Shown here piece by piece: positions 1 to 64,000 of a stretch of 64,000 bases of DNA. How positions within the stretch are numbered: position 1 is the first letter of the stretch; every line of letters starts with the position of its first letter. A program made the position numbers and the translations under genes. Below the pieces are notes generated by a model. The model was not told where the DNA came from, made no database searches, and saw only the letters and a program-made list of their open reading frames with translations. Origin of the DNA: Shewanella avicenniae (GTDB lineage: Bacteria; Pseudomonadota; Gammaproteobacteria; Enterobacterales; Shewanellaceae); the NCBI RefSeq assembly GCF_017354945.1, contig NZ_CP071503.1, positions 1,364,001 through 1,428,000 on the forward strand, written 5' to 3'.

Positions 1-3000
1 GGATTGGGCTGCACCAGCAGCGCGGTTACTGCGGCTCAAGGCTACTATCGTGCTCCAGATCTGCATGGCAATACTTTGGTATTTACCGCCGAAGGTGATC
101 TGTGGACTCAGCAACTTGGTGCCGCCCATGCGGCACGCTTGACCAGCCTGCCTGCGGAAGAGGTGAGTGGCAAAATTTCACCTGATGGTAAAACCCTCGC
201 ATTTGTCGCCAACTATGATGGCGTTGATGAGGTGTACACTATTGCCGTTAGCGGTGGCAGCGCCAAGCGCGTGACTTTTGAAAATAGCCGCGTGCGGGTA
301 CAAGGATGGACTGCAACTGGCGACATCCTTTATGCCACGGATAGCGCCAACGGCCCAGCAAACTACTGGGTGTTAAAAACGGTCAATCCTAGCTCGTTAG
401 TCACGCAAGATATTCCGTTAGCGGATGCGGTGCAGGGCGTAGTGGATGCGGCTGGTGAGTATGTCTACTTTGTTCGCTTTGGCTTGCAAGTCACCGGTGA
501 TAACGCGCGGGTATATCGTGGCGGCGCCAAAGGCGAGTTGTGGCGTTACAAGCTGGGAAGCAAACAGGAAGCTGAACATTTAAGCGCGGCTCACGATGGG
601 TCGATTCGCTCGCCAATGTTATGGCAAAACCGGCTGTATTTCGTGTCCGATCAATCTGGTAATGCCAATATTTGGTCAATGAGCTTAGACGGTAAAGATG
701 CCAAGCAACTGACGAATTACCAAAATTTTGAGGTGCGTAGCCCGTCGTTAAACGATGGCCGCATTGTGTTCCAATTGGGTGCTGATATTCATCTGCTGGA
801 TCTTGCCAGCGGTAAAGATGTGGTGGAGTCCATTGATCTGCAATCAGATTTTCCTGAGCGTCATGAACGTTGGATCACCAACCCGCTGCAATACGCACAA
901 GATTTCAATCTATCGCCAAGTGGCGACAAGGTAGTGTTGACTGCTCGCAGCCATGTGGCAATTGCCGGCACCGATAGCACCCGCCTAGTAGAACTGCCTT
1001 CAGATGGCAGCTTCCGTATTCGCAATGCGGTGATGTCCAAAGATGGCAAGCATGTCTATGCCATCTCCGATAAGTCGGGTGAGCAAGAGATCTGGCAATA
1101 TGCCGCCGATGGTAGCGACAAGGCGAAACAGTTGACCCATGACGGCAAAAATATGCGCATGAGCCTAGTGTTATCGCCGGATGGCCGTTATCTGGTCAGC
1201 GATGATTACCAAGGGGATTTATGGCTGCTGGATTTGAAAAATGGCAAAAGCCGCAAGATAGCTACCGATGATCAAGGACTCGCGCCGTATCAAGATATTG
1301 TGTGGTCGCCTGACAGCCGCTATCTGGCGTTGACCAAGAGTGAACTCGGCTCTCCTCGACCACAAATCATGTTGTTAGCGCTGGAAGACGGCAAATCAGC
1401 ACTGCTGACGTCCACCAAATATGAGTCGTTCTCGCCTGCCTTTAGCACCGATGGTAAGTGGCTGTATTTTCTCTCAAACCGTCATTTTAACAGTACCCCA
1501 AGTTCGCCTTGGGGCGATCGTAACCTTGGTGCAGGTTTTGATAAGCGCACTGAAATCTACGCGGTAGCGTTGGAAAAATCGGCGCAATTCCCATTCGCTC
1601 AACCTAATGAGCTGGTGGATTACAAACCGAAAGGCAAGAAAAAGGATGACGATGAAGAACCGGCGTTAGTGGTTGATTGGCAGGGCTTGTCACAGCGTTT
1701 GTGGCAAGTGCCTGTTGCAGCGGATAACTATCAACGGCTGCAGATCAGCGAGAAAGGCTTGTACCTCGCGTCGAGCACAGATCATAGCGTGAAGTTTATT
1801 AAGTACGATCACGACAAAGCCAAAGTGGATACCTTTGCTAAAGACGTACGCAGCTATCAGCTTTCCACTGATGGCGACAAAATCTTCCTCTTTAAAGGGA
1901 CGCAAGCGGGACAGATGCTGATTGTGGATGCGGCTGAGAAACTGCCATCTGAGCTAGAGGATGCCAAAGTTCGTTTTGACGGATGGCAGTTGGCACTGCA
2001 GCCACAGCAAGAGTGGAAGCAGATGTTTGAAGATGCGTGGCTTATGCATCGTGAGTCTTTCTTTGATAAGAAGATGCGCGGTGTAGATTGGGCTGCTACC
2101 AAACAAAAATATGCGCCTTTGCTGGCGCGGGTGACGGATCGCCATGAGCTGGCAGATATCTTCACTCAGATGATGGGCGAACTTGATGCATTGCATTCAC
2201 AAGTGCGCGGTGGTGATTTTGCCCAAGATGCGGCGAAACCCACTCCGGCAGCGTTGGGGGCGAACTTAAGCCAAACTGCAAATGGCGTGGTTATCAGCCA
2301 TATCTATCGCAATGATCCTGAACTGCCTAACCGCGCCTCCCCACTTGATGCACCGGGCGTCGATGCGCAAGAAGGCGATATCATTAGCGCGATTAACGGG
2401 CGCAGTATCAGCAGCATTGCCGATGTGAGTACCTTGCTGCGGAATCAAGCCAACAAACAAGTATTGTTACAGCTTAAACGCAAAGGCGACACACTGAAAA
2501 CCGTGGTCGAGCCGGTGTCGTTGGCACAGGATGGCCAGCTGCGTTACCTCGATTGGGTGAACAACAATGCCAACAAAGTGACCAAAGCCAGTGAGGGTAA
2601 AATCGGTTACTTGCATCTATATGCAATGGGCGCGAGCGACATTGCCAATTTCGCCCGTGAGTTTTACGCCAATTTCGAGAAAGATGGCTTAATCATCGAC
2701 GTTCGCCGTAACCGCGGTGGCAACATTGATAGCTGGGTGATTGAAAAGCTGCTGCGCAAAGCGTGGATGTTCTGGCAGCCGACACACGGCACGCCTTATC
2801 CGAACATGCAGCAAGCATTCCGCGGCCAACTAGTGGTGTTAACTGACCAACTGACTTACTCCGATGGCGAAACCTTCTCTGCTGGGATTAAAGCTTTAGG
2901 TGTTGCGCCGCTGATTGGTAAGCAAACAGCAGGTGCTGGCGTGTGGTTGTCGGGCCGAAACCGTTTGACCGACGGTGGCATGTCACGGGTGGCAGAATAT

Positions 3001-3219
3001 CCGCAATACGCCATTGATGGCCGCTGGGTGGTGGAAGGCCGTGGGATCAGTCCCGATATCGAGGTCGATAACCTGCCACTTGCTACCTTTGAAGGGAAAG
3101 ATGCTCAGCTAAATCGTGCCATTGATTACCTGCAGCAACAATTGAAGCAGCAACCGGTTGCACCACTCAAAGCCTTGCCAATGCCGGCAAGCGGTGAAGC
3201 ACAAGATATCCGCAACTAA
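1..3219 (+). CDS. Tricorn protease-like S41 family peptidase (5' end cut by window)
   Basis: The reading frame is open from base 1, so the start codon and part of the signal peptide lie outside the window; the visible N-terminus still ends in a small-residue stretch typical of an export signal. Residues up to about 570 are WD/TolB-like beta-propeller repeats with many SPDG/SxDG turns. Then come a tricorn C1 helical domain (about 660-750), a PDZ domain (about 755-840) and the S41 protease core. The nucleophile is the Ser of YSDGE near residue 953, followed by the family's GKQTAGAG segment. Family role is degradation of oligopeptides or misfolded proteins; a periplasmic location is inferred. 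It is followed by a strong terminator and converges with the OsmC gene. Confidence 0.9.
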   Translation, partial: GLGCTSSAVTAAQGYYRAPDLHGNTLVFTAEGDLWTQQLGAAHAARLTSLPAEEVSGKISPDGKTLAFVANYDGVDEVYTIAVSGGSAKRVTFENSRVRVQGWTATGDILYATDSANGPANYWVLKTVNPSSLVTQDIPLADAVQGVVDAAGEYVYFVRFGLQVTGDNARVYRGGAKGELWRYKLGSKQEAEHLSAAHDGSIRSPMLWQNRLYFVSDQSGNANIWSMSLDGKDAKQLTNYQNFEVRSPSLNDGRIVFQLGADIHLLDLASGKDVVESIDLQSDFPERHERWITNPLQYAQDFNLSPSGDKVVLTARSHVAIAGTDSTRLVELPSDGSFRIRNAVMSKDGKHVYAISDKSGEQEIWQYAADGSDKAKQLTHDGKNMRMSLVLSPDGRYLVSDDYQGDLWLLDLKNGKSRKIATDDQGLAPYQDIVWSPDSRYLALTKSELGSPRPQIMLLALEDGKSALLTSTKYESFSPAFSTDGKWLYFLSNRHFNSTPSSPWGDRNLGAGFDKRTEIYAVALEKSAQFPFAQPNELVDYKPKGKKKDDDEEPALVVDWQGLSQRLWQVPVAADNYQRLQISEKGLYLASSTDHSVKFIKYDHDKAKVDTFAKDVRSYQLSTDGDKIFLFKGTQAGQMLIVDAAEKLPSELEDAKVRFDGWQLALQPQQEWKQMFEDAWLMHRESFFDKKMRGVDWAATKQKYAPLLARVTDRHELADIFTQMMGELDALHSQVRGGDFAQDAAKPTPAALGANLSQTANGVVISHIYRNDPELPNRASPLDAPGVDAQEGDIISAINGRSISSIADVSTLLRNQANKQVLLQLKRKGDTLKTVVEPVSLAQDGQLRYLDWVNNNANKVTKASEGKIGYLHLYAMGASDIANFAREFYANFEKDGLIIDVRRNRGGNIDSWVIEKLLRKAWMFWQPTHGTPYPNMQQAFRGQLVVLTDQLTYSDGETFSAGIKALGVAPLIGKQTAGAGVWLSGRNRLTDGGMSRVAEYPQYAIDGRWVVEGRGISPDIEVDNLPLATFEGKDAQLNRAIDYLQQQLKQQPVAPLKALPMPASGEAQDIRN

Positions 3220-3240
3220 GCGGCTATGCTTGCACAAAAA

Positions 3241-3274
3241 AACGCCAACACAGAAATGTGTTGGCGTTTTTTTT
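3241..3274 (+). terminator. Rho-independent terminator between convergent genes
   Basis: A 12-bp perfect stem (AACGCCAACACA) with a GAAA tetraloop is followed by a run of T. The A-run on the other side lets it also serve the convergent OsmC gene. Confidence 0.9.
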
Positions 3275-3304
3275 AACGAAATTAACCGACTAGACTGGTG
3301 TAAA

Positions 3305-3748
3305 TTAACTCTCGATGATGACTTCAGTATCAGCCGCCAACGAGTTGGCGATGAAGCAGTTGGCGTGAGCTTTCTCGTGAATTTTCTCAATCAGTTCAGC
3401 ATCCACCTCGGCGCCTTCTTCAAACACCACTTTAGGTCTGAGCTTAATATGAGTAATCGCAATCTTGCCTGATTCTTTCTTGCCGATCTCCGCTATCGGG
3501 TTATCTTGATAGCTGGCAACTGGCAATCGCTTCAAATGGGCGATGGTTAAAAAAGTCAACATATGGCAAGAGGAGATGGCGGCCAAGAGGCTCTCTTCTG
3601 GATTAACTAACGTCGAGTTTCCTTTGTACTCCGGTGCTGCTGACGCACCGACTTGCTGTCCGCTGCCAAATTGGATCTGATGGTCGCGGTTAAATTCCCC
3701 TTCTGGGGCGGGGGAAGTTTGCCACGATACGGTGACATGAAAACTCAT
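3305..3748 (-). CDS. OsmC family peroxiredoxin-like protein
   Basis: A 147-residue protein of the OsmC/Ohr superfamily, whose members reduce organic hydroperoxides with two cysteines. The two expected cysteines are visible: Cys61 in SSCHML and Cys131 in HANCFIANS, both in the usual sequence contexts. The NPEES segment before the first Cys is also typical. Length matches the family. It looks like the YhfA/OsmC-like branch rather than Ohr. It is transcribed alone and converges with the S41 peptidase gene. Confidence 0.88.
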   Translation of the reverse strand: MSFHVTVSWQTSPAPEGEFNRDHQIQFGSGQQVGASAAPEYKGNSTLVNPEESLLAAISSCHMLTFLTIAHLKRLPVASYQDNPIAEIGKKESGKIAITHIKLRPKVVFEEGAEVDAELIEKIHEKAHANCFIANSLAADTEVIIES

Positions 3749-3986
3749 AGTATTGCTCCGATTTTAGGACATGCTACTAGGGGGACTATAGATCAATTCC
3801 TGCCGAATGAGTGCATTGTTTTAACTTACTTTTTTAAAGCAAATGTTTTGGCGCCTCAAATCGCAATGAAATTTTGCCTCGTCAACACGCCATTTCGAGT
3901 TTGCTTTTACATTAGTTGCTGCTTAACTTTTAAGTGTAAATATGCTGTAAAAAGGTCACTCGGTGAACCTTTAAGGAGTATTGGCG

Positions 3987-5540
3987 ATGAGACATGCTCT
4001 ACTGCCTGTTGCGGCGATAACACTGTTGTTTAGCGGTGCGTTAGTCGCAGCTGAAGGTGAACGTTACATAGTAAAATTCAAACAAGGTAAAGGGCCGGCG
4101 GTTAAGGCTATGTTAGCTGCCAATGGCGCTAAACTCGAGCTTGATCTGGCGCTGCATGATGCCGCAGCCTTTACCCTTCCTGCACAAGCCCTTCACGGTT
4201 TGCAGCACAACCCCAATATCGATTATGTCGAACCCGACGTAAAACGTTATCCGTTAATGCAAACTACGCCTTATGGCATTGCGATGGTACAGGCTGATCA
4301 AGTGAGTGATGCAAACACCGGCAATATGACGGTATGCATTATCGATTCAGGCTATCAAATTTCCCATGATGATCTTGTTGGCAACAGCGTCTCAGGGGTT
4401 AATGATCCCGGCACCGGAAATTGGTATGACGACCAAAACCACCATGGTACTCATGTGGCGGGTACCATTGCGGCGTACAACAACAATGTTGGTGTGGTTG
4501 GCGTAAACCCCAATGGCAATCTCAATTTGTTCATTGTGAAGGTGTTCAATGCTGACGGCTGGGGCTATTCCTCGAGTCTGATTTCAGCCTTGGATAACTG
4601 CCGAAACGCAGGGGCAAATGTGGTCAATATGAGTTTGGGCGGCAGTTTTAAAAGTCGCACCGAAGAACGCGCTTTTGCCAATGCAGATAGCGCTGGCGTG
4701 CTAAGTATTGCGGCGGCGGGTAATGACGGTAATAGCCGCAGCTCTTATCCTGCATCATACGCGGCGGTGGTGTCGGTCGCTGCCGTGGACAGTAACAAGC
4801 AGCGCGCCAGTTTTTCGCAATACAACAGTCAAGTCGAGTTAGCCGCTCCTGGCGTGTTGGTGCAATCTTCTGTGCCGATGGGTACGGGGGACGTCGCCAA
4901 TTTTGTCGTGAACAATCAATCTTTTGAAGCTATTCCGCTCGCTGGCGCACCGGCGTTGACCGCCGCGGGTGATTTGGTCAATTGTGGCACTGGTGAAAGC
5001 CTGTGTAATGCGGCTGGCAAGTTGTGTTTGATTGCCCGCGGCAATATTGCGTTCTCTGACAAGGTGCTTGCATGCCAAGACAGCGGTGGGGTTGGCGCCA
5101 TTATCTATAACAATGTGGCGGGTAACTTTGCCGGCACCTTGGGAGGCGTGGCAACGGTAATCCCATCGGTGAGTGTTTCTGACACTGACGGCGCCACATT
5201 GCTGGCATCGCTGCCCACTGCGGCAACATTGGCAGTGAGCTTGGGTAACTATGCGTTCTTTGATGGTACTTCGATGGCGACGCCACATGTAGCGGGGGTC
5301 GCGGCACTAGTGTGGAGTCATTTTCCGCAATGCAGTAATAGTCAAATCCGCTCAGCCTTACAGGCAACGGCTGAGGATCTTGGCAGTGCGGGGCGAGATG
5401 TGGAAACCGGTTATGGTTTGGTTCAAGCGAAAGTGGCTTTCGACTATCTCACCCGTCATGGTTGTGATGGTGTAACTAACGGCGGCGGTGGCGGAAATAC
5501 CGGTGGCGATACGAGCTGCCGAGGTAAAAAGTGTCAGTAG
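3987..5540 (+). CDS. Secreted subtilisin-like serine protease (peptidase S8) with PA insertion
   Basis: The start ATG at 3987 is chosen because AAGGAG lies 8 nt upstream; an in-frame TTG at 3981 is less well placed. A signal peptide (about residues 1-22) is followed by an I9 inhibitor propeptide (about 25-88) and the S8 catalytic domain. The triad is Asp120 (IIDSGY), His153 (HHGTHVAGT) and Ser429 (DGTSMATPHVAG). A PA-like domain with four cysteines (about 305-400) sits between His and Ser, as in other large extracellular subtilases. The C-terminus is a glycine-rich tail ending with two cysteines. Role: extracellular protein degradation. It is probably monocistronic. Confidence 0.92.
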   Translation: MRHALLPVAAITLLFSGALVAAEGERYIVKFKQGKGPAVKAMLAANGAKLELDLALHDAAAFTLPAQALHGLQHNPNIDYVEPDVKRYPLMQTTPYGIAMVQADQVSDANTGNMTVCIIDSGYQISHDDLVGNSVSGVNDPGTGNWYDDQNHHGTHVAGTIAAYNNNVGVVGVNPNGNLNLFIVKVFNADGWGYSSSLISALDNCRNAGANVVNMSLGGSFKSRTEERAFANADSAGVLSIAAAGNDGNSRSSYPASYAAVVSVAAVDSNKQRASFSQYNSQVELAAPGVLVQSSVPMGTGDVANFVVNNQSFEAIPLAGAPALTAAGDLVNCGTGESLCNAAGKLCLIARGNIAFSDKVLACQDSGGVGAIIYNNVAGNFAGTLGGVATVIPSVSVSDTDGATLLASLPTAATLAVSLGNYAFFDGTSMATPHVAGVAALVWSHFPQCSNSQIRSALQATAEDLGSAGRDVETGYGLVQAKVAFDYLTRHGCDGVTNGGGGGNTGGDTSCRGKKCQ

Positions 5541-5564
5541 CAACTGGTGGTATCACTCACAAAC

Positions 5565-5598
5565 AACAAGCCACACTTTTAAGGGAGTGTGGCTTGTT
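5565..5598 (+). terminator. Terminator-like hairpin after the subtilase
   Basis: AACAAGCCACACT pairs with AGTGTGGCTTGTT across an 8-nt loop. The stem is strong, but no T-run follows, so it may be a weak terminator or an mRNA 3' end stabiliser. Confidence 0.5.
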
Positions 5599-5804
5599 CT
5601 ACAAGACGCCTTTTCTGGCTTAAATTTAAGCGCCTTGCATCATTAATCGGCAAAATCTGATCAAGCTTGCAGAGTGGCAATCTGTTGCTTGCTGTGACAG
5701 GCGCATCGTCGTAGCGTGAAAATATGCGGTAATTCATCAACAGCTAACATTACTGCCTTATGCTGTACTTGAAATGTTACCAAGCAATAGGAGATTCACC
5801 GTCG

Positions 5805-7376
5805 ATGCGCAACAACCAGCCCGTAACTCAGCGAGAGCACCAACTTTCAAATAGCGATATTCTTCTTTCGACCACTGACCTCAAAGGTAATATTAAGTAC
5901 GTTAATAAAGCATTTATTGATGTAAGTGGTTTTTCCAAAGCTGAGCTCAGCCAACAGCCGCATAATGTGGTGCGCCATCCCGACATGCCCTCGGCCGCAT
6001 TTAACACTCTATGGAGTAATCTCACCAAAGGTAAACCTTGGATGGGGATTGTGAAAAACCGCTGCAAAAACGGCGACCATTACTGGGTTAACGCTTATGC
6101 CGCGCCAGTGATGGAAAACGGTAAATTACATGAATTTCAGTCGGTACGGCATGCTGCGACTCGTGAACAAGTCGCAGCGGCCACCCGTATTTATCAGCAG
6201 ATTAACGACGGTAAAACGCCGAAAGAACTACGTAAGCCCTTGTTCGGCTTTGGCCGTGGTTTGCAGTTGTTCGGCGCGCTGATGTTGCTGGTGGCATTTG
6301 GTGTGTCATTTATCTCACCGTGGTGGGCATTATTACCGCTGATCAGTTGGTTGCTGGTGAGTCAACGCTGGTTGGCACCATTGTGGAACTTAGCCGCCAG
6401 CGCCAAAGCGATTGTCGATGACCCGTTGGCACGTGCTGTTTATAGTGGCCGTCAAGACGAAGTTGGACAGGTCAGTTTGGCGTTAAGCTATTTGTCGGCT
6501 GAAACCGGTGGGGTGATTGGCCGCATGGCCGACTCGGCCACTGCGATCAGTGATGAAAGTGCTAATCTCCTTGATACGTTAAAAGCCAATGCGGCGCGTG
6601 CTGATAATCAAAGCCAGCAAACCACGCAGGCCGGTGCGGCCATGTCAGAAATGACGGCGAGCTTTAACGAAGTCAGCCATAACCTCAAGTTGTCAGCCGA
6701 GGAGATGAAATCCAGCATTGCCGCTACGGCGATGGGCGATGAAAGCCTCAATAAAGTCGTTGATGCCATTGGTGCATTAAATAGTCGTATTGGTGAGTTC
6801 GCTACAGTGGTTGATGCAATTCAATATGACAGTAAAGCGATTACCGAAGTGTTGGGCGTGATCCAAGCTATTGCCGACCAAACTAACCTGTTGGCGCTCA
6901 ACGCCGCAATTGAAGCTGCGCGCGCGGGTGAGGCAGGTCGCGGTTTTGCCGTGGTTGCCGATGAAGTACGTCATCTGTCGAGTCGTACCAGTGAGTCAAC
7001 AACGCGTATCGAGCAGATTATTCGTAAATTCCAGCAAACCACACAACATGCCAGCGAAAAAATGCAAGCTGGTGAGTCTGATGCAAAACGTTCGATGGCG
7101 CTTGCCGATGAAGCGAGCCAAGCCTTCGAGGCGCTGCGTCACTCCATTCAACGACTGGATGAGATGACTGTGGCCAATGCAACAGCCGTACATCAACAAG
7201 CCTTGGTGGCGGAAGAGATCAATCGTGCCATTGTCACCATCAGTGATTTAGCGACAGACAGTGCAACACATACTCACGCAGCGGAACAACGCAGCGATAA
7301 AGTCAGTCGTTTGTCGGTTAAAAGTCAGCGATTATCAGAGCAATTTTGGTTACAAAGCGTCTGCCGTGAGCAGTAA
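5805..7376 (+). CDS. Aer-like methyl-accepting chemotaxis protein with N-terminal PAS domain
   Basis: The start ATG at 5805 (523 residues) is preferred because AGGAG lies 11 nt upstream and the next residues match Aer-type N-termini; an in-frame ATG at 5760 has no ribosome site. A PAS domain (about 15-115, with the HPDMP and [13 protein letters not shown] segments typical of Aer) is followed by a hydrophobic membrane anchor (about 155-190) and a methyl-accepting signalling domain. The tip is the invariant [16 protein letters not shown] motif. By family, the PAS domain senses redox or energy state through FAD. There is no periplasmic domain. Transcribed alone, with hpf next. Confidence 0.9.
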
Positions 7377-7410
7377 TTTGCTGAATTTTTCTCCATTCAT
7401 CACACAAAAT

Positions 7411-7450
7411 GAGTCCGTATTGCATTTAATCCGCTACGGGCTCTTGTGTT
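7411..7450 (+). terminator. Probable terminator after the Aer-like receptor
   Basis: GAGTCCGTA pairs with TACGGGCTC (one G-U pair) and is followed by a T-rich TTGTGTTTTG. Confidence 0.5.
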
Positions 7451-7503
7451 TTGCTTAAAAAGTCCCAAGCTCTATACATGAGACAACAAAAAAGGGAAAG
7501 CCT

Positions 7504-7863
7504 ATGAAAATTCAGATTTCAGGTCATCACGTTGAAGTTACCGATTCAGTCCGCACTCACGTAGAAGAAAAGCTTGCCAAGATCGTTAAACATTTTCCCG
7601 GACTCATTGGATTTGATGTAATCATCGCTAAAGAACATGGAGAGTATCAAGCTGACTTGCGCACCAATTATGAAGGTGTTGCGGTTGCCGCTTCAGGCAA
7701 TGACCCTGTCATGTATCCCGCTATCGCCAATGCTGTGAAGAAACTCGACGCAGCGCTTAAACATCGTAAAGGCCAACTCAAAGCGGATCTACACGAAAAG
7801 CCTGTTTGCACCACACCGCCGATTGCTCATGAAATCATTCAGGAAATGGATTTATCTAAATAA
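7504..7863 (+). CDS. hpf: Ribosome hibernation promoting factor (HPF/YfiA family, short form)
   Basis: This 119-residue protein begins MKIQISGHHVEVTD, the classic start of the HPF/RaiA family. The body has the beta-alpha-beta-beta-beta-alpha layout and the conserved KKLDAALKHRKGQ helix. The length is that of the short form, close to HPF/RaiA of E. coli. By family it binds the 30S decoding region in stationary phase and either promotes 100S dimers or blocks initiation; sequence alone does not separate Hpf from RaiA. A purine-rich GGGAAAG precedes the ATG, and the gene has its own terminator. Confidence 0.9.
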   Translation: MKIQISGHHVEVTDSVRTHVEEKLAKIVKHFPGLIGFDVIIAKEHGEYQADLRTNYEGVAVAASGNDPVMYPAIANAVKKLDAALKHRKGQLKADLHEKPVCTTPPIAHEIIQEMDLSK

Positions 7864-7883
7864 TTTCCAGTAAGTAAGCATCA

Positions 7884-7914
7884 CAAAGGAACCTAACGGT
7901 TCCTTTGTTGTTTT
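7884..7914 (+). terminator. Rho-independent terminator of hpf
   Basis: CAAAGGAACC pairs perfectly with GGTTCCTTTG across a TAAC loop, followed by TTGTTTT. Confidence 0.85.
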
Positions 7915-8004
7915 ATAAACGTATTTTTCTCCTTACACGGCAAAGTAGCTATTCATGACTTATTCTTTAGCTCTATATGAAATATTTTGCTGTTGGGAGC
8001 ACAC

Positions 8005-9585
8005 ATGGGTGGAAAGGAACGTAAGTGGCAGTGGAGCTTCGCGAGTTTACTTTGTGGCAGCGCCCTAATGCAGGGCATAACGTTTCTCTTTGCCGCACAA
8101 CAGTTGTCGGATTACCTGTGGGGCGGCTTATTATTTTTGCCCTCGCTCATCTTGGTTTGGCGCTTGATGGCACAACCCGCAGGCTATATTGACGACAACA
8201 CAACCCCCGCATTGGACAACTATGCCCAGCTTAATTCAGCGCGTAAAATCGCCAAAGATGCCAGCGGAATCGCGATTGGTGGCGCAGAAGTCTCGCATTT
8301 CGTTGACGAATTAAAAAAGACCATCAAATTTAGCGGCGATACTGCACAAAGTATTAACCGATCCGCCTCTGCATTATCAGATTCAACCATTGCTCTGAGT
8401 GAACACGCGCAAGCAGTGGTTGAACAAGCCCAGCAATCTAAACAGTTGTCGATAGAAGGACGGGAATTCGCCGTCAGTGGTTTTAACGCCATTCATACAC
8501 TGAGCGCCGATGTCACAAGTGCGGCCGGGCATGTCACCGAACTGAAATCCAAAGCGGATGCGATCGAAAAAATCACCGATGTGATCGACAATCTGGCCGC
8601 GCAAACTAATCTGTTGGCGTTGAACGCCGCAATTGAGGCAGCACGCGCAGGCGATGCCGGTCGTGGCTTTGCGGTGGTGGCTGATGAGGTGCGATCTTTA
8701 GCCGCCAAGACTGCTGAATCGACCCAGCATATCGCCAGTATGTTGGCTGATATTCGGCAACAAACCGACAGTACCTCTACATTGATGAATCGGGTGGTAT
8801 CACGTACCGCCGAAACGGTTGATGCAATGTCTGCGCTGGAACAACGCTTTGATACCATTGCCGTAGGCGTTGAAAGCTCGGCGGATGCCTTGGGGCAAAT
8901 TGACGCGTCGTTACGCGATTATCGCGATACCACGGCGCATATCTCGGATGCCATAGGGCAAATCAGCGACCTATTACAAGATACCGAACGCCGTTCAGAC
9001 GTTATTTCCAAGCAAGCGTTTGAGTTTTCGCAAAAAACAGAAGGGATTTTTACCGCGCTCTCGGTATGGAAAACCGATACCTTTGATCAGCAAGTGTTCC
9101 ATGAAGCCGCAGCTGCTGCTGATGCATGTGGCAAGCTCTTGGCCCAAGGATTGGCCTCGGGCGAGTTTAGTGAACAGCAACTGTTTAACCCCAACTATCA
9201 ACGGATTGGCACTACGGAGCCCGCGAAATACTCGACCGGATTCGACCGCTTTACCGATCAGCAATTTCCCGCAATTCAAGAACCGATTCTGAGCCGTTTG
9301 CCTGCGGTGATTTATGCCGGTGCTGTCGATCGTAAGGGCTATTTCCCCACCCACAACAAGCGTTTTAGTCAGCCGTTGAGCGGCAATCAGCAGCAAGACA
9401 TTGTTAACAATCGCACCAAGCGTCTGTTTAATGACCCGACGGGCATTCGTTGCGGACAACACACGGAAGCCATGCTACTGCAAACCTATAAGCGTGATAC
9501 TGGTGAGGTGATGCATGATCTGTCGGTGCCTATCTACGTCAACGGCAAACATTGGGGCGGCTTTAGAATCGGCTTTAAAGCCTGA
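8005..9585 (+). CDS. Methyl-accepting chemotaxis protein with C-terminal sensor-like domain
   Basis: The ATG at 8005 (526 residues) has GGGAG 5 nt upstream, so it is preferred over the TTG at 7987. Two closely spaced membrane segments (about 9-28 and 33-52) leave almost no periplasmic loop. A signalling domain follows, with [16 protein letters not shown] at its tip. About 200 residues at the C-terminus lie beyond the coiled coil and carry conserved-looking motifs ([44 protein letters not shown]) that resemble a Cache-like ligand domain. That would place the sensor in the cytoplasm, reversing the usual receptor layout. The ligand is unknown. Confidence 0.88.
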
Positions 9586-9604
9586 GGGATAGCTGAACGC
9601 AGAC

Positions 9605-10468
9605 TTAGCGATTGAGGCTGGCAACCAGCATTGACCAAGTCGGTGGCACAGATGGCGCATAACGTTGCTGGGTTAAATGCAAGGTTGAGCGCAGCACTGC
9701 TGAAGCGTTACGGCTTTGCAACTTAGCGCCGTGTTTCGCAAAAATTTGTGCATATTCGCCGTTAACTTTGATCTGCTCTAGACCATCGTTAAAAGCATCA
9801 AGCAGTTCAGCAGCTGCAGGATTACAGCGGCCTGTCACCACAAACAACTCACGTTCATTGAGTGGCTCACCGGTGAAATTAAAACTACGTCCCATATTCA
9901 GCTCAAAAATCGTTGAAGATGCCACAATTTCATCTTCAACGATCAAGTCTAATCTGCCTGCCTGCAGCATTTTGAGGTTCGATTCTAAATTGGAGTTGGG
10001 GTGAAGGCTGTAACCATGGTCGGCGTGAAACACATCCTGATAGTCATAGCCCCGAATGGTACCGATCCGCTTTCCTTTTAGACTGGCTTCATCAGTGTAT
10101 TCAAAGCTATCACCGTTACGTTTAATCAGTCTCAGGCGGTTTTTTAAAAAAGGATGAGAGTAGTACACGTGCTGTTCGCGGGCGCTGACATACCAAGCCA
10201 GTACCAAGTCGTTTTGGCATTGAGTGACATCGTGAAATGCGCGCGACCAAGGTTTGATTTGCAGTGTGACTTGTTTTTGATGATGCCCCAATGCTGCGCG
10301 GATAATTTCTAACGCCATACCACCGCTAGGGCTGTCATCAACATAGGGAAACCAGATGTCGTTATTAAATGTCACCGTCTCAGATGGAGCATCGCTCGCC
10401 TGAACAGAACCGGATAATACTAGCGTTATCGTCAGTATTAAGGTGATGATATGGCGACGATTGTTCAT
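9605..10468 (-). CDS. Periplasmic amino-acid-type solute-binding protein (SBP family 3)
   Basis: The ATG at 10468 is preceded by GGAGG and followed by a clear signal peptide ending in SVQA before SDAP. The mature part resembles the extracellular solute-binding family 3 fold: an early WFPYVDDSPSGGMALEI lobe, KGKRIGTIRGYDY in the middle and a short C-terminal helix with NGEYAQIFAKHG. It is 287 residues. No permease or ATPase gene is nearby, so it may act with a distant transporter or as a stand-alone sensor protein, as many such Shewanella and Vibrio proteins appear to. The gene lies 40 nt downstream of the Lon-like gene on the same strand. Confidence 0.75.
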   Translation of the reverse strand: MNNRRHIITLILTITLVLSGSVQASDAPSETVTFNNDIWFPYVDDSPSGGMALEIIRAALGHHQKQVTLQIKPWSRAFHDVTQCQNDLVLAWYVSAREQHVYYSHPFLKNRLRLIKRNGDSFEYTDEASLKGKRIGTIRGYDYQDVFHADHGYSLHPNSNLESNLKMLQAGRLDLIVEDEIVASSTIFELNMGRSFNFTGEPLNERELFVVTGRCNPAAAELLDAFNDGLEQIKVNGEYAQIFAKHGAKLQSRNASAVLRSTLHLTQQRYAPSVPPTWSMLVASLNR

Positions 10469-10508
10469 ACTCCTCCGAGACAGCACTCAACAGACGGGGA
10501 TACTTTAT

Positions 10509-12893
10509 TTATAACTTAGCTTTGGCTTTTTCGCGCAATTTTTCGATATTTTGTTGCGCAATCCCAATCAGTGAATCGGTCTGGAAACGACCATAACGAT
10601 TGGCTTTTGATACTTCAGTATCGGTTAAAATAGCCATAGCTTCTGTTACATGCTCCACAGTCCAGATATGAAAACGTCCTTTGTTGACCGCTTCAACAAT
10701 TTCTTTTTTTAGCATCAGGTTATGTGCGTTACGTTTCGGAATAATCACCCCTTGCGAATTCTTACGGCCTTTAATCACACACACATCGAAGAAACCTTCG
10801 ATTTTTTCATTCACGCCACCAATGGGTTGCGCCTCACCGAATTGGTTCATAGAGCCAGTAATCGCAATATCTTGCCGCAATGGCACATTACTTATGGCTG
10901 ACAATATCGCGCAGCATTCCGCCATTGAGGCGCTATCGCCGTCTACGCCAGAATAGGATTGCTCGAAGGTAAGCGAGGTCGTGAGTGGCACCGCCGCATC
11001 TTTGCCAAGTAAGCCATTGATGTAAGCGCTTAAAATCCACACCCCTTTGCTATGAATGCGACCGCCTAAGCGTACTTTGTGTTCGATGTCGAGCACTTCG
11101 CCGCGACCAAACGCTGTGGTGGCGGTGATGCGGTTTGGCATGCCAAATTGATGATCAGTCGTTGCTAACACCGACAAGGCGTTGATTTGCCCCACCGCTT
11201 TACCTTGTACCTCAATCAGATTGGTGCCTTGTACAAAACCCAACATCATTTGATCGCGTAAGCGGCTAACCCGTTGCTCCTGCTGTTGCAGCGCTTGCTC
11301 TACATGGGTCGCACGAATGCGACGGGCATTGGCCGATTTAGCGCAAAAATGGGTTTCACGTAGCAGATTGGCAATGTCAGCAGAGTGTAGTGATAACATG
11401 GTTTGGTCATCGGCTTGGCGACTGCTGTACTCAATAATCCGTGCCAGCGCAGAACGGTCGCACTGCAGCAGTTGGTTATCGTGCACAATTGAGGTAATAA
11501 AACGCACATAAAAGGCTTCGGCGTTTTCATCACGTGGCATCACATCTTCAAAATCAGCAGTGACGCGGAATAGTTCACTAAAATCTGGGTCGTACTGTTG
11601 CAGTAATTGATAGGTTTCATAATCGCCGAACAGCACAATTTTGACATCTAACGAGACGGGTTCAGGTGCCAATGACACAGTGCCAGACAGGGTCACTTCC
11701 CGCTCGAGCGAGTTAAGATCTAAGCTGCGGGAACGTAATGCCCGTTTCAGCCCATCCCACACATAGGGGCGCTCTAACACTTTGATGGCGTCCATCAACA
11801 GCACACCGCCGTTGGCGCGGTGTAAACTGCCTGGGCGGATCAAGGAAAAATCGGTAAACACCGTACCGCGATAAGTGGCGCTTTCAACATAGCCGAATAA
11901 GCCGTGATAGGTTGGGTTTTCCTCAACCACCACCGGAAAGCGTTCTGACTCTTGATTGACCAGCAGGTTAATCTGGTAACGCCGTGGCATTTTTTTCTCT
12001 AGCGACGCGTAGGCCAGCCCCAGTTGATCCTCACTTTGCTCCAAGAAGATATCGAGGTTATTGAGCATATCTTTCTGCATCGCTGACAGAAAATTGCGCA
12101 CATCGCTGATTTGGCGATAGTCATCTTTCAAAGGCTTGAAAAAATGGGTCAGTACTTCACGGGCAACTTGCTCATCGTGATGTTGCTGCTTGTTGCTGAA
12201 TTCTTCTTCCCATTCAGTGAGTTGACGCACAATGCCACGTAAACGGATTTCAAGATGACGAATATTGTCGTCAAACCGTTCCCGCTCAGCCTCTGAGAGC
12301 GCGTCATAACTTTCGTCGCTATGGGGTTCATCCCCATTCAGGGCGATGAGTTGATAGTCACCATCAGGGCTGACCACCAAACGGATATGCATCTCGCGTG
12401 CTTCTTCAGCAAGCTCGGAAAGGGTGGCTTCTTGACGTTGCGATAGTTGTGCTTTCAGCTTATCGGCGCGGCGGTAATAGACTTCATTGTCAAACGCCAG
12501 CGGTAGCGCTTTGACCAAGCGCAGCACCATTTTTTCGACTTCTTTTTTAAATTGGGCACCGCTGCCCGCTGGCAGTTTGAGCACTTGTGGGGTGCGCGGC
12601 TCATCAAAATTAGCCACATAGCACCAGTCAAATAACGGCTGATCTTTGAATTCATGACGCTTGAGATAGCGCAGCATCATGGTGCGCTTACCTAAGCCGT
12701 TTTTGCCTACAGCGTAGATGTTATAGCCCTTGTCGCGGATCGACATGGCAAACTCTACTGCCTTTTGCGCCCGCTCTTGGCCAATAATTTCATCCAGTGG
12801 TTCTAGTTCTTTGGTGGATTCTACCGTGGTGGGCAGTTGTTGCAGCTCGGCCTTGCGATAGAGTTGGCTGGCATCAAGCTCAGTGATGGCCAT
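10509..12893 (-). CDS. Lon-like ATP-dependent protease (peptidase S16, YcbZ/LonB-related)
   Basis: A 794-residue AAA/S16 protein lacking the N-terminal substrate domain of classical Lon. A Walker A-like motif GKNGLGKR is near residue 65, and the ATPase part is interrupted by a long coiled-coil insertion (about 140-290). ANGGVLLMDA corresponds to the Walker B region. The protease domain has Ser654 in GDSASMAE and Lys697 in GGVNEKIEG; the 43-residue gap equals that of E. coli Lon (Ser679/Lys722), supporting an intact Ser-Lys dyad. The likely role is ATP-dependent protein turnover in the cytoplasm, like YcbZ or Pseudomonas AsrA. AAGGACG lies just before the ATG. Confidence 0.88.
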   Translation of the reverse strand: MAITELDASQLYRKAELQQLPTTVESTKELEPLDEIIGQERAQKAVEFAMSIRDKGYNIYAVGKNGLGKRTMMLRYLKRHEFKDQPLFDWCYVANFDEPRTPQVLKLPAGSGAQFKKEVEKMVLRLVKALPLAFDNEVYYRRADKLKAQLSQRQEATLSELAEEAREMHIRLVVSPDGDYQLIALNGDEPHSDESYDALSEAERERFDDNIRHLEIRLRGIVRQLTEWEEEFSNKQQHHDEQVAREVLTHFFKPLKDDYRQISDVRNFLSAMQKDMLNNLDIFLEQSEDQLGLAYASLEKKMPRRYQINLLVNQESERFPVVVEENPTYHGLFGYVESATYRGTVFTDFSLIRPGSLHRANGGVLLMDAIKVLERPYVWDGLKRALRSRSLDLNSLEREVTLSGTVSLAPEPVSLDVKIVLFGDYETYQLLQQYDPDFSELFRVTADFEDVMPRDENAEAFYVRFITSIVHDNQLLQCDRSALARIIEYSSRQADDQTMLSLHSADIANLLRETHFCAKSANARRIRATHVEQALQQQEQRVSRLRDQMMLGFVQGTNLIEVQGKAVGQINALSVLATTDHQFGMPNRITATTAFGRGEVLDIEHKVRLGGRIHSKGVWILSAYINGLLGKDAAVPLTTSLTFEQSYSGVDGDSASMAECCAILSAISNVPLRQDIAITGSMNQFGEAQPIGGVNEKIEGFFDVCVIKGRKNSQGVIIPKRNAHNLMLKKEIVEAVNKGRFHIWTVEHVTEAMAILTDTEVSKANRYGRFQTDSLIGIAQQNIEKLREKAKAKL

Positions 12894-13010
12894 GTAAGCG
12901 TCCTTGTACGAATACGGTGAAGTTCAAAGACAATAAATGGCCACGCGCAGCAAATCAAACCCTGTTTTCATGGCAAACAAAGATTTGTGCGATACCTCAG
13001 CTGAAATCGG

Positions 13011-13439
13011 TTATGACTGCCAGTGCTGCAAATTAGAGGTTTGCTGGGCTTGATACTGCTCTTGTGCTTGCATAATTTGCAGGAAGTTTTCTTCAATCCA
13101 ATCGGCAAGCCCAACCACTTGAGCGGCAATCTTGTGGCCTAAGTCGGTCAACGAGTATTCCACATGCGGCGGCACCACCGGATATACAGTGCGTTTAACA
13201 AAGCCATCGCTTTCCAACAGCTGTAGGGTTTGCGCCAGCATCTTTTCGCTCACGCCGAGAATTTTACGCTTGAGGGCGCTAAAACGGTGCTGCTCGCCGT
13301 CCATTAACGCGAGTAACACTAACACGCCCCAACGGCTAGTAACGTGCTTTAACACGTCACGCGATGGGCACTTATCTGAGAACAGGTTGCCTCGCTGCAT
13401 CAATGCAGCCAGCCCTTCTGAAGTTAAGGAATTACTCAT
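13011..13439 (-). CDS. HxlR-family transcriptional regulator (YtfH-like)
   Basis: A 142-residue winged-helix protein of the HxlR family. Diagnostic features are an early Cys (Cys24 in DKCPSRDVL), the SRWGVLVLLAL helix, the FSALKRKILGVSEKMLAQTLQLLESDG recognition region (given here only as a motif area) and a VEYSLTDLG wing. It is divergent from a quinone reductase gene, the same arrangement as ytfH/qorB in E. coli. Regulators of this type respond to quinones, aldehydes or disulfide stress through the N-terminal Cys. A pair of TACTTAC direct repeats lies just upstream and may be its operator. Confidence 0.87.
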   Translation of the reverse strand: MSNSLTSEGLAALMQRGNLFSDKCPSRDVLKHVTSRWGVLVLLALMDGEQHRFSALKRKILGVSEKMLAQTLQLLESDGFVKRTVYPVVPPHVEYSLTDLGHKIAAQVVGLADWIEENFLQIMQAQEQYQAQQTSNLQHWQS

Positions 13440-13443
13440 TTTA

Positions 13444-13468
13444 TACTTACCTTTTCGTATGTACTTAC
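13444..13468. promoter_or_regulatory. Direct-repeat candidate operator for the HxlR regulator
   Basis: TACTTAC occurs at 13444-13450 and again at 13462-13468, 18 bp apart, in the 116-bp divergent intergenic region. It abuts the HxlR start codon and overlaps its ribosome-binding region, consistent with autoregulation. The assignment is inference. Confidence 0.4.
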
Positions 13469-13555
13469 TAAAAGTTTGTTATGGGCATAGTATATATCTC
13501 AACGGCGTTTTACCACTAAAACGCACAATCAAATATGTAAATTTAGGAGAAGATT

Positions 13556-14404
13556 ATGATTGCTGTAGCTGGTGCATCAGGCCAATTAGGCCACTTGGTT
13601 GTTGACGCGTTGTTGAACCTTGTTCCTGCTAATCAAATTGTGGCCGCAGTCCGTACCGTGGCTAAAGCTGATGATTTAAAAGCAAAAGGTGTTGAAGTGC
13701 GTCATGCGGATTACACTCAACCAGACACCTTGAAAGCAGCCTTTGCGGGTGTTGATAAACTGCTGTTGATTTCATCTGACCAAGTTGGTCAACGATTTCC
13801 ACAACATAAAGCGGTGATTGATGCGGCTAAAGCAGCTGGCGTACAACTGCTGGCTTACACCAGTATTTTGCGTGCCGATAGCTCACCATTGGTATTGGCC
13901 GAAGAACACATCGCCACTGAAAACTATATTGCCGAAAGTGGCATTCCTGCGGTGTTGCTGCGTAATGGTTGGTACAGTGAAAACTACACCATGGGCGTTG
14001 CCAGTGCGGTAGAACACGGCGCAGTATTTGGTTGTGCAGGGGATGCGCGTTTAGCCACTGCTACTCGTCAAGATTATGCTGAAGCGGCTGCCAAAGTGCT
14101 GACTCTCGACAATCAAGCTGGCAAAGTTTACGAATTAGCAGGTGATGAAGCCTTTACTCTGACACAATTTGCCCAAGCCATTGCAGATGCCAGTGGTAAA
14201 GCGGTCGAATACCGTAATTTGAGCGAAGCTGACTATGTCGGCTTACTGGAACAAGTTGGTGTGCCTGGCCCATTTGCAGCGGTACTCGGTAACTCTGAAA
14301 CTGGTGCGGCGAAAGGTGGCTTGTTCGATGATGGTCATCAACTATCAGCCCTGATTGGCCGTACAACAACCCCAATCGCTGACAGTATTAAAGCTGTGCT
14401 GTAA
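13556..14404 (+). CDS. qorB: NAD(P)H-binding quinone reductase (QorB/YtfG-like)
   Basis: A 282-residue NmrA-like/atypical short-chain dehydrogenase. The N-terminal nucleotide-binding motif is AGASGQLGHLV (GxSGxxG type), followed by VRT in the phosphate-binding position, which suggests NADPH. The LLRNGWYSENYT segment is characteristic of the YtfG/QOR2 family, which reduces quinones in the cytoplasm. AGGAG lies 7 nt upstream of the ATG. Its divergent pairing with an HxlR regulator mirrors E. coli and suggests induction by quinones or related electrophiles. A terminator follows at 14489. Confidence 0.88.
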   Translation: MIAVAGASGQLGHLVVDALLNLVPANQIVAAVRTVAKADDLKAKGVEVRHADYTQPDTLKAAFAGVDKLLLISSDQVGQRFPQHKAVIDAAKAAGVQLLAYTSILRADSSPLVLAEEHIATENYIAESGIPAVLLRNGWYSENYTMGVASAVEHGAVFGCAGDARLATATRQDYAEAAAKVLTLDNQAGKVYELAGDEAFTLTQFAQAIADASGKAVEYRNLSEADYVGLLEQVGVPGPFAAVLGNSETGAAKGGLFDDGHQLSALIGRTTTPIADSIKAVL

Positions 14405-14488
14405 TGAGTACCGAAACCACATGATGAACTGGCTGAGTCACGACATCGCTAGACTAAGTTAACAGTGGGTTTATTGCGTGGAACATCA

Positions 14489-14515
14489 AGGCGAGCATCA
14501 AAGCTCGCCTTTTTG
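14489..14515 (+). terminator. Rho-independent terminator after qorB
   Basis: AGGCGAGC pairs with GCTCGCCT, followed by a short T-run. Confidence 0.8.
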
Positions 14516-14693
14516 CTTTGTGGGGCGGTTGATTGCAACTTAACATCATAAAAATGCCAAGTTTCAAGCGTAAAATCATAGAGATTGGCGCAGTTATCAA
14601 CCACAATTTTAGTGGGATGACTTGCTGATAACAGTATGATCAGAGATGATGCTTCACTGTTAACTCAAACTTGTGATTGAAGGTGTTGTGAAT

Positions 14694-15206
14694 ATGTCGA
14701 AACTGGAAACCGCACTCGAACAACTGCTATTTCGCGCCCGTTGGTTGTTGGCGCCATTTTTCGTTGGCTTGATGATTGCGGTAATCGCGCTACTGATTAA
14801 GTTTTGTAAAGAGCTGTATTTCCTCATGTCAGGGGTGATTACCGGCTCATTAGCAAACCCCATCATCAGTATTCTAACGCTGGTGGATAGCGCGTTATTG
14901 GCCAGTCTGTTGCTGATTATTGCCTTCAGTGGTTATGAAAACTTTGTCTCAAAAATGGCGATTGGCGATCATGAAGACCGCCCCGGCTGGATGGGCAAGG
15001 TCAGTTTTTCCGATCTTAAACTGAAATTGATTGGTGCAATTGTGGCGATTTCCGCGGTTGAGTTGCTCAAATCCTTTGTGGAGTCTGACACCATGACCAA
15101 CGCCGAACTCGGTTGGAAAGTGGGTATTCACTTAACCTTTGTGGTGTCAGGCGTGTTGTTTGCACTGACCGATGCCATTGCCGATCGTGGTGGCAAGCAT
15201 CATTAG
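14694..15206 (+). CDS. yqhA: YqhA/UPF0114 family inner membrane protein
   Basis: The ATG at 14694 gives 170 residues, close to E. coli YqhA (164). The N-terminus (LETALEQLLFRARWLLAPFF) is the hallmark of UPF0114 proteins. Hydrophobic segments lie at about 17-40, 50-80, 100-120 and 135-160. Function is not established for the family. GAAGG stands about 9 nt upstream of the ATG. It is transcribed alone and followed by a strong terminator. Confidence 0.88.
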   Translation: MSKLETALEQLLFRARWLLAPFFVGLMIAVIALLIKFCKELYFLMSGVITGSLANPIISILTLVDSALLASLLLIIAFSGYENFVSKMAIGDHEDRPGWMGKVSFSDLKLKLIGAIVAISAVELLKSFVESDTMTNAELGWKVGIHLTFVVSGVLFALTDAIADRGGKHH

Positions 15207-15230
15207 CATTTGCGTTGACCGCTAAAAGAC

Positions 15231-15258
15231 AAAAGTCCTGCAAATTGCAGGACTTTTT
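15231..15258. terminator. Bidirectional terminator downstream of yqhA
   Basis: AAAAGTCCTGC pairs with GCAGGACTTTT across a 5-nt loop and is followed by further T. It may also serve the convergent gsp gene. Confidence 0.85.
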
Positions 15259-15358
15259 CGTATGAATTGATGCGGAACTTGCCTTAGATAACCCATATCA
15301 GCTAACTCACATCAGCGATGACAGTGTTGAGCGTTATCGAATGTTTTAGCGGCCAATA

Positions 15359-17236
15359 TTACAAGGCGTCATCGGTCACAATCCGCAGCGGTAACAGGTC
15401 GCTATCGGTGGTAATAATCAGCGACTCATCAACCCGCACACAACTGCCGCCGTAACTGCCGCCAAGGGCAAAGGTACACACCTGCACACGATATTTGTCG
15501 ATTTCAGGCAAGCGCCAAAGCTCCTGATAGATACAATCTTGTTCACCAAATCGACCATCAGTTTCACCCAGCACACTGTCGTGCTTGTCCACCAGACTGA
15601 CGTTGTCACCGCAGCGTCCGGCAATTGGTTTGCGCACATAGCCGTGGGCGATGAGCTCATCGGTCAGTTCAAAACTGGCATTTAGCAGGTAACGATGGTT
15701 CGGGAACAATTGCCACAACACAGGGGTAATGGCTTTGTTGCTGGGGATCAGTGTCCACAGCGGCTCATACACTTGCACCTCTGGGCGCAACAATACGTCA
15801 ATCAGTCGTACCGCTTGCTCAGGATGACCAGTGCGGATCGGCGGCGCATTGAGGTCATCTTCACACTCATGGCGAATTTGATCTAACGCGGTTTCCCATG
15901 CCCAGGTCTTCCAAACGCAGCTGATCACATCTCCCTGTGCATCCACGATTTCGCCACTGTCGTTCCACGCCAAAGAATCAAAGCCGCGAATAATCCGGCT
16001 GTCGATGCCGGCCTTGGTCATCGCTTTTTGCATAAACTGGGCGTGGTAATCTTCCTCTTTGTCTTTATCTTGCAGAATGTGGACTAAGCCAGTTACGCCG
16101 CTGTGACGCCACGCTTCGGTCATTGATGCCAATAAGTCTGCGCCAGCATCTTCGCCATCTTCACAGCCGATAGCTCGCCCCCACAGCCCTTGAATTAACC
16201 CCGCTTCGGTATGGCACGAGGCGGAATCCGCGTTGTACTCATACACTTTGAGGCCTTTGGCGGTCATGCAGAAATCAAAGCGGCCACTGATCATCTGATG
16301 GCGACGGCTTTGCCAAGAGCGTTTTAACCGGGGCCACAACACTTTAGGGATATTAAAATGTTCCAGCAGCGAATCATCGCGCAGCACTTGCTCTGTGGCG
16401 TGCAAGTACATCAGGTGCAGCTCGTTGGTGGCGCGGATTAACTCCCGCTCAGCGGTGGCAGACATTCTGAAATAGCGGCATTGTTCGGCTGGATTGCTGG
16501 TAAGAAAATGGCCATTCATGGCGCGCACAAACGCCGCTTGCAACGGATCTTGTTCATTCAACCAGCTTGTTTGGCTGATAGGGTGGGGCATCAGCCGCGA
16601 ATTGATATCAAACAGCGCTGGATTAACCCAATGTGCGGGTTCTGCATTGGTGGCATCGTCGGTTTGGATCATCCAGCCCAAAATACGGGTATCGGGATAC
16701 CCTTCAATAATGCGATACCCTTGTTCGGCGGTACGTTCCAATTGCAGCTCGCGGCACCATTGCTGGCCAAGCGGCAGTTTGCAATGTTCCACATTTTGTT
16801 CTGCAATGCGCACTTTATCGCTCAGCACTTCGGTAATCACCGCCACATGGCCAGTGACTTCAAATTCGCCGCCTTCCGCCCAAATCAATAACGCGCCTGC
16901 TTCAGGTGCGCGTTTGCCGCCGTTGGCGAAAGCATTCAATGGTAACAGGGCATCATCTTCCACATGGCGCAGATGACGAATGGCAAAAATGTCATAAGCC
17001 ATTGGCACATCGGTGAACACTAAGCCGCGATTGAGATACAGCCAGCGACGAGCAAATTCGACACATTGCCATTTGTAGCCCATGTATTCATTGCCGATGT
17101 AACTGCGGTAATCACTAGGCTTGTCGACTTGGTGCTGCTTAATGGAATCGTAATCACTTGAATAGATAGCGACACCGCCAGGGGCGTAACCGAGAAGAGT
17201 GCCAAAAGGCTCAGGTGGAAACTGTAATTTATGCAA
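15359..17236 (-). CDS. gsp: Bifunctional glutathionylspermidine amidase/synthetase
   Basis: The N-terminal CHAP amidase hydrolyses glutathionylspermidine; the C-terminal ATP-grasp synthetase makes it from glutathione and spermidine. I place the start at a TTG (17236) with GGAG 6 nt upstream. This gives 625 residues and puts the catalytic Cys at 58 (KWQCVEFARR) and the His at 130 (VTGHVAVI), nearly the E. coli Gsp positions (Cys59, His131; 619 residues). A longer frame opening with TTG at 17326 would begin inside the yceI terminator and lacks a ribosome site. The synthetase motifs VYEYNADSASCHTE and YVRKPIAGRCGDNVSL are present. Confidence 0.92.
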   Translation of the reverse strand: MHKLQFPPEPFGTLLGYAPGGVAIYSSDYDSIKQHQVDKPSDYRSYIGNEYMGYKWQCVEFARRWLYLNRGLVFTDVPMAYDIFAIRHLRHVEDDALLPLNAFANGGKRAPEAGALLIWAEGGEFEVTGHVAVITEVLSDKVRIAEQNVEHCKLPLGQQWCRELQLERTAEQGYRIIEGYPDTRILGWMIQTDDATNAEPAHWVNPALFDINSRLMPHPISQTSWLNEQDPLQAAFVRAMNGHFLTSNPAEQCRYFRMSATAERELIRATNELHLMYLHATEQVLRDDSLLEHFNIPKVLWPRLKRSWQSRRHQMISGRFDFCMTAKGLKVYEYNADSASCHTEAGLIQGLWGRAIGCEDGEDAGADLLASMTEAWRHSGVTGLVHILQDKDKEEDYHAQFMQKAMTKAGIDSRIIRGFDSLAWNDSGEIVDAQGDVISCVWKTWAWETALDQIRHECEDDLNAPPIRTGHPEQAVRLIDVLLRPEVQVYEPLWTLIPSNKAITPVLWQLFPNHRYLLNASFELTDELIAHGYVRKPIAGRCGDNVSLVDKHDSVLGETDGRFGEQDCIYQELWRLPEIDKYRVQVCTFALGGSYGGSCVRVDESLIITTDSDLLPLRIVTDDAL

Positions 17237-17325
17237 AGCCACGCTCCATGTTTGTTGGCTTAGGTTGGCGGCAGCATAACGCTGTCTGAGGTGTAACTGA
17301 AGTAGCTGTGGCAACAATTTCTGCA

Positions 17326-17354
17326 AAAGAAAACGCCCGCATGGGGCGGGCGTT
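17326..17354 (-). terminator. Terminator of yceI
   Basis: AACGCCCGC pairs with GCGGGCGTT. On the minus strand it is followed by a T-rich tract, so it ends the yceI transcript before gsp. Confidence 0.8.
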
Positions 17355-17376
17355 TTTGGCTGGGGGAACTCAGCGC

Positions 17377-17955
17377 TTATTCAGTTGCTTCAGTAGTGAT
17401 GCGGATAGTCACTTCATCGCTAACGTATGGTACGTATTTAGCCATGTCGAACTCAGAACGTTTGATAGTAGTCACTGCATCGAAGCCGATTGCAGGTACT
17501 TTTTTCATTGGGTGTTCACCTTGACCGTTCAGGGTCACTTTCAATGTGGCTTCTTTAGTGATGCCTTTGATGGTCATTTTGCCGACGACGTCGTAAGTTT
17601 TTTCACCAGTTTTAGTCACTTTTTCGCTCACGAAAGTGGCTTCTGGATGCGCTTTCACATCGAAGAAATCTTTTTCCATGAATTCGTCAGTCAGTGCTTG
17701 TACGTGAGTGTTCACAGTTTTGGTTGGAATAGTCACAGTCACTGATGATTTTTCTGGTGCTTTTTCGTCAAATACCAGTTTGCCGGTCACGTCGCTGAAA
17801 TCAGCAGTAGGGTTTGAGAAACCGAAGTGGTTCCATGATGCTACGACGCTAGTGTGAGTTGGGTCGATGTTGTAAGTCGCTGCCATCGCAACAGTGCTGA
17901 TGCTAGACACGCCAACCAGAGCCAAACTCAATGCCATATTTTTCCAAGATTTCAT
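17377..17955 (-). CDS. yceI: YceI family periplasmic lipid-binding-like protein
   Basis: The ATG at 17955 has GAGG 7 nt upstream. The 192-residue product has a signal peptide (about 1-25, ending in VAMA), then YNIDPTHTSVVASWNHFGFSNP, the opening signature of YceI beta-barrels that bind isoprenoid-like lipids. Further typical pieces are VTIPTKTVNTHV, FDVKAHPEATF and KKVPAIGFDA. Length matches E. coli YceI (191). It is periplasmic; no precise function is proven, though E. coli YceI is induced by high pH. It has its own terminator. Confidence 0.92.
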   Translation of the reverse strand: MKSWKNMALSLALVGVSSISTVAMAATYNIDPTHTSVVASWNHFGFSNPTADFSDVTGKLVFDEKAPEKSSVTVTIPTKTVNTHVQALTDEFMEKDFFDVKAHPEATFVSEKVTKTGEKTYDVVGKMTIKGITKEATLKVTLNGQGEHPMKKVPAIGFDAVTTIKRSEFDMAKYVPYVSDEVTIRITTEATE

Positions 17956-18194
17956 AGTAAAGCCTCGCTTATCCTTGTGGCCTTGTGTGCGTTGACGGGC
18001 CAATAAAAGTGATTTGGGTGACGACGGTGCCCGAGAGTAGGCGCAATGAACACCGCCGTCGTTTCATGCACTATATTAATTTCGATTATGTTTTACACAA
18101 ACGCTAAATATCGGAGATTTCTTTCTAATTTGTAGAACTAAAAGGCAGGGTTGCACATTAAATGCGCGAAAAACAAAGGGCGGATCACTGGCGA

Positions 18195-19796
18195 TTAGGC
18201 ATTATCAGCACAGACATAGCGGTTTCTACCTAAAGATTTGGCTCGATAGAGCGCGGCATCCGCTCGTTCAAATAGCTGCTGGGAGTCAATAGCATGATCT
18301 GCTGGCTTAGTCGCAACCCCAATTGAGATGGTAATAAATTCACTGGCATTCTTGCCGCCGTGGGCAATTTTTAACTGTTCTATGCCGCGACAAAGGTTAT
18401 CGGCTACATGCGCGGCATTGGCTTTGTCGGTATTTTCTAGCACCACCACAAACTCTTCACCACCAAAGCGGCACACAAGGTCGGTCGCGCCGTGCGTCAA
18501 TTGCTTCAATGCATGGGCGACCTGCCGCAGAATCCGATCGCCCTCGGCATGACCAAAGGTATCGTTAAACGATTTGAAGAAGTCGATATCGATCACTAGC
18601 AGCGATAATGGCAATTGGCGATTTGCCTCATGGGAGGACAACACCGCCAAATGCTGATCAAGGTAACGGCGATTGGCCAGGCTGGTGAGCTGATCGGTAT
18701 TACTTAATGCGGCCAGCTGTTCATTTTGTTGTTGTAATATCTGCTTGTTGCTTTCCACCACACACAGCAGTTGATCGATAAGTTCGCCTAAGCGGTGCAA
18801 CTCACTACTGCCACTGAGTCCAGTGCGTTGTGAATAGTCACTACTGAGTGACACATAGCTCACCGTTTTCAGCATTTTAAGTACTGGTTGAATCATGCTT
18901 TTGTGAATGAAGAAATAAAATAGGCCGAGGACAATGATGGCCATCACCAAGCCAGCCAGTATGGATGAATCAAAAATTGCGCGGTCATACAGGCGTGGAC
19001 TTTGCGGAATAGAGAAGGCGATGAGAGGCTTATGTTGCAAGTCTTTTACGCCGATAAATAAACGCCCTTGATAAACTTGCGCATCAACGTCATTGCTGCC
19101 CCACTCACTGGAAAGATGAGGGAAAATAGCATCCAAGTCAGCGCCTTGATGTTGTTGCACCAGTTGTTGGCCATTGGGTGACAGCAACTCAACAAATTTA
19201 TCATCAATAAATTGCCAAACCAGCATAGTGCCCGCGCTGGGGCCATGTTCATTTGATGGCGCGATGCTCTGGCTGGTAACGACAGCTGCTTTCCCATGAA
19301 CTTCTATAAATTGCACCTTGCTGATCGGCAACTGTTGGTTATCTTGCACTTCCTTTGTTGTAATTAATAATGGCGAATAGATGGCCGGATCAGTGAACTC
19401 AGGAGTGACAATAAATTCAAATTCGCGGTTGGCGCTCATGCCAACAATGAGTTGGCCCTGCGCATCGTAGAAATAGATACCGTTAAGATTTTGATGGGCG
19501 AAAGTTTGCTTAATAAAGTAGTTTTGTTGAAACCAGTCGATATTTTTCTCGCGAGCGTTACTGTAATTTTCGTCCCACACACCGTTGTCATAAGTGAAAT
19601 TTTTATTGAGATTCAGCTGCTGCGATATTTGGTTCTTCACCCGTTTGACGTCGAGTTGATCATTGTAGTGGGCTAAATGATCAAGCTGTGGCAGTGTCCA
19701 GTTAAATCGAATAATGGTTTGTGCAGCCAAAATACTCACAAAAGCTGCAGCAACTGCGAGTAATAACCGAGAGCGTAATTTAGATTTAACTGACAT
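18195..19796 (-). CDS. CHASE4-like membrane diguanylate cyclase
   Basis: A 533-residue sensor enzyme. A membrane segment (about 9-27) leads into a periplasmic domain containing NFTYDNGVWDENY and NGIYFYDAQGQLI, typical of CHASE4. A second membrane segment (about 270-295), a HAMP-like linker and a GGDEF domain follow. The active site reads GGEEF, so synthesis of cyclic-di-GMP is expected. The position of the inhibitory RxxD site reads GATD, so product feedback inhibition is probably lost. GGGAG lies 6 nt before the ATG. It diverges from another diguanylate cyclase gene at 20286. Confidence 0.9.
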   Translation of the reverse strand: MSVKSKLRSRLLLAVAAAFVSILAAQTIIRFNWTLPQLDHLAHYNDQLDVKRVKNQISQQLNLNKNFTYDNGVWDENYSNAREKNIDWFQQNYFIKQTFAHQNLNGIYFYDAQGQLIVGMSANREFEFIVTPEFTDPAIYSPLLITTKEVQDNQQLPISKVQFIEVHGKAAVVTSQSIAPSNEHGPSAGTMLVWQFIDDKFVELLSPNGQQLVQQHQGADLDAIFPHLSSEWGSNDVDAQVYQGRLFIGVKDLQHKPLIAFSIPQSPRLYDRAIFDSSILAGLVMAIIVLGLFYFFIHKSMIQPVLKMLKTVSYVSLSSDYSQRTGLSGSSELHRLGELIDQLLCVVESNKQILQQQNEQLAALSNTDQLTSLANRRYLDQHLAVLSSHEANRQLPLSLLVIDIDFFKSFNDTFGHAEGDRILRQVAHALKQLTHGATDLVCRFGGEEFVVVLENTDKANAAHVADNLCRGIEQLKIAHGGKNASEFITISIGVATKPADHAIDSQQLFERADAALYRAKSLGRNRYVCADNA

Positions 19797-20285
19797 CCGT
19801 ACTCCCTTGTAATAGTGGCTATCTTCTCAAGCTCATAGAGTTAGCAGTAAGTATAGAAGCTGATTATTTATCTGAGGCTTAATCAGTGCGGCGAATCTGC
19901 CACTTATCGCGCGAGTCGATGGAAGTCGACAAAAATAATTAAGGATGTGACCTTGTTCTTATTTTGATGCTAATTGCCATGACTGATTTTTCAGCATAAA
20001 TTTTACTCAAAACCATAGACTAAGGTCATGCGCATTGTTGATGTTTACGACTTTGAGTTAATTAGATTTTTGTGTAATGTTGCACTATAAGATACAGCAT
20101 TGGACGTCGGCATTTATTGAGTAAAAAATAATGAATCCCCGCTCAATTATGTTCGACAAATGATAACGATTAAGAACAATGCTAAGCCTGAGTTGGATGC
20201 ATTTGTTGCCGCGTAACGCTAGTCAATAAGTTGAGTGCGCGGCGTTGTGGATCATGATTTTGACAGCACAAAGGACGCAAACGGA
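19797..20285. other. Intergenic region between two divergent diguanylate cyclase genes
   Basis: An AT-rich 489-bp region without a convincing gene. It must hold both promoters. A weak Fur-like half-palindrome (TGATAACGATTAAGA at 20161) is the only notable motif, and it is not strong enough to call. Confidence 0.5.
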
Positions 20286-23258
20286 TTGAACCTTCATAGA
20301 CTTGTTACCTTGCTATTCGCCGTTACGGCGCTAAGTTACAGTCTTGCTGCCAGCGCTGATGCGGGTGCTAGGATTTATGCTATTCAGCCAATTAATCGTT
20401 ATTTCCAAGAAAGTTGGACCACCCGCGATGGTTTGCCACACAACACGGTAAATAGCCTTGCACAAACACCCGAAGGTTATATCTGGCTAACGACTTGGGA
20501 AGGCGTTGCTCGCTTTAATGGCAGTGAATTTAAAGTCTTTGGTCGAGATCGCACTACTGGGTTGCCCGATGCGGGTATGCGCAGTACCCATGTGGATAAA
20601 ACTGGCCGTTTGATTCTAGGGGGATCACGCGGTGGGTTAACCTCAGTAACTCATCATGTTTGGCAGCCGTTGCAGGCCGTGGGCGGTCTGGTAAACGATA
20701 TTGTTGCCGAAGATGATGGCAGTTTTTGGGTAGCAACCGAGGGCGATGGTCTTTATCGCGAGTATAGCGATGGCCGTCGTGAGCAATGGACGGTCGATAA
20801 CGGTATGCCCAGTAATTCGGTCTACACCTTAGCAAAAGACGCCAAAGGTGAACTGTGGATTGGTACTTCTAAGGGCGCGGTGGTTTTCGATAAACAGCAA
20901 TTTCACCTCAATAAGGCTATTCCCGCCGTGCCGGTATTTGATGTGTTGCCCATTGCCAATGGCTACTTGGTGGCAACGGAATTTGGCTTGCTACAGTGCG
21001 ATACTGCGTTATGTCAGCAATATGTGCCCAAACTTGCTAACATTGCGGTGTCGGAACTGATGTTCGATCACCAAGGCAGTTTGTGGATTGGCACTATTGA
21101 ACGTGGCGTTTATCGCTTTAGTGAGCCATTTGGCTTAGAACATCTCGAAACCGACCGCGAAATGCCGCGCAATCGGGTGCTTAGTCTGCTACAAGATAAA
21201 GAGAAAAGCATTTGGATTGGTACTAATGGCGGCTTGTTGCGGCTGCGTGACGTGCCATTTTCGACGGTGACAGAATCCCAAGGGCTGGCGGGCAACTATG
21301 TCCGTTCGGTGTTAGCCGATCAAGACGATCACAGCATGTGGATTGGCAGCTCCAATGGCCTGAGCCGTTATGACATCACCACTGATAAAGTGGTGGAGTC
21401 GCTCATTCCTAAACAATCGGTATTAAGCCTAGCGCAGCAGACCGATGGCACTCTCTACATCGGCACCTATACCTCCGGCGTGTTTGTCTACAAAAATGGC
21501 AAAGTAACGTTATTGCTTGACCGCCAACATGGGCTGATCTCCAACGAAGTACGGGCAATATCGCTGAGTAAAGATGGCAGTTTATGGGTGGGAACCTCGC
21601 AAGGCTTGAGCATTCTTAAAGACGGAAAATTGCAAAATATCACCACCGCGGACGGACTGCCAGGTAACTTTATTGTGGCGATGGCGCAAGTCGATGACCA
21701 AGTGTGGATTGGCACCGGCACCGGCATCACCAAGTGGGCGCACGGTAAGTTCAACGATATTGCCATTAATCACTTTGATAACGCTGAATATGCCTTTGGC
21801 TTTTATCATCAATCAGAAAAGCAGCTGCTGTGGGGCGCTACTGACCGCGGCCTGATGCGGCATAATTTGGCGACCGGTGAAACGCAGGTCATTGGCCGAA
21901 AAGATGGATTGCCATTTGATAAGTACTTTCAAGTATATATCGATGACAAACACGATATGTGGATGAGCAGTAACCGCGGCATTTTGCGCTTTAGCGAGGC
22001 TGATGCTAACGCGGTATTTGATGGCAAATTAAAGCGCTTGCCGATAGTGCTTTACGGCGAAAGCGATGGTTTGATCAGTGCCCAAGCCAACGGCGGTTCA
22101 TCGCCGACCATTGCTAAATCAACCGATGGCAGTTTGTGGATGTCTACTGCCCGTGGTGTCGCCCGAGTCGACCCTAATCGCTTGTATCTCTTTAGCCAAT
22201 ACACGCCGAACGTTGAGATTGAAAACGTTGCCCTTGACGGTGAGGCGCAACTCTTGAGCCACGCCATTACCATTGCTCCCGAAGTACAACGCATCGAGGT
22301 GCGCTACGCTGGGTTAAGTTACATCATGCCGTCACGTATTTTGTACCGCACGCGCTTGCAGGGATTTGATCAAGTCTGGCGTGAGAACGGTAATCAGCAC
22401 CAAATCGAATTTACCAACTTGGCACCGGGCAAATATCAGCTCGAAATTCAAGCGCAAAATCCGGGGGGCGAGTGGAGTACCCCCGCCACATTGCAAATCA
22501 TCAAACAGCCATTTTGGTGGCAAACTACTTGGGTAAGTTATCTGGCCTTGCTGGGGTTGTTGCTGTTAATCGGTGCTATCGTGCTGTGGCGTACTCATAG
22601 CTTAAGACGTAGCCGCGCCAAACTGCTGCATTTGGTGGAATTAAAAACCGAAGAGTTGCGCAGACATACGACACACCTTGCTGAACTTAACAATGAAAAA
22701 TCAGAATTGTTAGAAATGCTGCGTCATCAAGCGCTCGCCCTTGAGAAGCAAGCGATGCAAGATGAGCTCACTGGGCTGCCTAATCGGCGCTCATTTGATG
22801 AAACTTTCGCGCGGGAGTTTAGCCGTGCCAAACGTAGTGGTCAGCCACTGGCGTTGGCTTTTTTGGATATCGACCACTTTAAGCGCATCAACGATACCCT
22901 TAGCCACGAGGCGGGCGACACGGCGTTAGAGTTGTTAGCGGAGCAGTTAAAAGCGCACTGCCGCGAATTTGATGTCTGTGCGCGTTGGGGCGGGGAAGAG
23001 TTTGTGATGTTACTGCCCGCAACCACCTTAGAGCAGGCGCGCCGAGTAAGTGAACGCTTACGTTATGGCGTGGCCGCCATGGATTGCAACGATATTGCGC
23101 CGCAACTGTCGATTACCGTGAGTATTGGGGTGGCTTGTTCCGATGCGGCCGAAACCAGCGCTGAGCTGCTTAACCAAGCAGATAAAGCCTTGTATCGCGC
23201 CAAACAATCGGGCCGTAACCGCGTGGAACTCGCTGATCCTCATGCCGATCTCGGATAA
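20286..23258 (+). CDS. Two-component-regulator-propeller/Y_Y_Y sensor diguanylate cyclase
   Basis: The start is placed at a TTG (20286) directly before a signal peptide, with AAAGGA 10 nt upstream; a GTG at 20235 would add 17 polar residues. The periplasmic part is a large beta-propeller of repeated LWIGT/GLSRY units (about 40-610), then a Y_Y_Y domain (about 630-740), one membrane helix (about 750-772), a coiled coil and a GGDEF domain. The catalytic motif is GGEEF and the inhibitory site REFD is kept, so it should be feedback-regulated. The propeller layout resembles hybrid two-component sensors for polysaccharide breakdown products; the ligand here is unknown. Confidence 0.9.
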   Translation: MNLHRLVTLLFAVTALSYSLAASADAGARIYAIQPINRYFQESWTTRDGLPHNTVNSLAQTPEGYIWLTTWEGVARFNGSEFKVFGRDRTTGLPDAGMRSTHVDKTGRLILGGSRGGLTSVTHHVWQPLQAVGGLVNDIVAEDDGSFWVATEGDGLYREYSDGRREQWTVDNGMPSNSVYTLAKDAKGELWIGTSKGAVVFDKQQFHLNKAIPAVPVFDVLPIANGYLVATEFGLLQCDTALCQQYVPKLANIAVSELMFDHQGSLWIGTIERGVYRFSEPFGLEHLETDREMPRNRVLSLLQDKEKSIWIGTNGGLLRLRDVPFSTVTESQGLAGNYVRSVLADQDDHSMWIGSSNGLSRYDITTDKVVESLIPKQSVLSLAQQTDGTLYIGTYTSGVFVYKNGKVTLLLDRQHGLISNEVRAISLSKDGSLWVGTSQGLSILKDGKLQNITTADGLPGNFIVAMAQVDDQVWIGTGTGITKWAHGKFNDIAINHFDNAEYAFGFYHQSEKQLLWGATDRGLMRHNLATGETQVIGRKDGLPFDKYFQVYIDDKHDMWMSSNRGILRFSEADANAVFDGKLKRLPIVLYGESDGLISAQANGGSSPTIAKSTDGSLWMSTARGVARVDPNRLYLFSQYTPNVEIENVALDGEAQLLSHAITIAPEVQRIEVRYAGLSYIMPSRILYRTRLQGFDQVWRENGNQHQIEFTNLAPGKYQLEIQAQNPGGEWSTPATLQIIKQPFWWQTTWVSYLALLGLLLLIGAIVLWRTHSLRRSRAKLLHLVELKTEELRRHTTHLAELNNEKSELLEMLRHQALALEKQAMQDELTGLPNRRSFDETFAREFSRAKRSGQPLALAFLDIDHFKRINDTLSHEAGDTALELLAEQLKAHCREFDVCARWGGEEFVMLLPATTLEQARRVSERLRYGVAAMDCNDIAPQLSITVSIGVACSDAAETSAELLNQADKALYRAKQSGRNRVELADPHADLG

Positions 23259-23328
23259 ACTTTTTGCGCTCATCTTGTTCGCTGCGTTACACTCGCTGAC
23301 TCATCTTTAAACCATGGAGTGGTGACGC

Positions 23329-23787
23329 ATGCTAAGCATTGAAGGGCGGTACCGCCGCTATCTAGCTGCCGCCTTTATCTGTTATTTACTGCCGTTTGTT
23401 ACCGCTGCCGCGACTCCCGCAAGGACAATTCCCATGTTAGTTATTCAAGTGGGTGAGCATACACTTACCGCTACATTCGCCGACAACTCATCGGCCACCG
23501 CCCTAAAACAACGTTTGGCTCAAGGCCCCGTCAGCATCGATATGCGTGATTATGGCGCTATGGAAAAGGTCGGTGATTTAGGTTTTAGCCTGCCGCGTAA
23601 TGATGAGCAGATCGATACCGAAGCAGGTGACGTGATTCTGTATCTTGGCAAAGCCTTCGTGATTTATTACGACCACAACAGCTGGAGTTTGACCCGCTTG
23701 GCGCGGGTGAATAATGTCTCAGCCAAAGAGTTGAAGCAGATCTTGTCAGGCGCAAAGGTGTCGGTGACCTTGTCATTAGCGGAATAA
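23329..23787 (+). CDS. Cyclophilin-like fold protein with N-terminal signal
   Basis: A 152-residue protein with a hydrophobic N-terminus (about 10-28), then a compact cyclophilin-like domain: ATFADNSSATALKQRL, DMRDYGAMEKVGDLGFSLP, GDVILYLGKAFVIYYDHNSWSL. Such proteins (Cyclophil_like family) are common and uncharacterised; prolyl isomerase activity is not assured. GGAG lies upstream of the ATG. The acetyltransferase gene starts 30 nt downstream, so the two are likely co-transcribed. Confidence 0.8.
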   Translation: MLSIEGRYRRYLAAAFICYLLPFVTAAATPARTIPMLVIQVGEHTLTATFADNSSATALKQRLAQGPVSIDMRDYGAMEKVGDLGFSLPRNDEQIDTEAGDVILYLGKAFVIYYDHNSWSLTRLARVNNVSAKELKQILSGAKVSVTLSLAE

Positions 23788-23817
23788 TCTTCGACTAGTC
23801 AGGAAAGTAAAACCTAT

Positions 23818-24393
23818 ATGGATACAGCAACATATTTAGCTTACATGCGTAGTGGTGGTCGCGTTGAAGGCGGCTCTGAGCTGCACCAAAAAATGTATGA
23901 GTTGTCGCAACGGGCGTTAAAAATTACTGCTGAATTGAACAATCGTTATCACACTGCCGAAGAGGTAAGGGCGCTATTTGCCCAACTTATTAATCAGCCA
24001 GTTGATGAGTCGTTTGCTATGTTCCCGCCGTTTTATTCCGATTGCGGCCAAAACATCACCGTCGGCAAAGGCGTATTTATTAACAGTGGTTGCAGCTTTC
24101 AAGACCAAGGCGGCATTGATATTGGCGATGGTGCGCTGATTGGCCATAACGTGGTGTTGGCCACGCTGAACCATGATCTTGACCCACGTAAACGCGGCTC
24201 GACCATTCCTGCGACCATCACCATTGGCAACAATGTCTGGATTGGCTCTAATGCGACAGTGCTTGCCGGTGTGACCATTGGTGATGGTGCTGTAGTGGCT
24301 GCGGGCGCAGTGGTGACCAAAGATGTTGCGCCTAATACCATCGTCGGCGGTGTACCCGCCAAGTATATTAAAACCATTGAGCTGGAAGACTAG
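23818..24393 (+). CDS. Sugar O-acetyltransferase (maltose/galactoside acetyltransferase family)
   Basis: A 191-residue left-handed beta-helix acetyltransferase of the Maa/LacA type. The N-terminal Mac domain (about 1-60) carries [11 protein letters not shown]. Hexapeptide repeats follow ([24 protein letters not shown]), with the catalytic His in [10 protein letters not shown] (about residue 120) and the usual [11 protein letters not shown] end. It transfers acetyl from acetyl-CoA to a sugar hydroxyl. The true acceptor is unknown. The gene ends before a strong bidirectional terminator. Confidence 0.9.
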
Positions 24394-24420
24394 CGCGCTG
24401 TTTACTGAAAATCACCATTA

Positions 24421-24457
24421 AAAAAGGCCAGTAGCACTTATGCTCACTGGCCTTTTT
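24421..24457. terminator. Bidirectional terminator between convergent operons
   Basis: AAAAAGGCCAGT pairs with ACTGGCCTTTTT across a 13-nt loop. Confidence 0.88.
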
Positions 24458-24480
24458 CATATTTCATCCGTAAATAGTGG

Positions 24481-25368
24481 CTAGAAAATATCCCACCACT
24501 CGCGTTGATGTTCGGTATTCAACACCACAGTGCAGGTTGTGCCCATCGCTAAAATTTGGTTTTGTGGCAGTTCATCTAGGCTGATGTGTACCGGAATGCG
24601 GCGCGCCAAGCGTACCCAGTCGAAAGTGGGGCGCACATTGGCAATTAGCTCTTGCGAGTCTGGGTTATCGCTGTCGTAAATGCCGCGGGCAATACTGCTC
24701 ACATGGCCATGCATCTTCTCGCCGCTCATCAGTGTGATTTCGGCGCTTTCTCCCTCTTTCACCAACGGCAGTTTGGTTTCTTCAAAGTAGCCATACACCC
24801 AGAACGAGTCCTTATCGATCAGCGCCATCGCTGCTTGGCCGACCTGAATATAATCGCCTTTATGTAGATTAAGGTTGGTAATGTAACCATCGGCGGTGGC
24901 GCGAATCTTGGTGCGTTGCAGGTCAAGTTTAGCTGCTTCTAACTCGTTTAAAGCGCGTTGATATTCCGCTTCGGCAACCTTGGCAGCGCTGTCTGCTTGA
25001 CTGCGGTTTTCACGCGAGACCACCAAATCATTGGCGCCACGACGCCGTGCGGCTTCCTCTTTACGCAGATCCACATCGGTTTTACGCGCTATCACATTGT
25101 TCACCGCCCGTTGCATCGCCAGTTGGTAGCGCGCAGGGTCAACCTCAAACAACACTTCGCCTTTTTTCACTAGCTGGTTGTCGTGCACCAGTACCTTTTC
25201 GACTAATCCCGCCACATCGGGGGCGATATTAATCACGTTGGCACGCACGCGCGCATCGCGAGTCCAAGGGTCATTCATATAGTGCAGCCAAAGTGCGCGA
25301 ACAAAGGCCAACGCTACAACAACAATCAGCATGGTAAATAAGATGCTGTACAACTTCTTCAATGTCAT
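24481..25368 (-). CDS. HlyD/AaeA-family efflux periplasmic adaptor
   Basis: Last gene of the efflux operon. The ATG at 25368 has GAGG 6 nt upstream (295 residues). One N-terminal membrane anchor (about 9-28) is followed by the biotinyl-lipoyl-like motif VINIAPDVAGLVEKVLVHDNQ, a helical hairpin rich in Ala, Glu and Arg, and the returning half IRATADGYITNLNLHKGDY. It resembles AaeA, which links the inner-membrane FUSC pump to an outer-membrane channel for export of aromatic acids. It sits 8 nt after the DUF1656 gene. Confidence 0.9.
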   Translation of the reverse strand: MTLKKLYSILFTMLIVVVALAFVRALWLHYMNDPWTRDARVRANVINIAPDVAGLVEKVLVHDNQLVKKGEVLFEVDPARYQLAMQRAVNNVIARKTDVDLRKEEAARRRGANDLVVSRENRSQADSAAKVAEAEYQRALNELEAAKLDLQRTKIRATADGYITNLNLHKGDYIQVGQAAMALIDKDSFWVYGYFEETKLPLVKEGESAEITLMSGEKMHGHVSSIARGIYDSDNPDSQELIANVRPTFDWVRLARRIPVHISLDELPQNQILAMGTTCTVVLNTEHQREWWDIF

Positions 25369-25376
25369 TTTTAGCC

Positions 25377-25577
25377 TCAAAGATAAACGGTTAGCGACAG
25401 AGCGCTGCTAATCGCGATATAGATTGCAATGCGAAATAGGGTAGGGTGCCAGATGTGGCGATAGGCTCCGGTCACCATCAAAATATGGTTCAGCGCTAAT
25501 GTGAGGAAATAACCCAGCGCGAACATGGCAGTAACGGTGGGGAAGTAAAAACTATGAAAGGCGAGTTCGCGCATCAT
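25377..25577 (-). CDS. aaeX: DUF1656 (AaeX-like) small membrane protein
   Basis: A 66-residue protein with two membrane helices (about 10-33 and 44-64) and the family's RELAFHSFYFPT start. AaeX-type proteins always accompany AaeA and AaeB pumps; their function is not known. A strong GGAGGAG precedes the ATG. The start overlaps the stop of the outer-membrane factor gene (ATGA), indicating translational coupling. Confidence 0.85.
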   Translation of the reverse strand: MMRELAFHSFYFPTVTAMFALGYFLTLALNHILMVTGAYRHIWHPTLFRIAIYIAISSALSLTVYL

Positions 25578-27121
25578 TTTAGCTCCTCCGTGATTTGTGC
25601 GGCAGCAACGCCGTTGCTTGCGGACGCAAGGTGTACGCGTGTCGGCAGCAGTTGCAGCTCCGTGGGTGCGCTAAATTTAATGCCGCCACCAAGCGCGATA
25701 GCCAAATCCGCTTCAACTGTCAGCAAGCGAGCATGCACATTGGCTCTTACCAGCTCTTGCTCTAATAAGCGTGTTTGCGCATCTAACACATGCAAATAGT
25801 CGCGAAATCCTTGTTTAAAGGCGGTTTCAGCAGTTTTAAATACTTGATTGGCGCGCGCTACTGCTTCGTCGGCTAATAGCGCCTGATCTTGGGCGGAACG
25901 TTGCTGGATCAGTACATCGGACACTTCGCGCAGGGCTTGTTGCAGGGTGGCGTTGTAGTTGTGCACCACCTCGTCGTAACTGGCGCTGGCGATTCCGAGT
26001 TGTGCTCGGCGGGCACCGCCATCGAAAATCGGCAATGAAATCGCCGGACCAACAGAATAGCTGCGGTTCTGGGCACTGAAAATTTGGCTCAGGCTACCGA
26101 CCGTCATCACTTGGCTAAAACCAGCCATCAGGTTGATGTCGGGGTAGAAGTCTGCTTTTGCCAGATCAATGCTGCGCGCCTGCGCCACAATGCGCCAGCG
26201 GCTGGCGTTAATGTCAGGGCGGTTGCCAATCAGCGACAGCGGCAAGTTGGTAGGTAAATCGAGGTTGCTTGCTAAGGTCAGCGTTGGACGCTGAATATTG
26301 GTGCTTTGCTGCAACGGCAAGCCAACCAAGGTCACCAACTGGTTTTTGTTTAATGCGATGCGCTCATCAATCCCACGGATCACGCTTTTTATCACCGGCA
26401 GCTGGGCTTCTGCTTGTTGCAGGTCGTAGCGTGAACCTAAACCATAATCGAACTGGGCTTGGGTGAGGTTGATAATCTCTTGCTGCTGCTTGAGGCGTTT
26501 ACGTTGCACATCGAGTTGGTCATAGGCCAAGGCCAGCTGAATATAACTGCGGACGATATTGGCGGTAAGCTGTAACTGCGCGGCTTGGGCGCTGATATCG
26601 CTCATCGCCAGTTGTGCGAGCGCGCGTTGGTCGCGGTCATCTTGGCGCTGAAACAGATCGATATCGTAGTCAAAGGCTAAGCCCGCAGTGTTATTCCAGG
26701 TGGTATCGCCATTAAGCCCAGCGCCATAGTGGGTATCTTGCGGCCAATGTTCCACGCCTAGACTGCCGCGTGCATTCAGCTTGGGTTGGTCAATCGCGCT
26801 GACCGCGCCAAGTTGCGCTTGGGCAATGTGAATACGATCTACCGCTTGTTGCAGTGTGGGACTGAGCTGAGTCATTTGGGCAATAAGCGAATCGAGCTGC
26901 GGATCAGTAAACGCGCGCCACCATTGTTCGCTGACCGGTGGGGTTGGCGCTGATGCAGTTTTATCCGCAACGTTGCTCATTGCAGGAATGCTGGCCATTT
27001 GCGCGTGTGGCGCAATGCCATCGGAAGACGCGCAACTGCACAACAGTGGCAGCACTAGGCCGGCAAGATAACCGCCGTAGCGCTTACGCGGTTGCTGGGC
27101 GCCTAAAAGATAACGACTCAT
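25574..27121 (-). CDS. Outer-membrane efflux lipoprotein (NodT/OprM family)
   Basis: A 515-residue TolC-like channel. The N-terminus is a lipoprotein signal with a likely lipidated Cys30 (LPLLCSC), then SEQWWRAFTDPQLDSLI, the standard opening of NodT-type outer-membrane factors. Two OEP repeats follow, with TANIVRSYIQLALAYDQL and a SIGNRPDINASRWRI segment. By family it forms a trimeric outer-membrane channel working with the adjacent HlyD adaptor and FUSC pump. It overlaps the DUF1656 gene by 4 nt and follows the TetR gene by 30 nt. Confidence 0.92.
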   Translation of the reverse strand: MSRYLLGAQQPRKRYGGYLAGLVLPLLCSCASSDGIAPHAQMASIPAMSNVADKTASAPTPPVSEQWWRAFTDPQLDSLIAQMTQLSPTLQQAVDRIHIAQAQLGAVSAIDQPKLNARGSLGVEHWPQDTHYGAGLNGDTTWNNTAGLAFDYDIDLFQRQDDRDQRALAQLAMSDISAQAAQLQLTANIVRSYIQLALAYDQLDVQRKRLKQQQEIINLTQAQFDYGLGSRYDLQQAEAQLPVIKSVIRGIDERIALNKNQLVTLVGLPLQQSTNIQRPTLTLASNLDLPTNLPLSLIGNRPDINASRWRIVAQARSIDLAKADFYPDINLMAGFSQVMTVGSLSQIFSAQNRSYSVGPAISLPIFDGGARRAQLGIASASYDEVVHNYNATLQQALREVSDVLIQQRSAQDQALLADEAVARANQVFKTAETAFKQGFRDYLHVLDAQTRLLEQELVRANVHARLLTVEADLAIALGGGIKFSAPTELQLLPTRVHLASASNGVAAAQITEELK

Positions 27122-27151
27122 ATGCTCCTCTAAGCAATTAAAAATACTAAA

Positions 27152-27820
27152 TTATTGGGTAATGGGTTGGCGTAAATATATGTTGCTAACCTCGGCAACA
27201 ATCCGTTGCTGCAGCGGTTGGCTGTGCGCACTTGGGCTGACTTCTGGCACCGTGAGTGGAAACACGATAGCGGCCACTAACATGCGCAAAAACAGCGATG
27301 GATCGTGATAATCAATTACTCCGGCTGCTTTGGCTTTGGCTACTACGGCCAGCATCGGCTGCTGCATCGGCTTAATCACTTGCTGCTGAATCACTTTGGT
27401 ACGTTCAGCATTCATGGTGGCTTCTTGCAACATAAAGGCTGATAAATCAGGATGTTCAATGGTAAATCGAGTATGAAACTCAATAAATTGATACATCGCT
27501 TGGTAGGGCTGGCTATCGGCCAACTGATTAATGGCTTCAAAGGTGGCGCGATGCTTTTGTTCAAACTCGTCAGCGACGGTGTCGAGCACCGCTTGCCACA
27601 ACTTGGCTTTGTTGCCAAATAAACGGGCACAAAGTGCCACATCAACATCGGCACCACTGGCAATCGTACGCAAACTGGCTGCTTCGTATCCATGCTGGGC
27701 AAAGGCTTTAATTGCCGAGCTTAGCAGTGCCTCGCGGCCGGAAATTTCATTACTGTGGCGACGGCCACGACGACGCGGCGCAGTAGAAGGAGTGTCGGTC
27801 ATAGTCTGCTCTTTATTCAT
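27152..27820 (-). CDS. TetR/AcrR family regulator embedded in the efflux operon
   Basis: A 222-residue TetR protein. The N-terminal helix-turn-helix is AIKAFAQHGYEAASLRTIASGADVD (motif area about residues 35-62), preceded by an RRRGRRH basic arm. The ligand domain is unassigned. Its ATG lies 1 nt after the stop of the FUSC gene; a second in-frame ATG 18 nt later is also possible. Location inside the operon suggests it is an autorepressor released by an exported compound. It probably acts on the promoter upstream of 30086. Confidence 0.88.
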   Translation of the reverse strand: MNKEQTMTDTPSTAPRRRGRRHSNEISGREALLSSAIKAFAQHGYEAASLRTIASGADVDVALCARLFGNKAKLWQAVLDTVADEFEQKHRATFEAINQLADSQPYQAMYQFIEFHTRFTIEHPDLSAFMLQEATMNAERTKVIQQQVIKPMQQPMLAVVAKAKAAGVIDYHDPSLFLRMLVAAIVFPLTVPEVSPSAHSQPLQQRIVAEVSNIYLRQPITQ

Positions 27821-27821
27821 T

Positions 27822-30086
27822 CTAGGTGTTAACGGTTGGCGCGATTGCTGGCGCGGGGGCAGCCGTCAACTCGGGGATAAATGCCTTATTGTAGGCTTTA
27901 AATGGGCCAACCTGATCCAGTAATGCCGCATGAATAAAGTGTAAATAGCTCATCATTTGCCGCTTAGGTGATTCATCGAACAGTTGAGTCTCAGGTTCTA
28001 GCTGGCATTTGGTGACCGCAATCACCCGCTCGGTCAGCCTCAGCGCATGGCGATAATGACGCTCGTTCGGGGTTTGATAGAGCAACTCCAAGGCACTTTT
28101 CATGGTCACTAATGACTTACGCCAGCGCCGCTCCGCAATTGTCAGTGGCGTACTATCTTGATTGAGTTGGGCCAGCAGTTGCCGGATCTCTACCGTAGCG
28201 TGACTCACCGACGCCACACTGGAATACCAGTTGAGTAGGCGGCCTTGCACTACTGATTGCCCCATGGTGAGACCATAAGTGTGATGCAGTAAGTCACGGC
28301 AGCGGCTGTCAATTTTGGCACTTAAATCGCGTAAATTGTCTTTGCTTGCCAAGGGCACTAACATGCGCAAATCATGGATCAGCGCTTTAGATAACCAGCG
28401 GCCTGACGGCGGGAACAGTAGCGACGACATCACCGCTGCGATAATCATGCCGAGGTAACCTGAGAGCGCCATATTCACAAAGGTTGCCGGGTCGAATTCT
28501 GCGGGGTTTGCGGGTGAGGCGACAAAGCTAAAGTTAATCATCGCGCCCATGCCCATACCCGCATATTTGGGGGTTAATGTCAGCCAAGTGCCGAGAACAA
28601 AAATGGGCGCCATGCAGGCCATCATCAGCGGAAAACCGTCGACTTTAGGCAGTAACCAGAAGGTGATGATAAAGCCGATGATGTAACCCAGTCCCGCACC
28701 TTGTGCCATGCCAACCATCATTTTATGTGGCGCCGGTGATGTGGCGGTCAGCATCAAACCGATTATTGCGGTTTGAAAAAACATGGTGCCGCCTTGCCAA
28801 CCACTGAGATACCACATGCCGTAAATGGCAAAAATCACAATGGCAGCGCGCAGGCCGCAAGAGAGCGCATACAGCGAGTTAACCGACGACTGCCACGACC
28901 ATTTGGGGGCAGGCTCATCTTGCTGCGCTGGCGTTTGTTGTTGGCTAAGCGCGGCATATTCCTCAAGATAAATCCGTAAGCGGTCAGTAAAGCGGAACAG
29001 CAGCTCCACGTTGGTTTCGTACAATTCAAATAGCCGTTGCTGATTGGCGGCAGACAATGCCAGATAATCAGGCGCTGCCAATAGTTGCGCGCGTTGTTCG
29101 CGAATCGACAGTTTGGCCGACATACAGATCAAGTCCATCCGCCGTTGATAACTGGCCGCACGCGGGCTGTTGATGTCATCAGCGACTAGCTCTTCAAGCA
29201 AATCAATCAGCGGTTGGTTAATACGGTTCACTGCATGGGTGATCAGTTGGTACTTCGCTGGTTGGGCATCAATAGCAAAAAACAACCGCGACAGTGCATG
29301 TAACCGCGTACCCAGCGCCATAAAGTTGTGGGTGAGGCGGATCAACTGGTTGCGCATGACATGCATATGCGGATCTTCAATACAGGCGGCTTGGCGCACA
29401 GCCTCGGTCATCACTGCTTGCGAGGCAAATCTGAGTCGGGCAATTTGGTAAGCTTCTGGTGAAATCTGATGTTTAAACAGCGCCAGCGAGTGTTCGCAAA
29501 AGCTACTGAGGCGTTTAGATAACAGTGACTTATAGGCGGATTCCGTGGTATCAGGAAACACCAATGCGGTAATAATCCCACCACATAAAATCCCTAACAT
29601 CACCGACAAACCACGGCCAATCGACACTGGTACTGCAATGTTTGGGTCCATCGCCGCGGGAATGCCAATCATCCCCACCGTATAACCCGCCAACAAGAAA
29701 CCATAACTGCGCATATCGCGATAACGCACCGCGCCGGCGATACAGAACATACACCAGAGCACCGTGCCCAGTACAAACATCACCGGATGCTGGTGGAACA
29801 GCGCCACGAGCAACAAGCTGATGGCCAGGCCAAACACAGTACCAATAATCCGCGCCACACTTTTAGTCAGCACTTGGCCGGTTTGCGGCTGCATCACGAT
29901 CAGCGCTGTGAGTGCCGCCGAACGGGTGCTCGGCAACTGCAAAAACATCGCCAACCAGTAGGAAATGGTAATTGCCAGTAGCACTTTCGCGACATAAATC
30001 CAGCTAACGCCTTGGTTAGTCAACCAGGCTTTAATGGCTTGCTTGTGTGGCTGTGCTGTTAAGTAACTTTCTGAAAACGCTGACAT
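27822..30086 (-). CDS. FUSC/AaeB-family aromatic acid efflux inner-membrane protein
   Basis: First gene of the operon. The 754-residue protein has the two-half FUSC layout: membrane blocks at about 30-190 and 400-560 separated by cytoplasmic helical regions. The motif LPSTRSAALTALIVMQPQTGQVL is near residue 50 and SGWQGGTMFFQTAI near 425. AaeB of E. coli (about 655 residues) exports p-hydroxybenzoate-type acids using the proton gradient; a similar role is inferred. The full set here is pump, TetR, outer-membrane factor, AaeX and AaeA, i.e. a complete tripartite exporter. Confidence 0.9.
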   Translation of the reverse strand: MSAFSESYLTAQPHKQAIKAWLTNQGVSWIYVAKVLLAITISYWLAMFLQLPSTRSAALTALIVMQPQTGQVLTKSVARIIGTVFGLAISLLLVALFHQHPVMFVLGTVLWCMFCIAGAVRYRDMRSYGFLLAGYTVGMIGIPAAMDPNIAVPVSIGRGLSVMLGILCGGIITALVFPDTTESAYKSLLSKRLSSFCEHSLALFKHQISPEAYQIARLRFASQAVMTEAVRQAACIEDPHMHVMRNQLIRLTHNFMALGTRLHALSRLFFAIDAQPAKYQLITHAVNRINQPLIDLLEELVADDINSPRAASYQRRMDLICMSAKLSIREQRAQLLAAPDYLALSAANQQRLFELYETNVELLFRFTDRLRIYLEEYAALSQQQTPAQQDEPAPKWSWQSSVNSLYALSCGLRAAIVIFAIYGMWYLSGWQGGTMFFQTAIIGLMLTATSPAPHKMMVGMAQGAGLGYIIGFIITFWLLPKVDGFPLMMACMAPIFVLGTWLTLTPKYAGMGMGAMINFSFVASPANPAEFDPATFVNMALSGYLGMIIAAVMSSLLFPPSGRWLSKALIHDLRMLVPLASKDNLRDLSAKIDSRCRDLLHHTYGLTMGQSVVQGRLLNWYSSVASVSHATVEIRQLLAQLNQDSTPLTIAERRWRKSLVTMKSALELLYQTPNERHYRHALRLTERVIAVTKCQLEPETQLFDESPKRQMMSYLHFIHAALLDQVGPFKAYNKAFIPELTAAPAPAIAPTVNT

Positions 30087-30389
30087 ATGCTTTTAAATAA
30101 AATCAAAGATCCCTGCTCGCAGCTCACAGTGAGTGCAAGTAAGTAGAAAAATAATGTAGTGAAAATCGAGCAAAGAAACGTTGGCGAGTGCGCTGTGGCG
30201 AGGACGCAACAACTATAAATCAACGGATGATGATTTAACGTTTTTTTGAGATAAAGATCAAGTTAATTTTCTAATTAATTTTTGCGAGATGTTTGGCGAA
30301 CTGAGACTAACTCACCGGAAGTATTAAAGATTTATGCCGCGCCAGCGTTTGTTTGCAACCGTGAGCGATCGTTTTATCGATCTAAATTT

Positions 30390-30427
30390 ATCTATACAGT
30401 TGATCAATACATTTATGGTGTATAGAT
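30390..30427. promoter_or_regulatory. Inverted repeat upstream of the MerR gene
   Basis: ATCTATACA (30390-30398) and TGTATAGAT (30419-30427) form a perfect 9-bp inverted repeat with a 20-bp spacer that itself contains TTGATCAA. It lies 33 bp before the MerR start and may be the autoregulatory operator. Confidence 0.45.
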
Positions 30428-30459
30428 TTACTGTATTCAAGGTGATCGAAGAGTATCCA

Positions 30460-30903
30460 ATGCAAACCAAATACAGCATCAATGAACTCGCCACATTAGT
30501 GGATATATCGGTGAGAACCCTGCGCTTCTATCTGCAAAAAGGGCTGATTTCAGCGCCGCATGGCAATGGTCGCGGTGCGTGGTATGACGCCGACCACCTT
30601 GAACAACTCATTAAAATCAAACGCTGGCAAACTGCTGGCTTGTCACTTGAACGTATTCAAGCCCTATTGGCGCAAAGCAACGCGCCTGAGCTGCCAGTCT
30701 TGCAACCCAAACCCGGCGATATTCAAGTGGTAAGTCATCTGCACCTCGCCAACGGCTTAACCTTAATGATCGACCCCAGCGCCGCCAATCTCAGCAGTGA
30801 ACAGTTACGCACCTTGGCGCAAGCGTTGATAAACACCTACCAACAAGTAACGCATCAAGATGCGCAGCAAGGAGTAAAACAGGATGACATTCGGGATGAA
30901 TAG
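30460..30903 (+). CDS. MerR-family transcriptional regulator
   Basis: The ATG at 30460 gives 147 residues starting MQTKYSINELATLVDIS, a typical MerR N-terminus; upstream in-frame codons would add a non-conserved extension. The helix-turn-helix and first wing are residues 4-50 (VSVRTLRFYLQKGLISAPHG-like, here ISVRTLRFYLQKGL). No cysteine cluster for metal binding is seen. The 3' end overlaps the VIT-vWA gene by 20 nt, so the two form one unit and the regulator probably controls it. The inducing signal is unknown. Confidence 0.85.
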   Translation: MQTKYSINELATLVDISVRTLRFYLQKGLISAPHGNGRGAWYDADHLEQLIKIKRWQTAGLSLERIQALLAQSNAPELPVLQPKPGDIQVVSHLHLANGLTLMIDPSAANLSSEQLRTLAQALINTYQQVTHQDAQQGVKQDDIRDE

Positions 30904-33247
30904 TGTGCTGGGCCAAGCGCCGTTGGGGTTTAACGGTGACATAGTGCTGCGCCATACCGCGGTTGCCGCGCAGCTCAATGGTGCGATCAATGAGGTGCAA
31001 CTCACCCATGAGTTTATTAATCAAGAGGATGACTGGATTGAGGCGGTGTACACCTTTGCCTTGCCACTGGATGCGGTGATCCTTGGCTTAACCCTAACTT
31101 TGGCCGAGCAAGTGCTGGTGGCCAATATTGTGGCAAAATCGGAAGGTGAGCAAACCTACGAAGATGCCATTACGGACGGCGACAGCGCGGTATTACTGAC
31201 CCAGATTGACGATGGCTTGTATAGCCTTAACGTGGGTAACTTGCAGCCGCAAGATAAGGTCAGCATCTGCATTCAATACGCTCAAGTGTTGCGCTGGCAA
31301 GATCACGGCCTGCGGTTTTACTTTCCTTGCACCATCGGCGAACGCTACGGTGATGCATCTGCTGCGGGGCTTGAACCACAGCAACAGATTGAACACGCGT
31401 TGGATAACGGCGCCCGTATGAGCTTTAGTTTCCGCGTTCAAGGCGCGTTGGCTGATGCCCGCGTTGCTTGTCCGTCCCATTCGCTCACTCAGCAAATGTT
31501 GGACAACTGCTTGGAACTCAGCGCCGAGCAGTTAATCCCCGATCGCGACATCATCATCAATCTTGCTGCACCGCGCAGTTTTGCTGGCGAACTCTTGGTG
31601 GAGCAAAGCGAGTTTGGTACGCAATATTGCGCCAATCTGCTGTTGCCTGAGTTTGACCAACCCGCAAGCCGAGCGCCGCAATGCTTTCAGTTTGTGATCG
31701 ATTGTTCTGGCTCAATGTTGGGCGATTCGATGCAGCAAGTGCGCAAAGCTTTGCGGGCGATCAAAACCCTGTTGCTGCCTGATGACTATTTCAATCTAGT
31801 GCTGTTTGGCTCAGATGCCGAAGCGCTGTTTGCTCAGCCAGTAAAAGCCGAAGCTGCTGCACTGAGGCATTTAGCCGACCAAATTGAGCAGATCGATGCC
31901 ATTATGGGCGGCACCCACATGTTGACAGCCTTTGAAAAGGCGCTGCAAACAGGCGTGCATCCTGAGCTTAGCACCCAAATATTGCTGATCACTGACGGCG
32001 AAATCTGGGAAAGCAGCGAGCTACTGAAGTTGGCTAACCGCGCCCAAATGCGAGTATTTAGTATTGGTGTTGGCTCAGCGGTGAATGAGGCGTTATTGAC
32101 TCGGTTATCGCGCGACACGGGCGCCGAAGCGGTGTTTGTCTCGCCCAATGAATCGATGGCCGATGCGATAGTGAGCCAATTTAGACGCAGCCGTTTTGCA
32201 GTGCTGGACCGTATTGCGGTGTCATGGCCGACCCCCGCGATTGAGCTACCTGTTCCCAATGTCTGTTTTAGTGGTGATGGCTATCAACGCTATGCTCACA
32301 TGCTCCAAAAGACAAAAGCCCGAAAGGAAAATGCCTCTGAGCCCCGTGCCATCGAGCCGAGCGCATTACCCGCTACTGTCGCAGTCACATTGCACAAGCA
32401 ACAGCAGCAACTGAATGTGGATATTCCGGTACGTCACTTTAGCGGGATTGCCAATGCAACGCTGGCCAGATTAGCGGCAAAACAGCGACTGCCGTTTATC
32501 ACGGTTGCTGAGTTCGCCACGGCTGAAGCCGTTAAATACGCGCTGCTATCCGAGCACACCAGTTGTGTGTTGGTGGCTGAGCGCGAATCTAAATCGACTG
32601 AACTGCCACAACTGCGCAGCGTGAAACATACACGCCCCGTGGGCGAAATGGGCTTTGGTTCTGCTGCAAGTCCGGTTCATCATGACGTGTGCTACTCATC
32701 TGCGCCACTGATGAGTGACCGCCAATTCGCCCCAATGGACGTAGCTTACAGCGGTGGATCGGGTGGTGCGCCAAGAGATATCGTTAGGCCGCTGGAACAG
32801 CTTAATTACATGGATATTCCAGCCTTTTTACGGAAGTCAGACACCGATATAGCAGGCGATAACGAGATAGACCCGATAACTGAGTTTGAGGATGACGATT
32901 CACCGTTTTATCTCACTGATGCCGAACCCGATGAATGGCTCAGCCGTTTACTTGAAGCGGTCGACGCCGATTGCTTGCAACTCAATTATCTTGCGCTGGA
33001 ACGACTCGGAATAGATTTGGATGATTTGCTGGCGTTGGACTTTTATCCCGATGTGGATGAACCCAATATGGTCTATCAGGTGCTGTGTTTATTTATCGAG
33101 ATCACCAACGCGGGGCGCCAAGCACGGCCACTGCGCCATTGGCTCAAACAGCAACTGCAGCAACACCCCGAATTGGCTACCATCGACGCCGATGATAAAT
33201 CGGTGCTTGAGCGCGAACTACGGCGTTACTTTGCCGCAATGGCATAA
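30884..33247 (+). CDS. VIT and von Willebrand factor A domain protein
   Basis: A 787-residue protein without a signal peptide. The VIT domain is at about 10-140 (LTHEFINQEDDWIEAVYTFALP region), then a vWA domain (about 265-430) with a complete metal-ion site: Asp273, Ser275 and Ser277 in DCSGSM, Thr344 in GGTHM and Asp371 in TDGE. The C-terminal 300 residues have no domain I recognise, and include an acidic stretch near 660-690. The layout is like eukaryotic inter-alpha-trypsin inhibitor heavy chains and VWA5A. AAGGAG lies 9 nt upstream. Function is unknown; protein-protein binding is inferred. Confidence 0.87.
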   Translation: MTFGMNSVLGQAPLGFNGDIVLRHTAVAAQLNGAINEVQLTHEFINQEDDWIEAVYTFALPLDAVILGLTLTLAEQVLVANIVAKSEGEQTYEDAITDGDSAVLLTQIDDGLYSLNVGNLQPQDKVSICIQYAQVLRWQDHGLRFYFPCTIGERYGDASAAGLEPQQQIEHALDNGARMSFSFRVQGALADARVACPSHSLTQQMLDNCLELSAEQLIPDRDIIINLAAPRSFAGELLVEQSEFGTQYCANLLLPEFDQPASRAPQCFQFVIDCSGSMLGDSMQQVRKALRAIKTLLLPDDYFNLVLFGSDAEALFAQPVKAEAAALRHLADQIEQIDAIMGGTHMLTAFEKALQTGVHPELSTQILLITDGEIWESSELLKLANRAQMRVFSIGVGSAVNEALLTRLSRDTGAEAVFVSPNESMADAIVSQFRRSRFAVLDRIAVSWPTPAIELPVPNVCFSGDGYQRYAHMLQKTKARKENASEPRAIEPSALPATVAVTLHKQQQQLNVDIPVRHFSGIANATLARLAAKQRLPFITVAEFATAEAVKYALLSEHTSCVLVAERESKSTELPQLRSVKHTRPVGEMGFGSAASPVHHDVCYSSAPLMSDRQFAPMDVAYSGGSGGAPRDIVRPLEQLNYMDIPAFLRKSDTDIAGDNEIDPITEFEDDDSPFYLTDAEPDEWLSRLLEAVDADCLQLNYLALERLGIDLDDLLALDFYPDVDEPNMVYQVLCLFIEITNAGRQARPLRHWLKQQLQQHPELATIDADDKSVLERELRRYFAAMA

Positions 33248-33280
33248 GCGCAATGGCATAAGCATTAACGGCTAAAAAAC

Positions 33281-33313
33281 AACAGCGCGCCGACGAAAGT
33301 CAGGCGCGCTGTT
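33281..33313. terminator. Bidirectional terminator hairpin
   Basis: AACAGCGCGCC pairs with GGCGCGCTGTT between the convergent vWA and helicase genes. The T-tract is short on the plus strand. Confidence 0.65.
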
Positions 33314-33339
33314 TGTATGTGCCACGTTGGTTGGCTGAA

Positions 33340-36300
33340 TTACTCCGTTAGCACTGCTTTCAACCGCGCCAAGGTGCGCATGGAGTCGGTCGCTAACATC
33401 GGCTCATAATCAGGATTATTGGCGCGCAACCAGTATTGCCCTTGCTTATCTTTTTCGACTACACGTAGCAAATATTGGTTATCACCAGTTTCATCTTGGA
33501 TCTCTATCACTAAGGTTTTGCCTGTAATAGAGCCGGCACTAGCCGGTGATACAGCTTCCAACAGCAAGAGGTCTCCATCGCTAATTGGCTGTTTGCCGCC
33601 GTTCATCGAGTTACCTGATGCACGGGCTAAAAAGTGCTTTTTGGGATCAACTTGGTGCCTTGTCACTGGACGCCATTCACAGTCATCGTCGCGGCCTGTT
33701 TTAAAGTGGCCACAAGCGATTTTGAGATTCGGATAGAACGGCAGTTCAGTGGCATCTGTGGCGTATTCGGCAGCAAGCGGTTCTGCTGCTAAAGGTGTTG
33801 CAGATCTTATAGGCGTGACGGTGGCACTCTGAGTTTCGTCAATCTTCAACGGAGCAGATTTTGTCTCTTCCGTTTCATCCACTTTGTCGCTCACGTTGAG
33901 AGGTTGAATAGCTTTAACATTGCAGTAGCGCGCCAGTTGATAATCAACTAGCTCTTTAGTCATCTGCGTTAATGGCTCAACATCCTGCTCATTAACTGCA
34001 AAATTAGCGGCAAAGTGTTGCTCTTTTTCAATAAACCATTGCACACCGGTTTTCTTGTCGGCTTGCATAGAGAAATGGATTGGGTTCTTTCGCCAGTAGC
34101 TTTGCCACTTGTTGCCGTTGGTATCATTGATAGCTGCCATCGCTTCTTTGCTGGCAAAATCGGTTTGTTTGAGGTGAGGGTAGCCGTCAATAATTAGCCG
34201 ACTTTGTTGGCAGAGTTGCGCAATCGTGGGCGGCGTGCGAAAGCCATCAAGCTCGACAAAGGCTTCAAGCAGAATGGCCTTAAATGATTTGTTCATGCTG
34301 GTAGTTTGCACTGCATGCAGCAGAAAATCGCGGTATTGATTAACCTGCCCCGTTAATTGCGGATCATCGCTCATGCGTGCCACTAACTCCCACCAACTGC
34401 CGTGTTGTTTGTTGACCTTACCGAGCCGGTCATCAATGTTAGCAATATAAAACTCGGTGGCACTGGGGCGATGCCCAAGTTGTGCCGCCAATGCTTGGTA
34501 ATCTTCAACTGCGGTGGTGCGCAGTTGCTTGGTGAGCTTGTGCCAGAAATCTACGGTTTCGGGATCAATATTGATACGGCAACCGGCGCCTAGTTCCGGT
34601 GCTGGGCGGTCGATAGCGCCACTACTCATAGTGGCTGTCGATAACTTCAGTACTGCACTTTTGTTGAAAAAGCTGTTGTGGTTGCCAATAAAATCGATCA
34701 CCACTAGCTGCGATTTGTTGCTGTGGCGCCGTAGTCCTCGCCCTAATTGTTGCAGAAACACAATGTTGGACTCGGTGGGCCGCAACATCATCACTGTGTC
34801 AATCGAGGGTAAATCTGTGCCTTCATTGAACAGGTCGATGGAAAACACCACATTCACTTGGCCGTTATCCAGCATGGTCAAGGCTTCGTTGCGGCGTACC
34901 GCTGAACCACTGTATACCGCAATGGCGCGTAAGCCAGAATCCGCAAACTGTTGATTAAAATAGTTAGCCATGAAATCGGCATGCGCTTTTGACATGCAAA
35001 ACGCCAGTGTGCGGCTTTGTTGGCGCTGTTGCCAATGCTGGAAAATATGCTGGGCGCGCTTATGGGTGGCGAATTGATATTCCAACGCCGCGGGGTCAAA
35101 TTTGCCATTGCGCCACGGAATACTTTGATAATCGACACTGCTGTCCCAAATACCGTAGTAATGAAACGGCACCAGAATCTTTGTATCAATGCCATGCACC
35201 AGATTGCGCTCAAACACCAAGTTGTTGTGGCACAACGCGAGAATATTGGCTTGATCAGTCCGCTCCGGCGTAGCGGTCAAACCCAGCAAAAAGTCTGGCG
35301 TAAAATAGTTGAGCACATTTTGGTAGGTGGTTGCGCTGGCGTGGTGGAATTCATCGATCACCACATAATCAAAGGCATCTCTAGCAAAATGCGTCAGATG
35401 ACTTTTACGACCAAGGGTTTGAACCGAGGCAAACAGAAAATTGCGGTCACGATCTTTTTGTTTACCATGATAGAACCCCGATGATTTTTTCGGGTGTACT
35501 TTGGCAAATGTATTGAGTGCTTGGCTCAAAATCTCTTCACGATGCGCGATAAACAGCACGCGTTTGGCATTCATCTGTTTGGCATCAAACGCGGCCAAAA
35601 AGGTTTTCCCCATGCCAGTGCCCATCACCACCAAACCCCGCAAAAATCCGGCTTTTCGGCTGATGTTCAGCGCTTGCAACGCTTCAATTTGTGCTGCGTT
35701 TGGCAGATATGAAAGCTGGGCTTCACCCGCGAGGCTGTTGATAACGGGATTGAGTTCCACCGACTGACGGCGATTAATGTAATCGCTAATCCATGCATCA
35801 GTGAGTGGTTTGGCATTGGGGTGATTAAATATGGCCTTGAACTGCTGGCGGATATGCTGAAATTCTTGCTGTGTTTTACTGTCGCTGTTCGCTTGGCAGT
35901 CAAGCCGCAGTGACCATTCATGAGCTGTGGTTAACGCTGGTCTACTGATGTTGTTCGAGCCGATAAATGCAGTACCTTCGAGCAGTTGCTGCTGGTGGCT
36001 GCGCGCGAAAATATAAGACTTCATATGGAAGCCTTGCTGGCCACACTCAAACACCCTGACGTTGATGTCATCATCATCGCTATTAAGGGCGCAGAGCTCT
36101 CTTAACGCTGTCGGTTCGGTAATACCTAAGTAATCTGAGGTAAGCAGCCGTAATTGCAGTGGTTCATCAGTAGCGGCTTTTCGCTCGATTGCTTCAACCA
36201 GCGCGGGCATTAATAGTTCAAGCCCTGACTGCCTGATGAAAGACACTGCAATTTCAATCTCATCGGCATGATTGATGGCATGCAGCAGTTGTTGCAGTAG

Positions 36301-36363
36301 CTGGTCATCATTGCCTACCGTCAGCAGATGATGATCGAGCGTGAGCAGGGAGGAGCGGCTCAT
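33340..36363 (-). CDS. PLD nuclease-superfamily 2 helicase-S24-like fusion protein
   Basis: A 1007-residue multidomain protein. An N-terminal phospholipase D-like nuclease domain (about 20-180) contains one HxK motif (His113, Lys115) and GSNN at 135-138. A superfamily 2 helicase follows with Walker A GTGMGKT (248-254), DEFH box (337-340), GLTATP (361-366), FNEGTDLP (512-519) and QLGRGLRR (539-546). A middle alpha-helical region (about 600-820) is unassigned. The C-terminus resembles a LexA/S24 peptidase, with Ser919 in GNSMNGG, but the catalytic Lys position appears to be Leu. Probably acts on DNA in repair or phage defence. It overlaps the methyltransferase stop (ATGA). Confidence 0.85.
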   Translation of the reverse strand: MSRSSLLTLDHHLLTVGNDDQLLQQLLHAINHADEIEIAVSFIRQSGLELLMPALVEAIERKAATDEPLQLRLLTSDYLGITEPTALRELCALNSDDDDINVRVFECGQQGFHMKSYIFARSHQQQLLEGTAFIGSNNISRPALTTAHEWSLRLDCQANSDSKTQQEFQHIRQQFKAIFNHPNAKPLTDAWISDYINRRQSVELNPVINSLAGEAQLSYLPNAAQIEALQALNISRKAGFLRGLVVMGTGMGKTFLAAFDAKQMNAKRVLFIAHREEILSQALNTFAKVHPKKSSGFYHGKQKDRDRNFLFASVQTLGRKSHLTHFARDAFDYVVIDEFHHASATTYQNVLNYFTPDFLLGLTATPERTDQANILALCHNNLVFERNLVHGIDTKILVPFHYYGIWDSSVDYQSIPWRNGKFDPAALEYQFATHKRAQHIFQHWQQRQQSRTLAFCMSKAHADFMANYFNQQFADSGLRAIAVYSGSAVRRNEALTMLDNGQVNVVFSIDLFNEGTDLPSIDTVMMLRPTESNIVFLQQLGRGLRRHSNKSQLVVIDFIGNHNSFFNKSAVLKLSTATMSSGAIDRPAPELGAGCRINIDPETVDFWHKLTKQLRTTAVEDYQALAAQLGHRPSATEFYIANIDDRLGKVNKQHGSWWELVARMSDDPQLTGQVNQYRDFLLHAVQTTSMNKSFKAILLEAFVELDGFRTPPTIAQLCQQSRLIIDGYPHLKQTDFASKEAMAAINDTNGNKWQSYWRKNPIHFSMQADKKTGVQWFIEKEQHFAANFAVNEQDVEPLTQMTKELVDYQLARYCNVKAIQPLNVSDKVDETEETKSAPLKIDETQSATVTPIRSATPLAAEPLAAEYATDATELPFYPNLKIACGHFKTGRDDDCEWRPVTRHQVDPKKHFLARASGNSMNGGKQPISDGDLLLLEAVSPASAGSITGKTLVIEIQDETGDNQYLLRVVEKDKQGQYWLRANNPDYEPMLATDSMRTLARLKAVLTE

Positions 36364-36950
36364 CGTTCGGTTCGCTTAATCAAGATGGCATTCAACCACT
36401 GTTCATTCTCGCGGCCAGGGCGTAAATCACTGGTGAGCCACAGCTCTTTAACTGATAACGCTGTTGGCGCCAAATGTTTCGCAATGAGCGCTTCATTAAG
36501 GTTGGTAAAGCGGCGTCCATCGCGCTCGACTACATCAACCCCATATTTAAACGAACAGTACAAAATACCGTCGGGTTTTAACCACTGCGCGATGTGCATA
36601 AATGTGGCAGTTAACTCATCGGTGGGAACGTGCAGTAATGAGGCGCAAGCCCAAACCGCATCTTGCGTGGCAGTGGGTAATTGAAATTCGAGGAAACTGC
36701 TATGCCAAATCTTATGTCCGCTACTTTCGCTTGCCAGCATTACCATAGCTTCGGATGCGTCAAAGGCACTGACATCATGACCGCGACTTAAGAAGTACCG
36801 CGTATCTCGCCCTGAACCGCACCCCGCATCAACTACTTTGGCATGCGCTGGCAGATATGGCTCAAAGCGTTGATACAAGGGCGCCATATCGACCGCAATT
36901 GTGCCGTCAAAAAACGCCTGCGCATTTTGGTTGTAATAGTTGTTATTCAT
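36360..36950 (-). CDS. Class I SAM-dependent methyltransferase
   Basis: The ATG at 36950 gives 196 residues; a GTG at 36962 is possible but has no ribosome site. The Rossmann SAM-binding motif is VVDAGCGSGRDTRYFLSRGHDVSAFD, given as two parts: DAGCGSG for the glycine loop (about residues 41-47) and FD as the acidic end of beta 2. WACASLLHVP and LKPDGILYCSFK are motifs of TehB/UbiE-like small-molecule methyltransferases. The substrate is unknown. Its stop overlaps the helicase start by 4 nt, so the two are translationally coupled and probably functionally linked. Confidence 0.85.
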   Translation of the reverse strand: MNNNYYNQNAQAFFDGTIAVDMAPLYQRFEPYLPAHAKVVDAGCGSGRDTRYFLSRGHDVSAFDASEAMVMLASESSGHKIWHSSFLEFQLPTATQDAVWACASLLHVPTDELTATFMHIAQWLKPDGILYCSFKYGVDVVERDGRRFTNLNEALIAKHLAPTALSVKELWLTSDLRPGRENEQWLNAILIKRTER

Positions 36951-37276
36951 TTGAAACTTCACACATTAACCTTGACCTAACCATACCGCAAAATGGCCTG
37001 TTACCAATAGATAACTGATCAACCAATCGGTGTCGCCGCATCACAATCTTGGCAAATCAAGGTGTAAGACTCGCCGCGTTTACTGACCTTAGTGTTCTTG
37101 GATTGGCATTGTGGGTCTAAAAGTTTAATTTTTTGCCGATAGACGGTTAACTGTAAATCGAGTCAAATCAATTTGGTAAAGTAGATTAAGAGCCATCGAG
37201 ATGGCCGGAGAGGTTAATTGGTTATAATTTACTCCAGTAACACAAGCTATCGCACATGGAATAACGACGCCAGTTA
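36951..37276. other. Intergenic region between methyltransferase and ssrA; possible relic reading frame
   Basis: No gene with a usable start is seen. On the minus strand 37019-37162 is open for 48 codons and encodes a cysteine-bearing stretch (PQCQSK, then LICQDCD) like half of a zinc ribbon, but it has no ATG, GTG or TTG, so it may be a decayed gene. No direct repeat of the ssrA 3' end was found here. Confidence 0.35.
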
Positions 37277-37312
37277 AAGAAAAAGGACTGAAACCGTAAT
37301 AGAATCAGTCAT
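37277..37312 (-). terminator. Terminator of ssrA
   Basis: On the minus strand GACTGA and TCAGTC form a stem just after the CCA end, followed by CTTTTTC. Confidence 0.7.
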
Positions 37313-37321
37313 TTAGGAAAG

Positions 37322-37676
37322 TGGTGGAGGCGGCGGGACTTGAACCCGCGTCCGAAAAACCTACGCTCAAGGCGCTACATGCTTAGTCTCTCTTTTATTT
37401 AACCGGTTGAACTCCGAAAGACAGGATTCCAAACGGTGAGTCCGGTACTGTTTCGCGGTTCACCCCCGAACAAGGTTCCCTCGCTAGCACGATGTAGGGT
37501 GACCATCTGATCCACTGCCCATGTGCGAGACGTGTGGTAGATGGCTAGCGGCATTAAGCGGCTAGAGCGTAGTTATCGTCGTTTGCAACTATAACTTTGC
37601 GGCTTTTTACGAGGCCAACCGCCCCTCGGCATGCTCCCGGAGTTTCGCGAATCCCGTCGAATCCAGAATCGCCCCC
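37322..37676 (-). ncRNA. ssrA: tmRNA (transfer-messenger RNA)
   Basis: About 355 nt. The 5' end GGGGGC pairs with GCCUCC of the 3' acceptor stem, which ends in encoded ACCA. The T-arm contains GGGTTCAAGTCCC. The conserved GGATTCGACGGGATT lies near the 5' end. The tag reading frame (37554-37586) encodes ANDDNYALAA then TAA, so with the charged Ala the tag would be A-ANDDNYALAA. With SmpB it rescues stalled ribosomes and marks their products for proteolysis. Boundaries were set by acceptor-stem pairing and could differ by a base. Confidence 0.96.
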
Positions 37677-37699
37677 GAAATTGTTCCCAATTGTAACCT

Positions 37700-37727
37700 G
37701 TTATATGGGTTTAGACCATTTTTTCAA
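37700..37727 (-). promoter_or_regulatory. Probable sigma-70 promoter of ssrA
   Basis: On the minus strand TTGAAA and TATAAC are separated by 16 bp, about 23 nt before the mature 5' end, leaving a short leader for RNase P to remove. Confidence 0.65.
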
Positions 37728-37780
37728 GTGAAGGTTACAACTGTTTGCTCGTTATCCGTGCAATTACGGCCAACGCGCTG

Positions 37781-38263
37781 TTATTTTTTCATCGCGCGGG
37801 CTTTTTCAATGGCCCATTCGCGTTCTTTAATATCTTCGCGTTTGTCGTGCGCTTTCTTACCTTTACCGAGGCCGATTTCCACTTTCACCCATGCACCTTT
37901 ACGCCAGTACATAGAAATAGCAACCAGAGCGTAACCTTGACGTTCGACAAGTCCTGCCAAACGGTCGAGTTCTCGACGATTGAGCAAGAGCTTACGTGGT
38001 CGGGTTGGATCGCATACGACATGCGTCGAGGCGGTATGAAGCGGCACAATGTTACAGTTGTACATGTAGGCTTCGCCGTTCTTGATCTGGACGAAAGTAT
38101 CCGACAGGTTAACTTTACCTGCGCGAATTGACTTCACTTCCCAACCCATAAGCGAAAGGCCAGCTTCGATTTTTTCATCGAACCGGTATTCAAAGGTGGC
38201 ACGTTTGTTCCGCGCGATAGCCGCGGGTGTAGTGCCTTTTTTGTTTGCGTTCTTCTTAGCCAT
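37781..38263 (-). CDS. smpB: SsrA-binding protein SmpB
   Basis: The ATG at 38263 gives 160 residues, exactly the E. coli length, starting [10 protein letters not shown]. The OB-fold core has [26 protein letters not shown] and ANVNLSD-like KVNLSDTFV; the C-terminal tail is [14 protein letters not shown], which enters the ribosomal mRNA channel. SmpB binds tmRNA and is required for trans-translation. It lies just upstream of ssrA on the same strand, as in many Gammaproteobacteria. No Shine-Dalgarno sequence is visible; a TATAAT box lies 9 nt before the ATG. Confidence 0.97.
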
Positions 38264-38272
38264 AGGCCCGCT

Positions 38273-38278
38273 ATTATA
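38273..38278 (-). promoter_or_regulatory. Perfect -10 box immediately before smpB
   Basis: TATAAT on the minus strand ends 9 nt before the smpB ATG, so transcription would begin only a few bases from the start codon. No clear -35 element or ribosome-binding site accompanies it. Confidence 0.45.
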
Positions 38279-38457
38279 CGCAGCGGTAAACATTTTGGAA
38301 TTGGGGCTGCTAAGTTTTTGTTGTTAACGCGATTAGTGGCAGTTTAGGTGCTGGCTTTTTGTGCATATTGGTCTGATCTGGTGGGGTAAAGGTGCGTTTT
38401 TCTGTTCGCATGTTACAATCCCGCTTTCAAAATTTTCAGCATAGGTAGTTGGACGGA

Positions 38458-38892
38458 ATGCCGCATATTTCCCGTAATATTCTGGTGCGTTATAGCGCTC
38501 AGCAGATGTACGATTTGGTTAATGATGTTGAGTCGTACAAAGAGTTTTTACCGGGATGTGTGGGCGGCAAAGTGCTGGAGTTTGATGGCCGCACTATGGT
38601 GGCGTCGGTGGATATTGCCAAAGCGGGGATCAGTAAGACATTTACTACCCGTAACCAAGTTGTTGATGGTAAAAGCATTGAGCTGAAGCTGGAGAATGGT
38701 CCGTTCCGTCATTTGAATGGTAGTTGGAAATTTACTGAGTTAACTGAAGACGCCTGTAAAGTTGAGTTTGAGTTGGATTTTGAATTTGCCAACGGCTTAG
38801 TGGGCATGGCGTTTGGTCGGGTGTTTAAAGAGTTAGTTAACTCAATGGTGTCGGCATTTACTGCGCGTGCCAAGGAGGTTTACGGTGGCTGA
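38458..38892 (+). CDS. ratA: Ribosome-association toxin RatA-like START/polyketide cyclase family protein
   Basis: The ATG at 38458 gives 144 residues; E. coli RatA has 145. The sequence begins MPHISRNILVRYSAQQMYDLV with FLPGCVGG shortly after, the usual start of the Coq10/START subfamily. In E. coli RatA blocks 70S assembly; homologues are also compared with Coq10, which binds ubiquinone. It is divergent from smpB and overlaps ratB by 8 nt, the standard arrangement. Confidence 0.93.
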   Translation: MPHISRNILVRYSAQQMYDLVNDVESYKEFLPGCVGGKVLEFDGRTMVASVDIAKAGISKTFTTRNQVVDGKSIELKLENGPFRHLNGSWKFTELTEDACKVEFELDFEFANGLVGMAFGRVFKELVNSMVSAFTARAKEVYGG

Positions 38893-39217
38893 TGAGCAGA
38901 TGTTTCCGGTGGATGTGATTTACGCGAAACCGAATCAACAAAAAGTGATTACGGTGACGGTCACCCAAGGCACAACGTTCAAAGAGGCGGTTGAACATAG
39001 TGGTATGGTGGCGTTTTTTCCTGAGATTGACCTGGATGATCTTAAACTTGGTTCGTTTAGCAATCAGGTAAAGCCAACGGACGAAGTTAAGCCGGGGCAG
39101 CGGATTGAGATTTATCGGCCATTGATTGCCGATCCGAAAGAGGTGCGTCGCCGTCGTGCGGAGAAAGCCAAAGATGAAGGGCGTATCAATAAGACGACCG
39201 GAGCCAAGATCTCCTAA
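38885..39217 (+). CDS. ratB: RnfH/RatB family ubiquitin-like protein (UPF0125)
   Basis: The GTG at 38885 is chosen because AGGAGG stands 6 nt upstream and the resulting MADEQMFPVDVIYAKP start is typical. The 110-residue protein has the beta-grasp fold (VTVTQGTTFKEAVEHSG), the LGSFSNQV motif, KPGQRIEIYRPL and a basic RRRRAEKAKDEG tail. Function is not established. It overlaps ratA by 8 nt and is followed by a terminator. Confidence 0.9.
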   Translation: MADEQMFPVDVIYAKPNQQKVITVTVTQGTTFKEAVEHSGMVAFFPEIDLDDLKLGSFSNQVKPTDEVKPGQRIEIYRPLIADPKEVRRRRAEKAKDEGRINKTTGAKIS

Positions 39218-39237
39218 CGGGATAAATAGATTGCATT

Positions 39238-39265
39238 AAAAAAGCGCCTAGATGGCGCTTTTTTT
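39238..39265. terminator. Terminator between ratB and bamE
   Basis: AAAGCGCC pairs with GGCGCTTT across a 5-nt loop, with a T-run on the plus strand and A-run on the other side, so it serves both convergent genes. Confidence 0.9.
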
Positions 39266-39293
39266 GTCAGCATGTTTTGACGCACTCATTCGA

Positions 39294-39767
39294 TTAATTT
39301 TCTTCAATCAACGGTTTTGCATCTGCTCGACTTTCTGGGATCAGCGGTGCGGCGTCGTTACTGTTGGCTTTGCTCTTGGCTGGTGCGAGTAGGGCACTTT
39401 GATCGAGCGGAGTGTTGAATTCTGCGCTCAGTTCATAGTCACCGGTGACGGATGTCAGCTTGTCGCCGTTAAAGTGGGCAATTAGCTCTTTATGAATTAC
39501 CGAGGCATCACGGCCACTTTTGAAGTGGTAAACATAGTACCAAATGTTGTCGGAAAAGCTGTCGCGCAAAACTGGGCGGCCGAGAATAAATTCCACTTGC
39601 TCTTTGGTCATGTCGATGCGCAGTTTCTCAACCTGCTGCGTTTCCATGTAGTTGCCTTGTGGAATATCTGGCTTATACACCAACCAGTCCATCACGCTAC
39701 ATGCACTTAACGATAAACTGAGCGCCACTGCACCCAACAAGGTAAGACTTTGCTTTTTAATCAACAT
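39294..39767 (-). CDS. bamE: Outer membrane assembly lipoprotein BamE (SmpA/OmlA)
   Basis: The ATG at 39767 gives 157 residues; GGAAG lies 11 nt upstream. The lipoprotein signal ends in the lipobox LSAC. The mature domain has YKPDIPQGNYMETQQVEKLRIDMT (motif area about 31-55) and EQVEFILGRPVLRDSF, diagnostic of BamE, a subunit of the BAM complex inserting outer-membrane beta-barrel proteins. The C-terminal 50 residues, rich in Ala, Lys and Asn, are an extension beyond the E. coli protein (113 residues). Confidence 0.94.
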   Translation of the reverse strand: MLIKKQSLTLLGAVALSLSLSACSVMDWLVYKPDIPQGNYMETQQVEKLRIDMTKEQVEFILGRPVLRDSFSDNIWYYVYHFKSGRDASVIHKELIAHFNGDKLTSVTGDYELSAEFNTPLDQSALLAPAKSKANSNDAAPLIPESRADAKPLIEEN

Positions 39768-40237
39768 TGACAGCACTACTTCCAGAAAAATTGTCGGCCA
39801 TGATAACCAAGCCCCTTGATGGTGACAAGGACAATAGGCTTGGTGCTGAGAGCTATGACAAACAGAATATTAACAAGTTCGATCTCAGGCCAAAATTTTG
39901 TGCGGTTTGTTTAGTTTATCTGCGCGAGTTGCTGGATTAGCTGAGTAACTAGCGCCGTAGCTAGGGCTAATCATTTTCATCTACAAGCGCCCACGATTCG
40001 CAGTGATTAATCGCTGAGTTTCACAATGTGCTAGTGCGCGAAAAAAGTTGGCGGATTTTTCAAACTGGCCGTTTAATCTGCTTTTGCTCAAGCATATACT
40101 AATAGTCCCTACTGTCTTCGGACGCGTATTACCGTGTCGGTTGTCCAAAATTCACATCTTTTACCTACATCCACGCTAGGCTGGTGGCGTTTTTGCGTCT
40201 GTGTGTTGGTCGATAGTTTTTTTCACGAGGAACCCTG
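39768..40237. other. Divergent intergenic region bamE/antiporter
   Basis: 470 bp without a recognisable gene. It must contain the two outward promoters; no convincing operator or repeat was seen. Confidence 0.5.
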
Positions 40238-42013
40238 ATGGATCAGGATGGCTTATTTGTCTCCGTTTTACTGTTTTTATTAGCAGCGGTCGTGATTGTA
40301 CCCTTGGGTAAGCGGGTCGGGATTGGCCCTATTTTGGCTTATCTGGCCGCCGGCGTTTTGCTGGGGCCGGGCGGTATTGCGATTGTGTCAGAGCCGAGTG
40401 CCGTACTGCATTTTGCAGAGTTTGGCGTGGTGCTCATGCTGTTTATCATGGGGCTGCAGTTGAGCCCAGGCAAACTATGGGAACTGCGCAGCGCCATTTT
40501 GGGGCTGGGAAGCGCGCAGGTGCTGGTGTCGTGGCTGGCGATTACCTTGCTTGCAATGCAGTTTGAGGTGGCATTGGCGCCAGCGGTAGTGATTGGTGCC
40601 GCGCTAAGTTTGTCGTCTACGGCATTCTCGGTGCAGTTGATGACCGAACAAAGATTATTGGCAACTCCCGTAGGGCGGGATGCATTTGGGGTGTTGTTGA
40701 TGCAAGACCTCGCCGTGATCCCAATGTTGCTGCTGACAACCTATCTAGCCCCTGATATGGCGGATGAATCAAAGCAAGCGGTGCCTTGGTATTTGACCTT
40801 GGTGGCGCTGGCGGGTTTTGTAGTGGTAGGGCGCTATGTGTTGCCTAAGGTGCTGTATCTGGTGGCCTCAAGCGGGGTGCGTGAAGTCGTTACGGCGTTG
40901 TCGCTGCTTTTGGTAATGGGCAGTGCGTCATTAATGGCATGGCTGGGGCTTTCTGCCGGTATGGGGGCATTTTTGGCGGGAGTGATGTTGGCCAACTCCA
41001 GTTATCGTCATCAATTGGAAACCGATATCGAGCCTTTTAAAGGGTTATTGCTCGGACTGTTTTTTATGGCCGTCGGCATGACCATGGATTTGAGTTTAAT
41101 TCTTACCGAGCCATTGTTGTTACTGGGGGCTCTGGTTGCCATGCTGGCAATCAAAGCGCTGGTGTTGTTGCTGGTGGGCAAATTCCGCAAACACAGTTGG
41201 CGGGCGGCGATGACCCTCGGGATTGTTTTGGCTGAAGGCGGGGAGTTTGCCTTCGTGTTATTGTCGCAGGCGCAGCTTTCGGGCTTGATGACCAAAACGC
41301 TGTCTCAAGCGCTGGTGTTGGTGATTGGGCTATCCATGGTGCTAACGCCGTTTTTACTCAAGTTGCTACGCAGTGATAAGCGTAAAACCGATGATTTTGC
41401 TCGCCCTGCCGATGCAATAGCGCCGGTATCTGACTGCGAAGTGGTGATTGCTGGCTTTGGCCGTATGGGGCAAATCACCGGGCGGATTTTGGCGTCGTCA
41501 GGGATCCCGTTTGTGGCACTAGATAAAGATGCTGAACACGTCGATGTGGTACGCCAATTCGGCGGTGAGGTCTATTTTGGGGATGCGAAGCGGTTAGATA
41601 TGTTGCTGTCGGCCGGATTAGATAAGGCGCGGTTGATTTTGATCGCGGTGGATTCTGTGGAAGATTCGCTGCAAATTGTTGGGCAAGTGCAGGCGCATTT
41701 TCCTAAAGTCACTATTATTGCGCGGGCGCGTGATCGTAACCATGCCTATCGCTTAATGGCCCTCGGTGTGACTGAAATCTTCCGTGAAACGCTAGGCTCA
41801 GCATTAGACGCCAGCGAATGGGTACTGCATGAGCTGGGGATGTCGCGTTTACAAGCGGCAGAGCGGGTCAGGATTTTTGCAGAGCACGATCAAGCTCAAG
41901 TGAAAGCCAGTGTACAGCACCGTGATGACTTAAAAGCCTTGATCCGTATTTCCAACCAAGGGCGTTTAGAACTCGCCAGTTTAATGCAACAAGACCGCGA
42001 CAAGGGGCTTTAA
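40238..42013 (+). CDS. CPA2 monovalent cation:proton antiporter (KefB/KefC type)
   Basis: A 591-residue protein with 12-13 membrane helices in the first 380 residues. The GPGGIAIV and HFAEFGVVLMLFIMGLQL segments and LLMQDLAVIPML are KefB/KefC signatures. The C-terminal TrkA-N/RCK domain begins VVIAGFGRMGQITGRIL with an acidic LDKD at the end of beta 2, so it probably binds NAD(H). By family it exports potassium under glutathione-adduct control. No KefF/KefG-type oxidoreductase gene is next to it. GAGGAA precedes the ATG. Confidence 0.9.
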   Translation: MDQDGLFVSVLLFLLAAVVIVPLGKRVGIGPILAYLAAGVLLGPGGIAIVSEPSAVLHFAEFGVVLMLFIMGLQLSPGKLWELRSAILGLGSAQVLVSWLAITLLAMQFEVALAPAVVIGAALSLSSTAFSVQLMTEQRLLATPVGRDAFGVLLMQDLAVIPMLLLTTYLAPDMADESKQAVPWYLTLVALAGFVVVGRYVLPKVLYLVASSGVREVVTALSLLLVMGSASLMAWLGLSAGMGAFLAGVMLANSSYRHQLETDIEPFKGLLLGLFFMAVGMTMDLSLILTEPLLLLGALVAMLAIKALVLLLVGKFRKHSWRAAMTLGIVLAEGGEFAFVLLSQAQLSGLMTKTLSQALVLVIGLSMVLTPFLLKLLRSDKRKTDDFARPADAIAPVSDCEVVIAGFGRMGQITGRILASSGIPFVALDKDAEHVDVVRQFGGEVYFGDAKRLDMLLSAGLDKARLILIAVDSVEDSLQIVGQVQAHFPKVTIIARARDRNHAYRLMALGVTEIFRETLGSALDASEWVLHELGMSRLQAAERVRIFAEHDQAQVKASVQHRDDLKALIRISNQGRLELASLMQQDRDKGL

Positions 42014-42344
42014 AACGAAGGTGATGGCGACAGGCTAACGCTGCTGTTGCTGTCATCGAATGCGTTAATCAAATGCGAGTATCAAGCGATAACCGTTATG
42101 TGTTTGGCGCAGGGTTTCAAGCGAATTTGCAACCGTGCGCTACAACGCAACAGCTTTGCCTCACACATTTCGACCTGCCGAATACGCAGTAACCGCCTCA
42201 AGCTGCCACAAGTGATCAACGCTGCTGGAGCTGCCTTTTGTGCTTGATAAGCGCTGATTTCCAATAAAAAAACGCAAAAATGAAATTTTTTTGTGATTGA
42301 CCAAAATAATTTCCGATTTTGTGCGTCTTTTATCACATTTCTAT

Positions 42345-42360
42345 TTGTCAAATTTTACAA
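42345..42360. promoter_or_regulatory. Palindrome 1 upstream of aceB
   Basis: TTGTCAAATTTTACAA, one mismatch from a perfect 16-bp palindrome. Same family as the sites at 42419 and 42621. Confidence 0.45.
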
Positions 42361-42418
42361 GCTATTAACAAGTTGACGTGTAGGTAAACTCAAAAATCGG
42401 CAATAGTTAAGTTTCTTT

Positions 42419-42432
42419 TGTAAAATTTTACA
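42419..42432. promoter_or_regulatory. Palindrome 2 upstream of aceB
   Basis: TGTAAAATTTTACA, a perfect 14-bp palindrome. The regulator is not identified. Confidence 0.5.
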
Positions 42433-42559
42433 GAAATACTCTGTTTTTACTGTGTTAGCAGGTTTACCTTCACGTAATGTTGGCGAATTTTTGTCATATA
42501 TGCGGCCGTAACTTTGTCTTCTGTGTGTAATAAAATAATTACATCATAATTTTAGTGAC

Positions 42560-42572
42560 GTAATTTAATTAC
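42560..42572. promoter_or_regulatory. HexR-like palindrome upstream of aceB
   Basis: GTAATTTAATTAC closely matches the core of the known HexR operator TGTAATnnnATTACA. HexR (RpiR family) controls central carbon metabolism in Shewanella and relatives, so glyoxylate-shunt control is plausible. Assignment is by resemblance. Confidence 0.45.
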
Positions 42573-42620
42573 CTGATTGTGAATTGGTCAATTCATCTGA
42601 CAACTTTACATTGGATTGTT

Positions 42621-42634
42621 TGTAAAATTTCACA
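42621..42634. promoter_or_regulatory. Palindrome 3 upstream of aceB
   Basis: TGTAAAATTTCACA, one mismatch from palindrome 2, 192 bp before the aceB start. Confidence 0.45.
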
Positions 42635-42825
42635 ATAAAATAAAGTTAATATAATTCAGTGTATTATAGTTTAAAAACGTTTTGGTCATACCAATTTGTT
42701 AGCAACCAAATCGCATTTTTGGGTGATTTTTGTACGGTTGCGCTGGTTAAAAAATGTCGGTAGGTTTCTCGTCGTAAAGGCACATTTGAGGATGTGCTAA
42801 CTAAAGCGAGTGAGGAGCCACCACC

Positions 42826-44451
42826 ATGCAACAGACAGCAAAGCAAACCAGTGACGAACAGCAAATGGGTCACTTACAGATTGTCGGCGATTTTGTTGAA
42901 GGTCAGCAGCGAGTGCTAACAGAGGGCGCACTTGGGTTCCTACAATCCTTGTGTGATGAGTTTGCCGCTGAAGTGCCAACGATGTTAGAGCAGCGTCGTA
43001 TGCGCCAACGTCAAATTGATGCAGGCCAACTCCCAGACTTTTTAGCTGACACTGCGGAAATCCGTCAGGGCGATTGGAAGATCCGTGGTATTCCTGCCGA
43101 TCTGCAAGACCGTCGCGTAGAAATCACTGGTCCAGTCGATCGTAAAATGGTCATCAATGCCCTAAACGCTGGCGTAAAAGTGTTTATGGCTGACTTTGAA
43201 GATTCATTGGCACCAAGTTGGACGAAGCTAGTTGAAGGCCATGTGAATCTGCAAGACGCGGTACGCGGCGAGATTGCCTACACCGCGCCAGAATCTGGTA
43301 AGCATTATAAGCTCAACGACAACCCTGCCGTATTAGTGGCGCGGGTGCGTGGCTTGCATCTTCCTGAAAACCATGTGCTGCATCATGGGAAGCCGATCCC
43401 CGGCTGTCTGTTCGACTTTGCGCTGTACTTCTATCACAACTACCGTCAGCTGTTAGCAAAAGGCAGCGGTCCTTACTTCTACGTGCCGAAATTGGAAAGC
43501 CATATTGAAGCGCGTTGGTGGGCAAAAGTATTCGCCTTTGCGGAAGAACGCTTCTGCCTGCAGCCAGGCACCATCAAGTGCACTTGTTTGATTGAAACGC
43601 TGCCTGCTGTGTTCGTGATGGATGAAATCCTCTACGAATTGCGCTCTAACATTGTGGCGCTGAACTGTGGCCGTTGGGATTACATCTTCAGCTACATCAA
43701 AACCTTACGTAATCACCCAGACCGCGTCTTGCCTGATCGTCAGCAGGTAACCATGGAGAAGCCTTTTCTCAGTGCTTATTCACGTTTGTTGATTAAGACC
43801 TGTCACAAGCGTGGCGCATTAGCGATGGGCGGCATGGCGGCCTTTATTCCTGCCAAAGACCCAGAAGCAAACGCCAAAGTGTTGCAAAAAGTGACTGGCG
43901 ATAAAGAGCTTGAAGCACGGAACGGCCACGACGGCACGTGGATTGCGCATCCTGGTTTGGCACAAACTGCGCTGGGTGTATTCGATGGCTTTATTGGCTG
44001 CGGGCCAAACCAGCTGCATATCACCCGCGATGTTGATGCGCCAATTTTGGCAAGTGAGCTGCTGGCACCTTGCGAAGGTGAACGTACCGAAGAGGGCATG
44101 CGCCTCAATATCCGCATCGCGCTGCAATACATTGAAGCTTGGATTTCTGGTAATGGCTGCGTCCCTATCTATGGATTGATGGAAGACGCCGCGACAGCAG
44201 AGATCAGTCGTACCTCTATCTGGCAGTGGATCCGCCATGAGAAGAGTTTGACCAACGGCAAGTTGGTCACCAAAGCCTTGTTCAGACAGATGCTCACCGA
44301 GGAGCTATCAAATGTGAAGGACGAAGTAGGCACAGAGCGTTTCAGTAGTGGGCAATTTATCCGTGCTGCATCTTTGTTGGAAGAGATCACCACCTCAGAT
44401 GAATTGGTCGACTTTTTAACGTTGCCGGGCTACCGCCTGCTCACAGAGTAA
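42826..44451 (+). CDS. aceB: Malate synthase A
   Basis: A 541-residue protein of the AceB type: it condenses glyoxylate and acetyl-CoA into malate, the second step of the glyoxylate shunt, in the cytoplasm. The segments RRVEITGPVDRKMVINALNAG-like (here RRVEITGPVDRKM), VFMADFEDSLAPSW and NCGRWDYIFSYIK are malate synthase signatures; the catalytic Asp lies in YGLMEDAATAEISR. Length is near E. coli AceB (533). GAGGAG stands about 10 nt upstream of the ATG. aceA follows after 75 bp, forming an operon. Confidence 0.97.
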   Translation: MQQTAKQTSDEQQMGHLQIVGDFVEGQQRVLTEGALGFLQSLCDEFAAEVPTMLEQRRMRQRQIDAGQLPDFLADTAEIRQGDWKIRGIPADLQDRRVEITGPVDRKMVINALNAGVKVFMADFEDSLAPSWTKLVEGHVNLQDAVRGEIAYTAPESGKHYKLNDNPAVLVARVRGLHLPENHVLHHGKPIPGCLFDFALYFYHNYRQLLAKGSGPYFYVPKLESHIEARWWAKVFAFAEERFCLQPGTIKCTCLIETLPAVFVMDEILYELRSNIVALNCGRWDYIFSYIKTLRNHPDRVLPDRQQVTMEKPFLSAYSRLLIKTCHKRGALAMGGMAAFIPAKDPEANAKVLQKVTGDKELEARNGHDGTWIAHPGLAQTALGVFDGFIGCGPNQLHITRDVDAPILASELLAPCEGERTEEGMRLNIRIALQYIEAWISGNGCVPIYGLMEDAATAEISRTSIWQWIRHEKSLTNGKLVTKALFRQMLTEELSNVKDEVGTERFSSGQFIRAASLLEEITTSDELVDFLTLPGYRLLTE

Positions 44452-44526
44452 CAGTGAAATTCTAAAAAAACGGTGGCGCTTTTGGGGGCGATACCACCAA
44501 CCATTTTGCACCGAGGAGAGTAAATC

Positions 44527-45849
44527 ATGAGCGATATCAATCAAATGACCCGTGAACAGCAGATCAACGCACTGAAGCAAGATTGGGCTGAAAATCCACG
44601 TTGGAAAGGCGTTGTCCGTCCGTATACCGCCGAAGAAGTGGTTAGCCTGCGGGGCTCTATGACACCAGAGAACACGCTGGCCACCATGGGCGCGAACAAA
44701 TTGTGGAACTTAGTGAATGGCGGCGCGAAAAAGGGTTATGTGAATTCGCTTGGGGCATTGACCGGTGGTCAAGCGGTGCAGCAAGCCAAAGCCGGTATTG
44801 AAGCCATTTATCTGTCAGGCTGGCAGGTGGCGGCTGATGCTAACTTAGCTGGAACTATGTACCCAGACCAATCGCTCTACCCAGCGAACTCAGTACCTGC
44901 GGTTGTTAGCCGTATCAACAACTCATTCCGCCGTGCAGACCAAATCCAGTGGAGTAACGGTAAGTCACGTGATGATGAAGGAGCTACTGACTACTTCCTG
45001 CCGATCATTGCTGATGCAGAAGCTGGCTTCGGCGGCGTATTGAACGCATTTGAATTGATGAAAGGCATGATTGATGCGGGTGCGGCTGGGGTTCACTTTG
45101 AAGACCAACTGGCGTCAGTGAAGAAGTGTGGCCACATGGGCGGTAAGGTGTTGGTGCCGACTCAAGAAGCGGTGCAAAAGCTGGTGGCTGCACGTTTGGC
45201 GGCTGACGTTGCCGGTGTACCTACTTTGGTGATTGCGCGTACTGATGCCAACGCAGCTGATTTGCTGACCTCAGATTGCGATCCATACGACCGTGATTTT
45301 GTGACTGGCGAGCGCACCTCTGAAGGCTTCTATCGCGTAAACGCGGGCTTAGAACAAGCGATTTCTCGTGGCTTGGCGTACTGCCCATATGCCGACTTGG
45401 TCTGGTGTGAAACAGCTAAACCTGACCTAGAAGAAGCACGCCGCTTCGCCGAAGCGATTCATGCCAAGTTCCCAGGTAAGTTGCTGGCGTACAACTGCTC
45501 GCCATCATTCAACTGGAAGAAGAATTTGGATGACGCGACTATCGCACGCTTCCAACAAGCGCTGTCAGATATGGGCTACAAGTACCAGTTCATCACCTTA
45601 GCTGGCATTCATAACATGTGGTACAACATGTTCGACTTGGCACATGCGTATGCGCAAGGTGAAGGCATGAAGCACTATGTTGAGAAAGTACAGCAACCTG
45701 AATTTGCTGCCGCTGAACGAGGCTACACCTTCGTGGCACACCAACAAGAAGTGGGTACTGGCTACTTCGATAAGGTAACTACTGTGATTCAAGGTGGTAC
45801 TTCATCCGTTACCGCGCTGACCGGCTCAACCGAAGAAGAGCAGTTCTAA
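44527..45849 (+). CDS. aceA: Isocitrate lyase
   Basis: A 440-residue enzyme that splits isocitrate to glyoxylate and succinate, the first step of the glyoxylate shunt. The active-site hexapeptide region KKCGHMGGK is at 199-207 with catalytic Cys201; the metal-binding [10 protein letters not shown] is at about 161-170 and the C-terminal [11 protein letters not shown] is present. GAGGAG lies before the ATG. No isocitrate dehydrogenase kinase gene (aceK) follows, unlike in E. coli; a terminator ends the operon. Confidence 0.98.
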
Positions 45850-45864
45850 TCGAGTTTTTAAAAC

Positions 45865-45891
45865 AAACGGCACCTTGTGTGCCGTTTTTTT
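45865..45891 (+). terminator. Rho-independent terminator of aceBA
   Basis: AAACGGCAC pairs with GTGCCGTTT, followed by T-run. Confidence 0.9.
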
Positions 45892-46004
45892 ATGCATACC
45901 ATTGTTAAATTTGAGCAAAATCATGCGCGTTCAGAAAGTTTTGTTAATATATTGTTTATAGCGTCAAAAAACTTTCCTCCTTTGCTCACTATGGGATATC
46001 TGCG

Positions 46005-47465
46005 TTGAAGCTCGAACCATCAAAAAACAGTATGGGTGTTGATTTCTGGACGAAAAAAATTAGTGAGCAGGAAATGCCCGCCTTATGTTCTATGGTCCGC
46101 TCATTAGAACAGCTTGCCAAAGATGATGTGTCATCAATGGCGGCGCTTGGGCGCAGCATTATGTACGACAACGCCTTAACCTCTAGGGTGTTGCGGGTGG
46201 CCAACAGCGCCATCTACAACAAAGGCATCAGCCAAGTGACCACAGTGAGCCGCGCGGCGGTGGTGCTCGGCTTTGATGTCATTCGTAATGTCTGTATCAC
46301 CGCTAAATTGCTGACCAGCTTGCTGGATAACAAAAACCTCAGTGAAAACGTCTATCACCGCTTAATTCGGTTGATGGCTCAATCGTTCCAAGCGGCGATG
46401 TTTACCAAAATGATGCTGGCGGATCACGATGAAGAGTTTCAAGAGGAAGCCTTTATCGCGGCGTTGCTATATCACTTGGGGGAAAGCGCGTTTTGGAGTA
46501 CAGGTGGCCCAATCGCCAATGAACTGGATAAAGAACTCATCACAGTTGATGACAGTGTGCAGCGGTTAAATCTGGTGCGGCAGCACATTGGCACCTCGTT
46601 TAGCCAACTGACCCAAGGGTTAGCGCGTAGCTGGGGCTTGGGTGAATTATTAATGAAATCGCTCACCAGCCCGAATGATCGTACTCCTGAAGTTCGCAGT
46701 ATCTATCTGGGCAATAAGTTAGCGGAGGCGTTTGCCAACGCCAGTAAAGATCCGCAGCAACTGCAAAAGCGCATTCAGCAGGCGGCAGAAATGCTTAAAC
46801 TGCCGAATGCTGAATTCCAGAAGATGATGCTGGAAACCATCGATGCCACCTCGCGTTTAGCCGTGGACTATGGTGCGAAAGAGTTGGTAGCGTTTTTACC
46901 CGATACCCAGTCAGCGCTGGCCACGCTTGAGCAGCAAGAACAATGGCAACCGCGCCAACCCAATATGACCATTCAATTGGAAAAACTGCGTGAATTAACC
47001 AATCTCACCATGAGTAAACCCGATTTCAACCAAGTGGTGACGGTAGCACTTAGCGGCATGCTAGAGGGCGTAGGGCTTGATCGCGCGGCGGTGATGTTGA
47101 TGTCACCCAATCGCAAAATGCTGCAACCTCGGGTGGTGATGGGCGATGGTGGAGACACCTTAAAAGCGGAATTGATTCTGCAGATTGATCCGCACTTCCA
47201 TGAATTAAAAGCCTGTTTAGAGCACGGCACCCCATTTTGGATGGGTCATCAGCATGGCGGTCAAAAGCTGCCAGCCAGCATCGATAAAGTGCTACCCGAT
47301 AATGGCTGGATGTTTGCACCGCTCAGAGTGGAAAATAAAGTCATCGGCGTGTTTTACGCCGATAGAGCCACCTCTGGTCGCGATATTACCCAAGCCGAGT
47401 TCGACAGCTTCCACCACTTTGTGCAACTCACGAATGTGTGTTTCTCACTGGCTTACCGCAGTTGA
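46005..47465 (+). CDS. HDOD and GAF domain signalling protein
   Basis: A 486-residue protein. The HDOD domain (about 20-230) is recognised by DNALTSRVLRVANSAIYN and VSRAAVVLGFDVIRNVCI. A GAF-like domain occupies about 320-486 (VGLDRAAVMLMSPNRKML). The start used is a TTG at 46005 with a weak GGGA upstream; an in-frame ATG at 46032 is the alternative. HDOD proteins work in signalling without a conserved HD metal site. Its 3' end overlaps the convergent NTF2-like gene by 21 nt. Confidence 0.82.
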   Translation: MKLEPSKNSMGVDFWTKKISEQEMPALCSMVRSLEQLAKDDVSSMAALGRSIMYDNALTSRVLRVANSAIYNKGISQVTTVSRAAVVLGFDVIRNVCITAKLLTSLLDNKNLSENVYHRLIRLMAQSFQAAMFTKMMLADHDEEFQEEAFIAALLYHLGESAFWSTGGPIANELDKELITVDDSVQRLNLVRQHIGTSFSQLTQGLARSWGLGELLMKSLTSPNDRTPEVRSIYLGNKLAEAFANASKDPQQLQKRIQQAAEMLKLPNAEFQKMMLETIDATSRLAVDYGAKELVAFLPDTQSALATLEQQEQWQPRQPNMTIQLEKLRELTNLTMSKPDFNQVVTVALSGMLEGVGLDRAAVMLMSPNRKMLQPRVVMGDGGDTLKAELILQIDPHFHELKACLEHGTPFWMGHQHGGQKLPASIDKVLPDNGWMFAPLRVENKVIGVFYADRATSGRDITQAEFDSFHHFVQLTNVCFSLAYRS

Positions 47466-47960
47466 GGCTTTCTGCTGTTTTCTAAAGAATTTAATCTGCT
47501 CGGTGATCCGCAGCGCCACTTTATTGGGGATGGGAAAACTCAAGTGATATTGCAGGATTTTCCAGCCGTCCGCGGTACGAATTAAGGTGCCGGTGCCGCG
47601 GCTAATGCCGTACTTGTCGTGATCTAAAATCTCATCAAATACCACCACATCGCCCACTTGGGTGAGCGTCTGGTTCACGCGGGTATAACGCCAGCCTTGG
47701 GTCGCGCGCGCATACTGTTCAAACTCCTGCATATGCCAATGTTCGGTCATATCGGTGCCAACAAAGCTGGCTTCGGCGGCAAATAGGCCAAAGTAACTAT
47801 CCCAATCGGCAGTTGCCGCACTCTGATGCAGTTTCACCAACACCGCGTCGGCGGCAGGATCAACCTCATTCCCAGTTTCAGCCGCAAATAACGGCATGGC
47901 GCTGAGCAGCAGGAGTAACACTGCGATGATTGACAATGGTAAAGCATAAAAGCGAGACAT
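47445..47960 (-). CDS. Exported NTF2-like (SnoaL/DUF4440-type) protein
   Basis: The ATG at 47960 has AGGG 8 nt upstream. The 171-residue product has a signal peptide (about 1-26, ending PLFAA), then an NTF2-like fold: LVKLHQSAATADWDSYFGLFAAEASFVGTD, typical of SnoaL-like/DUF4440 proteins, with WKILQYHLSFPIPN at the end. No catalytic assignment is possible. It converges with and slightly overlaps the HDOD gene. Confidence 0.8.
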   Translation of the reverse strand: MSRFYALPLSIIAVLLLLLSAMPLFAAETGNEVDPAADAVLVKLHQSAATADWDSYFGLFAAEASFVGTDMTEHWHMQEFEQYARATQGWRYTRVNQTLTQVGDVVVFDEILDHDKYGISRGTGTLIRTADGWKILQYHLSFPIPNKVALRITEQIKFFRKQQKASTAVSQ

Positions 47961-48149
47961 GGCGGTAACCCTAAACAAGCAAGACTGCTATTAGTGTCGT
48001 CCAAAAATCATTAAATGGGTATTAAGTTGTTAAAAAATTGAAGGAATTAGCATAAAAAAGCTGACAGCAAAATACGGGAATTGATTTAACTGTCAGCAAA
48101 CTGGGAGGCATATCTACTACAAGGTCCGAACGGAAGAACAACACTAAAA
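47961..48149. other. Intergenic region with an inverted repeat downstream of the par pair
   Basis: GCTGACAG (48060-48067) and CTGTCAGC (48090-48097) form a perfect 8-bp inverted repeat with a 22-bp gap, too far apart for a classic terminator. TGACAGCAAA here recurs, inverted, at 49432-49441 upstream of parA. Confidence 0.45.
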
Positions 48150-48524
48150 TTAATCAATCATAAATTGCCGATACAGTAAGCGCCGTTGTTGCGGGTTTAA
48201 GTGTTCGTAATAGCTCACTAAAAAACGCAGCATTCTTGAACGTGAAATATCGGCTTCTTCGGCTAAGGCTTTCAACTTTGTCACAGTGCTGGCACCCAGA
48301 GTAAAGGTACCGCGCTTTAACGGATGCTGTGCTGGCAGTGCTTGCAGTTGCTGCTCAACCCGGTGAAACGTTACAACGTTATCGGGAGCAGTAGCTTGCT
48401 TTTGCTGCCCCATCGCGTAATAGATGGCATCTTCGATAAAAGCGTCAACGGAGGGGGCGGGGATCTCCTCCGAATACGTACGCTCACATCGCGTAGCGTT
48501 TTTCTTCAGATCGGCGAGACCCAT
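48150..48524 (-). CDS. Ribbon-helix-helix-like partner of ParA
   Basis: A 124-residue protein. The C-terminal half (TFTLGASTVTKLKALAEEAD followed by ISRSRMLRFLVSYY) has the beta-helix-turn-helix pattern of a ribbon-helix-helix DNA-binding domain. The N-terminus is charged and unassigned. The ATG has GGGAG 6 nt upstream and lies inside the end of the ParA gene (41-nt overlap). Gene order and size resemble the ParG/StbB-type partners of type Ib partition systems. The family is inferred, not recognised. Confidence 0.6.
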   Translation of the reverse strand: MGLADLKKNATRCERTYSEEIPAPSVDAFIEDAIYYAMGQQKQATAPDNVVTFHRVEQQLQALPAQHPLKRGTFTLGASTVTKLKALAEEADISRSRMLRFLVSYYEHLNPQQRRLLYRQFMID

Positions 48525-49227
48525 AATTTGCTCCCATACTCATAGGTTTAGTTTCTTGGAACATCTGCTGAATCGCTTTTGCATTGGCGAGTTGCAGCAT
48601 TTCACAAGCGATACCACGGATTTCACTGGCAGCTTTACCTGTCGGTTCAATTTCCATCACGCTGCGGCCAGATTCTTCGCTATCGTCGTAGATGTTGCGG
48701 CTGAAGGTGACAGATTCGAGCACGTTGATATCGTAGGTGCGGCATACTTCTTTGGCTTCTTCAATGCGCGTGGCTTGGCTTGGCAAGTTGGGGCATTGGG
48801 TGATCACAAATGAAGCACGCATTTTCGGGTTAATCATCATACATGTGGCCACCACGTCATCCATGTGGCTGACGGTTTTCAGGTCACGGCGTTTTGGTCG
48901 CAGTGGCATCAATGCATAGGAGGCGACAGACATCGTTGCGCGTAGTGCCAAGTTATCTTGACCGCCGCAGTCAACAATCACTGCATCGTAATGTTTTTCA
49001 AGACTTAACAAATCATTGCGGATTTTGCCGTACAACTGCACACAGTTAATGGCAGGGAGTTCTGGATGTTGGTTGCGTGCTTGAATCCAGTCAGAGGTAG
49101 TTCGTTGCGGGTCGCAATCGACCATCATGACTGATGCTTTGCACTCTTTCGCCAAATAAACAGCGATATTTTGGGCTAGACAGCTTTTGCCGCTACCACC
49201 TTTTTCACCACCGACCAAAATAATCAT
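48484..49227 (-). CDS. ParA/MinD-like partition ATPase (type Ib-like, no N-terminal DNA-binding domain)
   Basis: A 247-residue deviant-Walker ATPase. The Walker A motif GGEKGGSGKS begins at residue 6 with its signature Lys, so the DNA-binding domain of type Ia ParA is absent. MMVDCDPQRTTSDW is the A' region and AVIVDCGGQ the Walker B region. By family such proteins move plasmids, chromosomes or protein clusters. It is followed, overlapping, by the small RHH-like gene. GGGAGA is 8 nt upstream of the ATG. No replication gene is near, so the cargo is unknown. Confidence 0.88.
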   Translation of the reverse strand: MIILVGGEKGGSGKSCLAQNIAVYLAKECKASVMMVDCDPQRTTSDWIQARNQHPELPAINCVQLYGKIRNDLLSLEKHYDAVIVDCGGQDNLALRATMSVASYALMPLRPKRRDLKTVSHMDDVVATCMMINPKMRASFVITQCPNLPSQATRIEEAKEVCRTYDINVLESVTFSRNIYDDSEESGRSVMEIEPTGKAASEIRGIACEMLQLANAKAIQQMFQETKPMSMGANYGSRRSEEKRYAM

Positions 49228-49697
49228 GGCTATTCTCCCTGACGCTGAAATGACTGTGAAGGCAAGGGACGCAGACAGCCCATTTCAGTGTGATTCATAG
49301 TTGTTTAACACAGATGTTACTTGCTGTGGCTAATTAATCAAGATGTTGTTTTTATTGGTTTTTAATCTATTTTTCACGACAAAAAATTGGCATTTTTACT
49401 CATGGCGGCAAAATACTGACACTGCGGTTTGTTTGCTGTCATTTGCAGTTATCTTATTAAAATAACTGGAAAAATATTATTTGACGCTGACGTTTTATTG
49501 ATGTTTTAGCAGCATGATGTAATCAAGTTGTGGCGATCTTGGTTAACGCCATTTTAAATATTCCTAAAAGAACTATAAAAATCATATTAATACCTAAAAA
49601 ATATAAAAAATGACTGTTCATAGCCGCGCTTTATGGCATTAATAACCCTGCAATTCGCGGGTAATACCGCACCATTCTCAGGCGGTGGTCGAACAAC
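49228..49697. other. AT-rich intergenic region upstream of parA
   Basis: 470 bp without a gene I can support. It contains TTTGCTGTCA (49432-49441), repeated inverted downstream of the par pair, and must hold the par promoter on the minus strand. Confidence 0.5.
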
Positions 49698-49922
49698 GTG
49701 GAATTTGAACAACAGGCACTATTGGATGCCATCAATCAAAAAATGCCCTTTGGCAAATATGCGGGACGCTGCTTATTGGAACTTCCTGAGCCATATCTTG
49801 TCTGGTTTCATAAGCAAGGATTCCCGCAAGGTAAGCTTGGGGAACAACTTGCACTGATTTACGAAGTAAAATTAAATGGCCTAGAGTCGATGTTACGGCC
49901 TCTGCTCAAAGCCAAACTGTGA
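49698..49922 (+). CDS. DUF3820 family protein
   Basis: A 74-residue protein starting from GTG. It matches the short DUF3820 pattern: MPFGKYAGRCLLELPEPYLVW then GFPQGKLGEQL. These proteins are found widely in Gammaproteobacteria and have no known function; some contexts place the fold near exonucleases. A purine-rich GGCGGTGG precedes the GTG. No clear partner gene is adjacent. Confidence 0.83.
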   Translation: MEFEQQALLDAINQKMPFGKYAGRCLLELPEPYLVWFHKQGFPQGKLGEQLALIYEVKLNGLESMLRPLLKAKL

Positions 49923-49994
49923 CGCGTATTAGTGAAATACGAAGTATCACGTGGTTAAATATTCTGTCTTTATTAACTAAGGGATTCGATAGCA

Positions 49995-50294
49995 ATGGCT
50001 AAACTTGCAAAACTACTAGCTGCAGCAGCATTAATGGTGGGTATGTCTTCAGCTTGGGCGCAGGGTAAAGTACACGAAGCTGTAGTACTGGATACTATGG
50101 ATAGCGGTGGTTATACCTATGTACAAGTCAAAGAAGGCGACACTGTTTTTTGGGCAGCTGGTCCTCAAGTCACTCTTGCCAAAGGCGATAAAGTGCAGTT
50201 AGCGGAACAGATGTGGATGAGCAAATTCACCAGCAAAACATTAAATCGCACTTTCGATAAAATCATGTTTGTTGGCGAAATCGCTAAGAAATAA
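49995..50294 (+). CDS. Exported NrfJ-like small protein
   Basis: A 99-residue protein with a signal peptide (about 1-22, ending SSAWA). The mature part has GGYTYVQVKEGDTVFWAAGPQ, KGDKVQLAEQMWMSKFTSKTLNRTFDKIMFVG, a pattern I associate with NrfJ-like and OB-fold-type periplasmic proteins found near respiratory gene clusters. Function is not known. AAGGGA stands about 10 nt upstream of the ATG. A hairpin terminator follows. Confidence 0.65.
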   Translation: MAKLAKLLAAAALMVGMSSAWAQGKVHEAVVLDTMDSGGYTYVQVKEGDTVFWAAGPQVTLAKGDKVQLAEQMWMSKFTSKTLNRTFDKIMFVGEIAKK

Positions 50295-50305
50295 GATTTT
50301 TACGC

Positions 50306-50345
50306 CACTGTCGATAGCGTTTTCTGCGCTTTCGACAGTGTCTTC
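50306..50345 (+). terminator. Hairpin after the NrfJ-like gene
   Basis: CACTGTCGA pairs with TCGACAGTG around an inner AGCG/CGCT pairing, followed by TCTTCATTCT. Confidence 0.6.
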
Positions 50346-50898
50346 ATTCTAGCCTGCCATTCTCATCACTTTTCTATTTCGTGCCTTAATAATACAGCTT
50401 ATGCTGGGTGTCTCCTTTATCTTAAATATCAAAATTAAGGTTGAGTTAAGCTTTGTTATCATCTTAAAAAAGTGGTTTTTGTAAGTTTCTTAACGCCAAA
50501 TCCCAATAAAATCTAGTCATTCCATTTGGGCAAAAAGCCTATGACGATATTTCATTATGTTAATCTTGTCACAGTTTTTCTGCGGGTGAATAATAGCGTC
50601 GCTCTGGTAAACTGTACTGGACTGTACAATTTAAAAACGCTATTTCATCGATAAATTTGGATTATCGGTATCGCGAATCAATTTTTTGTCGTCCACAAAC
50701 CCTCCTGATAACAGACGTGTTCTTCGGATCAGTTTCTCAGCGTAATCAAACACGCGCGTTTACAACAACACTGGAATAACAACCTTCCATGAAGTGTTTT
50801 AGCACACTTATGCTGATAGCTAACCAAAGATTCAACAATGACTTAGCGAAGGTTGTGAGTTCTGGACAAGCATGTCGTTACACAATATGGAGATAAGT
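50346..50898. other. Long intergenic region upstream of the dehydrogenase operon
   Basis: About 550 bp with no gene I can support. It should hold the operon promoter, but no confident operator or riboswitch was recognised. Confidence 0.5.
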
Positions 50899-51600
50899 AT
50901 GGATTCGCGTCCTGATGATTCCCGACGCCGCTTTATGAAAGGGGCGATGTGGGTGATTTCGGCTAGCACGCTGGGTACTGGCGTGATGATGGCGCCAACA
51001 GCGAATGCAGCGCCAAGTTTAACTGAATACAAACCGGTATTTTTTACCCCTGATGAATGGGCGTTTGTGCTGGCAGCATGTGAACGTTTAATCCCTGCCG
51101 ATGAAACTGGCCCAAGTGCGCTAGACGCCAATGTGCCGATTTTTATAGACCGACAAATGTTAGGCGATTTTGGCCAAGCCTCAGACTGGTACATGAAAGG
51201 CCCGTTTATGGAAGGCCCAGCTGAACTTGGTTTTCAGTCACCACTGACTCCAGCGCAAACCTACCAAAAAGGTATCGCGGCGACCAATACCTACTGTCGC
51301 CAGACGTTCAGTAAATCGTTTGCTGAGTTAAGCCCTGAGCAGCAAGATCAACTGCTGACCCAACTGCAACACAATGAGCTGAAATTCGATGGCGTGAGCG
51401 CCAAACAGTTTTTTGATTTCCTGCTGCAAAACACCAAGGAAGGTTACTTTGCTGACCCAATTCACGGCGGTAACAAAAACATGGAACCGTGGAAGATGAT
51501 TGGCTTCCCAGGCGCCCGTGCCTCCTATTTGGAATGGGCGGAGCTGCATAACGTGAAATACCCAATGGGCCCAGTAAGTTTGAATGGAGATAGGGGATAA
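50899..51600 (+). CDS. Gluconate 2-dehydrogenase subunit 3 family protein (small subunit, Tat signal)
   Basis: The ATG at 50899 (233 residues) has GGAGA 5-6 nt upstream; ATGs at 50872 and 50887 are less well placed. The N-terminus carries a twin-arginine signal (SRRRFMKG, then a hydrophobic stretch ending NAA). The FFTPDEWAFVLAACERLIPADETGPSA region marks the subunit 3 family. By family this subunit chaperones the folded FAD subunit through the Tat pathway. It is followed after 3 nt by the FAD subunit, forming a three-gene operon. Confidence 0.9.
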   Translation: MDSRPDDSRRRFMKGAMWVISASTLGTGVMMAPTANAAPSLTEYKPVFFTPDEWAFVLAACERLIPADETGPSALDANVPIFIDRQMLGDFGQASDWYMKGPFMEGPAELGFQSPLTPAQTYQKGIAATNTYCRQTFSKSFAELSPEQQDQLLTQLQHNELKFDGVSAKQFFDFLLQNTKEGYFADPIHGGNKNMEPWKMIGFPGARASYLEWAELHNVKYPMGPVSLNGDRG

Positions 51601-51603
51601 ATC

Positions 51604-53376
51604 ATGGCGAGACAAGAGAAACCAGTAGACGTAGTACTCGTCGGCCTTGGTTGGACCAACTCCATCATGGGCATGGAACTGGCACAAGAAGGGCTCAATG
51701 TACTGGCATTAGAACGTGGTGAAGATCGCGATACTGTGCCCGATTTTGCCTATCCGAAAATGGCAGATGAACTGACTTACGGCGTGCGCTATAAATTGAT
51801 GGCCAAGCCTGCGAAAAGCACCATCACAGTGCGCCACAGTTTAACTGAAACTGCATTGCCGTATCGTCATTTGGGTTCATTTTTGCCGGGCGATGGCGTG
51901 GGCGGTGCGGGTACGCACTGGAATGGTCACACCTGGCGACCAATGCCAGAAGAGCTGCGTTTACGCAGTTACGTCGAAGAAACCTTTGGTAAAGACATTA
52001 TTCCCGCAGACATGACCATTCAAGATTTTGGTGTGTCCTATGATGAACTGGAACCGCACTTTGACTTTTTCGACAAAGTGATGGGGGTTTCAGGAAAAGC
52101 GGGTAACGTAAATGGCGAGATCCACGAAGGGGGCAACCCTTTTGAAGGTCGCCGTAGCAGCGAATATCCATTACCACCGCTGAAACGCACTTTCAACGAT
52201 GAGCTGTTTACCAATGTGGCTAAAGAGCATGGTTTGCATCCATTCCCGCTGCCATCTTCAAATGCGTCAGAAGCCTACACCAACCCTTACGGTATGCAGT
52301 TAGGCCCATGTAACTTTTGTGGTTTCTGCGAACGTTATGGCTGCTTAAACTTTTCTAAAGCATCGCCGCAAACCTGTATTTTGGGTGCGCTGAAACAGCA
52401 CAAAAACTTCTCCTATCGTGCCAACAGTGAAGTGCTGAAGGTCGAACTGGCAGATGATAAGAAAACCGCCAAAGGTGTGACTTACATTGATAAAAATGGC
52501 GAAGAGGTGTTTCAACCGGCCAAGATTGTGATTGTGGGTACCTTTGCCTACAACAACGTGCGCCTGTTGCTACTATCCGGCATCGGCCAACCTTACGACC
52601 CAGTGACTAACACAGGTACCGTGGGCCGCAACTACGCGTATCAAATGATGGGCGGCGCGACCTTGTTCTTTAAAGATAAATTCTTTAACCCCTTTATTGG
52701 CGCTGGCAGTAACGCTACCACAGTGGATGACTACGCCATCAACCAAATTGACTTCGCCAAAGAGGGCTTTATTGGCGGTTCCTATCTGTTGGCGGCACAA
52801 ACCAACGGTCAGCCTATCCGCAGTATGCCGTTGCCTGCCGGCACGCCTAGCTGGGGTGCGGGTTGGAAAAAAGCCACCAAAGATTACTACGGCCACTCCA
52901 TGAGCATCAGTTCTCACGGCTCAAACATGTCTTATCGTGACTGCTATCTGAGTCTTGATCCTAATTACACTGACGATCATGGTCTGCCGCTGCTGCGTTT
53001 GACCTTCGACTGGAAAGATAACGATATTCGCATGACCCAGTTTATGAAGGGCAAAGTTGAAGCCTTGGCTAAAGGGTTAAATCCTGATCACCTGAATATC
53101 TCATTCAAAGACTTTGGCGCGAAATACGATGTGCGGCCATATCAAACAACCCACAACGTGGGTGGTGCGATCATGGGCACTAATCCTAAAACCAGCGTGC
53201 TCAACCGTTATCAGCAAAGTTGGGATGTTCACAACGTGTTTGTGTTGGGCTCAAGCTCGTTCCCACAAAACCTACAGTACAACCCAACCATGCTCGTTGG
53301 GGGATTAGCGTATTGGACTGCCAAAGCAATCCGCGAACAATACCTGAAACAACCCGGTCCGTTGGTACAGGCATAA
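51604..53376 (+). CDS. GMC-family FAD dehydrogenase large subunit with probable Fe-S cluster
   Basis: A 590-residue flavoprotein without its own export signal, as expected when it is carried by the Tat-targeted subunit 3. The FAD motif is VLVGLGWTNSIMGMELAQEG (residues 11-30). Four closely spaced cysteines, Cys236, Cys239, Cys242 and Cys247 in PCNFCGFCERYGC, and Cys258 nearby match the iron-sulfur site known from bacterial FAD-glucose dehydrogenases. The C-terminal QTTHNVGGA...LGSSSFPQN and NPT pieces carry the GMC active-site His/Asn region. The substrate may be gluconate, glucose, sorbitol or another polyol; the sequence does not decide. Confidence 0.9.
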   Translation: MARQEKPVDVVLVGLGWTNSIMGMELAQEGLNVLALERGEDRDTVPDFAYPKMADELTYGVRYKLMAKPAKSTITVRHSLTETALPYRHLGSFLPGDGVGGAGTHWNGHTWRPMPEELRLRSYVEETFGKDIIPADMTIQDFGVSYDELEPHFDFFDKVMGVSGKAGNVNGEIHEGGNPFEGRRSSEYPLPPLKRTFNDELFTNVAKEHGLHPFPLPSSNASEAYTNPYGMQLGPCNFCGFCERYGCLNFSKASPQTCILGALKQHKNFSYRANSEVLKVELADDKKTAKGVTYIDKNGEEVFQPAKIVIVGTFAYNNVRLLLLSGIGQPYDPVTNTGTVGRNYAYQMMGGATLFFKDKFFNPFIGAGSNATTVDDYAINQIDFAKEGFIGGSYLLAAQTNGQPIRSMPLPAGTPSWGAGWKKATKDYYGHSMSISSHGSNMSYRDCYLSLDPNYTDDHGLPLLRLTFDWKDNDIRMTQFMKGKVEALAKGLNPDHLNISFKDFGAKYDVRPYQTTHNVGGAIMGTNPKTSVLNRYQQSWDVHNVFVLGSSSFPQNLQYNPTMLVGGLAYWTAKAIREQYLKQPGPLVQA

Positions 53377-53385
53377 GGAGGTGTT

Positions 53386-54681
53386 ATGAATACTCGATTA
53401 TCTCTGCTGCTACCGGCAATGTTGGTTGCAGCGGCTACTGCTCAAGCTGCGGATCAAACGCTGATCGCCAAAGGCGAGTACTTGTCCCGCGCCGGTGACT
53501 GTATCGCCTGTCACACGGTAAAAGGCGGTGAACCTTTTGCGGGTGGCCTGCCAATTGAAAGTCCATTTGGCACTATTTATTCCACCAACATCACCCCAAG
53601 CAAAACCGCGGGGATTGGCAATTACACCCTCGAGCAGTTTGATGATGCGGTGCGACACGGTGAACGTGCCGATGGGGGCAATTTGTACCCAGCAATGCCT
53701 TATCCAGACTACTCAGTGCTGAGCGATGATGACGTGAAAGCCATGTATGCCTACTTTATGGAAGGGGTTAAACCTGTTGATAAAAAGGCGCCGGAAACCG
53801 ATTTGAGCTTCCCATTCAATCAGCGTTGGGGTATTGGCATGTGGGACTTGGTCTTTGGCCATGACGCTGCCTTTGAACCTCATTCGCAAAACCCATTTGT
53901 GAACCGTGGCGCATACTTAGTGCAAGGTTTAGGGCACTGCGGCAGTTGCCACAGCCCGCGTGGGGTAGCGTTCCAAGAGAAAGGTTACGATGAAACCGAC
54001 GCTAACTTTTTGAGTGGCGGCAAAATTGGCATTTGGGAAGCCCCAAGCCTACGCGGTGGTAGTGGCGCAGGGCCATTAGTGAGTTGGGATAAAGCAGAAA
54101 TTGTCGATTATCTTGCCAATGGCCGCAACGATCGTACTGCGGTAGGCGGTGAAATGACCTCAGTGATTGAGCACAGCTTAAGTTATCTGACTCAGGCAGA
54201 CTTAGAAGCAATCGCCGATTATCTGAAATCACTCCCAGGTGCAGGCAAAGAAGTGCTGCTCTCGGCTGAAGCGACTGAGAAAACGGCAGCGCAGTTGAAC
54301 AGTGCCAAAGTGCCCGTTGATTCAGGTGCTCGGGTGTATTTGGATAACTGTGGTGCGTGCCACTTTACCCGTGGTCAAGGCGCGTCGCGTGTGTTCCCGC
54401 AATTGGACGGTAACGCACTGGTCAATGCAGAAGATCCAAGTGGTTTAATCCATGTGATTTTGGCTGGCGCACGCTTGCCATCGACCAAAGGTGCGCCAGA
54501 AGAGCTGGCGATGCCAGCCTTTGGTTGGCGCTTGAATGATGAAGATGTGGCGAAATTAGCTACCTTCGTTCGTCAAGCGTGGAATAACCATGCGGCAGCG
54601 GTAACCGCTAAACAAGTGGCTGCGGTGCGTGAAACCATCCCAGCAACTGAGTTGAACGCTACTAAACCGACGCTTAACTAA
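53386..54681 (+). CDS. Triheme cytochrome c subunit of the FAD dehydrogenase
   Basis: A 431-residue protein with a signal peptide (1-21, ending AQAA) and three heme c motifs: CIACH (Cys39, Cys42), CGSCH (Cys185, Cys188) and CGACH (Cys322, Cys325). Such subunits anchor the dehydrogenase in the membrane and pass electrons from FAD to ubiquinone. The order small subunit, FAD subunit, cytochrome matches the three-subunit gluconate and FAD-glucose dehydrogenases. No separate membrane helix other than the signal is obvious. It ends in a terminator. Confidence 0.92.
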   Translation: MNTRLSLLLPAMLVAAATAQAADQTLIAKGEYLSRAGDCIACHTVKGGEPFAGGLPIESPFGTIYSTNITPSKTAGIGNYTLEQFDDAVRHGERADGGNLYPAMPYPDYSVLSDDDVKAMYAYFMEGVKPVDKKAPETDLSFPFNQRWGIGMWDLVFGHDAAFEPHSQNPFVNRGAYLVQGLGHCGSCHSPRGVAFQEKGYDETDANFLSGGKIGIWEAPSLRGGSGAGPLVSWDKAEIVDYLANGRNDRTAVGGEMTSVIEHSLSYLTQADLEAIADYLKSLPGAGKEVLLSAEATEKTAAQLNSAKVPVDSGARVYLDNCGACHFTRGQGASRVFPQLDGNALVNAEDPSGLIHVILAGARLPSTKGAPEELAMPAFGWRLNDEDVAKLATFVRQAWNNHAAAVTAKQVAAVRETIPATELNATKPTLN

Positions 54682-54803
54682 TGTTGGCTTAACTAATGTT
54701 GGGTTAATGAGCGCTTGGCTGAGATAGCTGATGCGGCGCCAGTGCCTATGATGGTAACAACCTCAAGGCAGTTGATGCCCAAAAGCCGCTAAATGTGTTA
54801 ACT

Positions 54804-54842
54804 AAAGCAGTGCCTTACATTCAAGTTGGCACTGCTTTTTTT
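54804..54842 (+). terminator. Rho-independent terminator of the dehydrogenase operon
   Basis: AAAGCAGTGCC pairs with GGCACTGCTTT, followed by a long T-run. Confidence 0.85.
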
Positions 54843-54914
54843 TGATTAAATTTTTGCTTGATTTCAGCCAGCGTTATTCAGAATATGGCTGCGGATTGAT
54901 TGTGAGTTCTGTTG

Positions 54915-55418
54915 ATGCCACTCAGTTATATTCATTACTCGGAAAAATTACATCGCCAATACATAGCGCAGATCGCCGCAATTTATCATCAAGCGGTACA
55001 TGCGCAGTCTGGTGGATTTTATTCTCAACGTCAGTGTGATGCGTGGTCGCGTGCACCGCGTTCAAGCCACTTTTGGCGCCTGCAGTTACGCCATTCGCAG
55101 GCGTGGCTGGCACTGGATGGCAGTGCGCAGTGCGTTGGCTTTATTCAAGTGGAAAGTGGTTTTAAAGACCGTGGTTATGTGAGTTGCTTGTATGTGTTGC
55201 CACGTTATCAACGCCGCGGCATTGCAGCTGCATTGATTGAGCAAGCGAAGCAATGGGCGCGCGAGCAGCAATGGCCAAGTTTGACCACTGATGCGTCGCT
55301 GCAATCGCACACAGTATTTTCAAGGTGTGGCTTTGGCTTGCGCCATAAAAGTTACCAAGAAAAATGCGGGGTGCAATTTCTGGGGATGAAAATGATCTGC
55401 CCGTTAGCAAAGGGCTAG
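54915..55418 (+). CDS. GNAT family N-acetyltransferase
   Basis: A 167-residue protein. The acetyl-CoA binding region is VLPRYQRRGIAAALIEQAKQWA, i.e. the Q/RxxGxG/A loop (RRGIAA), preceded by a beta-4 strand GYVSCLYV. The start is placed at the ATG at 54915; no strong ribosome-binding site is visible. The substrate is unknown. Its stop codon TAG lies on CTAG, whose complement is also the stop of the convergent pirin gene. Confidence 0.82.
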   Translation: MPLSYIHYSEKLHRQYIAQIAAIYHQAVHAQSGGFYSQRQCDAWSRAPRSSHFWRLQLRHSQAWLALDGSAQCVGFIQVESGFKDRGYVSCLYVLPRYQRRGIAAALIEQAKQWAREQQWPSLTTDASLQSHTVFSRCGFGLRHKSYQEKCGVQFLGMKMICPLAKG

Positions 55419-56104
55419 GGCAGATCAAACCATAAGGCTTCAACGTCAGATATCGCGCTAAATTGCACTTGGCTTTGGCCTGTCACGGCGGCGCCATCAC
55501 CTGCGCTGAGGCGAGTTCCATCCAGTTGTAACTCACCGCGGATCAGTTGCAGATAATAACTGCGTTGTGCATCGATGGGTTGCGACTGCTGCGCATCGGC
55601 AGCTAACACCACGCGCGACACCACCGCATCTTGCTTGATCTGCAAGGTATCATTGCGGCCATCTGGGGTGATCACTTCCGTCAACCAGCTCGTTTGGTTG
55701 AATTTCTTCTGTTGATAGCTCGGTGTGGTACCGCGTTGGTTAGGCTCAATCCAGATCTGCAAGAACTTCAATGCATCATGGCTTGAGGCATTAAACTCGC
55801 TGTGCTGAATGCCGCTACCAGCTGACATCAACTGAAACTCGCCAGCCGGCAAGCGCATCTCGTGCCCATAGCTATCTTTATGGTGAATCTCACCTTGCGT
55901 GACAAAACTGATAATTTCCATATCGCGATGGCCGTGAGTATCAAACCCAGCACTTGGCGCAACGGTATCATCATTAATCACCCGCAGTGCCGATACTCCC
56001 ATAAACTCTGGGTCGTAATAACGCCCAAAGGAAAAAGTATGGCGGCTGTAAAGCCAACCGAAGTTGGCTGTACCGCGAGCGTTGGCTGCTCGAACTGTAA
56101 TCAT
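55415..56104 (-). CDS. Pirin family protein (quercetin 2,3-dioxygenase-like, YhaK/YhhW)
   Basis: A 229-residue two-cupin pirin. The conserved metal-binding region is FDTHGHRDMEI (His in HGHRD) and SGSGIQHSEFN supplies the third His and the Glu. RGTANFGWLYSRHTFSFGRYYDP is the family N-terminal motif. Some members cleave quercetin; others act as redox sensors. It follows a DoxX gene by 11 nt in one operon and faces a LysR regulator upstream, like yhaK and yhaJ of E. coli. Confidence 0.9.
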   Translation of the reverse strand: MITVRAANARGTANFGWLYSRHTFSFGRYYDPEFMGVSALRVINDDTVAPSAGFDTHGHRDMEIISFVTQGEIHHKDSYGHEMRLPAGEFQLMSAGSGIQHSEFNASSHDALKFLQIWIEPNQRGTTPSYQQKKFNQTSWLTEVITPDGRNDTLQIKQDAVVSRVVLAADAQQSQPIDAQRSYYLQLIRGELQLDGTRLSAGDGAAVTGQSQVQFSAISDVEALWFDLP

Positions 56105-56115
56105 GAACTAACTCC

Positions 56116-56556
56116 TTAAATTTTGCGTGCTAACCAGCTATCAACTGACACTTTACCTGCGCCTGATAGCAACAGTGACGCAGCAACTACCGCAAGCGAC
56201 AACGCATATTCGTAGCCATTGTTTGCCATAAACAAACCGTTATGGATATGCACAGTGGCGATGGCAACCAACATGGTAAAGGTGACGACCGCGGCTGCAG
56301 GGCGTACCAGTAACCCTAATATCAGCAATAAACCACCGAAAAACTCACCAGAGCCCGCAAGAAACGCCATTAACTCACCGGGAGCAAGGCCAATTGATTC
56401 TAGCCATTGACCAGTGCCAGCTAAGCCGTAACCACCGAACCAACCAAACAATTTTTGGCTACCGTGCGCCATTAAAATCAATCCTACTGGAACACGTAAC
56501 ATCAAAGTAGCGAAACCTGCATTGCTAGATACTAAGCTGTTGATTAACTTTTTCAT
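56116..56556 (-). CDS. DoxX family membrane protein
   Basis: A 146-residue protein with four hydrophobic segments. The pattern LMLRVPVGLILMAHGSQKLFGWFGGYG and GSGEFFGGLLLILGL is typical of DoxX. The family is thought to be an inner membrane partner in quinone or thiol redox processes; function is not proven. It is the first gene of the doxX-pirin operon, transcribed from the region shared with the LysR gene. Confidence 0.88.
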   Translation of the reverse strand: MKKLINSLVSSNAGFATLMLRVPVGLILMAHGSQKLFGWFGGYGLAGTGQWLESIGLAPGELMAFLAGSGEFFGGLLLILGLLVRPAAAVVTFTMLVAIATVHIHNGLFMANNGYEYALSLAVVAASLLLSGAGKVSVDSWLARKI

Positions 56557-56646
56557 GATATTTCCTCAATGATTTTGATAATGCTGAATTTGCTTGGGAT
56601 GCTTTATCCCGTTCGTTGAGAGCAAGTTTATGCTTGACCTTGCTGC

Positions 56647-56668
56647 TTGAAAATCGGAACATTTTCAA
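56647..56668. promoter_or_regulatory. Inverted repeat operator in the doxX/LysR divergent region
   Basis: TTGAAAAT and ATTTTCAA, a perfect 8-bp inverted repeat with a 6-bp spacer. A LysR-type site is likely. Confidence 0.55.
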
Positions 56669-56675
56669 TATAAAG

Positions 56676-56690
56676 TTCAAAATATTTGAA
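56676..56690. promoter_or_regulatory. Second palindrome in the doxX/LysR divergent region
   Basis: TTCAAAATATTTGAA, a perfect palindrome apart from its centre base, 7 bp after the first inverted repeat and just before the LysR ribosome site. It may be the autoregulatory half of the operator. Confidence 0.5.
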
Positions 56691-56702
56691 TAAGAGGATT
56701 TG

Positions 56703-57599
56703 ATGTCATCAATTCTGAGTTTGGATGCGCTTAAGGTATTGGATGCTATCGATAAAAAGGGCAGCTTTGCGGCGGCAGCAGAGTCCTTATATCGAGTACC
56801 TTCCGCATTAACCTACACAGTACAGAAACTTGAGCAGGACCTCGGCAGCAAACTATTTGAACGTCATGGCACCCGCTCAATCTTGACCGATGCTGGGCAA
56901 CTGGTATTGGCCGAAGGGCGTGAGATTCTAGCCGCCGCCAGTCGCTTAGAAAACGCAGTACGCCAATTAGAAACCGGCTGGGAAACCAGTATTTCACTGG
57001 CGCTTGATACCGTATTAGCTGACGCGCCTCTGCTGGACGCCATCGCAAAATTCACCGAACTGGGCAAACAAGTCACTATCAACGTGAGTAAAGAAGCGCT
57101 CGGTGGCGGTTGGGATGCGCTGTATTCCAAGCGCGCCGACATTGCCATTGGCGTTTCTGGTGAACTGCCGCGCGGACAATATGAACTGGCCAAATTAGGT
57201 GAAGTGCAGTTTGTGTTTGCCATCGCACCGCAGCATCCACTTAACCAGCTCGACGGCGTGATCCCGATGGCTGCACTGCAGCAATATCCTGCTGTGGTGG
57301 TGGCTGATAGTTCGCAGGCATTGTCACAACGCTCCAGTGGTTTGTTTGCCAGTCGGCAGGTGATTCGAGTGTCGTCAATGCCCGATAAAATTGCCATGCA
57401 ACAGCGCGGCATCGGCGTTGGCTTTTTGCCCAAACACCTGATCAAGACTGAACTGAAAACGGGCAACTTGATTGCGCGAGAGGTCGAGCAACCACGGGAC
57501 TCGTTACCGCTTTACATGGCGTGGCGCAAAGGCGAGCAGGGCAAAGCGCTCAGTTGGTTTGTTGAACGGTTAACAGATGCGGATTGGGGCTTGGGTTGA
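56703..57599 (+). CDS. LysR-family regulator of the doxX-pirin operon
   Basis: The ATG at 56703 has AGGA 5 nt upstream (298 residues). The N-terminal winged helix-turn-helix is FAAAAESLYRVPSALTYTVQKLEQDLG-like (about residues 18-50), and the substrate domain follows. It is divergent from the doxX-pirin operon with two palindromes between them, matching the classical LysR arrangement. In E. coli the related yhaJ sits by pirin gene yhaK and responds to aromatic compounds; a comparable signal is inferred. Confidence 0.9.
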   Translation: MSSILSLDALKVLDAIDKKGSFAAAAESLYRVPSALTYTVQKLEQDLGSKLFERHGTRSILTDAGQLVLAEGREILAAASRLENAVRQLETGWETSISLALDTVLADAPLLDAIAKFTELGKQVTINVSKEALGGGWDALYSKRADIAIGVSGELPRGQYELAKLGEVQFVFAIAPQHPLNQLDGVIPMAALQQYPAVVVADSSQALSQRSSGLFASRQVIRVSSMPDKIAMQQRGIGVGFLPKHLIKTELKTGNLIAREVEQPRDSLPLYMAWRKGEQGKALSWFVERLTDADWGLG

Positions 57600-57849
57600 T
57601 AGCGGTTATTGGTATAGCTAAACGGGTTACGTTATCCCGCATAGGAACCATGTCGCTTTTTGCTCAGATGTTGAAAAATATGTCGCTTTTCACGCAGTGT
57701 TGGCCGTTGCGGTCGAAAAAATTTTTAATTGCTATCAGTAAGATAAATGCATAGATTGATGAATAATTAATCATGAAAAACGACATGATGCAGTGTGAAA
57801 TTACGACATCATGTCGTCTAATATACTGTTATGCACTCAAGGAGCTTTC
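57600..57849. other. Left flank of the cassette array
   Basis: No gene is seen. It holds the TGTCGCTTTT repeats (57651-57690), their inverted counterpart AAAAACGACA (57776-57785), the palindrome ACGACATCATGTCGT (57803-57817) and the first cassette core GTTATGC (57828-57834). A promoter for the cassettes should lie here or come from readthrough of the LysR gene. Confidence 0.6.
57651..57785. repeat. Possible insertion-sequence remnant with terminal repeats
   Basis: TGTCGCTTTT occurs at 57651 and 57681, exactly 30 bp apart; AAAAACGACA at 57776-57785 is nearly its inverse. Repeated end boxes of this sort occur in IS21-like elements. No transposase or target duplication is visible, so this is a low-confidence remnant call. 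Confidence 0.3.
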
Positions 57850-58140
57850 GTGCAAGAAGTAGATGATGAATTTTACAATCGGGCAGATGCACATATTCAT
57901 TTATCCAATGACCAAATAAGCGAGAAAATTGGTAAGGGAAAAGTTAGTGCATCTAATATGTATGCTACTGCTCGTTTCAATGCTTGGGTTAGCGCATGTG
58001 GTTGGCATTCAGGTAAAGAAATGGCAGCAGCTAAAGAAGAAACTCTAGAATATTTTGTTTCCGAGTATAGGAAAATGCTCGAAGAAAACCTTGACGATTA
58101 TATTCATAATTTTGAATCCTATATGGAGATAGGCAAGTAA
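57850..58140 (+). CDS. Cassette 1: DUF3144 family protein
   Basis: The GTG at 57850 has AAGGAG 5 nt upstream; an ATG at 57811 lies before the cassette boundary and is rejected. The 96-residue protein matches DUF3144: FYNRADAHIHLSND, KGKVSASNMYATARFNAW and EEYRKMLEENLDDYI-like VSEYRKMLEENLDDYIHNF. The family is small, uncharacterised and often seen in mobile cassettes. The cassette ends in attC1, whose R'' box starts just after the stop codon. Confidence 0.82.
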   Translation: MQEVDDEFYNRADAHIHLSNDQISEKIGKGKVSASNMYATARFNAWVSACGWHSGKEMAAAKEETLEYFVSEYRKMLEENLDDYIHNFESYMEIGK

Positions 58141-58141
58141 T

Positions 58142-58231
58142 GCATAACAAGGCCAAGCACAGTCGCCCAATGCAAAAAGCCGCATTGGGCTGGACCTCGC
58201 TATCGCTCGGCCCGTGTTGGCGGCGTTATGT
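58142..58231 (+). repeat. attC1
   Basis: R'' GCATAAC (58142-58148) and R' GTTATGT (58225-58231). The L boxes GCCAAGCAC and GTGTTGGC pair with one unpaired G, the typical extrahelical base of attC. The 90-nt site folds by inner complementarity. Confidence 0.88.
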
Positions 58232-58234
58232 GTA

Positions 58235-58585
58235 ATGAATAAAACTGAAGCCATTGAGAAAATAGAAATGTCTATTGCTGAAGGAGTACAATTGATTACT
58301 CCCAAAGGCATGACATACGAAGCGCACCTTAAAAGCATTACTGATACGTTGTTTGCTCATGTAATTGAGCCAATTGAAGCAACAATAGTAGGTGCGTCCT
58401 TTCCAGAATATGACCTTAAAAAATATAAAGTCTCAAAGGTTTGGGCTATTGCGCACATGGGAAATAACTGGCTTTTGACACTAGAGAATGAAAATGAGTT
58501 CGCACTAGGTTTTGGTGAGTCCGCAGATAATATTCTCATGCATGGCTTTTCATCATCAGATGCAATTGGAGAATGGTGTGCTTAG
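58235..58585 (+). CDS. Cassette 2: unrecognised 116-residue protein
   Basis: The ATG at 58235 lies 4 nt after the attC1 core. The protein is soluble-looking with no signal peptide. It begins NKTEAIEKIEMSIAEGVQLITPKG and ends SSSDAIGEWCA. The second half is strand-rich (VSKVWAIAHMGNNWLLTLENENEFALGFG). I do not recognise a family. As part of a gene cassette it was probably acquired horizontally and is AT-richer than the chromosomal genes. Confidence 0.75.
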   Translation: MNKTEAIEKIEMSIAEGVQLITPKGMTYEAHLKSITDTLFAHVIEPIEATIVGASFPEYDLKKYKVSKVWAIAHMGNNWLLTLENENEFALGFGESADNILMHGFSSSDAIGEWCA

Positions 58586-58591
58586 ACTCAC

Positions 58592-58669
58592 ACATAACAA
58601 GGCCAGCCAGCATCGCTCCCAGCGGTCGCTGGACCTCGTTGCACTCGGCCGCTGCTGGCGGCGTTATGT
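58592..58669 (+). repeat. attC2
   Basis: R'' ACATAAC and R' GTTATGT, with CACATAAC/GTTATGTG pairing perfectly. L boxes GCCAGCCAGC and GCTGCTGGC pair with one extra C. 78 nt. Confidence 0.9.
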
Positions 58670-58678
58670 GTAAATCAA

Positions 58679-59065
58679 ATGACAAGATTTGAGTTCAAAC
58701 CAAACAAAAAGAAAAGCGGCCGAAACCAATATGTTGGGTCGTGGGAAGAGAGTGCCTGTAAAGAAATTGATTTACCCTTTACAAAGGAGTCAATGGTCAC
58801 AGTTCTTACTTGGGCGATCGAAGAAGGTTCGCCATACACACACCAAGAAATAGCACACTGGTGTGATAGGTTTCATTTGTCATGTGAAGAACACGACAAT
58901 GACATAGCCCCCGCAATTATCGATGTTGCAGCTGACGTAGATGCCCAGTGGGACATGTACTTGTCAAACACATATAATCTTGAGCAGCTTCAGAGTTTAA
59001 AATACTCTGAAATTAGGTTGCCAGTTGAATGGTTCAAAGAATGGCTCAGCGACGTAAACACATAA
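58679..59065 (+). CDS. Cassette 3: unrecognised 128-residue protein
   Basis: The ATG at 58679 is 10 nt after the attC2 core. The protein has a basic N-terminus (FKPNKKKSGRNQ), then acidic segments (EEHDNDIAPAIIDVAADVD) and several Trp residues. No signal peptide or membrane helix is seen and I do not recognise the family. The stop codon lies inside the R'' box of attC3, a compact cassette layout. Confidence 0.75.
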   Translation: MTRFEFKPNKKKSGRNQYVGSWEESACKEIDLPFTKESMVTVLTWAIEEGSPYTHQEIAHWCDRFHLSCEEHDNDIAPAIIDVAADVDAQWDMYLSNTYNLEQLQSLKYSEIRLPVEWFKEWLSDVNT

Positions 59066-59132
59066 CAAGCAAAGGCAGCATCGCCCTTCGGGCTGGACGC
59101 GCTAACGCGCGCCGCTGCTTTGGGCGTTAGCC
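59060..59132 (+). repeat. attC3
   Basis: R'' ACATAAC (59060-59066) overlaps the stop of cassette 3. R' is GTTAGCC. L boxes CAAAGGCAGC and GCTGCTTTG pair with one extra G. 73 nt. Confidence 0.9.
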
Positions 59133-59144
59133 GAGGTTGAAAAA

Positions 59145-59699
59145 GTGCGTTACTTCTTCGTCGTATTTATGATTTTTAGTGTGAATGTGATGGCATCAGA
59201 GACTGTTGAATATCAAATTGACGCCACATTCATTGATGACAATGATTCATGGGCAATCATCGAGCCACTTTGGTGGACAGTAAGCATTTACGATGGCGAG
59301 AAAAAATACGAGCAAGATCTATCTAAATACAGCAAGAGCCAGAGATTAGTTTTTGCGTGTCATTGGTATATGTCTGAAGTTAACAATGGTGGGCACGATC
59401 AATTTTACTATAACAGCACCGGCATAGTATGGCGTGACGCAATTGAATGTTTCGATGCCATTGGAGCAACAGAGATATCAGAAATAATCAAAAGTTCAGC
59501 GACCAGGCTCGGTGGCTCCCCTAGCTTAGACAGAAATGAGAGGAATGAGGTTCTAGAAAAAATAGAGCCCAAATTTGATGATCTAGATGACCGGTTTTAT
59601 AAGCTAGAAAGTCAAATAGATATCGAGAAGTTGATAAAGGTATTTATTTCAAAAAGAAAAAGCGATTTTGTTTTCAACGGCAAGGTTTTAAAGCCATGA
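59145..59699 (+). CDS. Cassette 4: DMP19/DUF4375-like protein with predicted signal peptide
   Basis: The GTG at 59145 has GAGG about 8 nt upstream. Residues 1-17 form a signal peptide-like stretch (RYFFVVFMIFSVNVMA). The body contains VFACHWYMSEVNNGGHDQFYYNSTG and WRDAIECFDAIGA, the core of DMP19/DUF4375 proteins. DMP19 of Neisseria is a DNA mimic that binds a transcription factor. A secreted variant could have another target; that is inference. The 184-residue length fits the family. Confidence 0.75.
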   Translation: MRYFFVVFMIFSVNVMASETVEYQIDATFIDDNDSWAIIEPLWWTVSIYDGEKKYEQDLSKYSKSQRLVFACHWYMSEVNNGGHDQFYYNSTGIVWRDAIECFDAIGATEISEIIKSSATRLGGSPSLDRNERNEVLEKIEPKFDDLDDRFYKLESQIDIEKLIKVFISKRKSDFVFNGKVLKP

Positions 59700-59703
59700 A
59701 AGC

Positions 59704-59817
59704 GGCTAACAATCACAAGCAAGGGACCAAACTACGCTCCGCCAATTTGCGGTTCGCTTTGCTCACTTTACCGCAAATTGGCTCCGCTACGTTTGGCCCC
59801 TGTTGTGGGCGTTATAT
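59704..59817 (+). repeat. attC4
   Basis: R'' GGCTAAC and R' GTTATAT. The long 114-nt site contains a long inner inverted repeat (CGCCAATTTGCGG pairing with CCGCAAATTGGCTCCG). Confidence 0.85.
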
Positions 59818-59838
59818 TCACTAAATCAGCAGGACGCT

Positions 59839-60453
59839 ATGAACTCATATCTTGATGAACACTTCCCAAATTTAAAAATCGAAAAACCACTGTTTTACAA
59901 TTGGCCCATTGGGTTGAGGTTTGAGATTGGCCCCGATGAAATTGAATTATGCGAAGAATATTTTGAAACGGCTCACAAGCGCGCCGTAACGATATTTGAA
60001 TTTGTTTTCAGCCAAGGTGATGAAATAGAAATTATTTATCAACAATACTCTGATGGACGAAAAAAAATAAGAAAAGGCAATTTCATATACAAGCAAATTT
60101 CCTTGAAACAAAAAGAACAAGTGCATTGTTCAGACATTAGAGATATTTATGAGCTTGAGTACAAATGTGAATGCTGGAAGAGATTAAATATTTTCAACCT
60201 TAAAATAGAAGATATTGACTATAAAAATATCTTACTCTCATTAGTCAATACAGACTTTGGAAGCAGGAAACCCTCCATGAGGGGGGAGTGCTACTTTATT
60301 AATCGCACTAAAAGCGTCATTTTGAACTTGTATGATGACAGAGGTATGGATGTAATAAGTGCGACAAAGGAAAGTTTATTGCCACTCTATAAATATAAAA
60401 ATGAATGGCTACTAGATTATGATCGCGAGAAAATGAATTCGGTATTCTCGTGA
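59839..60453 (+). CDS. Cassette 5: DUF3885 family protein
   Basis: The ATG at 59839 has AGGA upstream; the frame opens earlier but lies in attC4. The 204-residue protein begins NSYLDEHFPNLKIEKPLFYNWPIGLRFE and ends with YFINRTKSVILNLYDDRGMDVIS, the signature of DUF3885. Members are soluble proteins of unknown function, common in cassettes and polymorphic toxin neighbourhoods. An immunity-like role is possible but unproven. Confidence 0.8.
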   Translation: MNSYLDEHFPNLKIEKPLFYNWPIGLRFEIGPDEIELCEEYFETAHKRAVTIFEFVFSQGDEIEIIYQQYSDGRKKIRKGNFIYKQISLKQKEQVHCSDIRDIYELEYKCECWKRLNIFNLKIEDIDYKNILLSLVNTDFGSRKPSMRGECYFINRTKSVILNLYDDRGMDVISATKESLLPLYKYKNEWLLDYDREKMNSVFS

Positions 60454-60558
60454 ATATAACAAGGCCATTATGGCAATTGGACGCAAAACGCTTGGCTTGC
60501 GCTCCTTCGTCGCTAAGTTTAGCCAAGCATTTGTGCGCCCCATATGGCGGCGTTATAA
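60454..60558 (+). repeat. attC5
   Basis: R'' ATATAAC and R' GTTATAA. L boxes GCCATTATGG and CCATATGGC pair with one extra T. 105 nt. Confidence 0.88.
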
Positions 60559-60574
60559 GCCATAGGAAAGATCG

Positions 60575-60925
60575 GTGTCCAAATCGTTAATAGGCAGACT
60601 CGACGTACTCAGCGTTTTTATCGCGTGGTCTCTTTTGATCGCATTCTTTCTAGCGCTGGGTTACGGTAAATTTTTCGCTCCACCGGAGGCTAGTGCGGGT
60701 CATTTGGTATACATCTTCGGTGCTTTTCTTGGCGCTTTAGTAGTACATATTGTGTTGGCATTGTTTAATCGTTGCCCTCACTGCAATAAGTGTTTAACCG
60801 TTCAAGGGTTTAAACCTCCACATCCAGCATCAAGCGGTGATTGGACAAAAGTGGTTTGGCATTGGTTCTCAGGCTCTATAGTCTGTATTCATTGTGGGCA
60901 ACGGGTAAATACAAATGGCTTATAA
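60575..60925 (+). CDS. Cassette 6: membrane protein with C-terminal zinc ribbon
   Basis: The GTG at 60575 has AGGAAAG upstream. The 116-residue protein has two membrane helices (about 11-31 and 44-64) and a C-terminal four-cysteine ribbon, CPHC (about residues 68-71) and CIHC (about 102-105), that could bind zinc. No specific family is recognised. The stop lies within the R'' box of attC6. Confidence 0.72.
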   Translation: MSKSLIGRLDVLSVFIAWSLLIAFFLALGYGKFFAPPEASAGHLVYIFGAFLGALVVHIVLALFNRCPHCNKCLTVQGFKPPHPASSGDWTKVVWHWFSGSIVCIHCGQRVNTNGL

Positions 60926-61018
60926 CAAGTTGCTTAATTTCGTTCCGGCCACAAACAGCGTGGCCTCCATTGGACTGCCTACGCTTCGCTGCGGCAGCCA
61001 ATTTGCAAAGCGTTATGT
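60920..61018 (+). repeat. attC6
   Basis: R'' TTATAAC and R' GTTATGT. L boxes are less exact (TTGCTTAATT against AATTTGCAA). 99 nt. Confidence 0.8.
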
Positions 61019-61036
61019 TTCTCGTTGAATTCGACT

Positions 61037-61513
61037 ATGTTTGGTAAATGGAAGAAAGTGGAAGAGCAAGAGGTTAAAATCGAACTTCCTGAAGAATCTT
61101 ATGCATTACTGAAATGGAAAGAGAACGATCTTCCCTGCATCGCAATGCTTAACTCTGCGTTAAAGAAATTTACTCACAAGGAAATATTTGCCTGGCATTT
61201 GACGGTTACGATTGAATTCGAAGAACTAATAGATAATGGAATGCCTTCTATCGAAGAGCGAGAAATAGTCGACCCGTTTGGTGATAAGTTAGAGAACGAA
61301 ATAAAAGCAGGCGGCAATGCTCTTTTTTTAATTCGAGAGACTTGGAATGGCACAAGATGCCTAGTTTGGCGTGTCTATGATCCTGGTATAGCCAACCAAC
61401 ATCTAGAATATTTGGCAAACAATTTTCAATACCCCAGACAATTCAACTGGCATATGTCGCATGACCCTGAGTGGGGGAAAGCTAAGTGGTATTTTGAACA
61501 ATTAGAAACATAA
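61037..61513 (+). CDS. Cassette 7: DUF695-like protein
   Basis: The ATG at 61037 gives 158 residues; a TTG at 61025 would add four. The body has LIRETWNGTRCLVWRVYDPGIANQHLEYL and ends with WHMSHDPEWGKAKWYFEQLE, resembling the DUF695 family of soluble proteins. The function is unknown. No strong ribosome-binding site is seen. The cassette ends with attC7. Confidence 0.65.
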   Translation: MFGKWKKVEEQEVKIELPEESYALLKWKENDLPCIAMLNSALKKFTHKEIFAWHLTVTIEFEELIDNGMPSIEEREIVDPFGDKLENEIKAGGNALFLIRETWNGTRCLVWRVYDPGIANQHLEYLANNFQYPRQFNWHMSHDPEWGKAKWYFEQLET

Positions 61514-61621
61514 CAAACCACTGTAGTCGCCCGCGAGCGGGCTGGGACAAATACACGTAGGCTCAGTCGCTTCGCTCCAATTTTAGCCTACGTGTATTTG
61601 CCCCTAAGTGGGGCGTTACCA
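61508..61621 (+). repeat. attC7 (last site, with non-matching core)
   Basis: R'' ACATAAC and R' GTTACCA. L boxes CCACTGTAG and CTAAGTGGG pair with one extra G. The final core does not match its own R'' box, as expected if its last six bases come from the original target. 114 nt. Confidence 0.85.
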
Positions 61622-61648
61622 GATTCTTCATCGTCACAGCCAAGACGT

Positions 61649-61683
61649 AAAAAGCCGCTTTTCAAGATAACAAAGCGGCTTTT
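61649..61683. terminator. Bidirectional terminator to the right of the array
   Basis: AAAAGCCGCTTT pairs with AAAGCGGCTTTT across a 10-nt loop. It ends the cassette transcripts and the convergent nucleotidase gene. Confidence 0.8.
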
Positions 61684-61716
61684 CACTATTTATCACTACT
61701 TGATTCCAGCGACCAA

Positions 61717-63444
61717 CTAGCTATTGCGATGGCTGATGTAATTCACCGTGGGCATGGCAGGTTCCAGCAGAATATCATCATGGCTTAGCATGCGAATAAA
61801 GGCGCCGGGTAGGGTGACGTGCTCAAGCGATTGTTGCCACTCGGCGTTTAGCAGCGCGTCGTAACCCTCTTTGCCACTGGTGGTGTAGCTGGTGGACACG
61901 CCGACATAATATTCTTCGGTAACGATTTCATACCAGCAGCCATCATCTTTCAGCAGTTCTAATTTGACGATACGTTCGCCCATTGGCTGACGGCCATCAT
62001 AGAAGTAACGCAAACGGTGGGTGTACGGGAAACTGCCTGCGCCTGTGCCCATCACACTGTTGTTGGTGGCTTCGTTAATGGCGGATTCCAATACTTGTTT
62101 GAGATGAACGCCCTGAATTTCATAGCACACTAAAGGCAAATCAAACGGTAGCAACCGCCCCATAATATCGCCAAGGGTAACTTGCCCTTGCTCTAATGAT
62201 TGGCGCACGCCACCGGCGTTGTGTAGCGCAAAATGCAAGCTGGGCAACTGCTCTCTGGCGGCCAGAAACATACTTTGGCTGACCAGTGGCGCTATCTCGC
62301 TGCCATGCGGTAAACGCTGGCTAGGTAACCGCGTATGCGCCAAGGTGCGCGGCACCATCGCTAATACCTGCTGCTCCATTGAACTGACGGCGGGACGAAA
62401 TTCGTGGTCGATAATCGCTTTAAGCTGTTCATCTTGCTCATCCCATAGAATCCCAGGATGTTGATGCAGCAGTTCAGTGGCGTCGCGATAATCTTGCTCA
62501 GTAGCAGCGGTATCGCCACTCAGCAAAAAGTGGCGATCGAGCATTAAACAGCTGCTGCCGCTTAATTGGGTTACTTTGCCCAAGGCATCAAATTCAAGTT
62601 CGGCAATCCCCAGCGCTTCGGCATGTTTGCCTGCTTGCAACACCGGCACGCCATTCACGGTTTCACCATACGGTACGCACGGCAAGCCAAACTCGGTAAA
62701 GTCGCCCATCAGGGTGTGGGTATGTCCGCCAACAATCACACTGATGCCGTCAACTTCCGCTGCAAGATGTTTATCCATCTCATAGCCCAGATGACTTAGC
62801 ACAATGATGTGGTGGACGCCTTGTTGCTTGAGATGCTTGATAGTGTTTGCCACCGTCTCAAACGCGGGTAAAAATTCAGTATCTGCATCGGGGCGGGCAA
62901 CGCGCTTCATCTGATCCAGCGTTACGCCAATAATCGCCAGTTGGGTATTGTAGAACGGCTTGAGCAGGTATTGGCCAATCCCTTGGGCATTATCGAACTT
63001 AAGTAGGTTTGGCAGCGGCGCTAATGCGCCAACTTTATCAGCGGCTTCAGCCGATAAATCCATATTGGCGGCCATCACCGGAAACGACACCTTGGCGATA
63101 AAATTTGCCAAGGTGGCATTGCCATCATCGATATCGTGATTGCCAATGACCATAGCGTCAGGGCTGAGGTAGTCCAACACGCGAGCGTTGGCTTGCCCTT
63201 TAAATTGGCTGTAAAACAGGGTGCCATGAAAACTATCGCCACCATGCAAAAACAACATTTCCTGTTGCTGCTGTGCTGCTTGCTCACGTAATTGCTGTAC
63301 TTGCGCTGCAATACGTGGGTAGCCACCACTATGGCTGGCCAAACTAAATTGAGTTTGGTTTAGCTGAATTTTTAGTCGGACTAAGCTGGCATCAAAATGG
63401 GAATGAGTGTCGTTGATGTGGGCAAGTGTTAATCGATAATTCAT
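61717..63444 (-). CDS. 5'-nucleotidase/UshA-like metallophosphatase without signal peptide
   Basis: A 575-residue two-domain enzyme. The metal site is DTHSHF (about 12-17), GGDSFHG, GNHDID, VLSHLGYE and GGHTHT, all in the expected order. The C-terminal substrate domain contains NAGGVRQSLEQGQVTLGDI and YTTSGKEGYDA. It lacks a signal peptide and starts MNYRLTLAHINDTHSH, so it is probably cytoplasmic. GAGG lies 6 nt before the ATG. The family hydrolyses nucleotides, UDP-sugars or cyclic nucleotides; the substrate is not decided here. Confidence 0.88.
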   Translation of the reverse strand: MNYRLTLAHINDTHSHFDASLVRLKIQLNQTQFSLASHSGGYPRIAAQVQQLREQAAQQQQEMLFLHGGDSFHGTLFYSQFKGQANARVLDYLSPDAMVIGNHDIDDGNATLANFIAKVSFPVMAANMDLSAEAADKVGALAPLPNLLKFDNAQGIGQYLLKPFYNTQLAIIGVTLDQMKRVARPDADTEFLPAFETVANTIKHLKQQGVHHIIVLSHLGYEMDKHLAAEVDGISVIVGGHTHTLMGDFTEFGLPCVPYGETVNGVPVLQAGKHAEALGIAELEFDALGKVTQLSGSSCLMLDRHFLLSGDTAATEQDYRDATELLHQHPGILWDEQDEQLKAIIDHEFRPAVSSMEQQVLAMVPRTLAHTRLPSQRLPHGSEIAPLVSQSMFLAAREQLPSLHFALHNAGGVRQSLEQGQVTLGDIMGRLLPFDLPLVCYEIQGVHLKQVLESAINEATNNSVMGTGAGSFPYTHRLRYFYDGRQPMGERIVKLELLKDDGCWYEIVTEEYYVGVSTSYTTSGKEGYDALLNAEWQQSLEHVTLPGAFIRMLSHDDILLEPAMPTVNYISHRNS

Positions 63445-63546
63445 GGAGTTCCTCTTAACTGAGCCAACGATTGTACACCTGCCGCTGCGCAGGACAAGGG
63501 AAGCATTGACGGCGTTTACTGCGACTTCCCTTGTGTTGCTGTTGTG

Positions 63547-64000
63547 TTATTTAACTGAGGACTCGCTGTCGTCGTTATCTTCAGACAGACGAATGCCTTT
63601 ATCTTTCATACGTCGTTTCCAAAGATTACGCGCTAATTTTTGCATATCGGTTGCAGGGTCGTTGACATCAACAATCTCTAACCCCAGCAGTGATTCAATA
63701 ATATCTTCTAAGGTAACCAGCCCAAGACCGGTGCCATATTCGTCGGCCACCATGGCAATTTGGGTGTTGCGTTTGATCATCAATTCAAACAGCGGCAGCA
63801 ACTTGGCGGTTTCAGGCACCACCAACAGGCTCTGTTTCAGCTCGCCGATAGGGCAATCCGGTTGTTTATGCGCTTCAAGCAACAGATCGGTGCGGGTGAC
63901 ATAGCCAATGACATTATCGGGTTCATCTTGATACACCGGTATACGAGTGAAAGGGCGATTGCGATGTTTTTCAGCAAATTCGGCGACGGTCAGTTGAACA
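63547..64000 (-). CDS. CBS-domain CorC/HlyC-type membrane protein, C-terminal part (5' end cut)
   Basis: The reading frame continues off the right edge, so only about 151 C-terminal residues are visible. They contain the end of a CBS domain pair: VAEFAEKHRNRPFTRIPVYQD, VIGYVTRTDLL, then VADEYGTGLGLVTLEDIIESLLG, the signature of the CNNM/CorB-CorC family. The tail (VNDPATDMQKLARNLWKRRM) is acidic to basic and ends in a Glu/Asp-rich stretch. The family takes part in magnesium or cobalt export. Transmembrane part not visible. Confidence 0.85.
   Translation of the reverse strand, partial: VQLTVAEFAEKHRNRPFTRIPVYQDEPDNVIGYVTRTDLLLEAHKQPDCPIGELKQSLLVVPETAKLLPLFELMIKRNTQIAMVADEYGTGLGLVTLEDIIESLLGLEIVDVNDPATDMQKLARNLWKRRMKDKGIRLSEDNDDSESSVK

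Follow-up and report, generated by a model that had tools for sequence, protein, structure and literature searches.

Seven integron cassettes behind an attI site with no adjacent integrase gene, probably one platform of a dispersed attI family in Shewanella

A 4.1 kb insert containing seven integron cassettes was found in the 64 kb window (the whole stretch of DNA analysed here; C1:1364001–1428000) of a 4.20 Mb single-contig genome (G000) from a Shewanella related to S. mangrovi. Judged from its sequence, the array appears to start at a genuine attI, yet without an integrase gene, and it is probably one attI-led platform in a network of many attI sites, loaded by an integrase that is encoded elsewhere. 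The weight of the finding lies on this dispersed attI platform and not on the cassette genes, where the earlier note on this DNA had placed it.

The insert separates a gene for a LysR-type regulator from a 5'-nucleotidase-like gene (Table 1). In genome G029 and in S. fodinae these two genes were found directly adjacent, indicating that the insert is an addition; the sequences are too diverged to give its exact ends. The locus is occupied by other genes in S. mangrovi. Elsewhere in the window, a tmRNA gene is present at 37322–37676 on the - strand (Rfam RF00023, 238 bits).

Table 1. The array and its neighbours, in window positions; bits are scores of the attC covariance model.
Feature	Position	Strand	Details
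LysR-type regulator gene	56700–57599		left neighbour of array
attI unit without intI, type A	57651–57831	+	82% identity to attI at intI pseudogene, L009:9792–9612
Seven-cassette array	57829–61615	+
Cassette 1	57829–58225	+	DUF3144 protein 57850–58140 (PF11342, E 3e-30); attC1 58142–58231, 33.7 bits
Cassette 2	58226–58663	+	116-aa protein 58235–58585, without family match; attC2 58592–58669, 35.6 bits
Cassette 3	58664–59126	+	128-aa protein 58679–59065, without family match; attC3 59060–59132, 41.9 bits
Cassette 4	59127–59811	+	DMP19-like protein 59145–59699 (PF14300, E 8e-26); attC4 59704–59817, 43.4 bits
Cassette 5	59812–60552	+	DUF3885 protein 59839–60453 (PF13021, E 4e-51); attC5 60454–60558, 28.9 bits
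Cassette 6	60553–61012	+	116-aa protein 60575–60925, without significant family match; attC6 60920–61018, 21.5 bits
Cassette 7	61013–61615	+	DUF695 protein 61037–61513 (PF05117, E 6e-10); attC7 61508–61621, 29.1 bits
3' flank past last G↓TT (TTACCAGATTC...)	61616–61716	+	sequence up to end of convergent 5'-nucleotidase-like gene
5'-nucleotidase-like gene	61717–63444		convergent; right neighbour of array

All seven attC sites were recovered by a covariance model whose training set of 14 Shewanella attC sites included three from other arrays of G000 and none from the window, and the only additional match to the model in the 64 kb window was weak (15.8 bits, E 0.33). The seven-cassette array reported in the earlier note is therefore real, and the covariance search, which that note had named as a possible refutation, accepted every site. 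Bottom-strand DNA was found to fold better than shuffles in six of the seven (z −2.3 to −5.6), the fold of attC6 being weak against shuffles (z −1.1). In each cassette, as had been claimed, the R'' box is the exact reverse complement of the core that opens the same cassette (cassettes 1 to 7 in order: GTTATGC and GCATAAC, GTTATGT and ACATAAC, GTTATGT and ACATAAC, GTTAGCC and GGCTAAC, GTTATAT and ATATAAC, GTTATAA and TTATAAC, GTTATGT and ACATAAC). Such matching would follow if every cassette had come in as a circle and been opened at G↓TT (the arrow marks the crossover point), and the argument for insertion cassette by cassette holds on the strength of all seven pairs. The statement that the attC sequences differ greatly was borne out in part, as attC1 and attC2 have a common end of 30 nt that is 90% identical. 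Near-identical copies of cassettes 4 and 6 occur in other G000 arrays.

Pfam confirmed the DUF3144, DMP19, DUF3885 and DUF695 assignments made from the sequence, and three proteins are without a convincing family; for one of these, encoded by cassette 6, only a sub-threshold zinc-ribbon match was obtained. Pfam and PADLOC searches of the seven proteins predicted no function beyond families without known function. The sole PADLOC match, of the cassette 1 product to JetA, was weak and partial (26 residues, E 0.005) and was judged to be due to chance.

The unit that precedes cassette 1 is homologous to the interval that separates intI from the first cassette in another G000 integron (L009). It includes direct repeats near 57650 and 57680 plus further partner repeats, and its core, CGACATCATGTCGTCTAATATACTG↓TTA, is located at 57804–57831 with the crossover point between G57828 and T57829. 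When it was aligned with 15 related sites, hexamer-like blocks were found to be conserved. The 82% identity to an intI-linked attI, together with this layout, argues that a true attI, with no integrase gene, stands at the head of the array. The homology to L009 stops just before the L009 intI promoter and a LexA-like box, both read from the sequence, and no intI lies in the 51 bp that separate the LysR stop codon from the window attI. A nearby intI combined with a standard attI directly upstream of 57828 had been named in advance as something that could overturn the original reading; the attI is present and had been overlooked, but intI is not nearby. Of the components of a complete integron, the window thus has an attI at the head of the array and insertion exactly at G↓TT, and has no intI beside the attI. 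A promoter scan of the unit gave no sigma-70 match on the + strand, and a cassette promoter within it is putative.

A genome search with TIGR02249 identified two intI genes in G000, at C1:1681845 and C1:2702859, the nearest being ~256 kb from the array; both are outside 1364001–1428000, in agreement with the report that the window contains none. The type A intI (C1:1681845; L009:9837–10817) is a pseudogene with one in-frame TGA; the related gene in G029 is intact. The reading frame of the type B intI (C1:2702859) is open, and this gene is located inside a prophage. The prophage with this intI, the only intact one in G000, and its array (L011:9000–20000 and L012:1–12000; G000 C1:2692000–2715000) has its type B integron between genes for head protease and major head protein and those for head morphogenesis, portal and terminase. 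This arrangement closely resembles that of the integron-bearing Shewanella prophage M16-3.

The type A core pattern was found in seven copies in G000, and a reversed control gave none. A second pattern, type B (CGCATGCGCAC[TG]AATAAnnTG↓TT), has the same architecture in different letters and was found in five copies, again with none in the control. G000 therefore contains 12 attI sites of two types, and only two of these adjoin intI, one broken by the stop codon and the other intact in the prophage. The 24 attC matches in G000 (E up to 1) all follow one of the 12 attI sites, at most 10 kb downstream and on the same strand, where 0.34 would be expected; attC was not detected at three of the 12. 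In six other genomes, 95 of 127 attC matches were located behind attI in the same way (~1.3 expected), and part of the remaining 32 adjoin attI copies that were detected by BLAST alone (G011 C2:1417043 and 1657888).

Across the genus, the type B attI is a dispersed repeat with 249 matches in 52 of 129 Shewanella genomes and up to 16 copies per genome (three matches in all in controls). Several genomes, G112, G020, G056 and G083 among them, carry 7–16 type B copies each and no intI match at E 1e-60 or better. Outside Shewanella the type is rare: it was matched in five of ~230 genomes sampled from other genera of the order, and it is also present on some plasmids of enterobacteria and on replicons of Pseudoalteromonas. 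Two conjugative enterobacterial plasmids carry type B attI units that lack intI and directly precede known resistance genes: in Moellerella pNX2019-MW2 (L176:3646) a dfrA1 cassette whose complementarity is 7/7 and whose attC is strong, and in the IncC plasmid pN069_1 (L175:3646) fosG. The dispersed type B units share ~390 bp of upstream sequence, ~590 bp in some, and often lie beside hairpin repeats. Hairpin repeats with ATCCAT loops were seen on both sides of several platforms (L085, L089, L141, L146 and L098 flanks), and might mediate platform movement. In type B units L111–L128, the place of intI, at about −390 to −145 from the attI G, is taken by a short conserved stretch together with a LexA-like box (CTG-N10-CAG); this stretch may represent an SOS-controlled small transcript or leader. 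No clean empty site for a dispersed attI was found, and the place in G051 orthologous to L152 contains other DNA, with neither a clean boundary nor a target duplication seen.

Use of these sites was examined with a strict cassette test and controls, as a looser walk called a cassette at 41% of random GTT sites. Among the 33 type B sites inspected, which include a few beside intI, 19 lead into a cassette that has a strong attC stem and 7/7 complementarity, compared with 1.5–6% of random GTT sites. At orthologous attI loci in G039 and G051, and in G000 and G052, the flanks are about 79–96% similar and the cassettes are mostly different. In five G039/G051 pairs the left homology ends at the attI GTT and the right homology restarts at the last GTT; in one example, GCGTTAACTCATAG resumes after two unrelated attC sites. 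Breaks in homology at G↓TT on both sides are the mark that site-specific insertion leaves at each end. The site family in sister genomes thus shows what is expected of a functional attI, namely insertion at G↓TT and different cassettes at orthologous loci.

Cassette 4 including its attC is 100% identical over about 688 bp (583 + 106 bp) to a copy in the array with the intact intI (L012), and cassette 6 differs by ~4 bases from a copy in the array with the intI pseudogene (L009), including two mismatches in 373 bp. Cassettes thus appear to circulate between platforms. In the L012 and L009 copies a group II intron, lying antisense to the cassette, interrupts the attC, and the window copies are intron-free. 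The possibility that cassettes 4 and 6 are chimeras with swapped attC sites, raised by a BLAST break at R'', was rejected because Rfam identified the gap in the other copies as this intron. One group II intron, in four full copies and one truncated copy, was found in attC sites antisense to cassettes (L009:6813–8758, near L009:3559–3628, L012:2683–4628, L012:5171–7110 and L089:4425–6263), and the window copies of two of these attC sites, being intron-free, provide the exact sites before and after its insertion (TTGT↓TA, the arrow here marking the intron position). Group II introns in attC have already been reported for Shewanella (PMC9229058).

In the explanation that we consider probable, an attI unit of ~180 bp without intI would have become seated between the LysR-type and 5'-nucleotidase-like genes, and circular cassettes would then have entered it one by one at G↓TT. 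The integrase could have been the type A IntI before its stop codon arose, or the intact type B IntI now in the prophage, acting on the window attI in trans. A point against such loading is that the type A integrase, the one matching the window attI, is encoded by a pseudogene in G000. The window would be one of 12 platforms in G000, with the same layout repeated across the genus, and the location of the array at a true attI, one of many scattered copies, explains how cassettes accumulate far from an integrase. Extending this to Shewanella as a whole, we lean towards a distributed integron, in which attI elements without intI (~180 bp for type A and ~390 bp or more for type B) spread to up to 16 copies per genome and to plasmids and are loaded in trans by a few, sometimes prophage-borne, integrases. 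The CALINs and orphan cassettes of the genus would then be mainly platforms of this network and not decayed integrons.

A complete integron at the window locus from which intI was later deleted locally, with attI and cassettes staying behind, would also produce an attI without intI, and the type A intI elsewhere in G000 is already broken. However, this origin is unlikely, as no intI remnant was found in the short interval between the LysR stop codon and the attI, and the left ends of type A homology coincide at unrelated loci. The sequence common to the dispersed type B copies, which has something different in the place of intI, indicates spread without intI, and the 129 Shewanella genomes contain fewer than 100 intI against the 249 type B attI matches.

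The near-identical copies of cassettes 4 and 6 elsewhere in G000 could suggest that attI and the whole array reached this locus in one piece, copied from another G000 array through homologous recombination or transposition. This is very improbable, as the two cassettes trace to two different arrays and are not neighbours in the window, identity is restricted to whole cassettes and stops at their boundaries, where the R' tails differ, and the window attI itself is only 82% identical to its relative. Insertion of free cassettes at a chance core-like genomic site (attG), with growth of the array there, is reportedly a route by which CALINs arise, but it is the least credible origin for this array, as its 5' side shows 180 bp of homology to an intI-linked attI, repeats included, and is not a bare core site, and all G000 attC sites sit behind attI sites.

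The label CALIN, given to the array in the earlier note, agrees with the software definition (at least two attC, no intI nearby), but an attI is present upstream and the genome carries two intI. The array resembles the IntegronFinder class of this name in having two or more attC on one strand with no neighbouring intI, and differs in being headed by a genuine attI from a dispersed family. IntegronFinder looks for attI in class 1 only (PMC9024848), and dispersed attI sites are not among the features that standard software looks for. Surveys record CALINs about as often as complete integrons (PMC9024848), and the finding that most intI-distant attC sites in Shewanella appear to lie behind dispersed true attI sites bears on whether they originate by decay or by chance insertion. 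It also opens trans-acting capture of cassettes at many chromosomal sites to direct testing, with up to 16 loci per genome able to change by cassette insertion.

A search of the open-access literature, with subscription papers and preprints outside its scope, returned no description of the dispersed attI family. A 2022 survey of the same genus found CALINs and orphan cassettes in most Shewanella, with many attC far from intI, and called the number of distal attC peculiar (PMC9229058). The CALINs and SALINs of that survey have up to six attC per CALIN and were not linked to attI, whereas the window array has seven and an attI. The chromosomal integron of S. oneidensis (SonIntIA; Drouin et al. 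2002, as cited in PMC9892861) has an attI core of the same family as the type B sites of G000, but its attI adjoins intI, whereas the window platform has a type A attI and no intI. In a 2023 paper, a Shewanella-type attI, with a type B core, heads one CALIN in prophage M16-3 and so starts an array without an intI of its own (PMC9892861). That is a single case beside a complete integron in one prophage, whereas here 12 sites of two types occur in the single genome G000, alongside a repeat found genus-wide.
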